Source: Treponema sp. C6A8
GTDB taxonomy: Bacteria; Spirochaetota; Spirochaetia; Treponematales; Treponemataceae
Length of the DNA stretch: 64,000 nt
NCBI RefSeq assembly: GCF_000619925.1
Contig: NZ_JHVB01000009.1
Coordinates: forward strand, 82,528 to 146,527
Direction: 5' to 3'
The notes beneath the pieces are model-generated. The model was not told the origin of the DNA, searched no databases, and worked only from the letters and a program-made list of their open reading frames with translations. Shown here piece by piece: positions 1 to 64,000 of the stretch (position 1 is the first letter of the stretch; each line of letters begins with the position of its first letter). A program made the translations under genes and the position numbers.

Positions 1-372
1 AAGGGCAGCAAAGGCTTCCGGGCGCAGACTCAGATTATTTTTGTTGATTTCGTAATAGGGATTTTTTTCAAGATGAATAAGTCCTTTTGGAACGTAGTCG
101 GCACCAACATAATGCTTTTTATCAATAAGATAGAAAGGACTTAAATCTGATGAAGAACATTCTTTTTCTGAGTCCAGAACCTTGTATAAATCTGCAAGGA
201 ATTCTTCTGCATCTCCGTTGGGAATTGCATCCTTGCATTTCTGACTCATGCCGGCAAGAACCCGGTTTAATTTTTCTATATCCGGGTTAGAATCCTTTTT
301 TACAATTGATTTAGCACAGGCATTTCCAAACAATAAAGAAGTTAAAATCAAAGCGACAGTCAGTTTTTTCAT
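1..372 (-). CDS. D-alanyl-D-alanine carboxypeptidase (M15 family), partial
   Basis: The first 124 codons of a gene that runs off the left edge. The product starts MKKLTVALILTSLLFGNACA, an export signal with either a signal peptidase I site (ACA-K) or a weak lipobox ending at the Cys. Further in, LIDKKHYVGADYVP and LRPEAFAAL match the N-terminal part of VanY/LdcB-type carboxypeptidases (peptidase M15B), which trim D-Ala from peptidoglycan stem peptides in the periplasm. The zinc-ligand region lies beyond the edge and cannot be seen. The ATG overlaps the TGA of the upstream aminopeptidase gene by 4 bases (ATGA), so the two are probably translationally coupled. Confidence 0.75.
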   Translation of the reverse strand, partial: MKKLTVALILTSLLFGNACAKSIVKKDSNPDIEKLNRVLAGMSQKCKDAIPNGDAEEFLADLYKVLDSEKECSSSDLSPFYLIDKKHYVGADYVPKGLIHLEKNPYYEINKNNLSLRPEAFAAL

Positions 373-1499
373 AATACAATAGCTCCAGTTTCCAGAATTG
401 TTTTTTGAGTTCCATCTTTATAGATCAAAGTAATTGTAGGATTTCTCACAACTCCGTCAAGATGAATAAGAGATGAAGCGTCATTATCATAATTTTCGCC
501 GATTGCAAAGTGACAGGTATGGAAGGCTTTTTCATCTTCCAGCATATTTCCCGTAATGCGGGCAGCAGGATTCAAGCCGATTCCAAGTTCACCGATATTG
601 CGGGCATTCTTTTTATAGATTACGCCCTGCCCTGCCTTCAGTTTTCCTTCCTTTTCCATCTGCAAGGCACGATTTTCTGCCTCTGTGATTGTTTTAACAA
701 GACGTTCTGCCTCGGCGCCGCCTGTAATTTCCTTTACATAACCGCCGTCAACCTTACAGGTAATAGGAGTTTCAAGAATCGAATCTCCGTCACTGAAGGT
801 CATGGAACCGTCGTAAACAATAACGCCCTGACAGCCTGAACTTGTCATCTGAGGCTCAAATTCATTTTTTCCAACCAGAGGACTGATAAATACTTCACCA
901 GCCGGGATATTTCCGCCGCTTCCAGGCTTTGTAAAATCACCATCATCAAACATAAGGGCACGGCCTTCAACAGGAACCATTAAATCAGTTCCGCCCGGAG
1001 CAGTAACGTGTACAGTCACAGCCCCCTTAAAAAGGCCTTCCAGTTTTTTACAGCGGGCGCGAAGCTCTCCGTAATCAATATTTGCAGTGCGCTCCATCAT
1101 GTCCACGGTAATTCCAGGAGTCCATACACCACGCATAGTCTTTTGGCCGTCCAGAAGGAAGTCAAAAATATGAGAATATTCCTGTCCGTCTTCAGTTTTG
1201 TAAGGCTTGGCAGTTGCTTCCGGGTCTTTTCCAAGCTTAATTCCCGAAATTGAAAAGCAGACATCAGGATTTGCTGCAATTGCCGCAAGTACTTCTTTGT
1301 TTGCATTGTCAAAGCTTGTTTTTTCACGCTGATAAATAAGGGAAGTCTGGGCACCGCAAGCCTCAGAAGCCTCATAAAAGTTCTGGGCAATTTCCGAAGT
1401 AGACGGATTTGCAATAATAAGAACACGCTCGTCTTTTTTTATTTTGCAGACATCCTCACAGACAACCGCATAAGGATTTCTTTCTTTTTTATTAAACAT
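369..1499 (-). CDS. M29-like metallo-aminopeptidase
   Basis: A 376-residue cytoplasmic protein with no signal peptide. The C-terminal half carries the features of the aminopeptidase T / M29 leucyl aminopeptidase superfamily: NIGELGIGLNPAA, a following LEDEK, then HFAIGENYDND and HLDGVVRNPTI, which supply the acidic and His metal ligands of the dinuclear centre. Members remove N-terminal residues from peptides. The gene follows rsmG by 11 bases and overlaps the next carboxypeptidase gene by 4 bases, so it belongs to the long minus-strand operon. Family assignment is good; substrate is unknown. Confidence 0.75.
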   Translation of the reverse strand: MFNKKERNPYAVVCEDVCKIKKDERVLIIANPSTSEIAQNFYEASEACGAQTSLIYQREKTSFDNANKEVLAAIAANPDVCFSISGIKLGKDPEATAKPYKTEDGQEYSHIFDFLLDGQKTMRGVWTPGITVDMMERTANIDYGELRARCKKLEGLFKGAVTVHVTAPGGTDLMVPVEGRALMFDDGDFTKPGSGGNIPAGEVFISPLVGKNEFEPQMTSSGCQGVIVYDGSMTFSDGDSILETPITCKVDGGYVKEITGGAEAERLVKTITEAENRALQMEKEGKLKAGQGVIYKKNARNIGELGIGLNPAARITGNMLEDEKAFHTCHFAIGENYDNDASSLIHLDGVVRNPTITLIYKDGTQKTILETGAIVL

Positions 1500-1510
1500 A
1501 TTTCCCCCGC

Positions 1511-2239
1511 TTACACAAGCACAAGATTTCTTTCGCTGTCTTCAAGTCCCGGAACGTGCAGCTGGATAACCTTATATTCCGGCACCAGTTTTTTAATTCC
1601 TTCCATTTCAGCCCTAATATTTTCCATTTTTGCCTTGTAGGCCGCAAGAATACCACCGTCCTTACGAAGTCTCAGCAGTTTTTTTGTCATTTTCAAATCA
1701 AGCGGACGGAAGGCGCGGAAAGTTACCAGGTCAAAGCTCTTCTGAGGAACAAATTCTGCCTGCTCTTCAAGAACAGTAACATTAGAAAGCCCCAGAAGCG
1801 ACGCTGTTTTTTCAAGAAAGCCGCAGCGCTTGCTCATGCGTTCAACAAGGGTAAAAGAATATTGGGGAAAAGCTGCCGCCAGAGGAATGCCCGGAAGCCC
1901 GCCGCCAGAACCGATGTCGCCGACGGTAACTGCACCGCTGCCGTCAGACGAAGTTTCAGTACCGTTAACTACACTCGCATCGCCGTCACCAACACTCGCA
2001 GCGCCGTTAACCGCCCCTTCAGCCCGCCCCTTCAAAAAATTCCGCACAGGAACATAAGCCGCCAGCGAATCCAGAATATGCCGCGTAACCAGCTCGTCGT
2101 GGTCACTCGTATTTGTAAGATTAAAAGCCGAATTACAAAGCGCAATTTCGGCGATGTATTTTTCCATTTTTTCAGCAAGGACAGGGATTTTTTCTTCTTC
2201 TATGCCAACTGCCTTTAAGCCGTCTTCCAAGAGTGCCAT
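1511..2239 (-). CDS. rsmG: 16S rRNA (guanine527-N7)-methyltransferase RsmG
   Basis: SAM-dependent methyltransferase that modifies G527 of 16S rRNA. The family is recognised from the N-terminal NLTNTSDHDELVTRHILDSL block, the SAM-binding motif GDIGSGGGLPGIPLA, and the later VTFRAFRPL and YKAK segments. Directly before the SAM motif there is an extra stretch of about 30 residues (from about residue 72) made almost only of Gly, Ala, Ser, Val, Asp and Asn, with internal near-repeats such as VNGAASVGDGDASVVNG. Usual RsmG proteins have a short link here, so the 242-residue length is explained by this insert. Its ATG overlaps the TAA of the upstream gene by one base (TAATG). Confidence 0.9.
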   Translation of the reverse strand: MALLEDGLKAVGIEEEKIPVLAEKMEKYIAEIALCNSAFNLTNTSDHDELVTRHILDSLAAYVPVRNFLKGRAEGAVNGAASVGDGDASVVNGTETSSDGSGAVTVGDIGSGGGLPGIPLAAAFPQYSFTLVERMSKRCGFLEKTASLLGLSNVTVLEEQAEFVPQKSFDLVTFRAFRPLDLKMTKKLLRLRKDGGILAAYKAKMENIRAEMEGIKKLVPEYKVIQLHVPGLEDSERNLVLV

Positions 2240-3285
2240 TATTTATCTCCGTCAATATCCAGAAGCAGATCCACGTTCAGGCTTCCGTCAGAAGAATGAA
2301 GAGCCACAAGATTTCCTGTTTTTTCAGCCCTAAGACCCTTCATTTCTGCAAAACGATAAACAAAGGAATTCTGATTTTCAAAATCCTGAACCACGCAAGG
2401 ACGAACATCATAAGTTACGGCAGAACCGTTACCCCGGATTACCTTAAAAAGAATATAGAAGGTTTCGCTTCTGGCCTGATGATTTACGTAATAAGTGCGG
2501 TCGCCCGTAAGCATAAAAGTGCCGTCAGATTCCGAATCGCTGAAAAATGCCTTAGTAACAGAATCATTAATATTGTAGCCGTTAATCTTAAAGCGAAGGA
2601 TTTTCGGTTCCCGCTTTTTAAAAGTCTGGGCATCAAGCTGATAATTTGAAAGTTCCTGCTTTTCTTCAGGAGTCAGATTTTTCTGAGCCTCTTTAAGCTC
2701 TTCAAGGCTTGCAAGAATTTTTTCAAGGATTGAAAGGGTTGCCGCATCACCAGAGCCTGTTGCCCCGGAAATATTTTTTACCCCCGCAAGAGAAGAAAGA
2801 TTTCCGAAAAGTCCCGAATCATAAAGGGAAGAAATATCTCCGGCAGTCAAAAGCTCTTTTTTCAAAGCAGTCGCAAGATTTGTCTTTGCTTCCACCTCTG
2901 ATTTTGCAGCCGAAGCCGTACTTTCACTTGTCCCAGTCTCGCCCGAAGAAGAATTTTTCTGCGACGCCGCAGGACTCTGAAAACTTGGAATATAAAAGCT
3001 GCCGCTTCCGTTTGGATTTACAGGAGTAGCAGGCATTGAAATACTTGGAGTGGTGACTGTAGTTGAAACCGACGGCATGGAAGGCCTTCGCGGCATGTCA
3101 GGCATAGGCGGCATTTGAAGGCCGGAAGATGCGCCAGTCTCCCCTGCCGGGCCGGAAACGGCACTGCCAGACTGGGAGTTTGCACTGCTACCACGGGAAC
3201 TTGCACTGTCCCCCGCCTGAGAAAAAGCTGCAAAAACTGTAAACAAAACGGCAAAAACCGCTGCAATCCGCTTACATGCTCGCAA
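2239..3285 (-). CDS. secreted low-complexity protein, unknown function
   Basis: Unrecognised. The N-terminus is a signal peptide (RIAAVFAVLFTVFAAFSQA), followed by about 100 residues rich in Ser, Gly, Pro and Met (PPMPDMPRRPSMPSVS) and then a more ordered domain of about 200 residues with beta-strand-like segments (FYILFKVIRGNGSAVTYDVR). I place the start at the TTG at 3283-3285. It has a GGAGG 6 bases upstream (3292-3296), whereas the longer in-frame TTG at 3306 has none in position. This start overlaps the end of the HExxH gene by 14 bases. A periplasmic or surface role is inferred from the signal peptide only. Confidence 0.7.
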   Translation of the reverse strand: MRACKRIAAVFAVLFTVFAAFSQAGDSASSRGSSANSQSGSAVSGPAGETGASSGLQMPPMPDMPRRPSMPSVSTTVTTPSISMPATPVNPNGSGSFYIPSFQSPAASQKNSSSGETGTSESTASAAKSEVEAKTNLATALKKELLTAGDISSLYDSGLFGNLSSLAGVKNISGATGSGDAATLSILEKILASLEELKEAQKNLTPEEKQELSNYQLDAQTFKKREPKILRFKINGYNINDSVTKAFFSDSESDGTFMLTGDRTYYVNHQARSETFYILFKVIRGNGSAVTYDVRPCVVQDFENQNSFVYRFAEMKGLRAEKTGNLVALHSSDGSLNVDLLLDIDGDK

Positions 3286-4084
3286 GACTTTCCTCCACCA
3301 CTTCAAGCCGCTGAGTCAAAGAGGCAATTGTCTTTTCCAGACGCGACTTTTCCTTTTCAAGGCGGGATTTTTTATCATCAGTCTTAACCTGACCAGCCTT
3401 CTGCTTCATAAGCTCACGAACCGTTGCCGGGCTCTTTCCGCCGTCCAGGAAGTCTTTTTCAATTTCCGCGCGTGCGTCAGCCTTTTTCACAGAGGCAACA
3501 GTCTTCATATTTTCAAAACCGATAGCCGGGTTCACAGGCACAGCGCCCACCTTACGGATATCTTTTTCCGCATTGCGGGGCAGACAGAGAACTCGGTCGA
3601 TATAATCTTCATAGCGAATATCAGCTTCCTTACAAAGTTCCCAGGCCCGGCTGAGTTTTTTGCCAAACTCTTGCATGAGCTGACCGTTTTTTGCAAGGTA
3701 GTTAGTCTTAATGTCTTCAGTAAGTTCCTTAAGTTCAGGATTATTTTCCCAGCCAAGCGAATAATAGCCCTTATCCTCAGCAATCTTCAAAAGCTCTCCA
3801 AAACGAGCCCAGAATTCCTGAGTGTGCACCTTTGAATTGCAGACATAAGCCGGATCCTCTTCCAGCTTGCGCTCAGTAATCAGGTGGTGAGTATATTCAT
3901 GCACCGCAGTATAAACCAGCATGTTGTCCGATTTGAAATTCAAATTGTGCAAAAAAATCTCGTGGGTATCAGGCTTATAAAAACCGTTCACCCTCTTACT
4001 TTCTTTTCCAGTCTGAATCACGCTGAATTCAATCTGAGTTTCTGCAATATCTAAAAGTATATCCTTAATTTTCTGATTATCCAT
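3272..4084 (-). CDS. putative zinc metalloprotease-like protein with HExxH motif
   Basis: A 270-residue cytoplasmic protein. Residues 60-70 read VHEYTHHLITE, a classic HExxH zinc-binding site in a helix that follows a region resembling small SprT/M78-like peptidases. The last 45 residues (KSRLEKEKSRLEKTIASLTQRLEV) form a predicted coiled coil. No signal peptide or membrane segment is seen. It is followed, with a 14-base overlap, by a secreted protein of unknown function, and preceded by rsmE with an 8-base gap. The motif supports a metal site; proteolytic activity and target are inference. Confidence 0.65.
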   Translation of the reverse strand: MDNQKIKDILLDIAETQIEFSVIQTGKESKRVNGFYKPDTHEIFLHNLNFKSDNMLVYTAVHEYTHHLITERKLEEDPAYVCNSKVHTQEFWARFGELLKIAEDKGYYSLGWENNPELKELTEDIKTNYLAKNGQLMQEFGKKLSRAWELCKEADIRYEDYIDRVLCLPRNAEKDIRKVGAVPVNPAIGFENMKTVASVKKADARAEIEKDFLDGGKSPATVRELMKQKAGQVKTDDKKSRLEKEKSRLEKTIASLTQRLEVVEESLASM

Positions 4085-4092
4085 AATTCTTC

Positions 4093-4860
4093 CTATATTA
4101 TACCAAGTTGAGACAAAATAATCGAACCTGCCACAGTGGCAGCCGTCTCAGTTCGTAAAATGCGCTCTCCCATTCCGCACAAGGTAAAGCCTTTTTCTTC
4201 CAAAAAGTCACGTTCCCTGTCCGTCCATCCGCGCTCGCTTCCTATGGCCGCCACTACAAAAGGATGAGATTCCGCACCCTCCATCAATTGCCCAAGGCTA
4301 CAGACAGGTCGTCGGTTATCAAGGGCAGCCAGTAAAGGAGAAGGCTGGTCGGGTGCGGAACGGTCTTCTTCCAAAATTTTTGCCACGCATTCGTCCAGTG
4401 ACTTATGCAAGAATAATTCCGGCACGTGAGTGCTTCCCGCCTGAACAGTGCCGTCCAAAAGCATTTTGTAGGCTGCACCCTTTTCTACCAGAGTCGACTG
4501 CATGTAGGATTTCTCACCAAGTTCAGTCCCGGTAAGGTGAACTTCGCATACGCCAAGCCCCGCAATATCACGTAAAAGTCTTTTGAGCTGAATAGGACGC
4601 GGAAATCCGATAATCATCTTAAGCTTTGTAAGAGGCTTTCCGTCAGCTTCAGGCTTAAAGTCAAAGAAAAGTCTGCCGCCTTCCTTAAAACTGCCTTCAA
4701 TTTTTATAATGGTCGCAGTTCCGGCCTGGCCGCCAATTATTCCCGCAGTAAAAGTTTCACCTTCCTTTTTATGAAGGATTTTTACGATATGTTCGCCCCT
4801 CTCATCACGCAAATCAAGAGGCCTGGAAATTTCATCTTCGTTAAATAAACAGATATTCAT
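4093..4860 (-). CDS. rsmE: 16S rRNA (uracil1498-N3)-methyltransferase RsmE
   Basis: A SPOUT-class methyltransferase that modifies U1498 of 16S rRNA. Visible features are the N-terminal PUA-like part (HIVKILHKKEGETF), the middle KLKMIIGFPRPIQLKRLLRDIAGLGV block, and the C-terminal SAM-binding knot, AIGSERGWTDRERDF followed by LGERILRTETA-like residues (GMGERILRTETAATV). Its length of 255 residues is normal for the family. It lies between the TPR/Mrr-like gene (26-base gap) and the HExxH gene (8-base gap) on the same strand. Confidence 0.92.
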   Translation of the reverse strand: MNICLFNEDEISRPLDLRDERGEHIVKILHKKEGETFTAGIIGGQAGTATIIKIEGSFKEGGRLFFDFKPEADGKPLTKLKMIIGFPRPIQLKRLLRDIAGLGVCEVHLTGTELGEKSYMQSTLVEKGAAYKMLLDGTVQAGSTHVPELFLHKSLDECVAKILEEDRSAPDQPSPLLAALDNRRPVCSLGQLMEGAESHPFVVAAIGSERGWTDRERDFLEEKGFTLCGMGERILRTETAATVAGSIILSQLGII

Positions 4861-4886
4861 TAAAAAATCCCGGCGTCTGGCCAGCC

Positions 4887-6239
4887 TTAGATAATACTGA
4901 TTTTCAAAAGCATTTTAGAAAGCTGCTCTTTTTCAATCAAATCAATAGGGCGGCCTTCAATAAATTTATGGGCGCTTTCAGAAAAAGATCCAAGGGTTAC
5001 GCAGATGGCCTTATCACATTTATCATCGCGCATTTTTCCATGGCATTCGCGGACAGAAATATCGCTCAATGCAGACTGGGTGCGGTAAAAACGGAAAAGC
5101 TGTTTTGCAGACCACTTCGGATGTTCAATTTCGCAGACAATATCAACACAGTCAGTTCCGACATTCTGGTCACCAACCTTAACAAAAGCATCCTTGTAAA
5201 AGCTGGAAATGAATTTACGGCAAAGAGCAATAAACTCACTTGTTCCCGCCATCATGTAAACCTGAAGGTTCTTGTTCTGATTAAGCTCAGAATAGCGGGC
5301 AATAAGGGCTTCAACATCCTTGTAATTTGCCTTAAGAGTCTGAATCTGCTTGAGCATTACAAGGGCCTGAGGAATGTTGTTCATTGCAATATAAGTAAGG
5401 GCTGCGCGGTACTTAATCTGAATCATAATTGCGTCAGGAACACTAGGAAGCTTGAGGGCAATTTCGTAATCGTGAATTGCAGAAGCATAATCCTTTACTT
5501 TTTCGTGCATCTTTCCCGCTTCAAGACAAGACTGAGGTCCAAAAAGCGGATCAGGACGAAGATGAATAAATACCTTAAGGGCCTTTTCTCCCATGCCGCA
5601 TTCCAGCATTGCAAGCGCCATATTGTAAAGGATTTCCTTGTTGTCAGGAGTTTCTTCAAGGGCAGCCTTCAAAAACGGAAGACATTCGCGGTATTTCTGC
5701 AATTTAAATAAACTGAAGCCAAGCAGCTGATTTGCTTCACTGCTTTCCGGGCGGAGAGTTTTTACCTTTTTAAGGCAGACAATGGCCTTATCATAAATTT
5801 CCTTCTGATAAAGAGCCTTTCCCAAATAAAGGTTTGCTTCATAAGATTCCGGATTTTTCTTTACGGCAAGAATGAGGACGCTCAAAGCATCATCTATCTT
5901 TCCAAGATTATAGGCTGCAATTCCGGTTTTAAGTCCTGCTTCTGCAGCATTAATATCAATATGTGAAGTAGAAAGATCCAGCAGGGTTTTATAAACCGCA
6001 TAGCCCTTTTCCCAGTTTTTGTCAGAAAAATAAATATTTCCAAGTTCGCGGAGTGCTGTTATATCATGCGGGTTATGAGAAAGCTTTTTCTGAGCTTCCT
6101 TAATAATCGCTGCCTTACCTTTTTTTTGAATTCTGCCGGAAACATCCTTTTTCGTATCTTTTTTCAGGCTGGAAACAGCCATAATAAGACCAACTAAAAG
6201 AGCAGCAAAAATTACAATTAACAAAAAAGCTATAAGCAT
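4887..6239 (-). CDS. membrane-anchored TPR protein with C-terminal Mrr-like domain
   Basis: The N-terminus is one membrane helix (about residues 2-23) followed by a basic linker, so the rest probably faces the cytoplasm. Residues about 45-320 are repeated helix pairs with TPR-type spacing (ITALRELGNIYFSDKNWEKG, EANLYLGKALYQKEIYDKAI). The last 110 residues look like the restriction-endonuclease-like Mrr fold: VDIVCEIE, then VRECHGKM, then ICVTLGSFSESAHKFIEGRP and IDLIEKEQLSKML. The usual Q-x-K catalytic strand is not evident (FRFYRTQ in its place), so it may bind rather than cut nucleic acid. The membrane-TPR part is well supported; the Mrr assignment is by eye. Confidence 0.7.
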   Translation of the reverse strand: MLIAFLLIVIFAALLVGLIMAVSSLKKDTKKDVSGRIQKKGKAAIIKEAQKKLSHNPHDITALRELGNIYFSDKNWEKGYAVYKTLLDLSTSHIDINAAEAGLKTGIAAYNLGKIDDALSVLILAVKKNPESYEANLYLGKALYQKEIYDKAIVCLKKVKTLRPESSEANQLLGFSLFKLQKYRECLPFLKAALEETPDNKEILYNMALAMLECGMGEKALKVFIHLRPDPLFGPQSCLEAGKMHEKVKDYASAIHDYEIALKLPSVPDAIMIQIKYRAALTYIAMNNIPQALVMLKQIQTLKANYKDVEALIARYSELNQNKNLQVYMMAGTSEFIALCRKFISSFYKDAFVKVGDQNVGTDCVDIVCEIEHPKWSAKQLFRFYRTQSALSDISVRECHGKMRDDKCDKAICVTLGSFSESAHKFIEGRPIDLIEKEQLSKMLLKISII

Positions 6240-6267
6240 TATATATAACAGACTCCCCTTAGAAAAT

Positions 6268-7437
6268 TTATTTCTTTATCTCCTGCAAAAATTCTGCGAT
6301 TTTTGCCATGGCAATCTTAATTTTATTTATGTCAGTTGCATAGCAGCAGCGGATAAAGCCTTCACCGGCATCACCAAAGGCAGTTCCAGGAACTACGGCA
6401 ACCTTTTTCTTTTCAAGCAGGGCCTTTGCAAACTCTTCAGATTCCATTCCTGTGGAACGGATATCCGGGAACATGTAGAAGGCACCTTCCGGCTCAACAC
6501 AAGGAAGTCCCATATCTAAGAAAGCCTTGTGCATAAGGTTACGGCGCTGCTGGTAGCTTACGCGCATTTTTTCAACTTCACTCCAGGCATTGCGAAGTCC
6601 TTCTGCGGCAGCATACTGGCTGAAAATTGGAGGACAGATTGAGTTGTAACCGTGAAGCTTACAGCAGTTCACAAGAAGGTCAGCAGGAGCGGCAATATAA
6701 CCGATACGCCAGCCTGTCATTGCAAAGGCTTTTGAGAAACCGTTCAAAATGATTGCGTAATCCTTCATACCTGGGAAAGAACCGATTGAAACGTGCTTGC
6801 GGCCGTCGTAAATCAGTTCACAGTAGATTTCATCACTGATACACCAGATTTCGTGCTTTTTTACAACCTCTGCAATTTTTGCAAGCTCTTCTGCAGGAAT
6901 TGTCTTTCCTGTAGGGTTACTTGGAGAGCAGATCATAATTGCCTTGGTTTTTGCTGTGATTACACTTTCAACAAGTTCAGCTGTCGGAATAAAGTTTGTC
7001 TTACTTGTATCAAGGTGAATTACTTTTGCATCACAAAGATCTGCAAGCGGCTGATAAGAAACATAGCAAGGTTCGCAGACAATAATTTCATCACCAGGAT
7101 TAAGAATTGAGCGCAAAACCAAATCTACGGCTTCTGAAGCGCCGACTGTAGGCAGAATCTCGTTTTTAGGATTGTAATCCATTCCAAAGCGGGCAAGATA
7201 CTTGCTTACTTCTTCGCGAAGTTCAATCAAGCCCCAGTTTGAAGTGTAGGAAGTGTGGCCTTTTTCCAGATGGTAAAAAGCTTCCTCGCGGATAATCCAT
7301 GGAGTCGGAAAGTCAGGCTCACCTACACCCAAAGAAATAATATCATCATGTCCGATACAGAGTTCAAAAAACTTACGGATTTTTGAGCCCTGTGTATTCA
7401 TTATTTTTGTAGAAAATTTATCTGTTCGACTGTTCAT
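6268..7437 (-). CDS. class I/II pyridoxal-phosphate aminotransferase
   Basis: A 389-residue fold-type I aminotransferase of the aspartate/aromatic/PatA-like group. Visible are the N-terminal ISLGVGEPDFPTP, the PLP-contact segments SPSNPTG and SDEIYCELIY, and the Schiff-base lysine region NGFSKAFAMTGWRIGYIAAP. It transfers amino groups between amino acids and 2-oxo acids in the cytosol; the substrate cannot be read from sequence. It follows an Lrp-type regulator by 38 bases on the same strand, a pairing that suggests amino-acid-responsive control of this gene. Confidence 0.88.
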   Translation of the reverse strand: MNSRTDKFSTKIMNTQGSKIRKFFELCIGHDDIISLGVGEPDFPTPWIIREEAFYHLEKGHTSYTSNWGLIELREEVSKYLARFGMDYNPKNEILPTVGASEAVDLVLRSILNPGDEIIVCEPCYVSYQPLADLCDAKVIHLDTSKTNFIPTAELVESVITAKTKAIMICSPSNPTGKTIPAEELAKIAEVVKKHEIWCISDEIYCELIYDGRKHVSIGSFPGMKDYAIILNGFSKAFAMTGWRIGYIAAPADLLVNCCKLHGYNSICPPIFSQYAAAEGLRNAWSEVEKMRVSYQQRRNLMHKAFLDMGLPCVEPEGAFYMFPDIRSTGMESEEFAKALLEKKKVAVVPGTAFGDAGEGFIRCCYATDINKIKIAMAKIAEFLQEIKK

Positions 7438-7475
7438 TGTTTATATCCATTTGGACGGTTTTCCCGCCCTCTTTA

Positions 7476-7961
7476 TTAAGCTTGAATACCTTCTCTTCGG
7501 TCGCGCTCATCTTCAACATAAACAACGTCGTTTTCTTTATATTTTTTCAAAACAAAATTAGTCTTAGTCGAGCGAACGCCTTCCAAAGTAGAAAGCTTTT
7601 CTGAAACGAAGAGAGCAACGTCTTTCAAAGAGTCGCCTTCGATTGTAACGCGCAGATCGTAGCCGCCGCTCATAAGGTAAAGTGATTTTACCTGAGGGAA
7701 ACGGTAAATGCGGTCAGCAATCATATCAAATCCGTGTTCGCGCTGAGGCTGAACCTGAATCTGAATTTCTGCAAGAACCTTGTCGCGGTTTTCCTTATCT
7801 TTTTCTGGATTTACAATGGCCGCGTATTTCAGAATAACTCCGTCATCTTCCAGTTTTTTGATAATCGCACAAACCTCTTCCTCTGTCTTTTTTGTGAGCG
7901 CGGCGATATCCGCGGCAGAAAGTCGTGCATTCTGGCGAAGTAAATCTAAAATTTCTTCCAT
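7476..7961 (-). CDS. Lrp/AsnC family transcriptional regulator
   Basis: A 161-residue protein with an N-terminal winged helix-turn-helix (ILDLLRQNARLSAADIAALT, then a recognition helix TEEEVCAIIKKLEDDGVI) and a C-terminal RAM/ACT-like ligand domain (SLYLMSGGYDLRVTIEGDSL). Such proteins form octamers or dimers and respond to amino acids. It heads the minus-strand gene run and sits just upstream of the aminotransferase, its likely target. A possible -10 (TAGAAT) lies about 40 bases upstream, so unlike several neighbours this gene has a true 5' leader. Confidence 0.85.
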   Translation of the reverse strand: MEEILDLLRQNARLSAADIAALTKKTEEEVCAIIKKLEDDGVILKYAAIVNPEKDKENRDKVLAEIQIQVQPQREHGFDMIADRIYRFPQVKSLYLMSGGYDLRVTIEGDSLKDVALFVSEKLSTLEGVRSTKTNFVLKKYKENDVVYVEDERDRREGIQA

Positions 7962-8029
7962 AATAAAACCCCATAAATTAAAGATATACTATTCTATATA
8001 TTTGCAATGGTTTTGTCATTACAGAAAAT

Positions 8030-8155
8030 TAGCCACAGACGATTATACAACCTGCGCTTTAGCGCAGGTTAAGCAATGGTCCGGAGCATTCAGAAATTAA
8101 CAGTTAGATTACGACCATTGCACATCTGTGTTTATCTGCGTCCCATCTGTGGCTA
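8030..8155. repeat. AGCCACAGA palindromic element (R3), copy 1
   Basis: Outer arms TAGCCACAGA (8030-8039) and TCTGTGGCTA (8146-8155) are perfect inverted repeats. Inside are a 9-bp hairpin AACCTGCGC-TTTA-GCGCAGGTT (about 8049-8070) and a second arm pair GCAATGGTC / GACCATTGC (from about 8073 to 8121). The right end holds three degenerate ATCTGTG units spaced 10-11 bases apart. A shorter copy with the same outer arms lies at 11860-11922. The right arm ends 7 bases from the TAG of the HD-GYP gene. Function is unknown; it may terminate transcription. Confidence 0.7.
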
Positions 8156-8161
8156 TTTTTG

Positions 8162-9604
8162 CTATTTATTATAAACGACACTCTGTGGTTCAGTGCTGGC
8201 ACCGATAAAATCTGTATGAACTTCAATTTTTACAGTGTTGGCGTGATATTTCATCCACCATTCAAGCTCTTCTGCATTTGTAGAAGCTTCCTGGGTCTTA
8301 AAGTCTTCATCAATAATCGTAATCAGATTTTTAAGGTTGATAACGGCATCCGCAATGCAAGGCTCAAAGTGCAGGCCTTTAGATCTTTCAAAAACTTCCA
8401 TTGCTTCTTCAACCGGCATAGGATCTTTATAAAGACGCTGGCTTATAAGGGCATCAAGAACATCGGCAGCCGCCATAATTCTTGCGCACAAAGGAATTTC
8501 TTTTCCTTTCAAGCCGTTAGGATAGCCGCTTCCGTCCCATTTTTCGTGGTGACAATAAGCCATCTGTTTTGCAATTTCATTAAATGAACCGTCTTCAATC
8601 TGAGGAAGATATTCAAGCAGCTTTTTTCCCTCTTCCGGGTGAATCTTCATCAGCTGATATTCTTCCGGCGTAAACTTACCGATTTTATTAAGCACGCCTT
8701 CCGGGATATGAATCTTTCCAATATCATGCAGGAAAGCCGCAGTAGAATAAAGCTCGATATTTTCATCAGTCAGCTCTTTCTGATAGTAGCCGCCTTTTTT
8801 CAGCTCTTTTGAAATAATTTCTACATATTTACGGGTGTGCATAACGTGGCGGCCGGTAAACAAATCGTGGCTGCCCAAAACTTCAGAAACAAACTGAATG
8901 ATTTTATACTGGGTATTCTTTAAATTATGGTTAGTTCCTTCTATTTCATTGTTAATCTTTACTATATAAGCATTGCGCTTTTTAAGTTCTTCTATTGCTT
9001 CGTTTCTTTCTTCAGAGCTTTTTATCATCCTGTCGAGAGTTTTGTTTGTACGCTTGGCAAGAGAAACAGTGATAAGATAAACAAAGATTGATTCAACAAG
9101 GGTTCCAAGTCCGTTTTCCAAAAACCAGGATTCAGAGCTCTGATTAGGACGGTCAAGCCAGATAAAACTTTCAAGAATAGTCTGAGAACGCAGCCAGCTT
9201 ACAAATACAATAGAAAGAAAATTAACAAGATTTGTAATTCTGGTGAGTTTTACGTTGTAATAAAGACAGGTCAGAAAAGGGGCAAAACCATAAGAAATAG
9301 TAACGTTGATTACACTTTTGGCGCCAAGTAAATCTACAAAAACCATAGCGGCAAAAATGCTGGCATACATTGTAAGGCGCTGAAGGGCCGGGAACCTGTT
9401 AAAGATTTGAAGGAGAATACTGGCAAAAAGACAATAAATCAGCATTCCCACCGAATAAGTGTGAGGAACATTCCATACACCTACAACAGTGAAAACAATA
9501 AAGGAGGTTGGAACAATAGCCGTAAAAGCCATAATTTTCAAAATCATCGCATTTACGTTATTGATATTCTCATCAAAAATATGAGAGCGTGTAATGTTAA
9601 TCAA
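8162..9604 (-). CDS. membrane HD-GYP domain protein (putative cyclic-di-nucleotide phosphodiesterase)
   Basis: The first 185 residues hold about six hydrophobic segments forming a membrane sensor region. A helical linker follows (about 190-240), then an HD-GYP domain. The metal site HDIGK is at 293-297 and the signature HHEKWDGSGYP at 352-362, followed by IMAAADVLDALIS. HD-GYP enzymes hydrolyse cyclic di-GMP or related dinucleotides in the cytosol. All metal-binding motif residues look intact. The start is a TTG (9602-9604) with GGAGG 7 bases upstream. It stands alone between two repeat-bearing intergenic regions, and its ligand is unknown. Confidence 0.85.
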   Translation of the reverse strand: MINITRSHIFDENINNVNAMILKIMAFTAIVPTSFIVFTVVGVWNVPHTYSVGMLIYCLFASILLQIFNRFPALQRLTMYASIFAAMVFVDLLGAKSVINVTISYGFAPFLTCLYYNVKLTRITNLVNFLSIVFVSWLRSQTILESFIWLDRPNQSSESWFLENGLGTLVESIFVYLITVSLAKRTNKTLDRMIKSSEERNEAIEELKKRNAYIVKINNEIEGTNHNLKNTQYKIIQFVSEVLGSHDLFTGRHVMHTRKYVEIISKELKKGGYYQKELTDENIELYSTAAFLHDIGKIHIPEGVLNKIGKFTPEEYQLMKIHPEEGKKLLEYLPQIEDGSFNEIAKQMAYCHHEKWDGSGYPNGLKGKEIPLCARIMAAADVLDALISQRLYKDPMPVEEAMEVFERSKGLHFEPCIADAVINLKNLITIIDEDFKTQEASTNAEELEWWMKYHANTVKIEVHTDFIGASTEPQSVVYNK

Positions 9605-9760
9605 AAAAATCCTCCAGAGCCCGCTTTTAAAAATCGAACTCTTTTGTTATTAATCACCCCACCTCAATAACTTTTTGATATATTTATTATAACTCACCTT
9701 CAAATAGAATGATAGAGAAGAATTTCAAAAATTCATGTTTTTTTTTATAAATTCCTGGGT

Positions 9761-9773
9761 TATAATTACATTA
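9761..9773 (+). promoter_or_regulatory. -10 box placed for a leaderless transcript
   Basis: TATAAT at 9761-9766 is followed by 6 bases and then the ATG at 9773, so transcription would start at the A of the start codon. There is no Shine-Dalgarno. The -35 is poor, a run of T. Confidence 0.5.
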
Positions 9774-11254
9774 TGAGCAACAAAATTTTCGTAATCGGAG
9801 CGGGAATTTCGGGCTTAAGCGCAGGTATCTACGCAGCCCGCAGCGGATTTGATGTAACAATTTACGAGCAGCACATGACTTTCGGTGGACTCAGCACAAG
9901 CTGGAGCCGCAAAGGTTACTATTTTGAAGGCGGTATGCACTGGCTTACCGGCTCATCTCCAAAAATGCCACTTTACCAGATCTGGAAAGAAACTGGCGCG
10001 CTTAAAGAAAATAATCCAATAGAAAATAGAGACCCATATTACGTTTATATCAACGGTGGCAAAAAACTCTGCATGTACCGTGATTTAGACAAGCTCTGCA
10101 ATCAGCTGAGGGATTTTGCCCCTGAAGACAAAAAGATGATTGCTAAATTTTATAAGGACGTAAAGGCACTTATAAACGTACACCTTGTTGTAAATGACAT
10201 AATGGGATTAAAGGCAAAAAATCCCCGTCATCCAAAGCTGGGAGAACTTTTGAAAATGGTTCCTGCCGGCTTGAAGTACAGCAAGCTTGTAAACATGAGT
10301 TACGAAGAGTATGTAAATCAGTTTAAGAATGAAGACATCCGCCATCTTTTGATGGGTTCAATCGGTTACCGCTACAATGCGATGAGTTTTATCTATACTA
10401 TTGCAAGTTTTGCCAGCGGCGACTGCGGTTACCCGGAAGGCGGTTCAGTAACAATGGGACAGAACATGCTGGATACCTTCAAGTCTCTGGGCGGAAAAAT
10501 TGAATTCAAAAAGAAGATTGAAAATATCGAACTTAATGTTAAAGGCAAAGTAACCGGAGTGAAGATTAACGGAGAAACTATCCCTTGCGATGGTGTTATC
10601 GTAACTCAGGATATGAGAAACGCAATCGACACCCTTTTTGACACAATGGTTGATAATCATGTTGCCAACAAGATGCGTAAAGACGTCGTTTCCGAGCAGA
10701 ATGTCTTTATCTGCGCCGGAGTAAAGGCAGATTTAAGTCACCTTCCAAAGGCGATTGTATTTCCGCTTAAAAAGCCATTTGAAATTGCAGGCGTTAACTT
10801 CAATGAATTCAGAATCTACAACTACGCAAGCTTTAAGGGACGAGCCCCGGAAGGCGGAACAGCCCTTACAAGTCTTTTCCTGGGTCCAAGCTACTATTAC
10901 TGGAAGCAGGCAAAGGAAGACGGCACTTACAAGCAGAAGAAGGAAGAGCTTGCAAACCGCTTTATAGAACTTCTGGAAGAATATATTCCTGAAACAAAAG
11001 GCAAGGTTGAAGTAACTGACGTTGCAACACCTTGCACTTACGAGCGCTACTGCTCAAGTTTTGAAGGTTCCTGGATGAGTGTCTGGGAAAAAGGCGGCAA
11101 GCAGACAAATTATCCGCAGAAGCTTCCGGGCATAGAAGGAGTTTATTTTGCAGGTCAGCGAACGATGATGCCGGGCGGACTTCCGATTGCTGTTTATTCA
11201 GGAAGAATTGCGGTCCAGCTTTTGTGCCGCGACACAAAAAGACTTTTTGTTTAA
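9773..11254 (+). CDS. phytoene-desaturase-like FAD-dependent oxidoreductase
   Basis: A 493-residue flavoprotein. It opens with the Rossmann FAD motif (FVIGAGISGLSAGIYAARSG) and the second-strand acid in YEQHMTFGG, then GYYFEGGMHWLTGSS, as in the CrtI/phytoene desaturase and retinol-saturase-like family. The C-terminus has the FAD-closing motif (GVYFAGQRTMMPGGLPIAVYSGRIAV). These enzymes desaturate or saturate polyprenoid-like substrates. No carotenoid genes flank it, so the substrate is unknown. The start codon follows a TATAAT box by 6 bases with no ribosome-binding site. Confidence 0.75.
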   Translation: MSNKIFVIGAGISGLSAGIYAARSGFDVTIYEQHMTFGGLSTSWSRKGYYFEGGMHWLTGSSPKMPLYQIWKETGALKENNPIENRDPYYVYINGGKKLCMYRDLDKLCNQLRDFAPEDKKMIAKFYKDVKALINVHLVVNDIMGLKAKNPRHPKLGELLKMVPAGLKYSKLVNMSYEEYVNQFKNEDIRHLLMGSIGYRYNAMSFIYTIASFASGDCGYPEGGSVTMGQNMLDTFKSLGGKIEFKKKIENIELNVKGKVTGVKINGETIPCDGVIVTQDMRNAIDTLFDTMVDNHVANKMRKDVVSEQNVFICAGVKADLSHLPKAIVFPLKKPFEIAGVNFNEFRIYNYASFKGRAPEGGTALTSLFLGPSYYYWKQAKEDGTYKQKKEELANRFIELLEEYIPETKGKVEVTDVATPCTYERYCSSFEGSWMSVWEKGGKQTNYPQKLPGIEGVYFAGQRTMMPGGLPIAVYSGRIAVQLLCRDTKRLFV

Positions 11255-11330
11255 ATATAACAAAAAATAAGTTTTTGCTTTTTAAAATGCTGTGATATAA
11301 TTTAAAACAATAAGAAACGGAGTAAAAAAA

Positions 11331-11756
11331 ATGGGAAAGAAAATATTTAATTCAAACATTATCTATTTTATCGGCATGGCTTTGGTTATTGTCGGACTTC
11401 TCTGCCCGATTGTAAAAATTCTGGGACAAACCCCAAATGCTTTCAAATTCATTGACTTAAAAAACTTTGGAACATCTACTGTAGGTATTCTTTTGGTTTG
11501 TATTGGCGCAGTTCTTGGAGTTCTTTTTTCACTTTTAGCAGGCTTTAATAAAACTCATAGACTTATTGCTCTTGCAATTACACTTGCAGGCGGAGTAATT
11601 CTTTTGCTTCTTTTGACTGGAGTTTTGAGCGACAGTTCATTTGGCGGAAAAATCTGGCGAGCTGTTGGTGAAAGCTTCATCAAACGCGCTTACATCGGAT
11701 TTTATTTAATTCTTGCCGGCTGGCTTTGCGCTATTTTCGGCTGGTTAAAAGACTAA
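11331..11756 (+). CDS. small membrane protein, four predicted helices
   Basis: Unrecognised. A 141-residue hydrophobic protein with four likely transmembrane helices (about 10-30, 48-68, 76-96, 118-138) and short loops. The start ATG is preceded by CGGAG at normal spacing, and a TATAAT sits about 35 bases upstream, so it probably has its own promoter. A strong intrinsic terminator lies 70 bases after the stop. No family motif is visible. Confidence 0.65.
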   Translation: MGKKIFNSNIIYFIGMALVIVGLLCPIVKILGQTPNAFKFIDLKNFGTSTVGILLVCIGAVLGVLFSLLAGFNKTHRLIALAITLAGGVILLLLLTGVLSDSSFGGKIWRAVGESFIKRAYIGFYLILAGWLCAIFGWLKD

Positions 11757-11826
11757 TTTGATAATTCATTAGAAATCAGTGCTAGCTGTTTTCTTGGCGG
11801 ACTAGTTCCGCGAATTAGGAGGTTTA

Positions 11827-11857
11827 GGCTGTCGGGTAATTCCCGATAGCCTTTTTT
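11827..11857 (+). terminator. intrinsic terminator after the small membrane protein
   Basis: A 10-bp stem (GGCTGTCGGG with CCCGATAGCC, one G-T pair) around a TAATT loop, followed by six T. It ends the plus-strand transcript at a convergent junction with pyrKD. Confidence 0.9.
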
Positions 11858-11859
11858 AT

Positions 11860-11922
11860 TAGCCACAGATTTTCACAGATAATAAATTTCAATCTGTGTT
11901 TATCTGTGTGTATCTGTGGCTA
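11860..11922. repeat. AGCCACAGA palindromic element (R3), copy 2
   Basis: Outer arms TAGCCACAGAT (11860-11870) and ATCTGTGGCTA (11912-11922) are perfect 11-bp inverted repeats. Between them CACAGAT faces further ATCTGTG units in tandem with about 10-base spacing. The outer 10 bp equal those of the copy at 8030-8155, but this copy lacks the inner hairpins. The right arm overlaps and supplies the TAG stop codon of the PyrK-PyrD gene. Confidence 0.75.
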
Positions 11923-13719
11923 TTTATTTTGGATGCAGCCTCTAAAGTCGGCAAGAGACTTATAGCCCTTGCGTTTCATGAAGGCTGCAAGACCGTCAAT
12001 AATTTCTACCATGGCGTATGGGTTGGCAAAGGTTGCAGTGCCAACTTGCAGCGCATGTGCCCCTGCCATAATAAACTCAACGGCATCCTGCCAGGTGGCA
12101 ATTCCACCGATGGCAATTACAGGCACGCGTTCAGCTTCCGGCAGTTTATTGATTGCTTCTACCAGTTCGTAAACCAGTCGCACTGCAATAGGGCGAACGG
12201 CAGGACCGCCTACCCCGGCTTTTACCTTCTCAAAAACTGGAACTCCGCGTTCAATATCAACAGCAATGCCCTGGAAGGAATTACAAAGGCTGATTCCCTG
12301 TGCGCCAGATTTAATGCATTCCATTGCAACGCCAATTAAATCAGCTGCCTGAGGTGTAAGTTTTACAACAAGAGGCTTAGAAGTTGCGGCGCGAACGGCA
12401 CGGACAACATCCCCGGCTGCAGAACAGGTCATGCCAAAAGCTGCGCCGCCGGCACTGACGTTAGGGCAGGAAATGTTCAACTCAATCATCGGAACATCTG
12501 TTTTATCAAGAAGCTTGGCTCCTTCTACATAAGTTTCCAGAGAAGACCCCGAAAGGTTTGCAATTGCAACAGGCTTAAGGGCCATCATCTGAGGAAGTTC
12601 TTCCTTTATAAAATGAGGAATTCCAGGATTCTGCAGTCCGATAGAATTCATCAAACCGCTCGGAGTTTCCCAAAGTCGGATTCCGTCGTTACCCTGGCGA
12701 GGCTCCAAAGTTAAGCCCTTGCTTGAAATGCCGCCAAGTCTGTTTACATCAAAAACCGACTGATATTCAGTTCCAAAACCAAAGGCGCCTGAACTTCCGA
12801 TTACAGGATTTTCAAAATGCACGCCCGCAATATCTACGCTCAAATCAGGCTGAACATTGTCTGCAAGAGGTTCGCGGCGAGGCTGAATCTTTACACCGCC
12901 AACACTGTCCTTCTTTTCAAAAATCAGCTTGCTGCCTTCAAAAATAGGACCTTCCTTACAGCAGCGTTTTTTGCCCTCAGTCGTATCGATTACACAGCCA
13001 AGACAAACTCCCACACCGCAGGCCATGTGAGCTTCCATGCTCAACCAGCATTTTGTGCCACTTTCCGCGCAGACTTTCTGGATGTAGGCAAGCATTGGTG
13101 TCGGACCGCAGGCGTAAACTGCATCATATTTTTTTGACTGAAGAAGTTCTGCTGTAAATGCCACCGAAAGCATTCCCTTTTCCCCCACAGAACCGTCATC
13201 AGTTGTAATAGTGAGCTTTGCGGGTTTTATGTAATCCAGCGCGTAAGAGCCGCTCTTAAAGCTGGCAAAAAAGTCGTATGACGCTTCAGGAAGAGATTCT
13301 GCAAGGCCCGCTACCGGCGCCACACCAATTCCTCCGCCCACGATGCAGATTCTGCCACCCGCATTCACTTCAAAGCGGTTTCCGCAAGGGCCCAAAAGAC
13401 TTACCAGGTCACCTGGCTGCAGGGATGTAAGTTCTACAGTTCCCTTTCCTTTAACTAAAATTAAAAACTGGATTTCGACGCTGCCGTCAGCCTTCTTTTC
13501 TGAATGATAAACGCTGATCGGGCGAGGCAAAAGAACGTCGCTTCGCTTTGCATGAAGCATGTAAAACTGCCCCGCAAGAGGAAGTTCAGAACCCGCCGGC
13601 AGGCTGATTTTAAGATTTTTTACAGAACCAGAAGGATTTGCTCCTTCAACCACACTTACATTAACAACTTTTCCATCCGCAAAAACTGGAAGCGGAACTC
13701 CCTGGCAATCTTTAATCAT
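11920..13719 (-). CDS. pyrD: fused dihydroorotate dehydrogenase: PyrK electron-transfer unit plus PyrD catalytic unit
   Basis: One 599-residue chain carries what are usually two class 1B subunits. Residues 1-285 are PyrK-like: an FAD domain (RPISVYHSEKK), an NAD-binding segment (ICIVGGGIGVAPVAGLAESL) and a 2Fe-2S cysteine cluster (ACGVGVCLGCVIDTTEGKK then RCCKEGP). Residues about 287-599 are PyrD: FENPVIGSSGAFGFGTEY, NSIGLQNPGI, the ELNISCPNV segment with the catalytic Cys region, and GGIATWQDAVEFIMAGA. It oxidises dihydroorotate to orotate in pyrimidine synthesis, with NAD as acceptor. A TAAAAT box ends 6 bases before the ATG with no Shine-Dalgarno. Confidence 0.92.
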   Translation of the reverse strand: MIKDCQGVPLPVFADGKVVNVSVVEGANPSGSVKNLKISLPAGSELPLAGQFYMLHAKRSDVLLPRPISVYHSEKKADGSVEIQFLILVKGKGTVELTSLQPGDLVSLLGPCGNRFEVNAGGRICIVGGGIGVAPVAGLAESLPEASYDFFASFKSGSYALDYIKPAKLTITTDDGSVGEKGMLSVAFTAELLQSKKYDAVYACGPTPMLAYIQKVCAESGTKCWLSMEAHMACGVGVCLGCVIDTTEGKKRCCKEGPIFEGSKLIFEKKDSVGGVKIQPRREPLADNVQPDLSVDIAGVHFENPVIGSSGAFGFGTEYQSVFDVNRLGGISSKGLTLEPRQGNDGIRLWETPSGLMNSIGLQNPGIPHFIKEELPQMMALKPVAIANLSGSSLETYVEGAKLLDKTDVPMIELNISCPNVSAGGAAFGMTCSAAGDVVRAVRAATSKPLVVKLTPQAADLIGVAMECIKSGAQGISLCNSFQGIAVDIERGVPVFEKVKAGVGGPAVRPIAVRLVYELVEAINKLPEAERVPVIAIGGIATWQDAVEFIMAGAHALQVGTATFANPYAMVEIIDGLAAFMKRKGYKSLADFRGCIQNK

Positions 13720-13725
13720 GGCGAC

Positions 13726-13754
13726 ATTTTAGCAGATTTTCAAAAACTGGACAA
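13726..13754 (-). promoter_or_regulatory. pyrKD promoter, leaderless spacing
   Basis: On the minus strand, TTGTCC (13749-13754), a 17-base spacer and TAAAAT (13726-13731). Six bases separate the -10 from the ATG, so the predicted start of transcription is the start codon. Confidence 0.55.
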
Positions 13755-13790
13755 ACAAATAAATTATAATATTTCTAAATCAAGGCTACC

Positions 13791-13915
13791 GGGGGAAGAG
13801 GGTGAGTCAAAACCGCTCGTTACCTCGCTACATGCTATTTTTGGTTGGAAACTATTGAACAGGCCGCTAGCGCGGCACCCAAAAATAGAATGTTTTTGCC
13901 TCACCCTCTTCCCCC
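13791..13915 (+). repeat. R1 palindromic repeat, copy A
   Basis: Outer arms of 16 bp pair perfectly: GGGGGAAGAGGGTGAG (13791-13806) with 13900-13915. Next come the family-constant CAAAA/TTTTG pair and the one-sided segment ACCGCTCGTTACCTCGCTA. The inner arms CATGCTATTTTTGG (13831-13844) and CCAAAAATAGAATG (13879-13892) carry one G-A mismatch. Inside them are AACTAT and a small hairpin GCCGC-TAGC-GCGGC (13863-13876). It lies between pyrKD and the tRNA-Leu promoter, which are divergent. Confidence 0.85.
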
Positions 13916-13956
13916 TCCCGCCAGTTTTACCTGTATAATTTTATACTGCCCTGTGA

Positions 13957-13985
13957 TTGAAACTTTTACTATTTTCTACTATTAT
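13957..13985 (+). promoter_or_regulatory. tRNA-Leu promoter
   Basis: TTGAAA (13957-13962), 17-base spacer, TATTAT (13980-13985). The predicted start falls a few bases before the tRNA 5' end at 13997. Confidence 0.7.
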
Positions 13986-13996
13986 TAAAACCACTT

Positions 13997-14082
13997 GCCG
14001 GGATGGCGGAACTGGTAGACGCCCAGGACTTAAAATCCTGTGTCAAGCAATTGACGTGCCGGTTCGACCCCGGTTCCCGGCA
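13997..14082 (+). tRNA. tRNA-Leu, anticodon TAA
   Basis: The acceptor stem GCCGGGA pairs with TCCCGGC and the discriminator is A. The D loop contains GGTAGACG. The anticodon arm is CAGGA-CTTAAAA-TCCTG with anticodon TAA, and a long variable arm (class II) precedes the T arm CCGG-TTCGACC-CCGG. CCA is not encoded. It reads UUA/UUG leucine codons. Confidence 0.96.
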
Positions 14083-14087
14083 AGACG

Positions 14088-14120
14088 GACTTTTTCGGCA
14101 ACGAAAAAGTCTTTTTTTTT
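14088..14120 (+). terminator. intrinsic terminator after tRNA-Leu
   Basis: A 10-bp stem, GACTTTTTCG and CGAAAAAGTC, around GCAA, followed by nine T. Confidence 0.93.
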
Positions 14121-14135
14121 ATTTGGAGACCTTCT

Positions 14136-15707
14136 ATGCAGTTTCATTCGTATTCATCTCAATGTGCATTTTCATCAATTGAAGATATAAAGGGCAAGCA
14201 CGTAACCGTTATGGGACTGGGCTTGAACGGAGGCGGACTTGCGGCAGTGCGTTTCTTTTTGAAAAAGGGCGCTTACGTTATTTCTACCGACATGAAGACT
14301 GCCGAGCAGCTTAAGCCTTCTGTGGACGCGCTGATGGCGGACAAATCGCTGCCACTTAAAAACCTGACCTTCCACCTGGGCGAGCATCGCATTGAAGACT
14401 TTGAAAATGCCGACTGCGTTATTAAAAATCCGGGAATTAAATACGAGGGCAACAAATATCTGGCAGCGGCCCGCGCCATTGAAACTGATTTGAGCATTTT
14501 CCTGCGTTTTACAGACTGCCCGATTATTGCGGTTACCGGCAGCAAGGGAAAATCTTCTACTGTTAGCGCAATTCACTACGGTCTGACTCAGGCCGGCTAC
14601 AAGAGTTTTTTGGGCGGAAACATCACCGTTAGCCCGCTGACTTTTATTGATGAAGTTTCCAGCGACACTCCGGTTGTAATTGAATTTTCTTCATGGCAGC
14701 TGGCTGACCTGCGGGGACGAGGAGTCCTGCGCCCTTATATTTCCGTAATTACAAAAATCGTGCCGGATCACCAGAACTGGTACGGTAATATGGAAGATTA
14801 CGTTGCAGACAAGCGCCTGATTTACGCAAACCAGAGCCGGGGTGACTATTCGATTTTTGATTTTGGCGGCGATGAACCTGGAACAGGTCCTGCATGTGGC
14901 GGCACCTGGGGAAATCTTTTTGCAGGAGAAACAAAGGCCACCGTACTCCGCTACAGCGCAGAAAAACCAAAAGATTCAGATTCAAAGTTCTTCGGCGTAT
15001 GGCAGGAAAAGGATGAAAGCGGACACTTTACTGGAAAGCTTTTCCTTCCACAGATGGAAAAGCCGGAAGTTATTTTGAGAGGTCTTTCAGTACCGGGCGA
15101 GCACATGCGCACCAACGTTTTGAACGCGGCTCTTGTAATGTACCTTATGCACGTGCCGGCAGAAAAAATCATTTCTATTCTTGGAAACTGGCAGGGAATT
15201 ACCCACCGCCTTCAGTATTTTTATTCATGGAAGTGCGGTTCAAAAGAATACAAGTTCTACAACGATTCCTGCGCGACAGTTCCAGAGGCAGCCGCTGCAG
15301 CAACTCAGGCATTCGGAAAGCCGGTTACACTGGTTACAGGCGGAACCGACAAGGGCCTGGAGCTTGATCCGCTGGTAAAAGTCCTTGCAAAACCTGAAGA
15401 GGGCGAACACCCGGTAAAGGACATTTACTTTTTAAGCGGCACTGCAACAGACAAGATTTTGCCGGCCCTTGATGATAAAGGCAAAACTTATTACGGAGAT
15501 TTTGATTCTCTGGAAGAACTTCTTACCTGCCTTAAAGCAAACCTTGTAAAACAGGCAGAAAAGGCCGCAAAAGCGGGAGCAGATTCTCCTTCTGATGCAA
15601 CTTCCGAAGTAATCGTTTTCTCTCCGGGAGCAACATCATTCGGAATGTTCAACAACGAGTTTGACCGCGGCGAAAAGTTCATGGCTGCTGTAAAGAAATT
15701 ATTTTAA
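14136..15707 (+). CDS. murD: UDP-N-acetylmuramoylalanine--D-glutamate ligase
   Basis: Mur ligase that adds D-Glu to UDP-MurNAc-L-Ala in the cytosol during peptidoglycan synthesis. The N-terminal Rossmann part has HVTVMGLGLNGGG. The ATP-binding motif is AVTGSKGKSSTVSAIHYGL. The central domain contains EFSSWQLADL and KIVPDHQNWYGNMEDY, and the C-terminal domain contains YNDSCATVPEAAAAA and VTGGTDKG. At 523 residues it is longer than the usual 440-460, mostly through internal insertions. The ATG has GGAG 8 bases upstream. It stands apart from other mur genes and just after the tRNA-Leu terminator. Confidence 0.93.
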   Translation: MQFHSYSSQCAFSSIEDIKGKHVTVMGLGLNGGGLAAVRFFLKKGAYVISTDMKTAEQLKPSVDALMADKSLPLKNLTFHLGEHRIEDFENADCVIKNPGIKYEGNKYLAAARAIETDLSIFLRFTDCPIIAVTGSKGKSSTVSAIHYGLTQAGYKSFLGGNITVSPLTFIDEVSSDTPVVIEFSSWQLADLRGRGVLRPYISVITKIVPDHQNWYGNMEDYVADKRLIYANQSRGDYSIFDFGGDEPGTGPACGGTWGNLFAGETKATVLRYSAEKPKDSDSKFFGVWQEKDESGHFTGKLFLPQMEKPEVILRGLSVPGEHMRTNVLNAALVMYLMHVPAEKIISILGNWQGITHRLQYFYSWKCGSKEYKFYNDSCATVPEAAAAATQAFGKPVTLVTGGTDKGLELDPLVKVLAKPEEGEHPVKDIYFLSGTATDKILPALDDKGKTYYGDFDSLEELLTCLKANLVKQAEKAAKAGADSPSDATSEVIVFSPGATSFGMFNNEFDRGEKFMAAVKKLF

Positions 15708-15720
15708 CATAATTGCAACA

Positions 15721-15791
15721 CCATTCTGCTGAGCAGAATGGTTCAGGCGGTTACATGCACTGCAAATTTTTAAGAAAAATTTTTAACCGCC
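15721..15791. terminator. two hairpins between convergent murD and a minus-strand gene
   Basis: CCATTCTGC-TGA-GCAGAATGG (15721-15741) is followed by arms GGCGGTTA (15746-15753) and TAACCGCC (15784-15791). The latter enclose an A/T arm pair, AAATTTTT and AAAAATTT. They probably act as a bidirectional terminator. Confidence 0.6.
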
Positions 15792-15794
15792 GCA

Positions 15795-16925
15795 TTACTT
15801 ACGTCGCTCAAAAGCAAGAGTATTTTCGCCCTCTTTTTCTATGATAATAAGAGGAACGCTAACTTCCTTATCGGTCAGGCCGCCACAAGCGCACATCTTT
15901 GACGGAGAATTTTCGTCCCAGATAAAGGCTTTATTACTTGTGGAAATGGCAATAAAATCACCAATTCCGGTAACGTTCTTATTAGGCTCTCCGTTACCGA
16001 AAAGATTTTTCTTTTCAATATCTTCCTTAGAATAAAGAATAAAATCGTTTCCGTATTTGTCTTCAAACTTCTGGCGGAAGGCATCCTTGCACTCAGGCTT
16101 TATATAAAAACTTACAGCGCGGCTTTCCATGGAAATCGGGAACTGCAGCATTTCTGCAATTTCGCTGTCTTTTGAAAGCATGATATTTTCAACATCCGAA
16201 ATTCCGTGGGTAGAAGTAATCAAAACAAGAGAATCATTAAGACTGTTGCAGAGAACTTCCATTTTTTCATTCAGGATTTTTATCAGCTGAGTATTATCAG
16301 GATGATAGGCGCCCTTTTCCCTCATTGTGCAGAAAGGCTCATCACAGTAGGCAAAAGTAAAACTCTTCCACTTAGACTGGCAGACACGCTTTACCCTCGC
16401 GCTGATGCTGTCTATTTTTGCAAAAGGATTTTTTCCCATCGGAGAAATGCGGTTTACCTGCACCCTTCCGATTTTCGCAAGCTTTTCATCAAGCTTTTCA
16501 TTTGGAAGATAATAGTCGGCAAGATAGAAGAAGCCTGCAGGTTCCGAAGAATCCTTAAGAGTGTTGTCAAAACAGTTTACGATTTTATATTCCTGGCGGA
16601 AGAACATTGTTTCACCAAGCCAGCCGTGTTCAATCGGCATCTGGGCAGTTTCAAATGAAGTAAGCCCCGGAGTTGTAGAAGACGGAAAAACTGAAGTAAT
16701 TCCTGCCTTAAGGTTGCGGCGTAAAAAATCATCGGGCTGAAGATGATGATTTAAAGCATCCATTCCAAGCCCGTCAAGAATTATTACGACCACGTTTTTG
16801 TAGTTTTTAGAAAGAACACGGTCTACAGCCGTCATTGTAGAATGCCCAGGCTTTAGACCATAATATTTCAGGATAGAATTAGAGAAGTTTACAATACAAT
16901 TGTTATAGTCTGGAGTTGTAATCAT
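15795..16925 (-). CDS. alkaline-phosphatase-superfamily protein (nucleotide pyrophosphatase/phosphodiesterase-like)
   Basis: A 376-residue protein whose N-terminal third has VVVIILDGLGMDALNHHL, a metal-binding Asp, and then FPSSTTPGLTSFETA, with the Thr nucleophile typical of type I phosphodiesterase/nucleotide pyrophosphatase folds. Later TSTHGISDVENIML supplies a His/Asp metal pair (the usual motif is DHG). No signal peptide is seen, so it is probably cytoplasmic. A TAGAAT box ends 6 bases before the ATG, with no ribosome-binding site. The substrate is unknown. Confidence 0.72.
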   Translation of the reverse strand: MITTPDYNNCIVNFSNSILKYYGLKPGHSTMTAVDRVLSKNYKNVVVIILDGLGMDALNHHLQPDDFLRRNLKAGITSVFPSSTTPGLTSFETAQMPIEHGWLGETMFFRQEYKIVNCFDNTLKDSSEPAGFFYLADYYLPNEKLDEKLAKIGRVQVNRISPMGKNPFAKIDSISARVKRVCQSKWKSFTFAYCDEPFCTMREKGAYHPDNTQLIKILNEKMEVLCNSLNDSLVLITSTHGISDVENIMLSKDSEIAEMLQFPISMESRAVSFYIKPECKDAFRQKFEDKYGNDFILYSKEDIEKKNLFGNGEPNKNVTGIGDFIAISTSNKAFIWDENSPSKMCACGGLTDKEVSVPLIIIEKEGENTLAFERRK

Positions 16926-16931
16926 TCTTTA

Positions 16932-16960
16932 ATTCTATCACTGGAATTCAAAATCTGCAA
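16932..16960 (-). promoter_or_regulatory. promoter with leaderless spacing
   Basis: Minus-strand TTGCAG (16955-16960), 17-base spacer, TAGAAT (16932-16937), then 6 bases to the ATG. Confidence 0.55.
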
Positions 16961-16969
16961 AAATATTTG

Positions 16970-18643
16970 CTAAAAGTTGAGGGCGCTTACCACAGCGGCA
17001 ATACCGGCGCGGCCAACGTTAGAGCTCTTTCCTACACCCCATACCTGATTTCCGTCTTCCTTGGTAATCTGAACATAAGCAATAGCCTTTGTGTCAGAAC
17101 CTTTACCAATAGAATGCTCGTGGAAGCTTGTGATGTTGAAACGAGGGGCAGGAGTCTGCTTCATGGCATTTACAAAGGCATCAAGAGGTCCGTTTCCATT
17201 AGCAGCGATTGCATAATTTTTGCCTTCCCAGGCAACAGTTGCCATACATGCTACCTGTTCATGCTCGTTATCACCGCGTTCACCTTCAATATGACGTTCT
17301 GAGATTTCGATAACGTTGAGAGGTGATTTTGTATTGAGCCAGCGGGCTGCAAACTCTGCGTAAAGTTCATCGGCCTTAAGTTCGCGCTGAGCCTTGTCTG
17401 CGGCAGTTTTGATAACTTCGCCGATTGCAGGGTGCATAGCCTTTGGCGCAACAATTCCAAAATCCTGTTCCAGAATGTAAGCAGCACCACCCTTTCCACT
17501 CTGACTGTTGATTCGGATAATACCTTCGTACTGGCGTCCGATGTCGTGCGGGTCAATAGGAAGATATGGAACATCCCAAACAGCATTGTCTTCCATCTTT
17601 GTGCGGGCAGCCATACCCTTGCGGATTGCATCCTGATGTGAACCAGAGAAAGCTGTAAATACAAGTTCACCGGCATAAGGAGTACGAGGGTGAATTGACA
17701 TGCCTGTCAGGCGCATATAGTCATTTGCAATGTGTTCGATATTGCTGAAGTCCAGCTGAGGATCAACACCCTGTGTGTACATGTTCAAGGCAACAGTTAC
17801 AATGTCCAGGTTTCCTGTGCGTTCACCGTTTCCAAAGAGACAGCCTTCCACGCGGTCAGCGCCGGCAAGAAGTCCAAGTTCACACTGAGCTACACCCTCG
17901 CCGCGGTCATTGTGGTTGTGAAGGGAAATAATGCAGGAGTTGCGGTCAGAAATCTTCTGGCAGAAGTATTCAATCTGGTCTGCAAACTGGTTAGGCAAAG
18001 CACATTCAACAGTTGTTGGCAGGTTCAAAATGATTTTATTTTCCGGACTTGCTCCCCATTCCTTCATTACAGCTTCGCACACTTCAACAGCGTAATCGAT
18101 TTCTGTGTTAGAAAAACTTTCCGGCGAGTATTCCAGACGGATATCTGTGTCGCCGGCATCTTTCAGGCAGTTTTTTACGCATTTTACGCCGTCAATTGCA
18201 ATCTGTTTGATTTCTTCTTTTGATTTATTAAAGGTGTACTTGCGCTGAGCCGGTGAAGTTGAATTATAAATATGGAAAATTGCCTTTTTTACGCCTTTAA
18301 GCGCTTCAAAAGTGCGGATTACAAGATGCTCGCGGGCCTGACAGAGAACCTGAAGGGTAACATCTTCCGGCACGTGATTTTCTTCGATAAGGCGGCGCAT
18401 AAAATTAAACTCAGTATCAGAAGCAGAAGGGAAACCAACTTCGATTTCCTTAAAGCCAAGTTTTACAAGAATGTCAAAAAATTCAAGTTTCTGTTCAACG
18501 CCCATAGGGTTAATTAGAGCCTGGTTTCCGTCACGCAAATCTACAGACACCCAGGTTGGAGCCTTTGTGATTGTCTTTGCAGGCCAGGTTCTGTTTGTGA
18601 TTGGAATCGGCTGGAATGGCTTGTACTTTTCAACATTTTTCAT
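16970..18643 (-). CDS. leuA: 2-isopropylmalate synthase
   Basis: First committed enzyme of leucine synthesis: condenses acetyl-CoA with 2-oxoisovalerate. Its 557 residues and opening (KYKPFQPIPITNRTWP) match the LeuA type 2 (fungal-like) branch. Catalytic features are VSVDLRDGNQALINPM, GFKEIEVGFPSASDTEF, ISLHNHNDRGEGVAQ and GNGERTGNLDIV. The C-terminal regulatory domain (VACMATVAWEGKNYAIAANG, GNGPLDAFVNA) is present, so leucine feedback is likely. The ATG has GAGG 7 bases upstream. The 5' region holds a leucine leader peptide and a terminator, indicating attenuation. No other leu or ilv gene is in the window. Confidence 0.95.
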   Translation of the reverse strand: MKNVEKYKPFQPIPITNRTWPAKTITKAPTWVSVDLRDGNQALINPMGVEQKLEFFDILVKLGFKEIEVGFPSASDTEFNFMRRLIEENHVPEDVTLQVLCQAREHLVIRTFEALKGVKKAIFHIYNSTSPAQRKYTFNKSKEEIKQIAIDGVKCVKNCLKDAGDTDIRLEYSPESFSNTEIDYAVEVCEAVMKEWGASPENKIILNLPTTVECALPNQFADQIEYFCQKISDRNSCIISLHNHNDRGEGVAQCELGLLAGADRVEGCLFGNGERTGNLDIVTVALNMYTQGVDPQLDFSNIEHIANDYMRLTGMSIHPRTPYAGELVFTAFSGSHQDAIRKGMAARTKMEDNAVWDVPYLPIDPHDIGRQYEGIIRINSQSGKGGAAYILEQDFGIVAPKAMHPAIGEVIKTAADKAQRELKADELYAEFAARWLNTKSPLNVIEISERHIEGERGDNEHEQVACMATVAWEGKNYAIAANGNGPLDAFVNAMKQTPAPRFNITSFHEHSIGKGSDTKAIAYVQITKEDGNQVWGVGKSSNVGRAGIAAVVSALNF

Positions 18644-18666
18644 AAAACACCTCGCAGTTTAGTTTG

Positions 18667-18699
18667 AAAAAAAAAAGACCCGTCGCAAGGACAGGTCTT
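18667..18699 (-). terminator. leu attenuator terminator
   Basis: On the minus strand, AAGACCTGTC-CTTGC-GACGGGTCTT (18675-18699), 10 bp with one G-T pair, followed by about ten T. It sits between the leucine leader peptide and leuA. Its 5' arm contains ACCTGTC, which can instead pair with GATAGGT at the leader stop codon. Confidence 0.88.
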
Positions 18700-18741
18700 T
18701 GTTATTTGCAATTTAATCTGAATATGAATAAATCACACCAC

Positions 18742-18798
18742 CTATCGCTTGCAGCAAAAAAGAGAAGATAGAGATAGTAGTAGCAATTTCTTATTCAT
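18742..18798 (-). CDS. leuL: leucine leader peptide of leuA
   Basis: An 18-residue ORF, MNKKLLLLSLSSLFCCKR. Six of the residues are Leu, with TTG followed by CTA CTA CTA in a row, then another CTA and a CTT. It starts 6 bases after a TATTCT -10 box, so it may be translated from a leaderless mRNA. The stop codon lies inside GATAGGT, the arm able to pair with the terminator 5' strand. Ribosome stalling at Leu codons would free GATAGGT and favour readthrough into leuA; reaching the stop would mask it and allow termination. The position (98 bases before leuA) and logic match known leu attenuators. Confidence 0.85.
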   Translation of the reverse strand: MNKKLLLLSLSSLFCCKR

Positions 18799-18804
18799 GG
18801 CTCA

Positions 18805-18833
18805 AGAATATGATATTTATAAGTTTATGTCAA
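18805..18833 (-). promoter_or_regulatory. leu operon promoter
   Basis: Minus-strand consensus TTGACA (18828-18833), 17-base spacer, TATTCT (18805-18810). The predicted +1 is the A of the leader peptide ATG at 18798. Confidence 0.78.
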
Positions 18834-18864
18834 TTGAAGTGGGACTAAAATCAGTAAAGTATTA

Positions 18865-19533
18865 CTAAATATGGAAGTTCAGTTTAAGCCCTACGCTTAT
18901 TATCATTCCCTGTGCACCCTCTCCGGCGAAAAGAGAGCCCAGCGGCAGATAAGTGTGGAATACAGGTCCCAGACGCAGATGAGGAACTAAATCATAAAGC
19001 CAGGAAGCGCCAAATGACAGATAGAGAAAGCGGGCATTATCCCAGAAGTACGAATTAATCTTATCCATATCAGAGCCGGCAGAACCAGTGTAGCCCGAAT
19101 CAGTTTCCTTTACGCCGCCCGCAAGAATTCCAAATCGCATCAAAAAGGCAAGCCCAGTAGAAAACTGAAAGCGTGATTTTTCGTTAGGGTAAAGAGAAAA
19201 AACAGCCGGGATATCCAGCAAAAGGCTTACGGTCTGCGAAGTGCGGTTTTCTATTTCAGCAGGAAGAGCCTGCCCGTCGTACCAGAGGTGATACATAGTA
19301 AAAAAGCTGAGTGTCGGCTGAAGGGCAATCTTTGTATAATTAGGCCAGAGAAAGCCGATGCTTATCGGGTAGATAACAGGACTCGGAGCGCTTACAAGAG
19401 AACTTTCCGGGTTAACGTAAACCGCAGGAGAAAACTCCGCCGTTAAATCAGCAGAAGAAAAAAAGCCTTCTGCATGAAGAGAAAAAAGCGAAAAAGATAA
19501 AACTGTCAGAATAAAAAGTTTTTTCAAATGCAC
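18865..19533 (-). CDS. putative outer-membrane or periplasmic protein, unknown
   Basis: Unrecognised. After a signal peptide (LFILTVLSFSLFSLHA) the 200-residue mature part alternates polar and hydrophobic residues in short stretches rich in Tyr, Phe and Gly (KIALQPTLSFFTMYHLWYDG, RFLYLSFGASWLYDL) and ends VGLKLNFHI, as beta-barrel proteins often do. A barrel is inference. The first codon is a GTG at 19531-19533; an in-frame TTG two codons later is an alternative. It is last in a three-gene minus-strand set with two lipoproteins, 9 bases after the preceding stop. Confidence 0.6.
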   Translation of the reverse strand: MHLKKLFILTVLSFSLFSLHAEGFFSSADLTAEFSPAVYVNPESSLVSAPSPVIYPISIGFLWPNYTKIALQPTLSFFTMYHLWYDGQALPAEIENRTSQTVSLLLDIPAVFSLYPNEKSRFQFSTGLAFLMRFGILAGGVKETDSGYTGSAGSDMDKINSYFWDNARFLYLSFGASWLYDLVPHLRLGPVFHTYLPLGSLFAGEGAQGMIISVGLKLNFHI

Positions 19534-19542
19534 CGCATTCTA

Positions 19543-20784
19543 TTATAACTTAGAATACAAACTTTTGTTCAAATTTATTTCAACAAATCCTGCGCGACCT
19601 GTTTTATAGAAGGAAGATTCTTCCCATGCCGCATACAAGGTTGTACCCGAAATTACAAAATCAGAGTAAACGTAATCCATAGGAAGCTTTGGAAGGCGGA
19701 TTGCAACAGGCTTTCCGCCACGAAGGATATGCTTGCCAGGAAGAGCCCCCTCTAAAAAGAGAGTTCCGTCCTCAAATAAAGCAGCGGACCAGGTCTGTGC
19801 GATAATGGCCGTTGCGTAAAGTTCCTTGCCGGCGCCAGCACTTCCTGCATTTCCCTCAGTGCCGCCTGCCCCTCCCGCAGGAGCCCAGCCCGTCTGTGCT
19901 ATGTTTTTATAATTTCTCCACGAAGAACCGCCCGAAGTTTTTACGTCAATTGAAAAATTAGTCTTCTTTGAAAAGCCAGCCAGCAGTTTTTTAATTCTCT
20001 CCGGCGCAAACTTATATTCCAGCTGCTCTTTTTTGGCGCGGAATTCGTCCTGTGAACTTTCCGTAACAGAAATATTTGAGTTGGCATTTACCGGGCTCAA
20101 AGTCAAAAGTGAAGGAACCGGCTTCCAGTTAATGTAGGTAAAATCAGTTTTTACGTCAGAAATGGTCTTAACGCAGCAGGTCCAGTTAATTCCGTCCCAG
20201 TAATAATCAATCACTTCAGAATTAGAAAGCTTTACCAGGTTATTGCAGTTGATAATTGGATATGAAATACGCGACTGAGGATCAAACTGAATCAAAAAAA
20301 GGTGCTGGGCATCTGCCGCAGAATATTTATAATCCTTAATCGTATCATTAAAAAAGGCGCTCTTAAAAACAGAAAAAATCGGAGTTTCATTCAAAAAAAT
20401 AAGGTTTCCAGCAGTACGGTCAGTAAAAATATTTTCATCCTTTGAAAGCTGCTTTTCTTCGCCATTAAAGCTGATGATTCCCAGGCGATTCACCACTGCA
20501 AAGGCCTTATTTTCCCCCTCGCTGGTTGCGCAGTTGGCGCTGGAAATACGCACAGCCTCGGTCCAGGGAGTAAGAGGACTAAAAGGAACATTCTGAATCT
20601 TATCAATCGGCTTATAATCGGTTCGCGTAAAATAATACCAGGTGTGGCTTCCGTTTTTTGCCTTCATGGAAAGTTCTGGAATCTGACTTTCATTTTCATA
20701 AGGGCTAACCTTTTCCTTACAGCCAAAAAATCCCAGAGAAAGAATTACAAAAGTGATGCAAATAAATTTAGTCCGAATGCTCAT
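19543..20784 (-). CDS. lipoprotein, unknown function
   Basis: Unrecognised 413-residue protein. The signal sequence ends in a lipobox-like LGFFGC, so the mature Cys is probably lipidated. The rest has many short beta-type segments (KAFAVVNRLGIISFNGE, NLIFLNETPIFSVFK, TIIAQTWSAALFEDGTLFLE), as in propeller-like or repeat proteins, and a Gly/Ala-rich loop near residue 310 (GGAGGTEGNAGSAGAG). It overlaps the upstream lipoprotein gene by 17 bases, so the two are co-translated. Confidence 0.65.
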   Translation of the reverse strand: MSIRTKFICITFVILSLGFFGCKEKVSPYENESQIPELSMKAKNGSHTWYYFTRTDYKPIDKIQNVPFSPLTPWTEAVRISSANCATSEGENKAFAVVNRLGIISFNGEEKQLSKDENIFTDRTAGNLIFLNETPIFSVFKSAFFNDTIKDYKYSAADAQHLFLIQFDPQSRISYPIINCNNLVKLSNSEVIDYYWDGINWTCCVKTISDVKTDFTYINWKPVPSLLTLSPVNANSNISVTESSQDEFRAKKEQLEYKFAPERIKKLLAGFSKKTNFSIDVKTSGGSSWRNYKNIAQTGWAPAGGAGGTEGNAGSAGAGKELYATAIIAQTWSAALFEDGTLFLEGALPGKHILRGGKPVAIRLPKLPMDYVYSDFVISGTTLYAAWEESSFYKTGRAGFVEINLNKSLYSKL

Positions 20785-21691
20785 AATCTTCTGTTAATAT
20801 CGGCAAGTAGGACAAGTCGGCTGAGACCTTTTTTGCAGTGCTTGCAGAAAGCGTAACTGCATAAGTATTTTCTACTATATAAGCTTGAGCAGTATTTTTT
20901 TTCAGTGTAAGAAGATGATATTTCTGAATGATTTGATTTTCAGGAAGAAAAGATGAAAGAAGGTTTTTATCTTGCTGCAGTCCCACCAGTTCCTCTTCTA
21001 CAGTAAAAACATAGGATGTATTCAAGTATCTGGATTCAAAAATCGCAGAGCTAAGCTTTTCCAAAAGAAGAGCGGAATCTATCTGCCAGGGATTATAAAA
21101 TTTAGGCTTTGACTCACCCTGGCTTTCAAAAGAAAGAATTGACTGCTCAATATTCTGATTAATTTTTTCCTGCATCTTTTTCCAGTTAAACTGCATCAAA
21201 AATCTTTTCAGTTCTTCAGAAGAGAGGCCGTTTTCTTTTCTATTCCTGATGATTTTCTGCATCGCATCTGCAGTAAAGCCCCCTTCCCAGGAAATCCGGC
21301 AGCACACTTTTCCCGAATAAAAATCTCCTCCTGCAAAATAGGGATAAAGCGCCCCCGCCGGCTTAAAAAAAGAAACTTCCCCGCCGTCACTAAGGCGAGT
21401 AAGGGGAAAAGCCGTAAGAGAAAAAGGTTCGTTTAACTTCAGGGTAAATGAAAAAGATTTTTCTTCACCAGCAAGAAAAAAGACCTTTTCAAAATCGGCA
21501 GAACGGGCGCAGATTTTCCAGCGGGAAAGTTGCGGCAATTCTGCCCCAGCCTTCCATTCAGGCAGAATAAATTCAACTTCTTCTTCATCAGAAATCAAAG
21601 AATTCTGACAGCCTGCAAAAGTTGCAGACAGCCCCGCAAAAAGCCAGCAGAAAGCAAAAATCCGCATCAAAGTATAAATAATTCTTTTCAT
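20768..21691 (-). CDS. lipoprotein, unknown function
   Basis: Unrecognised. I start it at the ATG at 21689-21691 (MKRIIYTLMRIFAFCWLF), which gives a clean signal peptide with lipobox TFAGC. A longer in-frame version begins 38 codons earlier but would place non-signal sequence in front. The mature protein of about 285 residues mixes beta segments with helical parts (MQKIIRNRKENGLSSEEL, MQEKINQNIEQSILSF). It heads the cassette of two lipoproteins and one possible barrel. No enzymatic motif is visible. Confidence 0.62.
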   Translation of the reverse strand: MKRIIYTLMRIFAFCWLFAGLSATFAGCQNSLISDEEEVEFILPEWKAGAELPQLSRWKICARSADFEKVFFLAGEEKSFSFTLKLNEPFSLTAFPLTRLSDGGEVSFFKPAGALYPYFAGGDFYSGKVCCRISWEGGFTADAMQKIIRNRKENGLSSEELKRFLMQFNWKKMQEKINQNIEQSILSFESQGESKPKFYNPWQIDSALLLEKLSSAIFESRYLNTSYVFTVEEELVGLQQDKNLLSSFLPENQIIQKYHLLTLKKNTAQAYIVENTYAVTLSASTAKKVSADLSYLPILTEDYEHSD

Positions 21692-21817
21692 ACTATAATA
21701 TATCCGCAGACAATAAAAATTCGGAAACAATAGAGAAAAAAAAATTGCAAAATTGCTATAATCACCGCGGAGTTTGTTTATAGTTATGGGAGCCTCGCCT
21801 GACATGTAGCAATTAAC

Positions 21818-21850
21818 GTATAAATATGATAAAATATTGCATATTTATAC
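21818..21850. promoter_or_regulatory. perfect palindrome upstream of hisG, candidate operator
   Basis: GTATAAATATG (21818-21828) and CATATTTATAC (21840-21850) form an 11-bp perfect inverted repeat with an 11-base spacer that contains TAAAAT. It ends 18 bases before the hisG ATG and overlaps the likely promoter, so it could be a repressor site. Confidence 0.6.
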
Positions 21851-21868
21851 AAAATTAAGGACATAGAT

Positions 21869-22741
21869 ATGGAAAAACTTAAAATCCTTCTTGCAAAGGG
21901 AAGAATCTACGAATCAGTTTACTCACTTTTGAGCGACGTAGGAATTTCAATTTACCTTCCTGACCGCACTTATTTTCCAATCACAAATCAGGATGACCTT
22001 GCTTTTCAGGTTGTAAAGCCTCAGATTACAAGTGCCCTTCTGGCTCAGAACAAGGCAGATGTAGGCTTCAGCGGAAAAGACTGGGTTTACGAAAACGGAG
22101 TTCAGGACGACGTTGTAGAAATCATGGATCTTGGCTTTGACCCTGTCCGCATCGTTGCCGCTATCCCTGACACAGTTGATTACGACAAGCTTCTTAAAGG
22201 TCACGTTACAATCGCAACCGAATATCAGGCCCTTACAAAGAAATACATCGAAGACAAAAAAATCGACGGAACAATTTTCCGCACCTGGGGAACCAGCGAA
22301 GGCTTTGTTCAGGATAACGACGAAGCTCTTGCCCAGATTCTTGTAGACAACACTTCAACAGGCTCAAGCCTGCGCGCAAACCGCCTCAAGATTGTAGACA
22401 CTCTGATGGAATCTTCTACCAGAATGTACGCTTCTAAAAAGGCAATGGAAGACCCGGAGAAAAAGCAGAAAATCATGGAGCTCAAAATGCTCTTTGAAAC
22501 CGTTTTGAACGCCCGCAACCGCGTAATGCTCGAAATGAACTGCTCAAACGAAGATTTTGACACCCTCATCAAGGGAATCCCTTCAATGAAGAGCCCAACC
22601 GTTTCTCCTCTTTTCGGCGGCAACGGTTACGCTATCAAAATCGCCGTTAAAAAAAGCGAAGTACCGACCCTTCTGCCAAAACTCCAGAAGCTCGGTGCCA
22701 CAGACATTGTAGAGTACGAACTTAGAAAGGTTATGTTGTAA
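21869..22741 (+). CDS. hisG: ATP phosphoribosyltransferase, long form
   Basis: First enzyme of histidine synthesis; joins PRPP to ATP. It starts MEKLKILLAKGRIYESVYSL and contains the PRPP-binding TLMESSTRMYASKKAM region. The C-terminal 75 residues (SPTVSPLFGGNGYAIKIAVK, then LQKLGATDIVEYELRKVML) are the HisG_C regulatory domain of the long form, which needs no HisZ and is normally inhibited by histidine. Its length of 290 is typical. AAGGA precedes the ATG. hisB lies 155 bases downstream, past an inserted palindromic element. Confidence 0.94.
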   Translation: MEKLKILLAKGRIYESVYSLLSDVGISIYLPDRTYFPITNQDDLAFQVVKPQITSALLAQNKADVGFSGKDWVYENGVQDDVVEIMDLGFDPVRIVAAIPDTVDYDKLLKGHVTIATEYQALTKKYIEDKKIDGTIFRTWGTSEGFVQDNDEALAQILVDNTSTGSSLRANRLKIVDTLMESSTRMYASKKAMEDPEKKQKIMELKMLFETVLNARNRVMLEMNCSNEDFDTLIKGIPSMKSPTVSPLFGGNGYAIKIAVKKSEVPTLLPKLQKLGATDIVEYELRKVML

Positions 22742-22886
22742 GAGGTTACAGGTTATAGGAGTGGAGGGGAAAGCCTTCCCCTGGGTTCAGCCCTGCGGTC
22801 TTCACCCACCCCTTCGCCTAGGGGGACGCAAAGCTTACCCCCTAAAACCCCTATCACCTATCACCTAGAACCTAGAACCTAAAACC
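22742..22886. repeat. multi-hairpin element with heptamer tandem repeats, inside hisG-hisB
   Basis: The left arm, just after the hisG stop, has AGGTTAC AGGTTAT AGGAGTG. The right arm (about 22849-22885) has five heptamers of form CCTAnnA: CCTATCA twice, CCTAGAA twice, CCTAAAA once. The arms are mostly complementary. Inside are hairpins GGGGAA-AGCC-TTCCCC and TAGGGGG ... CCCCCTA. No open frame is evident. Confidence 0.6.
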
Positions 22887-22896
22887 GGAGGTTAAT

Positions 22897-23508
22897 ATGC
22901 GAACTGCAACTATAACAAGAAAAACTGGCGAAACACAAATATCACTTACCCTGAACTTAGACGGCAGCGGTAAATGCGACGTAAAAAATCCAATCGGTTT
23001 TTTTGACCATATGCTTAAATCTTTCTGCAAGCACGGGCTTTTTGATTTGTCCGGCAGCATTTCTGGCGACCTTGAAGTTGACCAGCACCATACAATCGAA
23101 GATACAGGAATTGTTCTTGGTGAATGCTTTAAAAAGGCTCTGGGCGACTGCGCTGGCATTTTCCGCTCAGGATTTTTCATCTACCCTATGGACGAAAGTC
23201 TTGTTCAGGCAGCCGTAGACTTTGGCGGCCGTCCATACCTTGTAAATAACGCAAACCTCACAGGAATTCCTCTTGTTTCAGTTCAGAACGGCAAGGAAGG
23301 CACCTTCCAGACCGACTGCTTTGAAGACTTCTGGCAGGGCTTCGTAAACGCCGCTTGCTGCAACCTCCACATCGACGTAATCCGCGGCCGCAGCGACCAC
23401 CACAAAATTGAAGGCGCTTTTAAGGCAGTTTCCCGCGCCATCCGCGCCGCAGTAGAAATCGACGAGCGCCGCGGCGGAACAGTACCTAGTACGAAAGGCG
23501 TAATTTAG
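22897..23508 (+). CDS. hisB: imidazoleglycerol-phosphate dehydratase
   Basis: Monofunctional HisB of 203 residues, the sixth step of histidine synthesis. Its manganese-binding motifs are clear: GFFDHMLKSFCKHG, then DQHHTIEDTGIVLG, and RSDHHKIEGAFKAVSRAI near the C-terminus. Translation starts at an ATG with CGGAGG 6 bases upstream. It is probably co-transcribed with hisG despite the 155-base element between them. No other his genes follow. Confidence 0.95.
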   Translation: MRTATITRKTGETQISLTLNLDGSGKCDVKNPIGFFDHMLKSFCKHGLFDLSGSISGDLEVDQHHTIEDTGIVLGECFKKALGDCAGIFRSGFFIYPMDESLVQAAVDFGGRPYLVNNANLTGIPLVSVQNGKEGTFQTDCFEDFWQGFVNAACCNLHIDVIRGRSDHHKIEGAFKAVSRAIRAAVEIDERRGGTVPSTKGVI

Positions 23509-23539
23509 ATAAAATATTTTCATAATATATTACTTACAG

Positions 23540-23696
23540 GTAAAAAATGCTCCCGGTCAGTAAGTGAGGTTCAAAACCGCGCGATATCGCGCTACATGCT
23601 GTTTGTGGATAAGTAACTATAATAATTGCCGCTTTCGCGGCACTCCACAAACAGAATGTTTTTGCCCCTCGCTTCCTTCCCTCGCGCATTTTTTAC
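23540..23696 (+). repeat. R1 palindromic repeat, copy B
   Basis: Outermost arms GTAAAAAATGC (23540-23550) and GCATTTTTTAC (23686-23696) pair perfectly. A second, imperfect arm pair follows (GTAAGTGAGG with CCTCGCTTCC). Then come CAAAA, the one-sided ACCGCGCGATATCGCGCTA, and inner arms CATGCTGTTTGTGG (23595-23608) and CCACAAACAGAATG (23645-23658) with the constant G-A mismatch. AACTAT and the hairpin TGCCGC-TTTC-GCGGCA lie inside. It lies between two plus-strand genes. Confidence 0.85.
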
Positions 23697-23710
23697 AGGG
23701 AGTGTTACCA

Positions 23711-24403
23711 ATGAAAATCTTAGTTATCGGTGACTCAATCTTAAAAGGCGCCGTAACCGGTACAGCCAGCGGCCATCTTTTTGATATTATAGAAGATTCC
23801 AGCCTGAACCTTGCCCAGAAGGCTCTGGGTTTTGAAATGGACAACCAGTCAGTTTTTGGCAACGTTATTTCCAAAGGTCAGCGCAAACTCAACAAAATGC
23901 TTGAACGTGGCGAAACTGCCGATTTTTGCATCGTAGAATTCTGCGGCAACGACAGCGATTACGACTGGGCTCTCGTCAGCGAAAATCCAAATGAAGCTCA
24001 CCAGATGCGAACTCCCTTTGAAGATTACCTTCGCATCTACGACGAAATGATTAAAACACTCCGCGAGCACAAAATCACACCGGTAATTATGATTAGCCCT
24101 GCCTTGTGTGCAGAACGCTGGTTCAATCACATTACAAACGGACACAACAAAGAAAACATTCTCAACTTCCTTGGCGGCGACATCGAAAAGCCTTTCAAAA
24201 ATCAGAAGAGTTACGATGATGCCCTTGCGGAATACGCAAAAAAGAACAATGTTCAGACAGTAAATATGCGTGAGCCTATGCTTGCCACAGGTCATTTTGA
24301 CGACCTCATGTGTCAGGACGGAATCCATCCGAATGAAGAGGGCTACCGCTTTATGTCAGAAATCTGGATTAAAGAAATCCCAAATCTCAAAAAAGAATTC
24401 TAG
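23711..24403 (+). CDS. SGNH/GDSL-type hydrolase
   Basis: Start chosen at the ATG at 23711 (MKILVIGDSILKG) because AGGGAG precedes it and the longer frame runs through the R1 repeat. The 230-residue product has the four SGNH blocks: GDSI (Ser nucleophile), a Gly block, FCGNDSDYDW (Asn), and DGIHPNEEGYRF (Asp and His). These enzymes are esterases or lipases, often acting on acetylated sugars. No signal peptide is seen, so it is cytoplasmic. It is followed 9 bases later by rnhA. Confidence 0.85.
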   Translation: MKILVIGDSILKGAVTGTASGHLFDIIEDSSLNLAQKALGFEMDNQSVFGNVISKGQRKLNKMLERGETADFCIVEFCGNDSDYDWALVSENPNEAHQMRTPFEDYLRIYDEMIKTLREHKITPVIMISPALCAERWFNHITNGHNKENILNFLGGDIEKPFKNQKSYDDALAEYAKKNNVQTVNMREPMLATGHFDDLMCQDGIHPNEEGYRFMSEIWIKEIPNLKKEF

Positions 24404-24412
24404 GAAAATTAA

Positions 24413-24862
24413 ATGAACGAAATCGTAATTTATACAGATGGCGGCTGCCATGGAAACCCAGGACCTGGCGGCTGGGGAATCGTCGTTATTGCTGACGGCG
24501 TAGCAAAACAGCTGAGCGGCGGCGAAAAGCTTACCACAAACAACCGCATGGAACTCTGCGCCGCAATCGCAGCGCTTAGCGTCGTAAAAAACACACCGAC
24601 CTTTGCAGGCCGCCCGATAACCGTAAACATCGACAGCCAGTATGTAAAAAACGGCATCACTACCTGGATAAAATCCTGGAAGGCAAAGGGCTGGAAAACG
24701 GCAGACAAAAAGCCTGTAAAAAATCAGGACTTATGGGAGCAGCTGGACGCCCTTAATTCCCAGCTGACAGTCACCTGGAACTGGGTAAAAGGCCACGCAG
24801 GCATCCAGTACAACGAAGTCTGCGATCAGCTCTGCCAGTCAGAAATCGCAAAATTCGAGTAA
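24413..24862 (+). CDS. rnhA: ribonuclease HI
   Basis: A 149-residue RNase H that degrades the RNA of RNA-DNA hybrids. Diagnostic segments are IYTDGGCHGNPGPGGWGIVV (first Asp), TTNNRMELCAAIAAL (Glu), NIDSQYVKNGI (Asp), and WNWVKGHAGIQYNEVCDQL (His and last acidic residue). The basic handle with Trp residues (TTWIKSWKAKGWKTAD) is present. AGGAAA precedes the ATG; it is probably co-transcribed with the SGNH hydrolase. Confidence 0.95.
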   Translation: MNEIVIYTDGGCHGNPGPGGWGIVVIADGVAKQLSGGEKLTTNNRMELCAAIAALSVVKNTPTFAGRPITVNIDSQYVKNGITTWIKSWKAKGWKTADKKPVKNQDLWEQLDALNSQLTVTWNWVKGHAGIQYNEVCDQLCQSEIAKFE

Positions 24863-24884
24863 ATTATAAGGCAGAGCTTTTGCT

Positions 24885-25811
24885 TTACAAGTCAGTCTTG
24901 GCCTTGAGTAAGTCTTCCTTACTGAAAAGGCTGGCTCTTACAGCTGCTTCAACAATGTCTTCCATTGTAAGTTTTCCTGCATCGCGGGCAGAAGCAATTT
25001 TTTCATCCTTTTTCCATGCGCACAAAATACCGCGGGAAGAGTTTACAGCGCCGCCTGCCTTATCAAGAAGGGTTGCCGCAATACGTGCAGCGCCGCCCTG
25101 TGCTCCGTAACCTGGAATCAAGAAGAAAATCTCCGGGTACTTATCGCGAATCCATCTTGCATCGCTTTCCTGGGTAGCGCCGACTACAGCACCCATTACA
25201 CCACAGGTCTGGTCTGGATAGAAAGCCTTAAACTCATCACTTATTCTGGCAAGTTCATCACCTACTCTTTCAAGCAAAAGTCCGCCTTCACTAAGCTTCT
25301 GATGTTCAATATCAACCATACCAGGGTTAGAAGTACACAATAAAACAAATCCGCCTTTTCCACCTTTTTCCGGACTGCACCATTCAGTAAAAGGCTTAAG
25401 GGTATCAAAGCCCATATAAGGGTTTACAGTAATCAAATCAGTTTCAAAATCACCAGAAAAATGAGCGCGGGCATAAGCACCGGCAGTAGCCGCAATGTCA
25501 CCGCGTTTAATATCAGAAATGGCAGCAAGACCAGACTGGCGGACAGCCTTCAAAGTCTCTGAGAAAACCTTCATTCCCTCAATTCCCATTGCCTCATAAT
25601 ATGCAATCTGAACCTTAAAGCAGCAGGCAGCATTTTCTTCTGCCACGCGTTTAATCAAAGCCTTGTTGAAAGCAAGAACAGCCGAGGCCGGCGAATCATA
25701 CTGACTAAGGATATTTTCCGGAATGTAAGAAGGATCGGTATCCAGACCAACGCAAAGTGGACCATTTTTAAGCGCAAGTTCCTGAAGGCGCTGCATATTG
25801 TGTTTATTCAT
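24885..25811 (-). CDS. pyrF: orotidine 5'-phosphate decarboxylase, type 2
   Basis: Last step of UMP synthesis. At 308 residues with GPLCVGLDTDPSYIP near the start and the catalytic SDIKRGDIAATAGAYA, it belongs to the longer type 2 PyrF group. TVNPYMGFDTL and GVMGAVVGATQ form the phosphate-binding region. A TATATT box ends 6 bases before the ATG, with no Shine-Dalgarno, so it may be leaderless. It is convergent with rnhA and divergent from the alpha/beta hydrolase gene. Confidence 0.94.
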   Translation of the reverse strand: MNKHNMQRLQELALKNGPLCVGLDTDPSYIPENILSQYDSPASAVLAFNKALIKRVAEENAACCFKVQIAYYEAMGIEGMKVFSETLKAVRQSGLAAISDIKRGDIAATAGAYARAHFSGDFETDLITVNPYMGFDTLKPFTEWCSPEKGGKGGFVLLCTSNPGMVDIEHQKLSEGGLLLERVGDELARISDEFKAFYPDQTCGVMGAVVGATQESDARWIRDKYPEIFFLIPGYGAQGGAARIAATLLDKAGGAVNSSRGILCAWKKDEKIASARDAGKLTMEDIVEAAVRASLFSKEDLLKAKTDL

Positions 25812-25879
25812 GCGCTAAATATATCAATTATATAGAAAAAATTGAATAGAAAAATTTCTTCAGGCCGATAATATAAAAT
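25812..25879. promoter_or_regulatory. divergent promoter region, pyrF and hydrolase
   Basis: Minus strand: TATATT at 25818-25823, 6 bases before the pyrF ATG. Plus strand: GATAAT at 25867-25872, 7 bases before the ATG at 25880. Neither gene has a ribosome-binding site, and the -35 boxes are weak. Confidence 0.5.
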
Positions 25880-26863
25880 ATGAACTTTAAGAAAATCAGA
25901 AAGCCTTTAATAATCACGCTGAGCGTAATTTTAGTATTAAATATCCTTCTTCAGCTTTTATGCGTCTACTTTACTCATACAGCCTTCCGCCAGCTTCCGC
26001 CGGAAAATGCGCCTGATTCTCCTCTTTTTGTGCAGGAACGTCATCCGCCTTACACTGGAACTAACCAGGCAGAAATATTAAATCAGAAAGAAAAAGACCG
26101 CTGCTATCCTCTTTTAAAGGCGGTTTCGGAAGTGGTGGAAATTACAAGCTTTGACGGCCTGCAGCTAAAAGCCTATCTTGCACTAAAAGAAAACAATCAT
26201 AACTACGCAATTCTCATGCACGGCTTTAAAGACAGCCCAAAATGTGTATCTCCATATGCAGAGCACTTTTATAAAAATGGCTTCAACACTCTTGTTCCAG
26301 GTCAGCGCGGCCACGGATGGAGCCAGGGCAATTTTATTGATATGTCTGCCTTTACACCACAGGATGTAAAAAGCTGGATTGAATATATCTGCAAGCTGGA
26401 CAGCCAGGCCAGAATTGTCTTGTGGGGCATTTCCATGGGCGGCTCAACTGTTATGAGGGCAACAGGCCTTGATTTACCTGAGAACGTAATCTGCTGTATT
26501 GAAGACTGCGGTTTTTCTTCTGCCTGGGATGAATTTGTCTATCAGATGAATACCTTTTACAAACTGCCGGGTAAGCTTTTGATGCCTTACTTCAATCTTT
26601 ACATAAAAAGAAAGCTGGGTTTTGACTGCCGCAAGGTTTCTGCAAAAGATGATTTGAAAAATTCTTCTATTCCAACCCTCTTTATTCACGGGCAGGCTGA
26701 TACTTACGTGCCTTACTATATGCTGGATGTGGTTTATAAAACTGCTGCCTGCCCGAAAGAAGCGCTTGCAGTTGAAGAGGCCCAGCACGCAAGGGCAGCT
26801 TTTACAGCCCCACTTGCCTACTGGCTTACAGTTGATAATTTTCTGAAAAAATATTTCCTTTAA
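25880..26863 (+). CDS. membrane-anchored alpha/beta hydrolase
   Basis: Residues 8-30 are a single membrane helix (PLIITLSVILVLNILLQLL), so the enzyme is probably tethered with its catalytic domain outside the inner membrane. The domain has the oxyanion segment ILMHGFKDSPK, the nucleophile elbow WGISMGGSTVM (Ser), a PTLFIHGQADTYVP strand with the Asp, and EEAQHARAAF with the His. This resembles BAAT/dienelactone-type hydrolases and YqkD-like proteins. The substrate is unknown. Its end overlaps the convergent LacI gene by 4 bases. Confidence 0.8.
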   Translation: MNFKKIRKPLIITLSVILVLNILLQLLCVYFTHTAFRQLPPENAPDSPLFVQERHPPYTGTNQAEILNQKEKDRCYPLLKAVSEVVEITSFDGLQLKAYLALKENNHNYAILMHGFKDSPKCVSPYAEHFYKNGFNTLVPGQRGHGWSQGNFIDMSAFTPQDVKSWIEYICKLDSQARIVLWGISMGGSTVMRATGLDLPENVICCIEDCGFSSAWDEFVYQMNTFYKLPGKLLMPYFNLYIKRKLGFDCRKVSAKDDLKNSSIPTLFIHGQADTYVPYYMLDVVYKTAACPKEALAVEEAQHARAAFTAPLAYWLTVDNFLKKYFL

Positions 26864-27873
26864 ATTTTTCTGACAGTTTCGTGTTCTTCAAGGGAAAGGT
26901 CACAGACAATTCGTTTTTCTGTAATTTCTTCCTTTTTAATTGCCTTGAGCAAAAGCTCAACCGCAGCCCTTCCTTTGTGAGAAATATCCTGAGAAATTGT
27001 AGTCAGACGTGGAGAAACGAAACGGCACAAGGAAAGATTATCAAAGCCCACAACAGATAAATCCTGAGGAACAGAAAGTCCGCCCTGTCTGGCGCCTTCC
27101 ACCAGCCCCAATGCAAACAAATCGGCAGTTGCAAAGACAGCAGTAAGGTCCATTTCCTTTCTGGCAAGAGCCGCTCCCCATGAAATTCCATCTTCATAGC
27201 CGGTAGCGGTCTGAATCTGCTTTATGAATTTCTTGAGCCCCGATTCCTGCATGGCCTTTACATAGCCCTTATAGCGTTCCTTGATAACAGAATCCTTCTG
27301 GTCCAGAAAGCCTGCAAAGCCGATTTTCTTGTGCCCGTTTTCAATCAAATATTTTGTGGCAAGATAGCCGCCCTTTTTGTCATCGATTTCAACAGTCATA
27401 TAATCGGCGCCGGAAGTATTCATGCTGTCAATAAAAACCAGCGGGCACTGGCAGTATTCCGTGTAATACTTCATGTCATCAATGTTCTGATCCGAAATAA
27501 AAATTGCCCCGTCTGCCTGCCAGTTCTGCAGCAGATTTATTGCATGCTGGCGGTCATCGACTGTCTGAATAATTGTATAGTAGCCGTTTTCGTGAATTGC
27601 GCTTTCAATTTCACCAAAAAGGTCGCTGACATAAGGGTCTTTGAATACATTTTCTGCGGAAACATAAGTACTCACAAAAACTGCAATCAGGCGGGATTCG
27701 TGCTTGGCAAGGGAACGCGCGTTGAGGTTTGGTGTGTAATGCATATCCTTAATGATTTTCTGAACGCGCTCTATTGTCTCTTTTGAAACCTTTGATTTTT
27801 TTCCGTTGATGACGTTAGAAACCGTCATAACACTTACGCCGGCTTCCTTTGCAATGTCTTTGAGAGTGAGCAT
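26860..27873 (-). CDS. LacI family transcriptional regulator
   Basis: A 337-residue repressor with the LacI helix-turn-helix (TLKDIAKEAGVSVMTVSNVING) and hinge region (YTPNLNARSLA), then a periplasmic-binding-protein fold (LIAVFVSTYVSAENVF, VFIDSMNTSG, AVFATADLFALGLVEGAR, VVGFDNLSLCRFVSPRLTTI). The effector is probably a sugar or nucleoside. AAGGA precedes the ATG. It may control itself and the divergent nuclease gene, because candidate operators lie in the shared upstream region. Confidence 0.88.
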   Translation of the reverse strand: MLTLKDIAKEAGVSVMTVSNVINGKKSKVSKETIERVQKIIKDMHYTPNLNARSLAKHESRLIAVFVSTYVSAENVFKDPYVSDLFGEIESAIHENGYYTIIQTVDDRQHAINLLQNWQADGAIFISDQNIDDMKYYTEYCQCPLVFIDSMNTSGADYMTVEIDDKKGGYLATKYLIENGHKKIGFAGFLDQKDSVIKERYKGYVKAMQESGLKKFIKQIQTATGYEDGISWGAALARKEMDLTAVFATADLFALGLVEGARQGGLSVPQDLSVVGFDNLSLCRFVSPRLTTISQDISHKGRAAVELLLKAIKKEEITEKRIVCDLSLEEHETVRKI

Positions 27874-27891
27874 ACTTTTTCCTTAGTTTAT

Positions 27892-27912
27892 CGTTACATT
27901 TAATTGTAAACG
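27892..27912. promoter_or_regulatory. candidate LacI-type operator
   Basis: CGTTACA (27892-27898) and TGTAAACG (27905-27912) form an inverted pair. TGTAAACG is a typical half-site of LacI/CcpA-family operators. It lies 19 bases upstream of the LacI gene start, so autoregulation is plausible. Confidence 0.45.
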
Positions 27913-27987
27913 TAATATTGCAAAAAGTAAAATAATTTTTTTTTAACTATTTCCGATTTTGACTTCCGAATTTTCACAGTCGGCGAC

Positions 27988-28066
27988 TATATTATACGTG
28001 GGCTAAAAAAGATTTTTACAATGTAAATTTCCCTAGCCCACTAGCACTCTTTGCAAGGCAAAGAGT
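27988..28066 (+). promoter_or_regulatory. promoter and hairpin-rich 5' leader of the nuclease gene
   Basis: TATATTAT (27988-27995) is a likely -10. The leader then holds GTGGGCTA (27998-28005) paired with TAGCCCAC (28034-28041), and the hairpin ACTCTTTG-CAAGG-CAAAGAGT (28046-28066). The ribosome-binding site follows at about 28085. Confidence 0.45.
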
Positions 28067-28092
28067 ATTTTAAGAATATTTTGAGAGGAAAA

Positions 28093-29118
28093 ATGAAGCG
28101 GATTTATTTTGGACTTTTTATATGGATGACGTTTATTTCATGCGGATTGAATGAATGCGATGAGGGGAAGAGGGCGGCGACAGGCGGCAGTGAAGCAAGA
28201 TTTTCCATTGTAAACTGGAATGTTCAGACCTTTTTTGACGGCAAGACGGACGGAAACGAATACAAGGAATATAAATCTTCAGAAAAATGGTCAAACGACA
28301 AATATATTGCAAGACTTACAAGACTCTGCGATGTTCTTACCAGCATAAATGCAGACATCTGTGTACTGGAAGAAATTGAAAACGAAGGCGTGATTTATGA
28401 CATTTCAAATCAGCTGGCAGGAAAATCCTGGGATTCCCGTAATAACTGGACCTACAGCTGTTTTTCAAAAGAAGAAGAAAGTGCAATAGGCTGTGCAGTT
28501 CTTTCACGTTTTCCCCTCTTCGGAATTAAAAGTCATTCAATCGATATCAGAAGTCAGAGTAAAAAGCAGCCTTCCGTCCGCCCCCTTATGGAAGTTTCCG
28601 CTGATATTAACGGGCAGGAAGTTACGATTTTTGTAAACCACTGGAAATCAAAATCTGGCGGGGAATATGAATCTGAAATCTGGCGGGACTGGCAGGAATC
28701 TGTACTTGCAGGCAGGCTTGAAGTCCTGAGGGCTCGCGGCGGCAGGGCTGTAATCTGCGGAGATTTTAACCGAAATGCAGATGAGTTCATTCTGGATTTT
28801 TCAGGAGGCAAAGACAGCGCCAATACAATTTTCAGAAATGCCAGTCTTTCAGGCTCCCCTTCCCACGTAAAAGCCCGCTCTCCCTGGTTCAAAGCGGACG
28901 GCGGCTACGCGACACCAATCGGAAGCTATTTTTACAAAGGCAGCTGGGGGAGAATCGATCATATTTTCACTTTGGGTCAGGCAAGGTTTATAAGTTTCGC
29001 CCCGAAAGCAGAAGAGCCCTGGGCAGACCAGGACAAAATACCTGTCGCCTATAAAATCTACAGTGGCAGCGGCTACTCAGACCATCTTCCGGTCCTAGCA
29101 AATATTCTTCTTTATTAA
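28093..29118 (+). CDS. secreted endonuclease/exonuclease/phosphatase-family protein
   Basis: The start at the ATG at 28093 follows GAGAGGAAAA and opens with a signal sequence (MKRIYFGLFIWMTFISCG) that may be a lipobox. The domain is the DNase I / exonuclease III fold: FSIVNWNVQTFFDG, CVLEEIENE (catalytic Glu), FVNHWKSKSGG (His), VICGDFNRNADEF (Asp/Asn), RIDHIFTLG and YSDHLPVLANI (Asp-His). Such secreted enzymes degrade nucleic acids for nutrients. The end overlaps the convergent methyltransferase gene by 24 bases. Confidence 0.85.
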   Translation: MKRIYFGLFIWMTFISCGLNECDEGKRAATGGSEARFSIVNWNVQTFFDGKTDGNEYKEYKSSEKWSNDKYIARLTRLCDVLTSINADICVLEEIENEGVIYDISNQLAGKSWDSRNNWTYSCFSKEEESAIGCAVLSRFPLFGIKSHSIDIRSQSKKQPSVRPLMEVSADINGQEVTIFVNHWKSKSGGEYESEIWRDWQESVLAGRLEVLRARGGRAVICGDFNRNADEFILDFSGGKDSANTIFRNASLSGSPSHVKARSPWFKADGGYATPIGSYFYKGSWGRIDHIFTLGQARFISFAPKAEEPWADQDKIPVAYKIYSGSGYSDHLPVLANILLY

Positions 29119-30294
29119 AAAGAGGTATTCCTTTACGTGAATATCGCGGGCTTTAAGGTTGCGGCTGCCCCGGAAAGTATTGTAGTCAGATTCCAGCACG
29201 CGAACAGAACCGCACTGATTCATCAGCTCAATCATTTCGTCACGGCCGATAAAGCCCTCTGAATTAAAGGAAATGAGCACATAGCGGGCGCGGACATTTT
29301 TTACCAGCTCCAGGAAGGCCTGGGCAACCTGACGCTTTTTATTGTAAGACGAACGGTTCCAGCCGGAAGGAATTCCAGAAACCCGGCTGATGCAGTCTGT
29401 ATCTGGTTCCTTGTAAGAGGCAACCAAATTAAGCATAAAATAATTGGAGCCGTAAGGATGCTGATTATATGGCGGATCAAAATAGGCAAGATCAAAAGTG
29501 CCGTCAAAATTACCGCTTGCCCCAGCCTCATAGAGTTCCGGCAGTGTCACCAGTTCATTTGCATTCATGTTAAAAACACGGGACGGACACTCAAACTCGC
29601 TGAAGACAGGAAGCTTTAATTCAATATCGCCAAGAATGCGGGAAAGGGCGTTTTTTCCGTTTCCACCAAACTGTCCGATTCCTGTCTTTGAGTTTTTGTA
29701 AAAGCCCTTAAAAACGCCCGAAGTATTTGCGTGAATGCTGGCCTCAGAAAGCAGGGGCGCAATAAAAAAGTGGCGGACATCCTCTGGCACCTCAGAGTCT
29801 ATCAGCTGGCGGGCAAGGTCCAGATAATTTGCATTCCGGGTTGTATAAAAACAGCGGTCATTCTTCTGAATGTTGTTTTCGTCCGCAGGGGAATAGAGCC
29901 TTGTAATAAAGCCTGGCACAGGATGATTTCCTGCCGCCCGCATCCCCTGGAGCCTTGCAAGTTCTGACTCAAGTTTTTGGGTCAAGCCGTCATGTATTTG
30001 AGCCAATCGGGCGGCAGGAACTTCAGATTTATCAGCTAAATAACATCGGTTAATGATGCAGGAATAATTTTCAAGGTCATTAACCGCAATATAACTTGCA
30101 AACTGCTTCAAATAACGGGCAACAATTCCGCTGCCTGAAAAAAGGTCAAGGCAGGAAAGCTTCTTGCGGCCAAGCTCACTCTGAACAATAGAAATGCCCT
30201 GCCCGATAAAAGGCAGAAGGGCACGCTTGTTTCCAAGGTATGTGATAAGCTGTTCTGTAAGGTAAGCCTGGCTTTCAGCCTTATTTTCCGACAT
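29095..30294 (-). CDS. orphan D12-class DNA N6-adenine methyltransferase
   Basis: A 399-residue Dam/D12-class methyltransferase. LITYLGNKRALLPFIG and the SAM motif LDLFSGSGIVARYLK lie near the N-terminus, and the catalytic motif LAYFDPPYNQHPYG near residue 275, followed by FNSEGFI. It methylates adenine in a short DNA site. No restriction endonuclease is next to it, so it is an orphan here. It overlaps the end of aroA by one base (TAATG), so its translation is probably coupled to a housekeeping gene. Recognition sequence unknown. Confidence 0.88.
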   Translation of the reverse strand: MSENKAESQAYLTEQLITYLGNKRALLPFIGQGISIVQSELGRKKLSCLDLFSGSGIVARYLKQFASYIAVNDLENYSCIINRCYLADKSEVPAARLAQIHDGLTQKLESELARLQGMRAAGNHPVPGFITRLYSPADENNIQKNDRCFYTTRNANYLDLARQLIDSEVPEDVRHFFIAPLLSEASIHANTSGVFKGFYKNSKTGIGQFGGNGKNALSRILGDIELKLPVFSEFECPSRVFNMNANELVTLPELYEAGASGNFDGTFDLAYFDPPYNQHPYGSNYFMLNLVASYKEPDTDCISRVSGIPSGWNRSSYNKKRQVAQAFLELVKNVRARYVLISFNSEGFIGRDEMIELMNQCGSVRVLESDYNTFRGSRNLKARDIHVKEYLFLIKKNIC

Positions 30295-31655
30295 TAGAGA
30301 ACCTTAAAGCCTGCACCAATTGAATTCATAACTTCAAAGAAGCCTGGGAAGGAAACACTGCAGCATTCAGCATCGTTGATGATTACACTTTCGCCGGCAG
30401 GGAGCCCCAGTCCAAGACAGGCAAGGCTCATTGCAATACGGTGATCTTTAAATGATTCAACTTCTCCGCCGTGAAGTCCTTTTCCGCCTTCGTGGCCGTG
30501 AATAATCAGACAGTCCTCGCCTTCTTCCACGTCAGCGCCAAGCTTGCGGAGTTCAGTCTTCATTGCTTCAATGCGGTCAGTTTCCTTTTTGCGGCAGATT
30601 TCAACGTCAGTGATAATAGTAGTGCCTTCTATAAAGCAGGCAATTACCGCAAGGGCGCAGATTGCATCCGGGAATGGAGAAATTGTAACGCGGAACTGGC
30701 CGTTCGGGCAGTTCTTTGTAGATAAAACTTTTCCGCCCTGCTTTCCGCGAACTGTAAGAGTGCAGTCTTTTTTATTCCATTCAATGTCAGCCCCAATCTG
30801 CTGCAAAACTTCTACGATTTTGTCGTCACCCTGGCTGCCAGAACCGTCAATTTCTTCAATTACAATTTCGCTTCCGCTGATAAGGGCAGCTACCAGAGGA
30901 AAGGCAACGGCTTCCCAATCAGATGGAACAGTTTTATCAAAAGCCTTAATATCAACAGGGCCGGTAACTGTGATTTTCTTGAAATCCTCGCTGATTGTAC
31001 AAGGCACTCCGACGCTTTCAAGCCACATTTTTGTCATTGTAAGGTAAGGAGTTTCTTTCGGGTCAGTCAAATTAATATGAAGAGTGCCTTTCAAGCGGCT
31101 TGTTGCCATCATAAAACCGCTGATGTACTGGGAAAGTTTTCCGTCAGTTGTAAGAGTTTTGTTCACATCAATCGGACCTGCAAACTTAAAGGGAGGAGTT
31201 ACCGAGCCCGGCTGCAGGCAGGCTGCATTTCCTCCAAGCTGATTAAGGGCGTCAATCAGATGATTTACAGGACGCTTGCAGATTGATTCGTCTCCGGTAA
31301 AAGTACAGTCACCGGCCAAGGTTGATAAAACAGGACACAAAAAATACATAAGGGAGCCTGAGTTGCCGACATCAATCACATCTTTTGGCAGATGAAGATT
31401 TTTTCCGGCTCCGCGTACAGTCCAGACAGCAGGCTGACTTGATTTATTGTCCGATGCTTCAGGAACTATAACTTCGGCACCGATCTGCTTTACGGCCTGT
31501 ACGGTAGAAAGGCAGTCATTACTTGGAAGTGGATTTTTAATATGCGAAGTGCCGTCTGCCAGAGTTGCCAGAATCAAGGCACGGATTGTATGACTTTTTG
31601 AACCAGGAACGCTTACGTGTCCTGAAAGAGACGATTTTTGAGAACTAATTTTCAT
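30294..31655 (-). CDS. aroA: 3-phosphoshikimate 1-carboxyvinyltransferase (EPSP synthase)
   Basis: Sixth step of the shikimate pathway; transfers enolpyruvyl from PEP to shikimate-3-phosphate. Key segments are the N-terminal HVSVPGSKSHTIRALILATL, DVGNSGSLMYFL, SQYISGFMMA, PSDWEAVAFPLVAALI, and the C-terminal FKDHRIAMSLACLGL. I favour the ATG at 31655 (MKISSQKSSLSG) because the family begins near here. A TTG at 31682 and an ATG at 31664 are in-frame alternatives. TACAAT lies 7 bases before the chosen ATG. It is coupled to the DNA methyltransferase downstream. Confidence 0.92.
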   Translation of the reverse strand: MKISSQKSSLSGHVSVPGSKSHTIRALILATLADGTSHIKNPLPSNDCLSTVQAVKQIGAEVIVPEASDNKSSQPAVWTVRGAGKNLHLPKDVIDVGNSGSLMYFLCPVLSTLAGDCTFTGDESICKRPVNHLIDALNQLGGNAACLQPGSVTPPFKFAGPIDVNKTLTTDGKLSQYISGFMMATSRLKGTLHINLTDPKETPYLTMTKMWLESVGVPCTISEDFKKITVTGPVDIKAFDKTVPSDWEAVAFPLVAALISGSEIVIEEIDGSGSQGDDKIVEVLQQIGADIEWNKKDCTLTVRGKQGGKVLSTKNCPNGQFRVTISPFPDAICALAVIACFIEGTTIITDVEICRKKETDRIEAMKTELRKLGADVEEGEDCLIIHGHEGGKGLHGGEVESFKDHRIAMSLACLGLGLPAGESVIINDAECCSVSFPGFFEVMNSIGAGFKVL

Positions 31656-31711
31656 AGTGCCCATTGTAACAAAAACTTTCAAAATTTCCTATTATTTGAT
31701 AGAATTATTAC
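31656..31711. promoter_or_regulatory. divergent promoters, aroA and PurH-like gene
   Basis: Minus strand: TACAAT (31663-31668), 7 bases before the aroA ATG. Plus strand: TAGAAT (31700-31705), 6 bases before the ATG at 31712. No Shine-Dalgarno is present at the plus-strand start. Confidence 0.45.
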
Positions 31712-33334
31712 ATGACAAAAAGAGCATTAATTCACGTGGAAGACACTGACGGTATTGTAGAATTTGCACAGTATCTTGCTGCGTCCGGCTGGACAATTAT
31801 GACTGCCAATAAAACTGAGGAACTGCTCAGAAAAAACCACATCCCGGTAACACGTGAAATGGCGCTTTCGGCTGATATTGCCTATGCTCACGACATTTCA
31901 AAAGTAATCACAAACATTGTAAGTACAAGCCTTGATTCAGACACTGCAATTAACCAGCAGACAGATATGAACGAAAACAACATCTACATTGTCTGCATCA
32001 ACATGGAACCTTTCTATTATATGGGCGCCCAGCGTTTTGACATCAAAACCTGTGATTACCGCATTTCTTCTATATTAAGATATGCCTTTTACAACCACGA
32101 AAACGTTCTTGTTCTTACAGATCCTGCCGACTACAAGGAAGCAATGATTCAGCTCAAAACTGACAACATCACTTCAGACTTCAGAGCTTATATTGCACAG
32201 AAGGCCTTGAATCTTGTTGCTGCTTACGATTCGGGAGTTGCAGGCTCTCTTATGCATAACACCAAGCATAAAAAATCCTTCCCTATGTATGCCTGCTACC
32301 CGCTTAAGTTCCAGGCCCTTTTGAAACACGGAACCAACAGACAGCAGGCCGCCGCTTTTTACAAACTTCCGGAAGAAAAAGAATATTCAAGCTTTGCAAA
32401 CTGTAATTTCCCGGACCTGGATTACGCGCTTTTCAAGGACATTTCTTTAAGCTGGGAAATTCTTAATAACCTTTATTCAAATCTTAAAACTCAGTTTACA
32501 GTTCCTTCTACCAACGTTGATAATTATGATTTTACAACTCAGTTTACCCCTCTTGCGGGAACTGTCTTTACCTTTGCAATAAAATTCGGAAACATTCTGG
32601 GCGCTTCAATTGCTACAAACATAATTGATTCTTATGCCAAAACTTACATTTACGATACCCAGCATGTTGAAGACGCAATTTTGGGCTGTTCGGCAGTCAT
32701 CGATCAGAATGCCGCAACAAAAATTATGGAAGGCAAATTCATAGCCATAGTTGCCCCTGATTTTACAGATGACGCAAAAAAGATTTTTGCACAGAATAAA
32801 AATCTGAAATTAATCTATTCTACAAAACAGAACCGTTCAGATTTTGAGGCGCGTTTCGTTTTCGGAGGATTTTTGATTCAGACAAACGAAAGCTCACTTT
32901 TTGACCACTGGTATATCAAAACTAAAAACCGACCTTCTCAAATTAAATCTGATGAACTGGCTTTTGGTATGCTGCTGGCTCTTAAAACACGTTCCTACAG
33001 TGCAATTCTTATCAAGCAGAATGCTGTTGTTGGTATTTCGCAGGGTTGTCCTTCAATGGAAAAGGCGCTGGGAGAAGTTCATTACCACGTTACATCTACA
33101 ACAATCATGCACAACGGTAATGCAGACTTTAATCCGACAGACAACCCTATTGCGGACGTTCTGGTTTGTGATGAAAAAATCCGTTTTGGAGAAGAGATTA
33201 TCCGACTTGTAAATCTTGGACTTTCTACAATCATAGAAACCGGCGGTTCTGTTGATGACAAAGAACTGATTGATTTCTGTGAAGAACATAATGTTTCCCT
33301 GATTTTTACAGGAATGTCTCACATAAGTATATAA
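31712..33334 (+). CDS. PurH-like protein with degenerate AICAR transformylase site
   Basis: A 540-residue protein that follows the PurH layout. An MGS-like domain opens it (RALIHVEDTDGIVEFAQYLA). An AICAR transformylase-like domain follows, with KHGTNRQQAAAFYKL where PurH has a YGxNPHQ motif. The catalytic Lys-His of PurH (KHxNPxG) is here IKFGNILGAS (about 290-299): the Lys and Asn remain but the His is Phe. The late GQxSR motif is GISQGCPSMEKA. It may be a non-catalytic or repurposed homologue. No other pur genes are near. A TAGAAT box sits 6 bases before the ATG. Confidence 0.7.
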   Translation: MTKRALIHVEDTDGIVEFAQYLAASGWTIMTANKTEELLRKNHIPVTREMALSADIAYAHDISKVITNIVSTSLDSDTAINQQTDMNENNIYIVCINMEPFYYMGAQRFDIKTCDYRISSILRYAFYNHENVLVLTDPADYKEAMIQLKTDNITSDFRAYIAQKALNLVAAYDSGVAGSLMHNTKHKKSFPMYACYPLKFQALLKHGTNRQQAAAFYKLPEEKEYSSFANCNFPDLDYALFKDISLSWEILNNLYSNLKTQFTVPSTNVDNYDFTTQFTPLAGTVFTFAIKFGNILGASIATNIIDSYAKTYIYDTQHVEDAILGCSAVIDQNAATKIMEGKFIAIVAPDFTDDAKKIFAQNKNLKLIYSTKQNRSDFEARFVFGGFLIQTNESSLFDHWYIKTKNRPSQIKSDELAFGMLLALKTRSYSAILIKQNAVVGISQGCPSMEKALGEVHYHVTSTTIMHNGNADFNPTDNPIADVLVCDEKIRFGEEIIRLVNLGLSTIIETGGSVDDKELIDFCEEHNVSLIFTGMSHISI

Positions 33335-33367
33335 TTCAATTTCTTAATTTTTTATAGAAGGTTTTTT

Positions 33368-34444
33368 ATGTTTTATTATTTGGGTCAGTATTTAAAAGAA
33401 TTTTTTGGACCGGCAAGACTTTTTACATCCTACACAGTCCTGATTGTTCTTGCGCTTTACCTGGGATTCTTTCTTTCGATGACTCTCATTCCGCATTTTT
33501 ACAATATTCTGCCGCACGATCGCGGACGTGAATTCACAATCAAGGAAAATGCAGAAGCCGCAAAGGGAAAACCGACTGGGGCCGGCAGCGTATTCATTAC
33601 AATTTTTGTTATCCTTTGCTTCCTTCTTATTCCTATGTCCTTTGCCCAGACAGCAATAATTCTTTTGACCTGGCTTACAATGCTTACAGGTTTCCTGGAT
33701 GACAGAAGCATTTCTTCCTGGGGTGAATATCTTAAGGGTGCCCTTGATTTGGTAATTGGTATTGCAGCTTCACTTGTAATTTATGATGCTCTCAAGCTTA
33801 CAAGTCAGGACGGCATTGTACGCTTCTGGCTTCCTTTCCTGACAAATCAGGTTGCAGTAAACAAAGTTGTATTTGTAATTGTTTCAACAGTTCTTATCTG
33901 GGCTTCCATCAACACTACAAACTGTACGGACGGAATTGACGGTCTTTCCGGAACTCTTGTTCTTACAGCCCTTTTGACCTTAGGCTGCGTTTTCTACTTT
34001 GTTCTTGGACACAAGGATATTGCAGATTACCTTCTGGTTCCTCACTTTGCCTTTGGCGCACGCTGGGCTGTTATGATTTTTGCCCTTGCAGGTGTTGTAA
34101 TGGGCTATCTCTGGCACAATGCCTTCCCAAGTCAGTGCCTTATGGGTGATGCAGGAAGCCGCGCTTTAGGCTTCTTTATCGGCGCCTGCGTTATGGCAAG
34201 CTGCAATCCTTTCCTGATTCTTGCAACTTCTTTCATCATCTTCATAAATGGCGGTATGGGACTTTTAAAAGTATTCCTTCTCCGCTTCTTTAAGATTAAG
34301 ATTTTCTCTACAATCCGCTTCCCTCTTCACGACCACATGAGAAAGAATCACGGCTGGTCACCGACCCAGGTTCTCCTGAAATTCATGATGATGCAGATAC
34401 TTATTTCTATTATCTTATTAGGAATGTTCTTTAAGATCAGGTAG
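33368..34444 (+). CDS. mraY: phospho-N-acetylmuramoyl-pentapeptide-transferase
   Basis: Integral membrane enzyme that makes lipid I from UDP-MurNAc-pentapeptide and undecaprenyl phosphate. About ten hydrophobic helices are visible. Catalytic motifs are LTGFLDDRS (Asp pair), NTTNCTDGIDGLSG, MGDAGSRALGFFIG and the cytoplasmic LHDHMRKNHGWSPTQV, which corresponds to the His-rich loop. KPTGAGSVFI matches the K-P-T-G-G-like motif. GAAGG precedes the ATG. It is not next to other cell-wall genes, and a large palindrome (R2) follows it. Confidence 0.93.
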   Translation: MFYYLGQYLKEFFGPARLFTSYTVLIVLALYLGFFLSMTLIPHFYNILPHDRGREFTIKENAEAAKGKPTGAGSVFITIFVILCFLLIPMSFAQTAIILLTWLTMLTGFLDDRSISSWGEYLKGALDLVIGIAASLVIYDALKLTSQDGIVRFWLPFLTNQVAVNKVVFVIVSTVLIWASINTTNCTDGIDGLSGTLVLTALLTLGCVFYFVLGHKDIADYLLVPHFAFGARWAVMIFALAGVVMGYLWHNAFPSQCLMGDAGSRALGFFIGACVMASCNPFLILATSFIIFINGGMGLLKVFLLRFFKIKIFSTIRFPLHDHMRKNHGWSPTQVLLKFMMMQILISIILLGMFFKIR

Positions 34445-34458
34445 TAGAAAAGAACTTA

Positions 34459-34593
34459 GTGGGAAACTCTGTTTTGTGCAGCATAGAAACGCTAGCAGAA
34501 CGTTACCCATAAAAAAAACGCGGTAACGAATAAGGCTTTCTTATTCATACCGCGTCCCTGCATTTCTCGGCGGAACAAAACAGAGTTCCCCAC
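34459..34593. repeat. R2 palindromic repeat, copy 1
   Basis: Arms GTGGGAAACTCTGTTTTGT (34459-34477) and ACAAAACAGAGTTCCCCAC (34575-34593) pair at 18 of 19 positions. A long internal hairpin (34519-34554) has CGCGGTA/TACCGCG and GAATAAG/CTTATTC. TTTGTGCAGCA on the left and TTCTCGGCGGAACAAA on the right are shared with the copy at 57733-57838. It lies between convergent genes mraY and the M20 peptidase. Confidence 0.82.
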
Positions 34594-34612
34594 GAAAGCA
34601 TTTTTATTTTAC

Positions 34613-35824
34613 CTACCTGAACATTTCTACCAGTGTCATTGCATCTGCCAGCAGATTTTCAACCTTGCAGTATTCATTAGGCTGATGTGCCTGATCATCA
34701 AGGGTACTCCAAACGGCAGCGTCAATTCCTTCGCGGCGAAGTTCAGCCGCAACTGTTCCGCCACCAATACCGATGCACTTGGCATCAATTCCGTGAACCT
34801 TTTTAAGGGCTTCAGAAAGTTTCTTTACGACAGGAGCATCAGAAGAAGTTGCCGGAGATTCTGATTTCTGAGGAACTTCGTATTCCACTCTTACACCATA
34901 TTTCTTTTCAACTTCAGAACAGATTTCATCTACCTTTTCCTTTACCTGGGCAAGTGTGTAACATGGCAGGATTCGGCAGTCAAAACAGCTTACGTCTTCA
35001 CCCGGAATGATGTTGATGCCGTCTACATTCTTAAGGCGCATTGTAGGCTGGAAGGTTGAATATGGCGGCTCAAAAAGAGGATCGCGTTTATCAAAAACCT
35101 TTTCAAGACCGTTAATTTTGAGTGCAAGTTCACTTGCAGCAAGGCAGGCATTTGCACCGCTGTCAGGACGTGAACCGTGAGTCTGTTTTCCCAGAACGTG
35201 AACGCGCAGCCACATAAGGTTCTTTTCTGCAATTTCGATTGTTTCACCTTTAGGGTCACCGCCATCAGGAATCAAAATCAAATCCTGCTTTTTGAAGAGG
35301 TCTGTATTTTTCAAAAGCCAAACCATACCAAGGTCGCTTCCGCACTCTTCATCAGCGGCAAAAAGAAGTTTTACTGTATAAGCCGGAGTAATTTTATTCT
35401 GAATAAAATAAAGGGCAGCAAGAACGCCAGACACTAATCCCTGCTGATTATCTTCTACACCGCGTCCGTACAAAACTCCGTCTTTTTCAACACATTCCCA
35501 AGGATTTGTATTCCAGAGTTTAAGGTCGCCTGTAGGAACAACGTCCATGTGGGCAATAGACCATACAGTGTGTTCGTCGCTCTGACCTGGAATTGTTGCA
35601 ACAAGGTTAGGACGAACGCCCGAAGTTACGCGGCTGTCAGGAGCGTCAAACTGTTCAAGATGCTCAAAGCCGTGTAAAAAGAGCCATTTTTTCAGGGCAG
35701 CGCATTTTTCACTTTCGCCGTCACCACCATTCTGTGGAGCCATTGCTTTAATAGAAGTAAGAAGTTTTTCAAGTTCAATCGCGAGACCGCGGTTTTCATT
35801 CATAAAAGTACGTATGTCTGTCAT
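34613..35824 (-). CDS. M20-family metallopeptidase (dipeptidase-like)
   Basis: A 403-residue cytosolic zinc peptidase of the ArgE/DapE/PepV group. Metal ligands and catalytic acids are in SIAHMDVVPTGD, YGRGVEDNQQGLV, LLFAADEECGSDLGM (Glu-Glu) and LIPDGGD; the late GGGTVAAELRREG supplies further contacts. The insertion between residues about 190 and 310 is the usual dimerisation lid. The substrate is probably a dipeptide or acylated amino acid. The upstream GH3 gene ends where this one starts (one-base overlap), so both are in one operon. Confidence 0.85.
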   Translation of the reverse strand: MTDIRTFMNENRGLAIELEKLLTSIKAMAPQNGGDGESEKCAALKKWLFLHGFEHLEQFDAPDSRVTSGVRPNLVATIPGQSDEHTVWSIAHMDVVPTGDLKLWNTNPWECVEKDGVLYGRGVEDNQQGLVSGVLAALYFIQNKITPAYTVKLLFAADEECGSDLGMVWLLKNTDLFKKQDLILIPDGGDPKGETIEIAEKNLMWLRVHVLGKQTHGSRPDSGANACLAASELALKINGLEKVFDKRDPLFEPPYSTFQPTMRLKNVDGINIIPGEDVSCFDCRILPCYTLAQVKEKVDEICSEVEKKYGVRVEYEVPQKSESPATSSDAPVVKKLSEALKKVHGIDAKCIGIGGGTVAAELRREGIDAAVWSTLDDQAHQPNEYCKVENLLADAMTLVEMFR

Positions 35825-36975
35825 TAATATCCCTTCATTTTAAGTATTTTCAAAACACTCTCGTTAAGTCTTTTCTCCGAAATTCTACCGTCTTTTGCAG
35901 CTGCTACCATACCGTCCCAGGCATTGTAGAAGTCAGCCGGCATAAGGATAACGTCGTTTCCGGCATTAAAGGCCATTATAGCAGCACTGGCAGAACCATA
36001 ATGCTTCTTAATTGCACCCATTCCCAAAGCATCAGTAAGAATGAGTCCTTTATAGCCAAGTTCATTGCGAAGTTTTCCTGTAATCATCTCTTTAGAAAGT
36101 GATGCAGGAACTTCTTCACCAGAAACGGCAGGAACCGTAACGTGAGCAATCATTACGCTGTCAGCATTTTTAAATGTATTTACAAATGGAATAAGTTCAC
36201 ACTTTTTAAGTTCTTCCCAGTTTTTGGCAACATAAACAAAATCTTCGTGAGTATCATCCTTTGTGTCGCCGTGTCCCGGGAAATGTTTAATGCAGCCCAT
36301 AACATTATGAGCGTGAAGTCCTTCAAGATAGGCATTTGCCATGTCAACAACAAGTTTGGGGTCGCTTCCAAATGCCCGGTTTCCTATTACCCGGTTTTCA
36401 GGATTTGTATTTACGTCAGTTACAGGAGCATAATCCCAGTTAAAACCGTATTCACTAAGGTAACTTCCGATATATTCGCCAGCCTGATAGGCTTTTTTTA
36501 CATCGCCTGTGGCACCGATATCTTCCATGGAAGGAAGTCTTTTGAGCCCCAGAGCCTTAGTATTTCCAAGACGGGCAACACGTCCGCCTTCTTCATCAAC
36601 TGCCATAAAAGGAGTGATTTTGCAGGCAGCCTTAAGCTGAGCATTCAGGGCTTTCAGCTGTTTTTCTGATTTAATATTCATTCCAAAAATGATAAAGCCG
36701 CCGACAGGATATTTCTTAAGATTTTTTTTCTGTGATGATGGTAAAGATTTCCAGTATTTATATGCCTTTACGTTACCGAATTTCAAATCCAGCTGATCGG
36801 GCTGAATCACAAAAAGCTGACCAACTTTTTCTTCCAGAGTCATTTCTGAAAGAAGCTGCTCAGCTTTTTTTGTAATTTTTGTATCTGAGGAATTTTCTAT
36901 GTCTGTTTTTAAGGTTGCACAAGCGGTAAAAAAGAAAAGAACAGAAGATATAAGAAGAACTATATGTTTTTTCAT
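35824..36975 (-). CDS. GH3 beta-N-acetylhexosaminidase-like lipoprotein (NagZ-type)
   Basis: Signal peptide with lipobox-like FFTAC, so membrane-anchored and exported. The catalytic part is family 3 glycosidase: KVGQLFVIQ, AVDEEGGRVARLG, YAPVTDVNTNPENRVIGNRAFG, the NagZ dyad loop KHFPGHGDTKDDTHEDF and the nucleophile strand LILTDALGMGAI. It cleaves terminal GlcNAc, for example from peptidoglycan or chitin fragments. Being exported, it is more likely to act on external or periplasmic polymers than in cytosolic wall recycling. It abuts the M20 peptidase gene. Confidence 0.88.
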   Translation of the reverse strand: MKKHIVLLISSVLFFFTACATLKTDIENSSDTKITKKAEQLLSEMTLEEKVGQLFVIQPDQLDLKFGNVKAYKYWKSLPSSQKKNLKKYPVGGFIIFGMNIKSEKQLKALNAQLKAACKITPFMAVDEEGGRVARLGNTKALGLKRLPSMEDIGATGDVKKAYQAGEYIGSYLSEYGFNWDYAPVTDVNTNPENRVIGNRAFGSDPKLVVDMANAYLEGLHAHNVMGCIKHFPGHGDTKDDTHEDFVYVAKNWEELKKCELIPFVNTFKNADSVMIAHVTVPAVSGEEVPASLSKEMITGKLRNELGYKGLILTDALGMGAIKKHYGSASAAIMAFNAGNDVILMPADFYNAWDGMVAAAKDGRISEKRLNESVLKILKMKGY

Positions 36976-36987
36976 ATATGCTTTCTA

Positions 36988-37386
36988 TTAATATCCTTCT
37001 TTTTTAGTGATTTTATTTTCAGGAATCTTATCAAGACCAATCTGGGCTAATTTTTTGTAAGCGCCGGGAAGATTTCCCTGTGAATATCCGTAAATATCCA
37101 GAAGTTCTGTAAAGGTATCATAAGCCTGCTGATATCTCTTTGACTTGTAATAAACATTACCAAGCTCATATTTTGCTTCTACATAAACAGCAGCATCTGT
37201 TCCAAAGCGTTCAAGAACTGTCATGTAACAAAGTTCTGATGATTTATAATCACCTGTATCAAGATAATTCTGGCCCTTCTGAATAATCTGAGCTGCAGTT
37301 AAATCCTGTGGAACACTTTTAAGTGATGCGCATGAAAATAAAACAAAAAGTGATGCAATGCATGTAACGATAAATATTTTTTTCAT
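36988..37386 (-). CDS. small TPR lipoprotein
   Basis: A 132-residue lipoprotein with signal and lipobox LFVLFSCAS. The mature part has two to three TPR-like helix pairs (IIQKGQNYLDTGDYKSSELC, AKYELGNVYYKSKRYQQAYD). It resembles periplasmic assembly lipoproteins such as YbgF/BamD-like in style, but a specific role cannot be read. TAGACT lies 6 bases before the ATG. It is followed by the GH3 lipoprotein 12 bases later on the same strand. Confidence 0.75.
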   Translation of the reverse strand: MKKIFIVTCIASLFVLFSCASLKSVPQDLTAAQIIQKGQNYLDTGDYKSSELCYMTVLERFGTDAAVYVEAKYELGNVYYKSKRYQQAYDTFTELLDIYGYSQGNLPGAYKKLAQIGLDKIPENKITKKEGY

Positions 37387-37392
37387 AATTTC

Positions 37393-37532
37393 AGTCTACC
37401 CTAAATTTAAACTTTTTTAAACTGTTATGGTTACAGAATTAAAATTATCGGTAACACTTTTGAGGATAGTATGGTGCAATTTTGAGTTTTATCTAAAATC
37501 GCATTAACAAGTCATTTTTTGTATGTTATTAT
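37393..37532. promoter_or_regulatory. divergent promoters between two lipoprotein genes
   Basis: Minus strand: TAGACT (37393-37398), 6 bases before the ATG at 37386. Plus strand: TTAACA (37504-37509), 17-base spacer, TATTAT (37527-37532), 7 bases before the ATG at 37540. Neither gene has a ribosome-binding site. Nothing else is seen in the 153-base gap. Confidence 0.58.
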
Positions 37533-37539
37533 AAAAGCG

Positions 37540-37953
37540 ATGAAAAAATATATTGCTGCTACATTGATTTTACTTAGCCTGACTTTACTTGGCTGTGCTT
37601 CTACGACTGGTACTACAAAATCATCAGAAGCAAATTCCAAAAGCGAAAAGCCTGTAAAAAACACAGCCCGATTTGATGACTGGAAGTACAAGGGCTTTGG
37701 AATGCCATTACCTGAATGGGTAGAAGCAGCAATTGACGGCAAAACAGAAAAGCTTTCCAAGGCATTCGGGCGCTCAGCAGACCAGCTTGAAGTTCTTACT
37801 GGCAGCGGAATAAATGTTGACCACTCGGAAGAACAATTGAAATCAAAAATTCCGGAAGGAAAAGATTTAATAGAAGGATTCTGGGTTCGTTTGAACACAG
37901 AAGTAAAAAAGACTAACGAGCCGTATATTACGGTTTTGATATATGAGAAATAA
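37540..37953 (+). CDS. small lipoprotein, unknown function
   Basis: Unrecognised 137-residue protein. The ATG at 37540 gives a compact lipoprotein signal (MKKYIAATLILLSLTLLGC). A TTG seven codons earlier is also in frame, but it lies upstream of the predicted transcription start. The mature chain contains FGMPLPEWVEAAIDGKTEKL and ends in beta-type segments (PYITVLIYEK). A TTAACA-17-TATTAT promoter ends 7 bases before the ATG. An intrinsic terminator follows the stop. Confidence 0.72.
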   Translation: MKKYIAATLILLSLTLLGCASTTGTTKSSEANSKSEKPVKNTARFDDWKYKGFGMPLPEWVEAAIDGKTEKLSKAFGRSADQLEVLTGSGINVDHSEEQLKSKIPEGKDLIEGFWVRLNTEVKKTNEPYITVLIYEK

Positions 37954-37962
37954 GGTAAAGCT

Positions 37963-37990
37963 AAAAAATTGCTGCATCGCAATTTTTTTT
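37963..37990 (+). terminator. intrinsic terminator between lipoprotein gene and galE
   Basis: A 10-bp stem AAAAAATTGC / GCAATTTTTT with a 6-base loop (TGCATC) and a run of eight T. Only 17 bases separate it from the galE start codon, leaving no room for a promoter. Confidence 0.85.
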
Positions 37991-38007
37991 CACAAGGAGG
38001 CATAATA

Positions 38008-38967
38008 ATGAAAGTTTTGGTAATTGGTGGCGCAGGTTACATCGGAAGCCACGTTGTAAAAGAGTTGATGGCTGCAGGCCACAAGGTAACAGTATTTGAT
38101 AACCTTTCTTCAGGATTGCGAGTAAATCTTTTCCCTGAAAATGACTTTATTTATGGAAACATTTTGATTCCGTCAGATCTGGATGCCGCATTTGCACGCG
38201 GATTTGACGCTTTTGTTCACCTTGCCGCATTTAAGGCTGCCGGTGAATCTATGGTTGCTCCGGAAAAATATTCTGTAAACAACATCACAGGTACTTTGAA
38301 CATCATGAATGCCGCTGTTGCCCACAACTGTAAAAAGATGATTTTCTCTTCTTCTGCGGCAACCTTCGGTGAACCACAGTATCTTCCAATGGATGAAAAT
38401 CATCCTCAGAATCCAATCAACTACTACGGATTCACAAAACTCGAAATTGAACGCTTTATGGGCTGGTATGATCAGCTTAAGGGAATGCGCTTTGCAGCCC
38501 TCCGCTACTTCAATGCCGCTGGTTATGATCCTGAAGGAAAAATCCGCGGTCTTGAACAGAAGCCAGAAAACCTTCTTCCACGCATTATGGAAGCAGCTCT
38601 TGGACAGCGCGAACTCAAGGTATTCGGAACTGACTACGACACACGCGACGGAACCTGTATCCGTGACTATGTTCATGTAACAGACCTTGCACGTGCCCAC
38701 GTAATGGCTTTGGACTACATTGCAAAGAATGACAAGAGCCTTAAGCTCAACCTGGGAACTGAAAAGGGAACAACAGTAAAAGAGCTTTTGGACGCTGCAC
38801 GCAAAATCACAGGAAAGCCAATTCCTGCAGAAGACGCTCCACGCCGCCCTGGTGACCCTGCAAGCCTTTACGCTACTTCAAAGCTTGCAAAAGAGCTTCT
38901 CGGCTGGGAACCAAAATACAGCGACGTAGATACTCTCGTAAAAACAACTTGGGAAGTATACAAATAG
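38008..38967 (+). CDS. galE: UDP-glucose 4-epimerase
   Basis: An extended short-chain dehydrogenase/reductase that interconverts UDP-glucose and UDP-galactose. It begins MKVLVIGGAGYIGSHVVKEL with the NAD-binding Gly motif. The catalytic Tyr-Lys motif is in NYYGFTKLEIERF, with SSSAATFGEP and YFNAAGYDPEG around it. TCIRDYVHVTDLARAHVMA and VKELLDAARKITG complete the family. The start is the ATG at 38008 with a perfect AAGGAGG. A terminator lies immediately before it, so expression may depend on readthrough. Confidence 0.92.
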   Translation: MKVLVIGGAGYIGSHVVKELMAAGHKVTVFDNLSSGLRVNLFPENDFIYGNILIPSDLDAAFARGFDAFVHLAAFKAAGESMVAPEKYSVNNITGTLNIMNAAVAHNCKKMIFSSSAATFGEPQYLPMDENHPQNPINYYGFTKLEIERFMGWYDQLKGMRFAALRYFNAAGYDPEGKIRGLEQKPENLLPRIMEAALGQRELKVFGTDYDTRDGTCIRDYVHVTDLARAHVMALDYIAKNDKSLKLNLGTEKGTTVKELLDAARKITGKPIPAEDAPRRPGDPASLYATSKLAKELLGWEPKYSDVDTLVKTTWEVYK

Positions 38968-38989
38968 TATAAACTTTAACTAAAAGTTA

Positions 38990-39127
38990 GCTCCCGGACA
39001 GATAGCATGTGGCAAAACCGCTCGGTACCTCGCTACATGCTATTTTTGTTATGAAACTATTGAAGGCGCCGCTAGCGCGGCAGACAAAAATAGAATGTTT
39101 TTGCCCCACGCTATCTGCCCTCGCGCC
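38990..39127 (+). repeat. R1 palindromic repeat, copy C
   Basis: Outer arms CAGATAGCATGTGGC (38999-39013) and GCCCCACGCTATCTG (39103-39117) pair at 13 of 15. Then come CAAAA/TTTTG, the one-sided ACCGCTCGGTACCTCGCTA, and inner arms CATGCTATTTTTGT (39036-39049) and ACAAAAATAGAATG (39084-39097). AACTAT and the hairpin GCCGC-TAGC-GCGGC are inside. It lies between convergent galE and the VWA gene. Confidence 0.85.
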
Positions 39128-39144
39128 AGTTTCATCTAAACTTT

Positions 39145-40380
39145 CTAATTCGACGGCAACAGAATTGTATGCACCTTGATACCTTTCTTTTCTGCCACAC
39201 CCATTACATATTCCTTGGAATACTTGCCGCTCATTCTAGGGTAAGGATGCGGTTCGGCATCACCAATCAAAAGAATCTGACGGTCTGAGTCAGGTCTCCA
39301 TTCAAAGAATTCTGCGCTGGCATAAAGCGCCTCATAAACAGCTTCAGGAACATCTCCGCCTTCGCGGCCGTTCATGCTGATAGACTTCAAGTTGGCGCTG
39401 AAGTTTTCATAATTCTGAGTAAAGGCAAAAAGCTTTACAGGAAGATTCATATACTTGTAGTTGTCTCCGTAGTCGCGGTAGAAAAGGAGACCAAAGCGGG
39501 CATCAGGGCTTTCACCAAAAACCTTGCGTAGTTCAGGTTCAAGACGAGCCTTAAGCTCATCAATATCATCTTTCATACTTCCTGTCGCATCAACTGCAAG
39601 AACCAAATCAAGAGGCTTTGTTTTATCAAATCCATCGATAACGCCCATAATGTCTTCAACAATTGTCGCAGGTCCCTTAGAATAAATCATTCCGTTATCA
39701 ATTTCCTTAAATGCCTCACTGGCAACAGGGTTGTAATCATTTGTAAGGATAACTTCCGGTTCCGGCTCAGGTTCAGGAAGAGGAGCCGGCTTTGGACGCT
39801 TTTTGGTAACAAGGTCAAACATATAAGGGTTATCCATATAATCACCGGTGTAATCGGCATAAGGTTTTTCGTAGGTACGAATATTGATGAAAGTGCCCTT
39901 TCCAATTTCAACTTCCCCGTGACGAGACCAGGGGTATCCGTAAACGATTTTTGGCGGAATATAGATATGGAAAGCCTGCCCAAAGAAATCTGTCTCTTCC
40001 GGAGTGGAATCTACAAGACTGTAGCGGGCATAATCTGTATCAAGCTTTTTGCCGTCCAGAATACGGATTTCATCACCATTTACAGGATTATATTCAGGAG
40101 CTCGGTAAGCATAGTTATCAATTTTTCCTGTCGGATCCTTTGTAGTTTCCGTAAGCAAAATTGAACCTACGAAAGGAGACGCTTTGACGTAAAGATGGAA
40201 GCCGCCTTTTGTTTCATCAGCTTCTTTTATAAGCCTGATATTTTCCGGAGAAAGCATCAGCTGCTGCTGTCGTTCCGTGTAAATAATTTTCTGACCGTCA
40301 CCAAGATTCTGAGCAGAAAGAGCGGTCACTGAAAATCCAACTGAAATAAACAGACAAAATAACAATTTCTTTATCATCAT
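39145..40380 (-). CDS. secreted von Willebrand factor A-domain protein
   Basis: A 411-residue exported protein: signal peptide LLFCLFISVGFSVTALSA, then a mainly beta N-terminal region (about 25-190). A Pro-Glu linker (PAPLPEPEPEPEV, near residue 200) follows, and a C-terminal VWA domain from about 255. The metal-ion-dependent adhesion site is LVLAVDATGSMKDDID, with a later Thr/Asp region at ILLIGDAEPHPYP. Such proteins bind protein or carbohydrate partners in the periplasm or at the surface. No partner gene is nearby. Confidence 0.8.
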   Translation of the reverse strand: MMIKKLLFCLFISVGFSVTALSAQNLGDGQKIIYTERQQQLMLSPENIRLIKEADETKGGFHLYVKASPFVGSILLTETTKDPTGKIDNYAYRAPEYNPVNGDEIRILDGKKLDTDYARYSLVDSTPEETDFFGQAFHIYIPPKIVYGYPWSRHGEVEIGKGTFINIRTYEKPYADYTGDYMDNPYMFDLVTKKRPKPAPLPEPEPEPEVILTNDYNPVASEAFKEIDNGMIYSKGPATIVEDIMGVIDGFDKTKPLDLVLAVDATGSMKDDIDELKARLEPELRKVFGESPDARFGLLFYRDYGDNYKYMNLPVKLFAFTQNYENFSANLKSISMNGREGGDVPEAVYEALYASAEFFEWRPDSDRQILLIGDAEPHPYPRMSGKYSKEYVMGVAEKKGIKVHTILLPSN

Positions 40381-40512
40381 ATATATTTTATCGGTTGAAA
40401 ATCCTAAAAAATGATTTATAATTTATAATAAGCGTTAATAAATACTTATTTTATTAAATCTACTTTAAAAAACACTGATATTTGACTAAAATAATAGTCT
40501 ATCGTTAAAGAT

Positions 40513-41589
40513 ATGGAAGAGTTAAACGCTCAGGAATTTGAGCAGGTAGACATAAGTTCATTTTTCGACTCAGAAGCTGAAGTCAGCCAGGAAGACTCCA
40601 AGGTCGTCATTTTTACTAAAAAGCAGAATGACCTTGTAAATGAAATTATACCTATCGTACAGAAAAACAACAAAACCACCGCAGAAAGCTTTATCAACCG
40701 AATTGTCGATCTGGAAGCGCTTGCTTCGGCAATTAACCGCTTCCCTTCCCTGCTCGAACGCCACTCAATAATTGGTGACGTAAGAACACCAACTTCGCTG
40801 ATTGACTCTTTGATTGACCACATGAACAACGGTGACTCAACTCTTCAGCTTCCTTCAAAGGCAAACCTTGGAAAAGGACTTTTGATTGCAAAAATGCATA
40901 CACTTTCCCGCCTGGGCCGTGAAGCAAAATTCCTGGGCGAAGAAAAGCTTGCAAAAGAACTTGAAACGGAAACAATTTCGTCCATGTTCTCGCTTCTGGT
41001 AGAAGACGTTTACTTGAACCTTATAAACGACACAAGCCAGCCGCTTGAATTCCGCCGCGAATGGGCCATGTCACTTCTTCTGCTTTGGGAACACTGGAGC
41101 GACCAGAATATCGAAGACGTTGCTCCCGTTTTGCAGGCAGTTTGGACAGCCCGCCGCCGACTTGCGCCAGCCTTTGGTACAATGATGGGAACCAGTGAGC
41201 TTATGATGATTTCCATGCAGATGGACGATCAGTGGATTCACTTTATTAAAGAAAAAATGGGAGATCCGGGCGTTACCCAGGCAATGGAAGAATTCCTCTT
41301 TGGAATTTCTTACGAGCAGATTAAAACGCTTAAAAATACACTTAAAACACAGGGAATTTCGGCAATCGGACGAGATGAAGTTTCAAAATTTCTTGGCGAA
41401 CACGTAAAAGCCGATGCCGGACTGGACTACCGAGACTTCTACTCTCTGTATACAGTACGCCGCGATAATGCGCGCTCACGTGCACGATTTAAGGTAGAAG
41501 GCCCTTATAAAACTCTGGAAGACTATTATATCCAGTTTGTAACAGAACAGAACAAGGAGAAACAGAAAAATGACACCTTTGCAAAATGA
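40513..41589 (+). CDS. unknown cytoplasmic protein, coupled to XRE-cupin regulator
   Basis: Unrecognised 358-residue protein without signal or membrane segments; mostly helical by composition. Distinctive segments are LPSKANLGKGLLIAKMHTLSRLGREAKF, split here by position at about residues 115-140, and RREWAMSLLLLWEHWSDQN. The final 20 bases overlap the start of the regulator gene, so the two are translated together. TTGACT (40482-40487) may be a -35. I recall nothing outside spirochaetes with this layout, but could not check. Confidence 0.7.
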   Translation: MEELNAQEFEQVDISSFFDSEAEVSQEDSKVVIFTKKQNDLVNEIIPIVQKNNKTTAESFINRIVDLEALASAINRFPSLLERHSIIGDVRTPTSLIDSLIDHMNNGDSTLQLPSKANLGKGLLIAKMHTLSRLGREAKFLGEEKLAKELETETISSMFSLLVEDVYLNLINDTSQPLEFRREWAMSLLLLWEHWSDQNIEDVAPVLQAVWTARRRLAPAFGTMMGTSELMMISMQMDDQWIHFIKEKMGDPGVTQAMEEFLFGISYEQIKTLKNTLKTQGISAIGRDEVSKFLGEHVKADAGLDYRDFYSLYTVRRDNARSRARFKVEGPYKTLEDYYIQFVTEQNKEKQKNDTFAK

Positions 41590-42190
41590 TGTAAACACAG
41601 ACAATTCACTTCACCCAAAAAAGGTGCCCTATCACTTTGGCGAAAAACTCCGCCAGGTGCGCGAACACAAGGGCTACACCCTCAAGGTGGTTGCACAGCA
41701 GGCCGGCGTAAGCGAAAGCCTTGTTTCACAGATTGAACGCAACCACGTTTCACCGGCAATTGATACTTTGCTTGCTCTGGCAGACGTTCTGGACATCAAT
41801 CTGGAATTTTTGTTTGAAGAATACCGCAAGGAGCGCCCTGTAAAAATTATCCGCAGCGGCGAACGCCCTACTCTGAACGAAGAAGAAATTATTTACGAAG
41901 AAATTTCCAAGCCGGATGACGTAGACAAGCAGAACTCTTTTGAATCTTACATGGTCCGCATTCCTGCAAAGTCACACACTCACCGCGGTTCTTACGGTCA
42001 TATCGGAAAGGAAATGGGTTACATTCTTCACGGAAAGGCAAAACTCACCTACGAAAACAAGGAATACATTCTTGATGAAGGCGACAGCGCAACATTCTCT
42101 TCCGGGGTTCCACACACTCTGGAAAACATCGGCGAAGACGAACTCAAGGCCATCTGGATTGTTACACCGCCACAGCGTTTCGTAAACTAA
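41570..42190 (+). CDS. XRE-family regulator with C-terminal cupin domain
   Basis: A 206-residue transcription factor. Residues 22-78 are an XRE/Cro helix-turn-helix (LRQVREHKGYTLKVVAQQAG, VSESLVSQIERNHVSPAIDT). Residues about 125-200 are a small cupin barrel (HTHRGSYGHIGKEMGYILHG, LDEGDSATFSSGVPHTLEN). This is the PuuR/ErfK-like architecture seen in regulators of metabolite use, where the cupin binds the effector. The ATG has AAGGAGA upstream, inside the end of the preceding gene. Confidence 0.88.
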   Translation: MTPLQNDVNTDNSLHPKKVPYHFGEKLRQVREHKGYTLKVVAQQAGVSESLVSQIERNHVSPAIDTLLALADVLDINLEFLFEEYRKERPVKIIRSGERPTLNEEEIIYEEISKPDDVDKQNSFESYMVRIPAKSHTHRGSYGHIGKEMGYILHGKAKLTYENKEYILDEGDSATFSSGVPHTLENIGEDELKAIWIVTPPQRFVN

Positions 42191-42195
42191 AATGT

Positions 42196-42219
42196 CATCA
42201 TCGGGCCTGACCCAATAAT
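42196..42219. terminator. GGGTCAGGCCC palindrome between convergent genes
   Basis: On the minus strand, ATTATTGGG-TCAGG-CCCGATGAT folds into a 9-bp stem with two G-U pairs. On the plus strand the same positions are A-C mismatches, so the RNA of the minus-strand gene is the better folder. A close copy is at 58189-58211. Confidence 0.65.
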
Positions 42220-43056
42220 CTAAGACAGTAATTCAAGTTCTTCATCACTAAGCTTCCGGTACTCGCCGGGAGCTAATTTTTTATCTAACAGCAGCTGCCC
42301 CATGGCAAGACGTTTAAGGAAGACGACCTTATTTCCCGCAGCAGTAAACATTCTTTTTACCTGGTGGTACTTTCCTTCATAAATAGTAAGAATTGCAAAG
42401 CGGGCAGGACGACGCAGCATTTCAGCGTCACCTTCCCAGAGGCGGTCGCAGACTTCACCCACAGAAGATTTTTCTAAAGCAGCATCAATTTCTTCCTGAG
42501 AAGGAAATCGCACGCGGGCAGGCTCGCAGGTAAAGCCCGGATCGTTGTCATCAGGCCCGACCGCAATACCTTCTTCAAAGCGGCGGCTTACATCAGCCTG
42601 CTCCTGCTCGGAAAACTCCCGCTCCAGCATTACAAAATAAGTTTTATCAATATGAGATTTTGGTGAAATAAGGCGGTGAGTAAGGGCGCCGTCGGTAGTA
42701 AATAGAAGGAGACCTTCGGTATCCATATCCAGGCGGCCTACAAGGTGCAGCTTGTCCTGCAAATAAGGTGTACGATATTCAGGCGCCAGCAGGTCAAATA
42801 CAGTCTGGTGCTCGCCATCCTTGTTGGCGCTGACAGTGTGGGCAATCTTATTCATCATAAGAGTTATGTTTTTTACGATTGTCACAGGCTCGCCGTCAAC
42901 GCTGAGTTCGTCGCTGTCAGGGTCAATTCCCAGGCTTGGGTCATAAATGCGTTTGCCGTTCAAAAGCACCTCTGCCGAGCGGAGGAGACGTTTTATGTCC
43001 TTACGGGAACCAAAGCCCTGGTGAGAAAGAAGCTTGTCTATACGTTCTTTTGGCAT
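42220..43056 (-). CDS. pseudouridine synthase, RsuA/RluB family
   Basis: A 278-residue rRNA modification enzyme. An N-terminal S4 RNA-binding domain (ERIDKLLSHQGFGSRKDIKR LLR, residues 4-27, and VLLNGKRI) precedes the catalytic domain. That domain has the motif HLVGRLDMDTEGLLLFTTDG, whose Asp is catalytic, and ILTIYEGKYHQVKRMFTAAG. It isomerises a specific uridine in 16S or 23S rRNA; which one cannot be told. It is convergent with the XRE-cupin gene. Confidence 0.88.
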   Translation of the reverse strand: MPKERIDKLLSHQGFGSRKDIKRLLRSAEVLLNGKRIYDPSLGIDPDSDELSVDGEPVTIVKNITLMMNKIAHTVSANKDGEHQTVFDLLAPEYRTPYLQDKLHLVGRLDMDTEGLLLFTTDGALTHRLISPKSHIDKTYFVMLEREFSEQEQADVSRRFEEGIAVGPDDNDPGFTCEPARVRFPSQEEIDAALEKSSVGEVCDRLWEGDAEMLRRPARFAILTIYEGKYHQVKRMFTAAGNKVVFLKRLAMGQLLLDKKLAPGEYRKLSDEELELLS

Positions 43057-43086
43057 AAGTTAAAATTAATTCAAAAAATGCAAATA

Positions 43087-43242
43087 GCAAAAATGTCTTC
43101 CGGTCGCATAGCGGTAGCCAAAACCGCGCGATATCGCGCTACACGCTGATTGTTGCAAAGGAACTATAGAATTGACCGCTCACGCGGTCACAACAATCAG
43201 AGTGTTTTTGTCCACCGCTATACTCCCTCACGGCATTTTTGC
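43087..43242 (+). repeat. R1 palindromic repeat, copy D
   Basis: Outermost arms GCAAAAATG (43087-43095) and CATTTTTGC (43234-43242), second arms ATAGCGGT (43108-43115) and ACCGCTAT (43214-43221), all perfect. Then CAAAA/TTTTG, ACCGCGCGATATCGCGCTA, and inner arms CACGCTGATTGTTG (43142-43155) and CAACAATCAGAGTG (43191-43204) with the constant G-A mismatch. AACTAT and the hairpin TGACCGC-TCAC-GCGGTCA lie inside. It lies between two minus-strand genes. Confidence 0.88.
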
Positions 43243-43281
43243 CCTAAGTAAATTCACATTACTTTTTACTTTGATAAAAGT

Positions 43282-44643
43282 CTAGCCTCGCTCTGCAATA
43301 GGCACAAAAGGACGTTCTTCTGAAACGTTCTTGTATGCAGGACGGTAGATTCGGCCTCCGCTGACAACTTCCTCAATACGGTGAGCAGACCATCCGGCAA
43401 TTCGCGAAATTGCGAAAATCGGAGTAAAGAGCTCGCGAGGAATATTGAGCATTGAATATACAAAACCAGAATAAAGGTCGACGTTAGCGCAAACCTTCTT
43501 GTCTGAATGATGAACGTCACAGATAATGCCGGGAGCCACACGTTCGATGATGTCGTAAAGTCCGAACTCATCCATACAGCCCTTTTCTTTAGCCAGCTGT
43601 TTAGCCTTTGCCTTCAAAAGCTTTTCACGAGGGTCGCTGATTGTATAAACTGCGTGTCCCATACCGTAAATCAAACCGCTGTGGTCAAAAGCGTCCTTCT
43701 GGGCAATTTTTCTAAGGTAAGCAGAAACTTCCTGCTCACTGCCCCAGTCTTTTACGTTTGCCTTGATTTCGTCCATCATCTCAACTACGCGGATGTTGGC
43801 ACCACCATGACGGCTTCCCTTCAAGGAACCGATTGCGGCTGCCATTGAAGAATAAGTATCTGTATCGGCAGAAGAAACAACGTGAACTGTCAAAGAAGAG
43901 TTGTTACCACCACCATGCTCTGCGTGAATGATAAGGGCAAGGTCAAGAACCTGAGCCTCAAGCGCGCTGAATTCCTTATTTGAACGGATAAGACGGAGGA
44001 AGTTTTCTGCAGTAGAAAGCTCCGGCTTTGGATTGTGGATATACATACTTTCACCGTCGTAATAGCGGCGCTTTGCCTGATAACCGTAAGCGGCAAAAGT
44101 AGAAAAGCGTGCAATCAGCTGAACGCTCTGCTTGATGATATTTCCAAGGCTGCGGTTTTCAGGATCTTCATCATAAGAATAGCTTGCGAGTACACAACGA
44201 GCCATCTTATTCATGATGTCCTTAGAAGGCGCCTTCATAATCATATCTTCTGTAAAGCTTGGAGGAAGGTTTCGGATTTCACCGATGTAGTTTGCAAAAC
44301 GGTCAAGCTGCTCCTGACTTGGAAGCTCACCAAAAAGAAGAAGGTAAGCGCACTGCTCATATCCAAACTGATGATTTTTTTCAGCATCGGCAATCAGGTC
44401 TTCAACGTTGTAGCCGCGGTAAACAAGACGGCCAGGAACTGCAACCTTTTCGCCGTCACGCATTTCATAACCGACTACATCACCAATGCGGGTAAGACCT
44501 ACAAGTACACCAGTACCGTTTGCATTACGGAGACCGCGTTTGACATCAAACTTAGAATATAAATCCGGGTTAATCGGGTCATTGTGAACAGCAAGACTTT
44601 CGAACTTTTTCAGGATTTCTGATTCGTCTTTGTAATCAATCAT
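43282..44643 (-). CDS. gltA: citrate synthase
   Basis: Condenses acetyl-CoA and oxaloacetate to citrate. At 453 residues it is the longer bacterial form with an N-terminal extension. Catalytic features are LIIHAEHGGGNNSSLTVHVV (His), LKGSRHGGANIRVVEMM, the active-site IYGMGHAVYTISDPR (His), and the C-terminal ISRIAGWSAHRIEEV. GGAG precedes the ATG. No other TCA-cycle gene is in the window; in fermentative treponemes it probably feeds 2-oxoglutarate and glutamate synthesis. It is transcribed alone from the gap at 44644-44768. Confidence 0.93.
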   Translation of the reverse strand: MIDYKDESEILKKFESLAVHNDPINPDLYSKFDVKRGLRNANGTGVLVGLTRIGDVVGYEMRDGEKVAVPGRLVYRGYNVEDLIADAEKNHQFGYEQCAYLLLFGELPSQEQLDRFANYIGEIRNLPPSFTEDMIMKAPSKDIMNKMARCVLASYSYDEDPENRSLGNIIKQSVQLIARFSTFAAYGYQAKRRYYDGESMYIHNPKPELSTAENFLRLIRSNKEFSALEAQVLDLALIIHAEHGGGNNSSLTVHVVSSADTDTYSSMAAAIGSLKGSRHGGANIRVVEMMDEIKANVKDWGSEQEVSAYLRKIAQKDAFDHSGLIYGMGHAVYTISDPREKLLKAKAKQLAKEKGCMDEFGLYDIIERVAPGIICDVHHSDKKVCANVDLYSGFVYSMLNIPRELFTPIFAISRIAGWSAHRIEEVVSGGRIYRPAYKNVSEERPFVPIAERG

Positions 44644-44768
44644 TTTGCGCTCCGTAAACTTTTAATGTGCTTTTATGCCACAATTTTGCATAAATATACA
44701 ATTTCTTTGATTAGAAATTACATAATTATACAGATTTTACCCTTCGTGTGCAATTATTACGGGAAAAT

Positions 44769-46352
44769 TTAGTTTACAAACTGATTTTTATATTCTCGTG
44801 GAGAAAGTCCTGTTGTCTTTTTGAAGATAAAACTGAAGTAATGAGGATCTCCAAAGCCGCATTCGTAGGCGATGTCGGAGCCCTTCATATCTGTTTCTTT
44901 AAGGAATTTTTTTGCGGCCTCAACGCGGACATTTGTCAAAAATTCAATGAAGGTTATGCCGCATTCCTGAGAGAAAATTGTACTGAAGTGGTTAGGGCTG
45001 AGGTGAACTTCATCTGCAACGGTGGAAAGACAGGTATCCTGGCTGGCGTAGTTCTTTTCGATGTAGGCCTTTGCCTTGATGATAACATCGCCGTAACGGC
45101 CCTGAATGCGGGAATCGCGGTAGTCCAGAAGTCTTGTAAGAATATCGCGGACATTTTCTATGAAAATTCCTTCGTTCTGCACGGATTTTTCTACAAAGCT
45201 TCGCTGCAGGATTTCCGGCATAATTTCCTTTACATCGCCGTCCAGCTCTTCAATCAGCTTTGTAACGGCCATGATTACGTCTACCAGCAGGTAAGATGCA
45301 ATTACCGTAAAGCTCTGAGAGTTGTCATTCAAAATGTCGCAGTAATGAGTGATGATTGTATCAATTTCGTTTTTGCCCGCATACTTTAAGTTGTCTACAA
45401 GCGGATCCTTATCCTGAAGGGAAATCTGACCGTCGCTGGAATTTTTAACGTCGTCAGAGCTCAAAATGCGGCTCTTGTTCCAGATTCGGGTCATCTGCAA
45501 AATCTTGTCTGCATCGTTGTAGCATTCCGGCAGCTGAGAAAAATGATCAACAGTTTTACTGATGGAAGAAATTACGTTGCAGTCCAGACGCTGGCTTACA
45601 ATGTGTTCGATGGCCTCTGCATAATCAAAGCTTGTGTTATCAATATCGTCGATTGAATTGCCCTTAAGAATACAAACGTTCCTTTCCGGCCCGATAAAGA
45701 AGGAAATCACGTCCGTCCAGTTTTTTACCAGGGAAATAAGACGGCCCTTGGCTTCCTGAATGGCGTTTCTGTTTTGATTTTCACTTCTAAGTTCGTTAAT
45801 GATTATCTTGTAGTAATGGGAAATAAAATCCAGCCCCAGAGTTTCTGCCTTCTGCATTGCAGCGGCGTGAGGAAGGTTTCCGAGCACAAGGTCTGACAAA
45901 AACTTATTTTTCAAAAGCGCCGCGTTCGACTCCAGCTCTTCCTTAAGCTGAGAAATATCCGAAAGCTGCTTCTTTTCCTTATCCAGATTTGCCGCAACCT
46001 TATTAAGGCTCTTTAATAAATCATCGTGAGTAAATGGCTTTAGGATATAATCTTCTACACCAATAGAAATGGCGGCCTTAGCATATTCAAATTCATCGTG
46101 TCCTGAAAGAATAATTATGCGTATCCAGGGCTGAATTTTCTTCAAAATCCGGGCAAGTTCCAGACCATCCATAAAAGGCATTTTGATGTCAGTAATCAGG
46201 ATATCCGGCTTCATTTCGTGAATCATGGAAAGGGCAAGCTCTCCGTCACTAGCCTCGCCCGCAAAGGTAAACTGCGAATTTTCCCAATCGATTGTACTTC
46301 TTATTCCTTCAAGAACAATATGCTCGTCATCAACAATAAAAACGCTGTACAT
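44769..46352 (-). CDS. AraC-type response regulator (YesN-like)
   Basis: A 527-residue two-component output protein. The receiver domain has the acidic pair at residues 8-9 (FIVDDEHIVLEGIRS), the phospho-acceptor Asp55 in DILITDIKMPFMDG, and the Lys in EDYILKPF. A long linker domain follows. The C-terminus is an AraC double helix-turn-helix (VHLSPNHFSTIFSQECGIT, then AYECGFGDPHYFSFIFKKTT). It probably activates sugar-uptake genes, most likely the ABC operon upstream. The gene follows the histidine kinase by 7 bases. Confidence 0.9.
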   Translation of the reverse strand: MYSVFIVDDEHIVLEGIRSTIDWENSQFTFAGEASDGELALSMIHEMKPDILITDIKMPFMDGLELARILKKIQPWIRIIILSGHDEFEYAKAAISIGVEDYILKPFTHDDLLKSLNKVAANLDKEKKQLSDISQLKEELESNAALLKNKFLSDLVLGNLPHAAAMQKAETLGLDFISHYYKIIINELRSENQNRNAIQEAKGRLISLVKNWTDVISFFIGPERNVCILKGNSIDDIDNTSFDYAEAIEHIVSQRLDCNVISSISKTVDHFSQLPECYNDADKILQMTRIWNKSRILSSDDVKNSSDGQISLQDKDPLVDNLKYAGKNEIDTIITHYCDILNDNSQSFTVIASYLLVDVIMAVTKLIEELDGDVKEIMPEILQRSFVEKSVQNEGIFIENVRDILTRLLDYRDSRIQGRYGDVIIKAKAYIEKNYASQDTCLSTVADEVHLSPNHFSTIFSQECGITFIEFLTNVRVEAAKKFLKETDMKGSDIAYECGFGDPHYFSFIFKKTTGLSPREYKNQFVN

Positions 46353-46359
46353 GGGTTTC

Positions 46360-47832
46360 TTAGTTCTCCTTTACATCAACCAGGCAGGGAATTGTAAAAC
46401 TGACATTTGTGCCCTGCATTTTTTCGCTTGAAATCTCAAGACCGCAGCTTTTATCATTATAATACAGAATCAATCTTTTATTAACATTATAAAGGCCATA
46501 AACTGAAGCAAGATTTTGTCCTTTTTCCTTAGAAAGCTCTTCGCGAACCTGTTCCAGTCTTTCCGGGGTAAAGCCGGCGCCGTCATCAATTACGCAGATG
46601 CGGATTTTTGTGTGACTTTCATCGCTGAACTGAGCCGTAATATTAATATGACCGCGTCCCCGCTTGTTTTTAATTCCATGGTAAATTGCGTTTTCAATCA
46701 GAGGCTGAAGACTGAGCTTGAGAATCATGTAATTATTGAGCCGCTCGTCCACAGTAAACTGATAGTTCAAAATTTCGCCGTAACGAAGCTTCTGGATTGT
46801 AAGGTAGTTCTTTACGTGCTCAATTTCCTGTTCAAGGGTAATCCAGTCGTGGCCGCGGCTTAGGGAAATGCGCATGAAGTTGGAAAAAGCCCGGGTAATC
46901 TGAATAACGTCGTCTTTTTTTCCGGCTTCTGCCAGCCAGATGATTGTATCAAATGTGTTGTACAAAAAGTGAGGAGTAATCTGAGCCTGAAGCTTTGAAA
47001 GCTCCTCCTTCTGAAGGTTTATCTGCTCTTCAATATTCTGCTTCATCAAAAGGTCAATCTGCCGCGCCATGGAGTTGAGGTTTTCTACAAGGTGGTTGAA
47101 CTCTGTAATTTTTGGCGAATCGATATGTGCCTGCAGGTTTCCGGCCGCCAGCTGGGTAGAAAAGTCTTCCATTTTGGAAATCGGCACACGGATTTTTTTT
47201 GAAAGAGTCTTGAAGTTTGTAAAAATAAGGGCCGCAACTCCAATAAAAATAAGGGCCATAAAAGAGAAGATGAAGACCGGCGAGTTTTGAATGTAATTGT
47301 TGGTACGCTCAGCCGATTCAATTTCCGAAAGGATATAATCCTGCATAATCTGGGCAAAAAGATTTGCAATACTCCGGATTTCGTCCAGCATATGCTCTGT
47401 CTGTTCTACATCTGCGGTGCTCTGGGCAATCTGCAGCTCAAAAAATCCTATGTTTCTGGAAAGAGTCTGGCAGGTGCGGTAAGCAAGTTCCAGCTTGGCA
47501 GTAGAATTATAATCATCACTTTTCTGAATGAGTTCCAGAACGCTGTCATTTATAATAGAAAGAAATACCTTATGACGGCTCTGATTTACATTGTTTCGTC
47601 CAGATACGATGCTCCAGAGTTCATCAGGAATATCGTCGCGGGCAATTTTCATGATTGCATTGGCATGACTTACGTTTTTGATGATATTGTTGTAGCGGGA
47701 ACGGTTGTACTGCCACATAATCATTGTGTAAATTGTCGGAATCATCATAATCAAGATGATTACGGCATAGGAACGCATGATATAATGATAGAGACTTTCT
47801 TTCCCGAAGCGTTTTTTGAGTTTGGAAATCAT
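46360..47832 (-). CDS. sensor histidine kinase (YesM/LytS-type)
   Basis: A 490-residue membrane kinase with helices at about 21-41 and 185-206 and a 145-residue periplasmic domain between them. A HAMP linker follows (RVPISKMEDFSTQLAAGN), then the His_kinase domain with phospho-acceptor His288 in LQAQITPHFLYNTFDT, and an ATPase domain with LQPLIENAIYHGIKNK and VIDDGAGFTPERLEQV. It starts directly at the stop of the lipoprotein binding-protein gene (TAAATG). The periplasmic domain is the likely contact for that binding protein. Confidence 0.9.
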   Translation of the reverse strand: MISKLKKRFGKESLYHYIMRSYAVIILIMMIPTIYTMIMWQYNRSRYNNIIKNVSHANAIMKIARDDIPDELWSIVSGRNNVNQSRHKVFLSIINDSVLELIQKSDDYNSTAKLELAYRTCQTLSRNIGFFELQIAQSTADVEQTEHMLDEIRSIANLFAQIMQDYILSEIESAERTNNYIQNSPVFIFSFMALIFIGVAALIFTNFKTLSKKIRVPISKMEDFSTQLAAGNLQAHIDSPKITEFNHLVENLNSMARQIDLLMKQNIEEQINLQKEELSKLQAQITPHFLYNTFDTIIWLAEAGKKDDVIQITRAFSNFMRISLSRGHDWITLEQEIEHVKNYLTIQKLRYGEILNYQFTVDERLNNYMILKLSLQPLIENAIYHGIKNKRGRGHINITAQFSDESHTKIRICVIDDGAGFTPERLEQVREELSKEKGQNLASVYGLYNVNKRLILYYNDKSCGLEISSEKMQGTNVSFTIPCLVDVKEN

Positions 47833-48846
47833 TTAAAAGCCCTTGCCTGCAAATTTAGTAAAGCTGTCGAACTCTGTGAAAACTTCGCCGTCAACATAAG
47901 TAATAGGCGGAATAGGCTTTCCTTCATGCAGCATTTTTACAAGCTCACAGAGTTTTGGACCTGTATTGGGGTTGCATTCTACAACGCAGTTGATGGCGCC
48001 GTAAGTCAGAGCTTCAATAGATTTACGTTCGCCGTCAATAGTAACAATTGTAACGGTAGTTGCATGGATATTATTTTCCCGCAGGGCATCCAGAACGCCC
48101 CAGGTCATGGCATCGTTGTGTGAAAAAATAATGTCGATTGGATTCTGTCCGATTGAAAGGCCGCCGTTAAAAGAAATGATTTTACTTGCAATTTCGTGGC
48201 CTTTTGAACGCAAGAAATCACCGCTTTCAGAATGAATTATGCGGAATTTTGGTTCTTTTTGAATTACACTCCTGAAGCCGCGGGCCCGCTCATAAGCAGG
48301 AGAAGAATTTTCCGTACCGGAAATCTCCAGAATGTTCAGAGGTTCATCAGGTTTTGAAGAATTATATTTTTTTACAAGGAATTCTGCCGCTTTTCTTCCT
48401 TCTGTAAAACTGTCCTCACCAATCAAGCCTGCGTAAAGTGATTTATCTGCAGTTTTAATCATACGGTCAACGACAATTACAGGAATTCCTGCGTCCTTTG
48501 CTTCCTGCAAAACGTTATCCCAGCCGGTTTCTACAATTGGAACAAAAGCAATTACATCAACCTGGGAAATTATGAATGAATGAATGGCCTGAAGCTGATT
48601 TTCCTGTTTCTGACGGGCATTTTCATAAAGAATCTGGATTCCGTTTTCTGCCGCCGCCTCAAGGATGGACTCGGTGTTACGAATTCTCCACTCACTTTCA
48701 GCCCCAATCTGAGAAAAGCCCAGAATAATCTGACTGTTATCTTCTTCTGCTTCTGCCTTTTTTTTACAGCCTGCAAGACTAGTGCAAAGTACAGCCGACA
48801 CAAGGATTATTTTGCCTAACTTTTTTATGCGAGGTCGTTCACTCAT
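47833..48846 (-). CDS. lipoprotein sugar-binding protein, probable sensory subunit
   Basis: A periplasmic-binding-protein fold (Peripla_BP_4, YtfQ/RbsB-like) anchored by a lipobox (VSAVLCTSLAGC). I start at the ATG at 48844-48846, 6 bases after TATAAT; a longer frame begins 12 codons earlier, upstream of the promoter. It is a clear paralogue of the solute-binding protein at 52728: GFSQIGAESEWRIRNT against GYAQVGAESDWRLANT, with PIVETGWDNVLQEAKDAGIP also shared. It is in one operon with a histidine kinase and a regulator, not with the permeases, so it probably presents ligand to the kinase. Confidence 0.85.
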   Translation of the reverse strand: MSERPRIKKLGKIILVSAVLCTSLAGCKKKAEAEEDNSQIILGFSQIGAESEWRIRNTESILEAAAENGIQILYENARQKQENQLQAIHSFIISQVDVIAFVPIVETGWDNVLQEAKDAGIPVIVVDRMIKTADKSLYAGLIGEDSFTEGRKAAEFLVKKYNSSKPDEPLNILEISGTENSSPAYERARGFRSVIQKEPKFRIIHSESGDFLRSKGHEIASKIISFNGGLSIGQNPIDIIFSHNDAMTWGVLDALRENNIHATTVTIVTIDGERKSIEALTYGAINCVVECNPNTGPKLCELVKMLHEGKPIPPITYVDGEVFTEFDSFTKFAGKGF

Positions 48847-48852
48847 TCTTTT

Positions 48853-48882
48853 ATTATAAACCGCATCTGTTAAAACTGCCAA
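48853..48882 (-). promoter_or_regulatory. promoter of the sensory operon, leaderless spacing
   Basis: Minus-strand TTGGCA (48877-48882), 18-base spacer, TATAAT (48853-48858), then 6 bases to the ATG at 48846. Confidence 0.65.
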
Positions 48883-48902
48883 GAATGTATTGTTATAGAG
48901 AC

Positions 48903-48931
48903 AAAAAAAGGCTGCCGTAAAAACGGCAGCC
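48903..48931 (-). terminator. intrinsic terminator of the sugar ABC operon
   Basis: On the minus strand, GGCTGCCGT-TTTT-ACGGCAGCC is followed by seven T. It separates the transport operon from the downstream binding-protein/kinase/regulator operon. Confidence 0.92.
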
Positions 48932-48957
48932 GGAAGAAGGTTTATGAAAAAATTACA

Positions 48958-50019
48958 TTAGTTTCTGTTACGATTCTTAATGATTACGAATACACTCTGC
49001 AATACGATGAAGAAACAAAGGATTGCAGAAAGTACGATTCTTGCCCACCAGCTTGAAAGTGTACCCTGGAAGCGGATCAAACTTTCGATGGTTGCCTTAA
49101 TCAGAACACCGAATACAGTTCCCACTACAGTACCAACACCGCCGGTAAGCATGGTTCCACCTATGACGGCGGACGAAATTGCTTCCATTTCAAAGCCTCG
49201 TGCCTGCTCAACGAAGCCCGAAGTTGTGTTCAGACAGAATACAAGTCCACCAAGTGATGCAAGGAAGCCTTCCAGCATGTAAGCAATGAACTTAGTCTTT
49301 TTAACGTTGATACCCATCAAAAGTGCCGACTGTTCGTTTCCACCGATAGCAAAAAGGTTACGGCCGAATCTTGTATATTTAAGCATCCACCAGATAATCA
49401 CAACTGTAATCAAAGCGATGATTACACTTGGGTGAACAAACGGGAACATCAAAACGCCGCGCTTGTTGTGGTAAGGCGCAAACAATACACGAATATCTTT
49501 GTTGGCAAGACCAAGGAAGAACTTACTCTTTGTAATGGCAATCTGCTGTGAGCTGATAATAGCTGTCAAACCACGGCAGAAGAAGAGTCCTGCAAGAGTG
49601 ATTACGAAAGGCTGCAATTCCATGTATGAAATAAGCCATCCCTGAGCGGCGCCAAAAAGAACTCCGAATGCAAGAACAATCAGAATTGCAATGCCGGCAG
49701 GCATACCCATTTTTTCCATGTAATAAGCCAGAATCATACAGTCAAGACCAACTACAGAACCAACCGAAATATCAATACCACCGGTAATCATTACGACAGT
49801 CATACCTGAAGCAACAATCAAAAGACCTGCGTTATCAATAAGCATGTTAAGGAAAGTCTGCATCTTATTAAAGCCCTGTTCGCTGTAAAGAATAAGACCA
49901 ACGATATACATAAGGGCAAAAAGACCGATAGTTACCATCAAAAGGAAGTTACTTGAATCAATCTTAAATCGTTTCTTAAAAGAAGCTGCAAATCCGCTTT
50001 TTTCAATTTTGTTTTCCAT
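48958..50019 (-). CDS. sugar ABC transporter permease (YjfF/RbsC-like)
   Basis: A 353-residue inner-membrane permease of the BPD_transp_2 family with eight to ten helices. Family marks are GLLIVASGMTVVMITGGIDISVGSVVGL near residue 70 (split as ASGMTVVMITGG and IDISVGSVVGL) and GGTMLTGGVGTVVGTVFGV near the C-terminus. With the second permease it forms the channel for a pentose or hexose. It is last in the operon binding protein, ATPase, permease, permease. A terminator follows. Confidence 0.9.
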   Translation of the reverse strand: MENKIEKSGFAASFKKRFKIDSSNFLLMVTIGLFALMYIVGLILYSEQGFNKMQTFLNMLIDNAGLLIVASGMTVVMITGGIDISVGSVVGLDCMILAYYMEKMGMPAGIAILIVLAFGVLFGAAQGWLISYMELQPFVITLAGLFFCRGLTAIISSQQIAITKSKFFLGLANKDIRVLFAPYHNKRGVLMFPFVHPSVIIALITVVIIWWMLKYTRFGRNLFAIGGNEQSALLMGINVKKTKFIAYMLEGFLASLGGLVFCLNTTSGFVEQARGFEMEAISSAVIGGTMLTGGVGTVVGTVFGVLIKATIESLIRFQGTLSSWWARIVLSAILCFFIVLQSVFVIIKNRNRN

Positions 50020-50030
50020 TTCTCCCCTCC

Positions 50031-51104
50031 TTATTTAGCAGTAACAGTACCCATAGCTGTGTTTGCAGCCTTGAGTTTTCTCTGAGCCATCCATTTTTTG
50101 AATGCCGGAGACTGGAATACAACAATCAGAACAACAACTACGGCCTTGTAAACCGGAAGCTGGTCTGCGCTAACACCTACTGCATACAAACTTGTTGTAA
50201 GAGCCTGAATTGTAATCGCACCGATTACAGAACCTGCAAGATTAAACTTACCGCCGCCAAGGCTGTTTCCACCAAGGGCAACCGCAAGGATAGCATCAAG
50301 TTCCATGTTCAAACCGATGTTGTTAGCATCACAAGAATAGATACGGCTTGAAGCAATCAAACCAGTTACACCAGAACAAAGTCCTGAGAATACATAACAG
50401 AAGAAAATAACCATTACAGAATTGATACCAACAAGGCGTCCTGCCTTAGGGTTAATTCCGACTGTCTGAATGTAAGTACTCATGGCAGTTTTTGTTGTAA
50501 CAAGATAAGTAATTGCAACAAAGGCAACCGCAATAAAGATTGGGGTTGGGATAATACATCCAGGGATAAATCCACCGATGTATTTGTATGATTCCATACG
50601 AACATACAGAATTACACCAGTTGCAAGCTCAGTAGAAGAGATAAGCTGGGCAATACCACGACCTGCAGTATACATAATCAAGGTTGCAACCATTGGCTGA
50701 ATGTTGAGGCCTGCTACAAGGAAACCGTTTACGGCACCACAAGCAACGCCCAAAAGCAAACCAAAGAAGATTGCCAGAGCAGGATTCATCAAATATCCGT
50801 CATAGCTTGAACCAAGAAGGCGTACAATCAATGCAGCTGAAACTGCGGCTATTGTACCAACCGAAATATCGGTACCTCGAGAGCTGGCAGCAACAAAGGT
50901 CATACCAACTGCAAGGATAATAAGTTCGCTTGAACGGTTCAGAATATCAATCAAGAAGCCGTACAAAACGCCGTTATTAATAGAAATCTTAAAAAATCCC
51001 GGAGTAATGATTGCGTTAATTATCAGCATTAAAATCAACGCAGTAATCGGCAGCATAAGCTGACTTTTTCGGGCTTTATTCCACAACTGATACAAATTAG
51101 CCAT
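50031..51104 (-). CDS. sugar ABC transporter permease (YtfT/RbsC-like)
   Basis: A permease of the same family as its neighbour. The start is the ATG at 51102-51104 (MANLYQLWNKARKSQ), which has GGAGG 8 bases upstream inside the ATPase gene and overlaps that gene's stop by 8 bases. Family segments are LAVGMTFVAASSRGTDISVG and LDAILAVALGGNSLGGGKFN. It has about nine membrane helices. It pairs with the permease 11 bases downstream. Confidence 0.9.
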   Translation of the reverse strand: MANLYQLWNKARKSQLMLPITALILMLIINAIITPGFFKISINNGVLYGFLIDILNRSSELIILAVGMTFVAASSRGTDISVGTIAAVSAALIVRLLGSSYDGYLMNPALAIFFGLLLGVACGAVNGFLVAGLNIQPMVATLIMYTAGRGIAQLISSTELATGVILYVRMESYKYIGGFIPGCIIPTPIFIAVAFVAITYLVTTKTAMSTYIQTVGINPKAGRLVGINSVMVIFFCYVFSGLCSGVTGLIASSRIYSCDANNIGLNMELDAILAVALGGNSLGGGKFNLAGSVIGAITIQALTTSLYAVGVSADQLPVYKAVVVVLIVVFQSPAFKKWMAQRKLKAANTAMGTVTAK

Positions 51105-52617
51105 TTGCTTTTCCTCCCGCAATTGCAACCATTACATCCTGCTGAGTAAGATTGTCGTTCTTAAGTTCTCCAACCTTTTCACCATCACGCATTACGCAAA
51201 GACGGTTTACAGTACGGAGCATTTCATCAATTTCAGAACTGATGAAGACAACAGTCAAACCTTCTTTTGCAAGCTGAATTACAAGCTTCTGGATTTCTGT
51301 CTTAGTACCAACGTCAATACCGCGGGTAGGTTCGTCCAGAATCAGGAATTCAGGGTTGGTTACGAGCCAGCGTCCGATAATAACCTTCTGCTGGTTTCCG
51401 CCCGAAAGCGCCTTAATAGGAGTTTCCATAGAAACAGTCTTTACATTCAAAGCCTTGATGTATTTTTCAGTAAGCTCAATCTGCTTAGACATAGGAAGCT
51501 TTTTGAAAACACCAGTCTTTGCCTGCAGTGCAATCATCATATTATCGCGGATAGAAAGATCAGCAATGATACTTTCAGCCTTGCGGTCTTCCGGAAGATA
51601 TGCCATACCGCGTTTAATAGAATCAAGCGGAGAAAGCGCATTAAGAGGCTTTCCGTTGAATTCCAGGGTACCAGCATCAGGGTGGTCAGCGCCATAAAGT
51701 GTACGAACAAGTTCAGAACGACCTGAACCGAGCAAACCTGTCAAACCGATAACCTCACCTTTTTTAATGGTAAGTTCAAACGGCTTGATTGTACCTTTGT
51801 GAGTAAGACCAACGGCCTTCAAAATTACAGGAACATCGTCGCGCTCTTCAATAGAGTTATCAGCATGCAGGTTATCAAGTTCTGCAACTTCATGACCAAG
51901 CATGGCCTGAACAAGCTCAAGACGAGGAAGTTCATCAACAGTGTACTGACCTTCAAGCTCACCGTTTCGCAAAACAGTAATCTTATCGCAGACAGCATAA
52001 ACCTGTTCAAGGAAGTGAGTAACGAAGATAATACCAACGCCCTTAGACTTAAGGCGGTTCATTACCTTAAAGAGTTCTTCAACTTCCTTATCATCCAAAG
52101 AAGATGTAGGTTCATCAAGAATAAGAACCTTACAGTTAAAGTTTACGGCTCGCGCAATGGCAACCATCTGCTGAATGGCAACTGAATAGTCACCAAGACT
52201 CTTTGTTACATCTATATCGCCAAGACCTACTTCGCTAAGTACAACCTTGGCCTGTTCATTCATTAATTTCCAGTCAATTGCAAAATGTCTTTTCGGCTCG
52301 TGACCTGCAAAAATATTTTCTGCAACAGAAATATTCGGACACAAGTTTACTTCCTGATACACAGTACTGATTCCGTTCAGCTGTGATTCCTCAGGCGAAT
52401 GGTTATTGATTTCCTTTCCTTCAAGAAAAATCTCACCAGAATCTCTGGTATGAATACCAGTCAAAACTTTAATCAATGTTGATTTTCCGGCACCGTTTTC
52501 ACCCATCAAAGCATGAATTTCACCCTTACAAAGAGTAAAATCAACGTTCTGAAGCGCTTTTACACCCGGAAATATCATTGTAATGTTTTTCATTTGAAGC
52601 AAAACATCATTTGCCAT
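51097..52617 (-). CDS. sugar ABC transporter ATPase with two nucleotide-binding domains (RbsA/YtfR-like)
   Basis: A 506-residue double ABC protein. Domain 1 has Walker A GENGAGKSTLIKVLTG, signature YSVAIQQMVAIARAV (degenerate against LSGGQ) and Walker B KVLILDEPTSSLD. Domain 2 has LLGSGRSELVRTLYG (a Walker A variant), signature LSGGNQQKVIIGRWL and Walker B FLILDEPTRGIDVG. This asymmetry is usual for the carbohydrate CUT2 family. It powers import through the two permeases. It follows the binding protein gene after a partial terminator. Confidence 0.93.
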   Translation of the reverse strand: MANDVLLQMKNITMIFPGVKALQNVDFTLCKGEIHALMGENGAGKSTLIKVLTGIHTRDSGEIFLEGKEINNHSPEESQLNGISTVYQEVNLCPNISVAENIFAGHEPKRHFAIDWKLMNEQAKVVLSEVGLGDIDVTKSLGDYSVAIQQMVAIARAVNFNCKVLILDEPTSSLDDKEVEELFKVMNRLKSKGVGIIFVTHFLEQVYAVCDKITVLRNGELEGQYTVDELPRLELVQAMLGHEVAELDNLHADNSIEERDDVPVILKAVGLTHKGTIKPFELTIKKGEVIGLTGLLGSGRSELVRTLYGADHPDAGTLEFNGKPLNALSPLDSIKRGMAYLPEDRKAESIIADLSIRDNMMIALQAKTGVFKKLPMSKQIELTEKYIKALNVKTVSMETPIKALSGGNQQKVIIGRWLVTNPEFLILDEPTRGIDVGTKTEIQKLVIQLAKEGLTVVFISSEIDEMLRTVNRLCVMRDGEKVGELKNDNLTQQDVMVAIAGGKANG

Positions 52618-52646
52618 TTTCTTTTTTCCCTAAGTAAAAAAATTCT

Positions 52647-52703
52647 TAAAAAAAAGGCTGGAGAGTGCAGGTTTAATTTCTAACCCTGTGCAAGTCCAGC
52701 CTT
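52647..52703 (-). terminator. stem-loop between binding-protein and ATPase genes
   Basis: On the minus strand, AAGGCTGGA and TCCAGCCTT enclose a second stem (TGCACAGGGTT with AACCTGCA) and are followed by eight T. It probably lets the binding protein be made in excess over the membrane parts, as in other ABC operons. Confidence 0.8.
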
Positions 52704-52727
52704 TCCAGCTAAATTACTAACTTATAA

Positions 52728-53711
52728 TTAGTATTTACGTGTTGGAAGTTTTGCAGCAGCATTTTCCTGATCAAATACTTCCTCTACAACGTACTGTTTC
52801 TTGTCTTTAACTTTCTTTCCAGCTTCCAAAGTCTTGATGATTTCATCAACACGTGGACCGTGAAGTGGGTTACATTCAACAGCACAGTTGATTTCGCCAG
52901 CCATCATCTTGTTGAATGTTTCGTGTACAGCATCGAAACAGATGATGATGATGTCTTTTCCAGGTTTTTTACCAGCAGCTTTGATAGCGTCGATTGCACC
53001 CCAAGCCATGTTGTCGTTTTCTGCAAATACTACATCGATTTTTGGAGTAGATTTGAGGATAGACTCCATAACTTCCTGTCCTTTAGACTGTGTGAATTCA
53101 CCTGTCTGCTGAGCAACAAGTTTCCAGTTTTTGTGAGCAGCAATACCTTCTTCGATACCCTGTGTACGTCCGATCTGAGCAGAAGCACCAATTGTACCCT
53201 GGAGGTCTACGATATTGATTTCGTCCTTATCACGGCCGATCTTCTTAAGGTAAGATTCAAGCCATTTAACGCCGTCGCGTCCTTCCTGAAGGAAGTTACC
53301 GCCTACCCAGCAGAGATACAAATCATCTACACCAGTCATCAAGCGGTCAGAAAGAATTACAGGAATACCAGCTTTTTTAGCTTCCTGAAGAACTGTTTCC
53401 CAACCTGTTTCTACTACAGGAGCTACTACGATGTAGTCAACATCCTGCTGAATAAAGCTGCGGATAGCCTTGATCTGATTTTCCTGCTTCTGCTGAGCAT
53501 CATCAAAAATCAATTTGTAGCCGTTAGCTTCTGTGAATGTCTCTTTGAAAGAAGTTGTGTTAGCAAGACGCCAGTCAGATTCAGCACCTACCTGTGCATA
53601 ACCAACTGTAATGAGCTTCTTAGCTGGAGCCTTCTTTTTTGCTGCGAACATACTGCTTGCAGCTGCAACCATAAGACCTGCGGCAATCAAAGTCTTAACT
53701 GTTTTTTTCAT
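52728..53711 (-). CDS. periplasmic sugar-binding protein (YtfQ/RbsB-like)
   Basis: Soluble exported binding protein with signal peptide TLIAAGLMVAAASSMFA and a Peripla_BP_4 fold. Segments include ITVGYAQVGAESDWRLANTT, QKQENQIKAIRSFIQQDVDY, VVETGWETVLQEAKKAGIPV, FAENDNMAWGAIDAIKAAGK and INCAVECNPLHGPRVDE. These resemble galactofuranose-binding YtfQ, so a furanose-form sugar is a possible ligand. I prefer the second ATG (53711), 8 bases after AGGAGG; the first ATG at 53717 is too close to it. It is the first gene of the transport operon. Confidence 0.9.
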   Translation of the reverse strand: MKKTVKTLIAAGLMVAAASSMFAAKKKAPAKKLITVGYAQVGAESDWRLANTTSFKETFTEANGYKLIFDDAQQKQENQIKAIRSFIQQDVDYIVVAPVVETGWETVLQEAKKAGIPVILSDRLMTGVDDLYLCWVGGNFLQEGRDGVKWLESYLKKIGRDKDEINIVDLQGTIGASAQIGRTQGIEEGIAAHKNWKLVAQQTGEFTQSKGQEVMESILKSTPKIDVVFAENDNMAWGAIDAIKAAGKKPGKDIIIICFDAVHETFNKMMAGEINCAVECNPLHGPRVDEIIKTLEAGKKVKDKKQYVVEEVFDQENAAAKLPTRKY

Positions 53712-53851
53712 ATCCATTTCCTCCTAACGATTTGGACAAGTTTTTATGATAGTTTAATACTACCCCCGCCAATGTCAGAAGTACATAGATTTTTTTACGG
53801 AGTTTGTTCAATTTTTTGGGTATTTTATTTGAAAAAAGGAAGGAATAATTG

Positions 53852-53892
53852 AACTTTCGCCAGAAAAGTTAAGGTTTTTTCTGACGAAAGTT
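53852..53892. terminator. long hairpin after the putative porin gene
   Basis: AACTTTCG (53852-53859) pairs with CGAAAGTT (53885-53892), and CAGAAAA (53861-53867) with TTTTCTG (53877-53883). It lies 12 bases beyond the stop of the minus-strand gene at 53904. Confidence 0.6.
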
Positions 53893-53903
53893 AAGATTTT
53901 TTA

Positions 53904-55043
53904 CTACAAACTGAATCTCAAGCTGAAAGCGCCGCCCCAGATGTTAGAGCCAAGGTCGTAGCTTCCGCTGAATGTAAGGTCAATAACTGCAAAGTCGAAT
54001 GCAAATCCACCCTGTACAACCGGACGAACTTTAAATCCTTCTGCAGTACCGCCAAAACTTCTTGGGAAGAGACCATCACGAATAGCGTTCTGCATATCAT
54101 CATTGCTATCATTAAGAATCTTTGTCCAGTCAAGATTTCTTACGCCCCATTCAACCTTAGAGTTTGTAAACATAAGTCTAAAGCCTGCAAATGGTCTGAA
54201 GAAGAGAAGCTTAGCAGAAATCTGAGTATTCAAAGTAAAGTTAGTAGATTTGTAATCAAGGTTTGCGCTTACATTGTCACCGTCATTAGAGCCGATTTTT
54301 CCAGAAGTATAATAGAAGCCTGCTCCTACAATAAATTTTGTATCAAGAACCTTTGGCTTCCAGAGACAGTAACGAACGTCAAATCCAATAGAAAAGAGGT
54401 CAAAATAAACAGGTTTAATAAGCTTATCAAGACCAAACATTTTTGATGAATCAAGAGTACAGAGTGTAAAACCAATATCAAATGGAAGTTCAAAATCATT
54501 TACTTTTACACCACCAAGACGGGCATCAAAAGTAATTGTAGGAAGGGCAAGTTGATTTGGAACACTGCCCAAATCCATTTTAAATGCATTTGACATGTCT
54601 TTAAGAGGTGTAAGATCCATTTTAGCAGCGCCAAGATTAACGCCAAAACCAAAACGAGGACAGAATTTTCCGTTTCCAACCTGAACAAGGTGTCCAATCC
54701 AGGAATTAGCCCATACATTCTGCTGAATCTGAGTATTTGGAACTGTATCTTTTAAACCGTCACAAAATCCATTAAGACCGTCCATAGCTGTTGAATATGG
54801 ATTTTTGATATCAAGCTTATTAAGGGCATTTGTTGCTTCATTAACATAGGTTGTAAAATCAGCTTCTGAAACATTGTTGTCATGAAGTGCTTTTGAAATT
54901 GTATCCATGTTTTCATTAACAAGTCTTGCAATATCCGCCGGCACATCAACAGTAGGATAGCCAGGTACAGTAACAGGTACTGCAAACACCGGTGCTGTCA
55001 TTATCATCAGAGCTGCAAAAAGCCCTAAAACAATTTTCTTCAT
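53904..55043 (-). CDS. putative outer-membrane beta-barrel protein
   Basis: A 379-residue exported protein with signal peptide IVLGLFAALMIMTAPVFA. After a helical region (about 30-95) come repeated amphipathic strands separated by turns (CPRFGFGVNLGAAKMDLTPL, FIVGAGFYYTSGKIG, FTLNTQISAKLLFFRPFAGF). The chain ends in aromatic-rich strands (GGAFSLRFSL). This is typical of treponemal outer-membrane proteins. Exact family and solute are unknown. GGAGG precedes the ATG. It is upstream of the sugar ABC operon on the same strand but separated by a hairpin. Confidence 0.68.
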   Translation of the reverse strand: MKKIVLGLFAALMIMTAPVFAVPVTVPGYPTVDVPADIARLVNENMDTISKALHDNNVSEADFTTYVNEATNALNKLDIKNPYSTAMDGLNGFCDGLKDTVPNTQIQQNVWANSWIGHLVQVGNGKFCPRFGFGVNLGAAKMDLTPLKDMSNAFKMDLGSVPNQLALPTITFDARLGGVKVNDFELPFDIGFTLCTLDSSKMFGLDKLIKPVYFDLFSIGFDVRYCLWKPKVLDTKFIVGAGFYYTSGKIGSNDGDNVSANLDYKSTNFTLNTQISAKLLFFRPFAGFRLMFTNSKVEWGVRNLDWTKILNDSNDDMQNAIRDGLFPRSFGGTAEGFKVRPVVQGGFAFDFAVIDLTFSGSYDLGSNIWGGAFSLRFSL

Positions 55044-55169
55044 AAATAGTTTCCTCCGAATTCCATAATTCTCTGTTATCTTAAAATGTTCTTAGATTAT
55101 ACCTTCGCCGCAATATCTAGTCAAACACAATCCGTTGAAAGAAGCTCTTATTTACTATAAAATGCATAC

Positions 55170-56846
55170 ATGACAGATATTGAAATTGCACAGAAAAATG
55201 TAATGATTCCTATCAAGGATGTGGCTGCAAAAATCGGAATTGCAGAAGACAAGCTTGAACTCTACGGACCATACAAAGCAAAAATCACTTTTGAAGAATT
55301 AAAAACCTTGCAGAAAAAGGCTTCCGAAAAACCAGGAAAGCTTATTCTTGTAACTGCAATCACTCCTACCCCGGCAGGCGAAGGAAAATCAACAGTTAGC
55401 ATCGGACTTGCAGACGGACTTAATAAAATCGGAAAGAAAACCGTAGTAGCCCTTCGCGAGCCAAGCCTTGGACCTTGCTTCGGTGTAAAAGGCGGTGCCT
55501 GTGGCGGCGGCTATGCCCAGATTGTCCCGATGGAAGACATCAACCTGCACTTTACAGGCGACATTCACGCAATCTCAATTGCAAACAACCTTATTGCAAC
55601 CTTAATCGATAACCATATTCAGCAGGGAAATCAGCTGGGAATTGACCCGCGCACAATCAGCTGGAAACGCTGTATGGATTTGAACGACCGTTCTTTGCGC
55701 AACATTATCGTTGGACTTGGCGGACGTCTTCAGGGAGTTCCTCGAGAAGACCACTTTACAATCGCAGTTGCCTCAGAAATCATGGCAATCATCTGTCTTT
55801 CAAAAACAATCAGCGAGCTTAAAGAGCGCATTGACCGCATTGTAATCGGTCAGAACTACGCACGAGAGAACGTAACCTTCGGACAGCTTAAATGCACAGG
55901 CGCTGTTGCAGCTCTTCTAAAAGACGTAATCAAACCAAACCTTGTTCAGACTTTGGAAAAGAATCCTGCATTTGTTCACGGCGGACCTTTTGCCAACATA
56001 GCCCACGGCTGTAACAGCGTAAACGCAACAATGTGTGCCCTTGCAACCGGCGACTACGTAGTTACAGAAGCTGGCTTTGCAGCCGACCTGGGTGCAGAAA
56101 AGTTCTTAGACATTAAATGCCGCTCGGCAGGACTTAAACCGGATGCAGTTGTAATTGTTGCAACTATCCGCGCCCTCAAAATGCACGGTGGCGTAGCAAA
56201 AACTGACCTGGCTCAACCAAATACAGCAGCACTGGAAAAAGGCTTTGAAAACCTTAAGACTCATATAGAAAACATTGCAAAATTCGGACTTCCAAGCGTT
56301 GTTGCCGTAAACAAATTCATTACAGACAGCGACGAAGAAATTAAACTTTTACAGGATTTGTGCGAAAGGTTTGGTGCAAAAGCCGTACTCAGCGAAGGCT
56401 GGGAAAAAGGCGGAAACGGAACTCAGGAGCTTGCAAAAGCAGTCGCAGAACTTGCAGACAGCGGAAAGGCAGCCTTCAAGCACCTTTACCAGGATGATCT
56501 TCCTCTCACAAAGAAGATTGAAACAATTGCAAAAGAGATTTACCGCGCAGAACGCGTAGATTTTGACTCCGCCGCATTGAAAAAGCTCAAGACTTTCGAA
56601 GAACAGGGCTACGGAAAGCTTCCGGTCTGCATTGCAAAAACTCAGAACTCAATCAGCCACGACCCGACATTAATCGGAGCGCCAAAAGGCTTTGTTTTCC
56701 CGGTCCGCGACGTTCAGCTCTACGCCGGCGCAGGCTTCGTAGTAGCGTTGGCAGGTGACATCATGACAATGCCAGGCTTACCAAAAGCCCCAGCTGCCCT
56801 CAACATCGACGTTGATGACGACGGAAAAATTACAGGATTGTTCTAA
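55170..56846 (+). CDS. fhs: formate--tetrahydrofolate ligase
   Basis: ATP-dependent synthesis of 10-formyl-tetrahydrofolate, a one-carbon entry point used in acetogenesis and purine synthesis. Length 558. Diagnostic segments are the P-loop [60 protein letters not shown], and the late [16 protein letters not shown] and [16 protein letters not shown] ends 8 bases before the ATG with no ribosome-binding site, close to leaderless spacing. It is followed by an R1 repeat and convergent adk. Confidence 0.95.
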
Positions 56847-56870
56847 TTAAATAAGATTAGTTTAAAATTA

Positions 56871-57024
56871 AAAAAACAGCTTCCAGTCGAGTTGTTGATT
56901 CCAAAACCGCGCGATATCGCGCTACACGCTATTTGTGGTAAAGTAACTATTGAACCTGCCGCTCACGCGGCAGCCACAAATAGAGTGTTTTTGTAATCCA
57001 CAACTCTCCCTCGCGCTGTTTTTT
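56871..57024 (+). repeat. R1 palindromic repeat, copy E
   Basis: Outermost arms AAAAAACAGC (56871-56880) and GCTGTTTTTT (57015-57024) are perfect, giving A- and T-tracts like a two-way terminator. Second arms GAGTTGTTGATT (56889-56900) and AATCCACAACTC (56995-57006) pair at 11 of 12. Then CAAAA, ACCGCGCGATATCGCGCTA, and inner arms CACGCTATTTGTGG (56925-56938) and CCACAAATAGAGTG (56974-56987). AACTAT and the hairpin CTGCCGC-TCAC-GCGGCAG are inside. It lies between convergent fhs and adk. Confidence 0.9.
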
Positions 57025-57040
57025 TTATTGAAAGTCTATC

Positions 57041-57673
57041 TTACTTCTTAAAAATCTCTTTGAACTTTCCAAGAAGTACATCAGTTTCAATAGAAGCATC
57101 CAAATCTGTGATTGCTCCCTTGTCGCGGTAGAACTTAATAAGAGGTTCTGTCTGCTCGCGGTAAACGTCCATACGGTGAAGGATAGATTCCTGTTTGTCG
57201 TCATCGCGCTGGTAGAGTTCGCCGCCACACTTGTCGCAAACGCCTTCTACTTTTGGTGGAAGAGTAAGAACGTTGAAGTTAGCGCCACAAGCCTTACATA
57301 CACGGCGTGTAGAAAGACGGCGGATAACGATTTCGTCCTTAATTTCAAAGTTTACAACCTTTACATCGTCACAAATCTTTGTGAACATTTCTGCCTGAGG
57401 AATTGTGCGAGGGAAACCGTCAAGAATATATCCGTTCTTGCAGTCAGGCTGAGAAAGGCGATCCTTTACAAGTTCGCAAGTCAAATCATCACTTACCAAA
57501 GAACCTGAATCGATGATAGCCTTAACCTTTACTCCAAGAGGAGTCTGATTTTTAATATTTGCACGGAAAATATCGCCAGTAGAAATATGTGGGATTTTGT
57601 AGTCTTCTGCAACTTTTACAGCCAACGAGCCTTTACCAGCTCCCGGTGGGCCTAAAAAAATGAAATTGTTCAT
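57041..57673 (-). CDS. adk: adenylate kinase, zinc-binding lid form
   Basis: Interconverts ATP, AMP and ADP. The 210-residue chain has the P-loop FLGPPGAGKGSLAVKVAE, the AMP site ISTGDIFRANI, YILDGFPRTIPQAEMF, and a lid with four Cys (CKACG and CDKCGG) that bind zinc, followed by QRDDDKQESILHRMDVY. AGGAG precedes the ATG. It is convergent with fhs and divergent from groES. Confidence 0.95.
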   Translation of the reverse strand: MNNFIFLGPPGAGKGSLAVKVAEDYKIPHISTGDIFRANIKNQTPLGVKVKAIIDSGSLVSDDLTCELVKDRLSQPDCKNGYILDGFPRTIPQAEMFTKICDDVKVVNFEIKDEIVIRRLSTRRVCKACGANFNVLTLPPKVEGVCDKCGGELYQRDDDKQESILHRMDVYREQTEPLIKFYRDKGAITDLDASIETDVLLGKFKEIFKK

Positions 57674-57732
57674 TTATGTCTCCTATATATTTAATTATAT
57701 TATTATATAGTTAAAACTGAAAATTTGGAAGA

Positions 57733-57838
57733 AAAAATGCGTAGCAGGCTTCGTGATTTGTGTAGCACTGCAGAGCAAGCAAAGCTTGCGGCGAGCGTTC
57801 TCGGCGGAACAAATCACGGTTTCTGCGAGAGCATTTTT
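57733..57838. repeat. R2 palindromic repeat, copy 2
   Basis: Outer AAAAATGC (57733-57740) pairs with GCATTTTT (57831-57838), and inner CGTGATTTGT (57752-57761) with ACAAATCACG (57809-57818), both perfect. The loop holds GCAAG-CAAAG-CTTGC and CGAG-CGTT-CTCG hairpins. It shares TTTGTGYAGCA and TTCTCGGCGGAACAAA with the copy at 34459-34593, though the flanking arms differ in sequence. It lies between divergent adk and groES. Confidence 0.82.
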
Positions 57839-57914
57839 GTTGCCTTTTTTAGGTTTTCTTATTATTTTAATAGTAATATAAAAAACAACTTAATTTTTTG
57901 GAGATATATAGAAA

Positions 57915-58187
57915 ATGAAAGTTAAACCTTTAGCAGATCGCGTTCTTGTTAAAAACGACAAGGCAGAAACAAAAACAGCAAGTGGACTTATCATTCCTGA
58001 GGCTGCTCAGGAAAAAACTCAGACTGCAACTGTAGTTGAAGTTGGTCCAGGTACTGATGATGTAAAAATCACAGTAAAAGCTGGAGACCGCATCATGTAT
58101 GATAAATATTCTGGAACACAGGTAAAAATCGACGGAGAAGATCACCTCATCCTCAAGATGAGCGACATCATCGCTGTAATCGAATAA
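57915..58187 (+). CDS. groES: co-chaperonin GroES
   Basis: A 90-residue GroES, the lid of the GroEL folding chamber. It begins VKPLADRVLVKNDKAETKTA with the mobile loop (ASGLIIPEAAQEKTQ) and ends DGEDHLILKMSDIIAVIE. GGAG lies 11 bases before the ATG. groEL does not follow; the next gene is on the other strand, so groES is uncoupled here. I see no CIRCE element (TTAGCACTC inverted repeat) in the upstream 240 bases. Confidence 0.95.
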   Translation: MKVKPLADRVLVKNDKAETKTASGLIIPEAAQEKTQTATVVEVGPGTDDVKITVKAGDRIMYDKYSGTQVKIDGEDHLILKMSDIIAVIE

Positions 58188-58188
58188 G

Positions 58189-58211
58189 ATTATCGGGTCA
58201 AGCCCGATAAT
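58189..58211. terminator. GGGTCAAGCCC palindrome after groES
   Basis: ATTATCGGG-TCAAG-CCCGATAAT, 9-bp perfect stem, between convergent groES and the TPR lipoprotein gene. It is closely related to the element at 42196-42219. Confidence 0.7.
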
Positions 58212-58220
58212 GACATAACT

Positions 58221-60071
58221 TTATTGCATGACACGCAGTTTCGTGCGTAAAAGAAGTGCCCTTTCGTTTTCGTTATCTATGCTGTAAGCGTAGTCAGCCG
58301 AACGGAGGGCATTTTTATTATCCCCTTCCGAAACATAAATATTTGCCAGCCTGAAAAATATATCACTTCTAAGCTTATTGTTTACTTCACGTCCTGCAGT
58401 CTTTCCATATAAATCCATTGCCCTCTGCTTTTCGCCGTTAGCAAAGTACATGTCACTGAGGTTCATGCAGGCAGCAGTGCCAACCCGGGTAGAAATCTGC
58501 CCGTCAGAGGTAATTCCGCCGCTTTCATACACGCAGAATTCGTAGATTCTCAGTGCCTCAGAAAAATTCTTAGTCAGACAGCTGAAATATCCGCCGAACT
58601 CCGCCATTGGAAGATTGATTTCCTTTACGCGCTCGGCAAACTGAACAAAAAATCCTTCCTTATCGTTAAAGCCATACCTGTCGTAAATGTATTTGTCAAA
58701 AAGATTATAGGCATCTTCTGTCTGCTTGGTTCTCAGCAAAAAGTTCAGCGCATACTGAACCAGAAGTTCCTTGTATTTTTCACCTTCAACATAATTGCGT
58801 TCAAGAATTGTCCACAAATCTCGGGTCTTTTCTTTTTCAGTTATATTTCGGTTTGCCTTATATTCAAGGTCAAGTTTTTCCATTTCAAGATAAGGCTCAG
58901 GCCCTTTTGTCAGGCACAAATCAATTCTATAAAGGGCATCGCTCAAAGGAATCTTTCTGCGGTTATCATACTTTTCCATTGCAAGAGAAGATATTCCTGC
59001 CCTTCTTAAAGCCTTAACTTCATCATCTTCTTCCCGCTCAAGACTTGATTCATAGGCAAAATCTGCATACAAAATCAAGCCAGGCACAAAATCCGGGTAA
59101 TTGGTAACAATATCAAAAAGAAGGTCAGCCTCTGCATCAGCATCCTTTAATCCCTGAGCCCATAAAGCACTGTTTACCATAATAACAGGAATAAGGCTGT
59201 CATCGCCCTCTTTTTTAGGAAGGTCAAAAATTGTCGGAATAATTTCCTGCCGGATATTTTCCGCTCCTTCAAAATCAGAAAGAGCCATAAAGGAATCAGA
59301 TTCAAGGGCAATCTGAGCAATCTGGCTTACACGATAAAGGTTACTGTTCTGGTAGTCACGCAAAAACTGCTTTGATTTTTCAACGGCATTGATAGAATCG
59401 TAATATTCTCCGCCGTCGTACAAAACTGTAGCCCAAAAGTAAGCGTCGTCAGCATCTGCATAAAATTCCGGATTTAATGAAGCAGCCTTTTTAAGTTCAC
59501 CAGTATAAAGCATGTGAACGGCACAGTTTTTCAGCCACAAGGGATTTTTACTTCCGTTATATGCATCAAAGAAAATCTGAAAGAAAGGCTGATCTATAAA
59601 ATAAGTAAAGGCATCTTCCGAAGTATTTTTCTGCAAAGCCTTGCGCAGATAAATCTCCGAATAAACAGAGCCGTATTTTGTATTCTTTAATTTTTCCGCC
59701 AGCTTTTCAGCTTCATCATAGCGACCGTTATTAATCAGATATTTGGAATAAACAGCCAGAAGCTCAGGATTGTTTGAATGGCGCTTAACAGCCTTTTTAA
59801 TCAGTTTTTCAGCCGGCTCATTCTGGGCAATCTGAAGATAGCGCTTGTAGACACCAAGATAAGACCAGGAATCCACAGCTTTTTTCTGAACCTTTTTCAG
59901 CTCTTTAAAAGCCTGTTTTTTCTGATTTTGCGCGATTAAAGAATCAATAATTTCTAAACGGTAGGTTAAAGACTTTTGTTCTGCCTTCATGCGGCAGGCA
60001 CTCAGACAGAACAAAATTAAAAAGAGAATTAAAAGATTGAAAACAGATTTAATCTTTTTTAGAAGCTTCAT
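58221..60071 (-). CDS. TPR-containing lipoprotein
   Basis: A 616-residue lipoprotein: signal LLILFLILFCLSAC with the lipid Cys. The mature chain is made of helix pairs with TPR-like features (ELLAVYSKYLINNGRYDEAE, ACMNLSDMYFANGEKQRAMD, FRLANIYVSEGDNKNALRSA). It is probably periplasmic and a protein-interaction scaffold; the partner is unknown. Its start overlaps the end of nusB by 23 bases, with AGGAAA as ribosome-binding site inside nusB, so it belongs to the nusB operon. Confidence 0.78.
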   Translation of the reverse strand: MKLLKKIKSVFNLLILFLILFCLSACRMKAEQKSLTYRLEIIDSLIAQNQKKQAFKELKKVQKKAVDSWSYLGVYKRYLQIAQNEPAEKLIKKAVKRHSNNPELLAVYSKYLINNGRYDEAEKLAEKLKNTKYGSVYSEIYLRKALQKNTSEDAFTYFIDQPFFQIFFDAYNGSKNPLWLKNCAVHMLYTGELKKAASLNPEFYADADDAYFWATVLYDGGEYYDSINAVEKSKQFLRDYQNSNLYRVSQIAQIALESDSFMALSDFEGAENIRQEIIPTIFDLPKKEGDDSLIPVIMVNSALWAQGLKDADAEADLLFDIVTNYPDFVPGLILYADFAYESSLEREEDDEVKALRRAGISSLAMEKYDNRRKIPLSDALYRIDLCLTKGPEPYLEMEKLDLEYKANRNITEKEKTRDLWTILERNYVEGEKYKELLVQYALNFLLRTKQTEDAYNLFDKYIYDRYGFNDKEGFFVQFAERVKEINLPMAEFGGYFSCLTKNFSEALRIYEFCVYESGGITSDGQISTRVGTAACMNLSDMYFANGEKQRAMDLYGKTAGREVNNKLRSDIFFRLANIYVSEGDNKNALRSADYAYSIDNENERALLLRTKLRVMQ

Positions 60072-60519
60072 CTTTTCCTATTTTATCAAGCACAGCGTTA
60101 ATAAATTTATAGGAATCGTCAGTGCCAAAATCCTTTGCAATCTTAACCGCTTCATCAATAACAATCTGCGGTGTTGAACCAGTCTGGAACTTCATTTCGT
60201 AAATGCTTGTTCGCAGGATTGCAAGAGTTACCTTATTAATGCGCTCAAGCGACCAGTCCTTAGTAAGATGAGCTTTAATCATCTCATCAATTTCTGAAAT
60301 ATGATCTACAGTTCCAGATGCAATCAGGCTTGCAAAAGTCTGCTCTTCTTTGGAACTTTCCTTTACCTCTGCAACAGCAGCTTCAGTTTCAGGATTTGCA
60401 GTAAATTCAGAATCCTTCTGAAGCCATGAAAAATTCAGTAAATCATCCAAAGAACTTTTTGTAGCTTCCCAGGAAAACAAAACCTGGAAAGCAAGTATTC
60501 TTCCTTTTCTTCTGGACAC
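60049..60519 (-). CDS. nusB: transcription antitermination factor NusB
   Basis: Small helical RNA-binding factor that acts with NusE on boxA RNA during rRNA transcription. The 156-residue protein has RRKGRILAFQVLFSWEATKS at the start and the conserved C-terminal half: INKVTLAILRTSIYEM, TPQIVIDEAVKIAKDFGTDD and FINAVLDKIGK. An acidic, Glu-rich stretch near residues 45-60 is an insertion relative to short NusB proteins. It starts one base after the stop of the SurA-like gene. Confidence 0.92.
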   Translation of the reverse strand: MSRRKGRILAFQVLFSWEATKSSLDDLLNFSWLQKDSEFTANPETEAAVAEVKESSKEEQTFASLIASGTVDHISEIDEMIKAHLTKDWSLERINKVTLAILRTSIYEMKFQTGSTPQIVIDEAVKIAKDFGTDDSYKFINAVLDKIGKDEASKKD

Positions 60520-60520
60520 T

Positions 60521-61612
60521 CTAGTTCTCCCAAGAAAGAAGCTTATCCAAAGCAGCGTCTTTCTTTTTCATATCTACATTTTCAGGGGTATTTAAAGAAT
60601 TTGCAAGCTGCTGTGCAGCCATCTGAACAAACTGCATCTGCTTCTGCTGTCCAAGGTTACCGCGGATATAATCGTAAACTGTGATTGTTGTATCAGGCTG
60701 AACTACATCGCCGATACCAAGCATTTTAGCATCATATTTTTTACCGATTTTGAAGAAGCGGAAATCCTGAGCTGTTTCTTTAATGTCTGTAATGAAGCCT
60801 TCTTTCTGGCCGAAAAGGTCACGAAGGTCAGCAAATGAATAACCAAGACGAGCTGCAATAGCTTCTGTCTTCTGCAAGAGCAAATCTCCAGCCTGGAAAC
60901 CAGAGTTTTCTTCCTTAGATTTTGCTACAAGCTGTTCATTTGTGATTTTTCCGTCTTTAAGCTGATTTCTCAAATCATTTGCCTTCTGACGTGAAGCGTC
61001 AATATTATCACCCTTCTGAACGATTACGAGGAAAGACTTCATCATATCATTCCATACAAAAGAAGCCTTGTTGCTGTCATAGAAAGCGCGGATTTCTTCA
61101 TCAGTTGGAGCAACAGCCTGAATTTCAGCCTGCTTTGCCTTTACAACATACTGCTGAATCATAAGCTGATTTTTAAGAGTTGCCTTATAATCAACTTTGT
61201 TCATTCCAACCTGCTTCTGCAAAAGTTCATCAAGGCTCATACCCTGAGTCTGTTTAACGATGTCATCAAGTTCTTTTTCGGAAACGTTTACGCCAAGCTG
61301 CTGGCTCATTCCCTGAACAAAATACTGATCTACAGCGCTGTCTGGAATTGAAATGCCATCCTGAACAGCTGCCTGAAGCATCAATTTTTCTTCAATAATA
61401 GTGTTCAAAACCTGCTTGCGCTCATCAACAGTAAGCTTGCGGCCAAGCTGCTTTTCGTAAGGAAGAACACGAGATTTTACCTGTTTTACAGTAACAGTCT
61501 CACTCTTATTTTTATTAAGTTTTACAATTGCCAGAGGCTGCAAATCTGACTGAGCAAAAGCAGCGCCAAAGGCAGAAAGCATCATAAAACAAACTAGGGC
61601 TAATTTTTTCAT
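60521..61612 (-). CDS. SurA/PrsA-like periplasmic chaperone (SurA_N domain)
   Basis: A 363-residue exported protein with signal ALVCFMMLSAFGAAFA. Residues about 45-170 resemble SurA_N: LPYEKQLGRKLTVDERKQVL, NTIIEEKLMLQAAVQDGISI, and LMIQQYVVKAKQAEIQAVAP leading to PTDEEIRAFYDSNKASF. A degenerate parvulin-like part follows (SFLVIVQKGDNIDASRQKAN). Such proteins escort outer-membrane proteins across the periplasm. Isomerase activity is doubtful. AAGGA precedes the ATG. It lies between alaS and nusB on the same strand. Confidence 0.78.
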   Translation of the reverse strand: MKKLALVCFMMLSAFGAAFAQSDLQPLAIVKLNKNKSETVTVKQVKSRVLPYEKQLGRKLTVDERKQVLNTIIEEKLMLQAAVQDGISIPDSAVDQYFVQGMSQQLGVNVSEKELDDIVKQTQGMSLDELLQKQVGMNKVDYKATLKNQLMIQQYVVKAKQAEIQAVAPTDEEIRAFYDSNKASFVWNDMMKSFLVIVQKGDNIDASRQKANDLRNQLKDGKITNEQLVAKSKEENSGFQAGDLLLQKTEAIAARLGYSFADLRDLFGQKEGFITDIKETAQDFRFFKIGKKYDAKMLGIGDVVQPDTTITVYDYIRGNLGQQKQMQFVQMAAQQLANSLNTPENVDMKKKDAALDKLLSWEN

Positions 61613-61692
61613 TTATTTTTCCTTATTATAGTTTTATACTTTTTTAACATTTTTACAGGTAAAAAGTTACAAGCTATGCTTGCCTTGCCGAC

Positions 61693-63516
61693 TTATTTAT
61701 CCAACGGCAATCCGCCAGAAATTACCGCACGGATACGGCGAACGCCAGCTGAGCTTGACTGTTCCTTCTGAATCTTGAAGTCACCAATCTGAGCTGTGTG
61801 CTGAACATGAGGTCCACCACAAACTTCCTTGCTGAACCAGTCATTGTGAACGTCGCGGCCGATTGTGTAAACCTTAACGTCTTCACCATACTTGTTGGTA
61901 AAGAGAGCGCGGGCACCTTCAGCCTTAGCCTTATCCAGAGGCATAACTTCCATAGTAACAGGCAGGTCTTCCTTAATCTTTTCGTTTACGATGTCTTCAA
62001 CCTTCTGAATTTCTTCCTTAGTCATAGGACGCTCGAAAGTAAAGTCAAAGCGCATACGCTCGTTGTTGATATTTGAACCTTTCTGAGCAACCTGGTCTCC
62101 AAGAACGTTTACCAGAGCCTGCTGCAAAAGGTGTGTTGCAGTGTGATATTTTGTTGTAACTTCAGACTGTTCAGCAAGACCACCCTTAGCAGCTCCTGCG
62201 TCTACAGTTTTAGAAGCTTCCTGATGCTTGCGTTCAGCTTCCTTAAAGCCTTCAACGTCAACAGTAAATCCGTTTTCTGCACCAAGCTCCTGTGTAAGCT
62301 CAAGAGGATATCCGTATGTTTCGTAAAGATTGTAAGCAACTTTACCGCTGATGATTTTCTTAGGGTTCTTCATCAGGTTTGGAAGAAGTTTCTGGAATTC
62401 TGCTTCACCCTTCTTAAGAGTAAGACGGAATTTAGCTTCCTCTGCAGTAAGCTCGCGGTAAACCTTTTCCTTATTCTGTTCAAGTTCAGGATAAGCTTCC
62501 TTAAAGTTTCCGATTACAGTTGCAGCAACTTCTGCCATAAAGTCTTTTTCAATTCCAAGCTTCATTCCGTGGCGAACTGCACGGCGGATAAGACGGCGAA
62601 GAACGTAACCAGCACCTACGCGGTCTGGAGTTACACCACGCTGGTCTCCCAAAATGAATACAGAAGAGCGTGTGTGGTCAGCAATAATGCGGACAGACTT
62701 ATCTTTTTCTTCGTCAGTGCCGTATGTATAGCCGGAAAGCATTTCAATAGTATGAATGATTGGCTGGAAAACTTCTGTCAAATAAACCGAAGTCTTTCCC
62801 TGCAGGATACAGTTTGTACGCTCAAGTCCCATACCTGTATCTACGTTTTTCTTTTCAAGAGGCAGCAAAGTTTTTTCGTCTACGCGGTTGTACTGCATGA
62901 ATACATTATTCCAGATTTCCATCCAGTTTGCGCTGTCTGTACCCTTGTTAGAGCCAACAGGAGGAAGACCTTCGCCAACCCAGTAGAAAATTTCTGTATC
63001 AGGACCGCAAGGACCAGTTGGACCTGCTGCCCACCAGTTATCAGAAGCTGGAAGATAAGCAATTTTATCCTCTGGCATTCCGTTTTCTTTCCAGTAACCA
63101 GCAGCCTCTTCATCGCGAGGAGCATTTTCGTCACCTGCAAAAACAGTTACAGAAATCTTTTTAGGATCAAGCCCCAGCCATTTTGGGCTTGTCAAAAATT
63201 CGTAAGAAAATGCGATTGATTCCTTCTTGAAATAATCGCCCAAAGACCAGTTACCCAGCATTTCAAAACAGGTAAGATGAGCAGGGTCACCTACTTCTTC
63301 AATATCGCCGGTACGGATACATTTCTGGTAGTCAGTAAGACGGGTTCCCGCAGGGTGCTTTTCACCAAGAAGATAAGGAACAAGCGGATGCATTCCCGCC
63401 ATTGTAAACAAAACTGAAGGGTCGTTTTCAGGAATCAAAGACTGTCCTGAAATTTCAACATGATTTTTACTTTTAAAAAACTCAATATACTTTGAGCGTA
63501 ACTCGTTAGCGTTCAT
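61693..63516 (-). CDS. alaS: alanyl-tRNA synthetase, short form without C-Ala domain
   Basis: Charges tRNA-Ala. Visible are the class II catalytic core (ELRSKYIEFFKSKNHVEISG, FTMAGMHPLVPYLLG, GNWSLGDYFKKE), the tRNA-binding middle (VGAGYVLRRLIRRAVRHGMK) and the editing domain (TATHLLQQAL and the zinc motif KEVCGGPHVQHTAQIG). It ends at residue 607, just after the editing domain, whereas most bacterial AlaRS have about 870 residues including the C-Ala part. The zinc motif has Pro where CGGTH is usual. A TTAACA-17-TATAAT promoter lies 8 bases before the ATG. Confidence 0.93.
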   Translation of the reverse strand: MNANELRSKYIEFFKSKNHVEISGQSLIPENDPSVLFTMAGMHPLVPYLLGEKHPAGTRLTDYQKCIRTGDIEEVGDPAHLTCFEMLGNWSLGDYFKKESIAFSYEFLTSPKWLGLDPKKISVTVFAGDENAPRDEEAAGYWKENGMPEDKIAYLPASDNWWAAGPTGPCGPDTEIFYWVGEGLPPVGSNKGTDSANWMEIWNNVFMQYNRVDEKTLLPLEKKNVDTGMGLERTNCILQGKTSVYLTEVFQPIIHTIEMLSGYTYGTDEEKDKSVRIIADHTRSSVFILGDQRGVTPDRVGAGYVLRRLIRRAVRHGMKLGIEKDFMAEVAATVIGNFKEAYPELEQNKEKVYRELTAEEAKFRLTLKKGEAEFQKLLPNLMKNPKKIISGKVAYNLYETYGYPLELTQELGAENGFTVDVEGFKEAERKHQEASKTVDAGAAKGGLAEQSEVTTKYHTATHLLQQALVNVLGDQVAQKGSNINNERMRFDFTFERPMTKEEIQKVEDIVNEKIKEDLPVTMEVMPLDKAKAEGARALFTNKYGEDVKVYTIGRDVHNDWFSKEVCGGPHVQHTAQIGDFKIQKEQSSSAGVRRIRAVISGGLPLDK

Positions 63517-63524
63517 AAGGGGTA

Positions 63525-63553
63525 ATTATATTGAATTCTTCTATAAATGTTAA
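63525..63553 (-). promoter_or_regulatory. alaS promoter
   Basis: Minus-strand TTAACA (63548-63553), 17-base spacer, TATAAT (63525-63530). Eight bases separate the -10 from the ATG, so the leader is at most one or two bases. Confidence 0.72.
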
Positions 63554-63574
63554 TTACCCTGCCTTTTTCGTAAA

Positions 63575-63656
63575 AACTTCCGCTTTTGCGGAAGTTAGGC
63601 GACTCGTCATTTCACTTACATATTTAATAAATATAGGAGCGAGTCGCCGCTCCTAG
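63575..63656. repeat. hairpins between alaS and the IS element
   Basis: AACTTCCGC-TTTT-GCGGAAGTT (63575-63596) is followed by arms GGCGACTCG (63598-63606) and CGAGTCGCC (63640-63648). The second arm also sits in the loop of an alternative AGGAGC/GCTCCT hairpin, so two folds compete. On the minus strand the first hairpin is followed by T bases. Confidence 0.6.
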
Positions 63657-63662
63657 TCGCAA

Positions 63663-64000
63663 CTGAACTGAACCCCAAAAGTTGGACACTTTTGGAGGAA
63701 AAATGCAAAGAAAATTCGATGTAAATTTCAAATTATCTGTAGTTCAGATGTATTTAAAACATGATGAAGAACTACATGTAATAGCAGAAAGGATGGGTAT
63801 TCATTCCTCAGTAATTTTGGATTGGGTAAAACTTTACCAATATCACGGAGAGGCAGGTCTGAAAACCAGAAGTTCTCATTCGAAATACGAAACAGCCTTC
63901 AAGGAAAAGGTTAAGGCAGAAATAAGAAAAAAAGCCTCAATAAATTCCCTTAGCATGAAATATCACATATCCCCTTCCACAGTTAAGAGATGGAAGGTAG
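63663..64000 (+). mobile_element. IS3-family (IS150-like) insertion sequence, left part
   Basis: The likely left end TGAACTGAACCCC (from 63663), followed by AAAAGTTGGACACTTTTGG, resembles terminal repeats of the IS150 group. The orfA transposase gene follows at normal distance. The element continues past the window edge, so its right end and any target duplication cannot be seen. Confidence 0.75.
63703..64000 (+). CDS. IS3-family transposase OrfA, partial
   Basis: The first 99 codons of an open frame running off the right edge. GGAGG lies 6 bases before the ATG. It begins MQRKFDVNFKLSVVQMYLKH and has two helix-turn-helix units: HVIAERMGIHSSVILDWVKL with YQYHGEAGL, then SLSMKYHISPSTVKRWK. This is the IS150-type OrfA pattern; it binds the terminal repeats and is normally fused by frameshift to the DDE OrfB. 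The frame is intact as far as seen. Confidence 0.85.
   Translation, partial: MQRKFDVNFKLSVVQMYLKHDEELHVIAERMGIHSSVILDWVKLYQYHGEAGLKTRSSHSKYETAFKEKVKAEIRKKASINSLSMKYHISPSTVKRWKV

Follow-up and report, generated by a model that had tools for sequence, protein, structure and literature searches.

Five copies of an intergenic repeat, which we refer to as R1, lie in the window (the whole stretch of 64,000 nucleotides that was analyzed), and all of them stand where the sequence-only reading had placed them, that is, at 13791, 23540, 38990, 43087, and 56871. The limits set by a covariance model, the neighboring genes, and the parts of the copy at 43087 are collected in table 1. The genes that adjoin the five copies are unrelated to one another; the gene beside the copy at 38990 (39145-40380, minus strand) had no Pfam match at an e value of 1e-10, and the GDSL-lipase-like gene to the right of the copy at 23540 has a listed open reading frame (ORF) that, with its tentative start, overlaps R1.

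Table 1. Copies of R1 in the window and structural parts of the copy at 43087
Feature	Position	Strand	Basis and remarks
R1 copy of the finding	43084-43245	minus	covariance-model limits; 172.9 bits, E 9.8e-52
R1 copy between DHO_dh gene 11920-13719 (-) and tRNA gene 13997-14082 (+)	13773-13933	minus	covariance model, neighbor domains
R1 copy between IGPD gene 22897-23508 (+) and GDSL-lipase-like gene ending 24403 (+)	23537-23699	minus	covariance model
R1 copy between convergent genes 37969-38967 (+, epimerase) and 39145-40380 (-)	38978-39138	minus	covariance model
R1 copy between convergent FTHFS gene 55170-56846 (+) and adenylate kinase gene 57041-57673 (-)	56867-57028	minus	covariance model
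P1 5' arm, A-tract	43234-43243	minus	fold; pairs with 43086-43095
P1 3' arm, T-tract	43086-43095	minus	fold
P2 5' arm, copy-specific	43212-43223	minus	fold; pairs with 43106-43117
P2 3' arm	43106-43117	minus	fold
CAAAA, nearly invariant	43206-43210	minus	alignment A6 and fold; pairs with UUUUG 43119-43123
UUUUG, nearly invariant, after P3	43119-43123	minus	alignment A6 and fold
P4 5' arm, one C-U mismatch	43190-43205	minus	fold; pairs with 43141-43156
P4 3' arm	43141-43156	minus	fold
P5 hairpin, GUGA (GNNA/GNRA) tetraloop at 43180-43183	43174-43189	minus	loop census and fold
Conserved unpaired AUAGUU, P5-P4 joining loop	43162-43167	minus	ATAGTT in 79 of 92 rows of A6
P3 side hairpin of three-way junction	43126-43139	minus	alignment A6 and fold

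The five copies in the window had been described as a five-copy family; they are real, but the family is larger. R1 measures about 150 bases and is dispersed over at least 59 places in its own genome (150 of 883 first-look candidates scored), nearly all of them intergenic. The covariance model R1 (162 positions) was built from A3, a structure-free MAFFT alignment of 32 copies that blastn had found, from which a copy with a foreign left half (L022) was excluded; the e values of covariance models R1 and R2 are rough. A search of the own genome with the model gave 70 rows from the same 150 of 883 candidates, and because palindromes match both ways, rows on opposite strands of one place were merged as one copy. 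With a 64-base fragment (C1:370487) left out, the 59 places comprise 55 full-length copies and 4 that are deleted, enlarged, or weak. The model also found many intergenic matches over the genome and its relatives, as a structured element should give, and the copies are diverged rather than being only identical recent duplicates. At the gathering cut-off Rfam identified one tRNA in the window and nothing on R1; further Rfam searches yielded one chance-level match (e value 3.9), and five R1 loci had no match at an e value of 0.1. We found no published R1-like family in Treponema among the open-licence papers listed, as covered by titles or abstract starts.

The copy at 43087 folds far beyond shuffled sequences (z = -7.9 on the minus strand and -7.3 on the plus strand, matched by 0 of 200 shuffles). 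It is the minus strand in window coordinates that folds, the complement of the strand that had been read before, and the fold is a three-way junction whose arms covary, with a GNNA loop and A-tract/T-tract ends. P1 consists of the A-tract/T-tract with UGGC/GCCA; next come the internal loop GCGA/GGRA, two G-C pairs, and a tandem G·A that is present in 73 of 89 copies; inward of it lie P2, whose arms are copy-specific, the pairing CAAAA/UUUUG, and the three-way junction, from which side hairpin P3 and stem P4 extend. The single C-U mismatch in P4 is the G-A mismatch beside GCT that had been noticed on the other strand. Inward of P4 an asymmetric loop with AUAGUU stands beside hairpin P5, whose loop is four bases long in 85 of 89 copies (GNNA in 80 of them and GNRA in 61); two copies in other genomes (L265 and L268) are without P5 and retain the AUAGUU loop. 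All shared motifs listed previously (CAAAA, TTTTTG, the ACCGC..CGCTA segment, CAYGCT, AACTAT, and a GCCGC/GCGGC-type hairpin) were found in the copies; the 19-base ACCGC..CGCTA segment had been called one-sided but itself folds as P3. The outer arms pair within each copy, as had been claimed, but they are not wholly unrelated between copies, having a loose common consensus (AAAAnUGGC) and an A-tract/T-tract at their edge. Pairing drops to chance level a few bases beyond these tracts. In three copies P3 carries or gives way to foreign sequence (L181:2120-2201; L175:2008-2088; L223), the insert being the same in two. At window positions 43119-43139 (minus strand), P3 and the following GGUUUUG resemble a small internal terminator whose U-run pairs in the fold with the nearly invariant CAAAA, making this segment a possible candidate for a switch.

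Pairing was assessed on A3 and on a larger alignment, A6, with 92 rows (89 distinct) taken from matches with an e value of 1e-27 or less in 79 sources, weak and broken copies being omitted. A6 was fitted to the covariance model, and the tests were therefore repeated on the unfitted A3. Among the 89 distinct copies of A6, 95.1% of pair cells are paired compared with 76.9% in shuffles, and in A3 the values are 95.0% and 83.4%. Both sides have changed in 50 of the 54 pairs of A6, and the covariation score is 0.508 compared with 0.168 (0 of 500 shuffles). For covariation above phylogenetic expectation, which the sequence-only reading had proposed to examine with R-scape, we used a similar test of our own based on a G statistic with average-product correction and substitutions redistributed on a FastTree tree, which is only approximate where copies recombine. 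This expectation was exceeded in A6 by 34 of the 54 pairs in the two-set test and by 18 when all column pairs were tested (16 in an earlier run), with no off-structure pair in either. The corresponding numbers in A3 are 23 and 4 of 54, and two off-structure pairs (55-60 and 55-73), which join P4 and P5, look like linked subtypes.

The mismatches reveal which strand folds. On the folded strand, non-Watson-Crick cells in A3 include 62 G·U and 15 A·C, an excess that lies almost wholly in P2 (48 vs. 4) and is absent from P1 (8 vs. 9); A6 has 158 G·U and 42 A·C as well as 127 G·A and 22 C·U. The minus strand also has the better fold of the two, in 54 of 55 copies with RNA parameters and in 53 of 55 with DNA parameters. 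A double-stranded cruciform would give symmetric mismatches, so the G·U skew indicates a fold of one strand, as would be expected of RNA or single-stranded DNA, and argues against a symmetric cruciform of double-stranded DNA; we reject the latter as the main form. The earlier proposal of selection on a folded RNA or DNA cruciform rather than simple duplication thus holds for RNA (or single-stranded DNA) but not for the cruciform, and duplication and exchange are partly involved. The G·U excess holds in copies opposite to tandem neighbor genes (17 vs. 3 A·C in 7 copies of the fitted alignment), at divergent sites (17 vs. 7 in 10 copies), and at convergent sites (26 vs. 7 in 15 copies), and therefore seems to belong to the element itself rather than to neighboring transcription; transcription-coupled mutation as its source is disfavored by the copies that oppose their neighbors. 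GNRA is a classical stable RNA loop, and stable C(GNNA)G loops are known for DNA too, so the P5 loops leave RNA and single-stranded DNA undivided.

Gene context was taken from a simple ORF caller, by which an ORF spans the R1 place in 3 of the 59 cases. Thirty-one of the places lie between tandem genes (23 with and 8 against the genes), 16 are convergent, 11 are divergent, and 1 is without a left neighbor; where both neighbors have at least 120 codons (n = 50), the counts are 20 with, 7 against, 16 convergent, and 7 divergent. The tandem orientation bias in the own genome (23 vs. 8, P = 0.011) was not seen elsewhere: of 35 copies from other genomes, 11 lie with and 8 against the genes (P = 0.65), 6 are convergent, and 10 are divergent. 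At 12 of the 15 full-length convergent sites in the own genome, no more than 21 bases separate R1 from the called gene on either side, and R1 thus makes up essentially the whole intergenic stretch there. The 3' end bears at least six T in eight bases on the opposite strand in 39, on the folded strand in 35, and on both in 28 of the 55 full-length copies, with a background of 14.5% of 220 stretches. T-tracts are richer at ends that face incoming transcription (mean best 8-base T count 6.28 at 60 ends vs. 5.74 at 50; Mann-Whitney P = 0.028), a difference that is not significant by Fisher test at a cut-off of 6 (P = 0.157). Because convergent gaps are filled and T-tracts stand at both ends and are richer where transcripts arrive, R1 may act as a terminator, a reading for which sequence provides a moderate basis. 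The stem beside the U-tracts is just UGGC/GCCA, followed by the internal loop. A terminator scan of window positions 38900-43400, limited to loops of 3-8 bases, returned only P3 with UUUU of the copy at 43087 and the ends of neither copy. Inside the copy at 43087 there is one weak promoter-like match (TATAGT). Termination cannot be the only role of R1, since no terminator is needed at the divergent copies (11 of 59 in the own genome and 10 of 35 elsewhere).

Eleven R1 sites of the own genome (G000) were compared with the orthologous sites in three relatives (G053, G024, and G004), and three of them were left out of the count, two for want of aligned flanks (13791 and 23540) and one for a missing right flank (C4:147460). 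Each of the eight resolved sites lacks R1, or has a broken copy of it, in one or more of the three relatives. It is absent at 43087 from all five relatives inspected there (the three plus G015 and G003) and at C4:130406 from G053, G024, and G004. At 56871, G053 has R1 with a pair-preserving change in P5 (C-G to T-A), G024 has a terminator-like plain hairpin with a T-tract that keeps the letters of the left end of R1, and G004 (L213) has a different palindrome. Another palindrome occupies site 38990 in G053, and R1 is absent there from G024 and G004, in which the left gene is inverted. Site C9:24557 is without R1 in G053 and G024, and in G004 bears a copy with P3 swapped for another hairpin. 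At C9:28746, G053 and G004 carry R1 but differ in its P2-P5 core from the own genome, and G024 has about 4 kb of other DNA that contains none of its 16 R1 matches. At C9:31898, resolved for G004 and G024, the former has R1 with a different P4-P5 core and an identical left P2 arm, and the latter has a GC-rich palindrome. R1 is present at C4:128533 in G053 and G024, with a right-end remnant in G004. Copies within one genome share cores, and a given site can hold different cores in different relatives.

Since all resolved sites differ, R1 copies have been gained or lost, and the core may change while outer parts stay shared; such core differences probably arise by recombination or gene conversion between copies, though reinsertion might also produce them. 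The G024 hairpin at 56871 may reflect loss of R1 instead of an empty target, as it keeps R1 letters. That P1 is a captured host terminator stem is an attractive idea at 56871, but P1 has its own consensus and its pairing fades outside the tracts. Target-site duplication was not found in the 55 full-length copies (mean longest direct repeat 5.49 vs. 5.41 shuffled), and R1-bearing and R1-free sites also differ in tens of bases of flanking DNA; for these reasons a clean insertion event is not seen.

Other palindromes occur in the window and at related loci. A 45-base plain hairpin with A/T tracts at window positions 37949-37993 (AAAAAATTGC..GCAATTTTTT) is terminator-like and recurs at several places in the own and related genomes with 87-100% identity. 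A second palindromic family, with ends AAAATGC..GAAAGCATTTT, lies at L215:17977-18121, L220:4610-4753, and window positions 57768-57837, where the match is partial (77% over 74 bases); a right end similar to that of this family is seen in the window palindrome at 34456-34596. A third, with A/T-tract ends and arms that by eye read GCGGGTCCCAGCGA / GCGTGGGACGC, is found at L215:1606-1716 and at the G004 site orthologous to the copy at 56871 (L213). GC-rich palindromes (GGCGTTGCGGGC..) make up a fourth (L216:3924-4008 and L228:203-290), found also at an R1 site in another species. A repeat with TAGCCACAGATTTTCACAGATAA at window positions 11860-11922 and 8025-8160 has matches at other loci of the own and one related genome.

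In our sample of the genus, 35 of 59 genomes (own included) match R1 and 24 show no match, with 1 to at least 49 matches in each of the former under stricter filters. In a sample of the order, matches occur in 27 of 194 genomes and 5 of 74 genera, and in 23 of 42 genomes of the window's genus among those listed. Two of the five genera, one of which belongs to another family, rest on one marginal match each (e values 4e-4 and 6e-4); among the genomes sampled, R1 is convincing in three genera only, all of the Treponemataceae, the family of the window. Carriage by phages or plasmids was rejected: one R1 copy had no blastn match in phages or plasmids at an e value of 1e-5, and one R1 core pattern had no exact match in viral contigs. 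Six Treponema or Spirochaetaceae loci around the FTHFS gene (L031-L036) also had no R1 match; in one of them (Treponema sp. UBA2869, L031 after 4988), a transposase-like open frame downstream of FTHFS starts, on reading the letters, right after the first arm of a terminator-like hairpin. R1 is concentrated near dnaA in the closed genome G044, where 20 of the 28 matches fall within 52 kb of that gene and close pairs are frequent (C1, L313-L318). This clustering is not general, as only 2 of 32 copies do so in G111, and in the own genome the dnaA contig (C5) has 4 R1 places with 4.1 expected.

R1 fits the broad kind of structured dispersed intergenic repeat to which bcr and YPAL belong, having many intergenic copies, a conserved secondary structure, and presence or absence between relatives. 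The attC sites of integrons are strand-specific folded sites with a conserved shape, variable letters, and AAC/GTT triplets at the arms; R1 resembles them in its strand-specific fold with conserved shape and variable letters, but, by eye on A3 and on the pair table of A6, is without such arm triplets, and it is dispersed in mixed orientation. REP/RAYT systems are likewise intergenic palindromes in many copies, but with a palindrome of 20-40 bp and a cognate Y1_Tnp, whereas R1 is about 150 bases long and branched and Y1_Tnp was not found in its genome. With bidirectional intrinsic terminators R1 shares an A-tract, stem, and T-tract readable on both strands, but it has a branched conserved insert of more than 100 bases in place of a short loop. 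R1 does not fit a MITE, as there are no conserved terminal inverted repeats (the outer arms vary beyond the loose consensus) and no target duplication. The replication-fork orientation bias of an IS200/IS605-like single-stranded DNA transposon is absent from G111 and G159. The repeats bcr1-bcr18 of the Bacillus cereus group are dispersed and intergenic, bcr1-3 being MITE-like and often within UTRs or operon gaps and bcr10 and bcr18 having a conserved secondary structure (PMC3446304, in part); likened by description only, R1 differs in its phylum, the lack of target duplication, its copy-specific covarying arms, and its terminator-like ends. YPAL (168 bases) and other stem-loop families have tens of copies, many of them intergenic, in Yersinia and other genera (PMC2267715, in part), whereas R1 is branched and strand-specific; the word Treponema appears nowhere in the main text of that article. 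Among 3161 candidate RNAs of human microbiomes, two bear Treponema in their names (86 and 57 bp) and lie upstream of ribosomal protein genes, and the palindromic candidates, mostly predicted terminators, are by description only among the kinds nearest R1 (PMC8040213, in part).

Several explanations compete. Chance or an alignment artefact deserves practically no credence given the fold of the copy at 43087 relative to shuffles, the pairing in both A3 and A6, and the tree-based covariation. Pairing might instead be maintained by template switching during replication (quasipalindrome correction) and not by selection on the fold, and the G024 hairpin at 56871, which combines R1 left-end letters with a matching new right arm, is what such a process would leave; however, it would yield Watson-Crick palindromes and erase mismatches, whereas R1 shows strand-biased G·U, fixed mismatches, G·A loops, and GNNA loops. 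Template switching is thus contradicted by the strand bias and very improbable as the general cause, yet may act at times. Slightly less improbable, though still unlikely, is an ordinary house-keeping structured RNA or 3' UTR regulator, selected in place and immobile: the pair-preserving P5 change between G000 and G053 and the tandem orientation bias in the own genome agree with it, but sites appear and vanish between close relatives, the copies in the window adjoin unrelated genes, and 24 of the genus genomes have no match.

It is conceivable, if doubtful, that R1 is primarily selfish, its folded strand (RNA or single-stranded DNA) being recognized by a trans-acting machine and any terminator effect a by-product through which it is tolerated at gene ends. 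The same strand folds whatever the direction of the neighbors, copy number is patchy (0 to at least 59), and the unpaired AUAGUU, kept in the copies without P5, could with the G·A loops form a candidate binding site. Against this stand the lack of target duplication and the results for possible movers. Y1_Tnp (PF01797, the RAYT domain) had no match in G000, G004, G024, or G053 and occurs in 12 of 59 genus genomes, not all of which match R1, and RVT_1 occurs in 18 of 59, with one match each in G000 and G024 and none in G004 or G053. Eleven genomes have 28 or more R1 matches; 9 of these are without Y1_Tnp (one other has a sub-cut-off match only) and 8 without RVT_1, so that neither a RAYT nor a reverse transcriptase tracks the R1-rich genomes and neither is supported as a common mover. 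There is also no leading-strand bias in two closed genomes, with 19 of 32 copies on the leading strand in G111 (32 of 43 rows, after removal of the weak ones) and 6 of 13 in G159, turning points being taken from sampled GC skew.

The reading that we prefer, with a probability of roughly 0.55, is that R1 is a mobile-like element that settles at gene ends and is likely a bidirectional intrinsic terminator with a folded 3' RNA. R1 would move between places in the genome as a unit and land at gene ends; there its A-tract/T-tract ends would stop transcription from both sides, and the folded strand would be transcribed as a folded 3' RNA. More tentatively, and with less confidence, R1 might be a nomadic terminator, that is, a geneless mobile element that spreads as a folded strand, replaces or expands host terminators, and competes with other palindromic families, its core being renewed by exchange between copies and its outer arms being local. 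For the R1 family, sequence by itself is enough to read the fold and even the strand that folds. In three cases different palindromic families stand at the same sites in sister species; if the terminator reading is true, a spreading element rewrites the 3' ends of genes in these bacteria, and the origin and turnover of bacterial terminators become directly testable.
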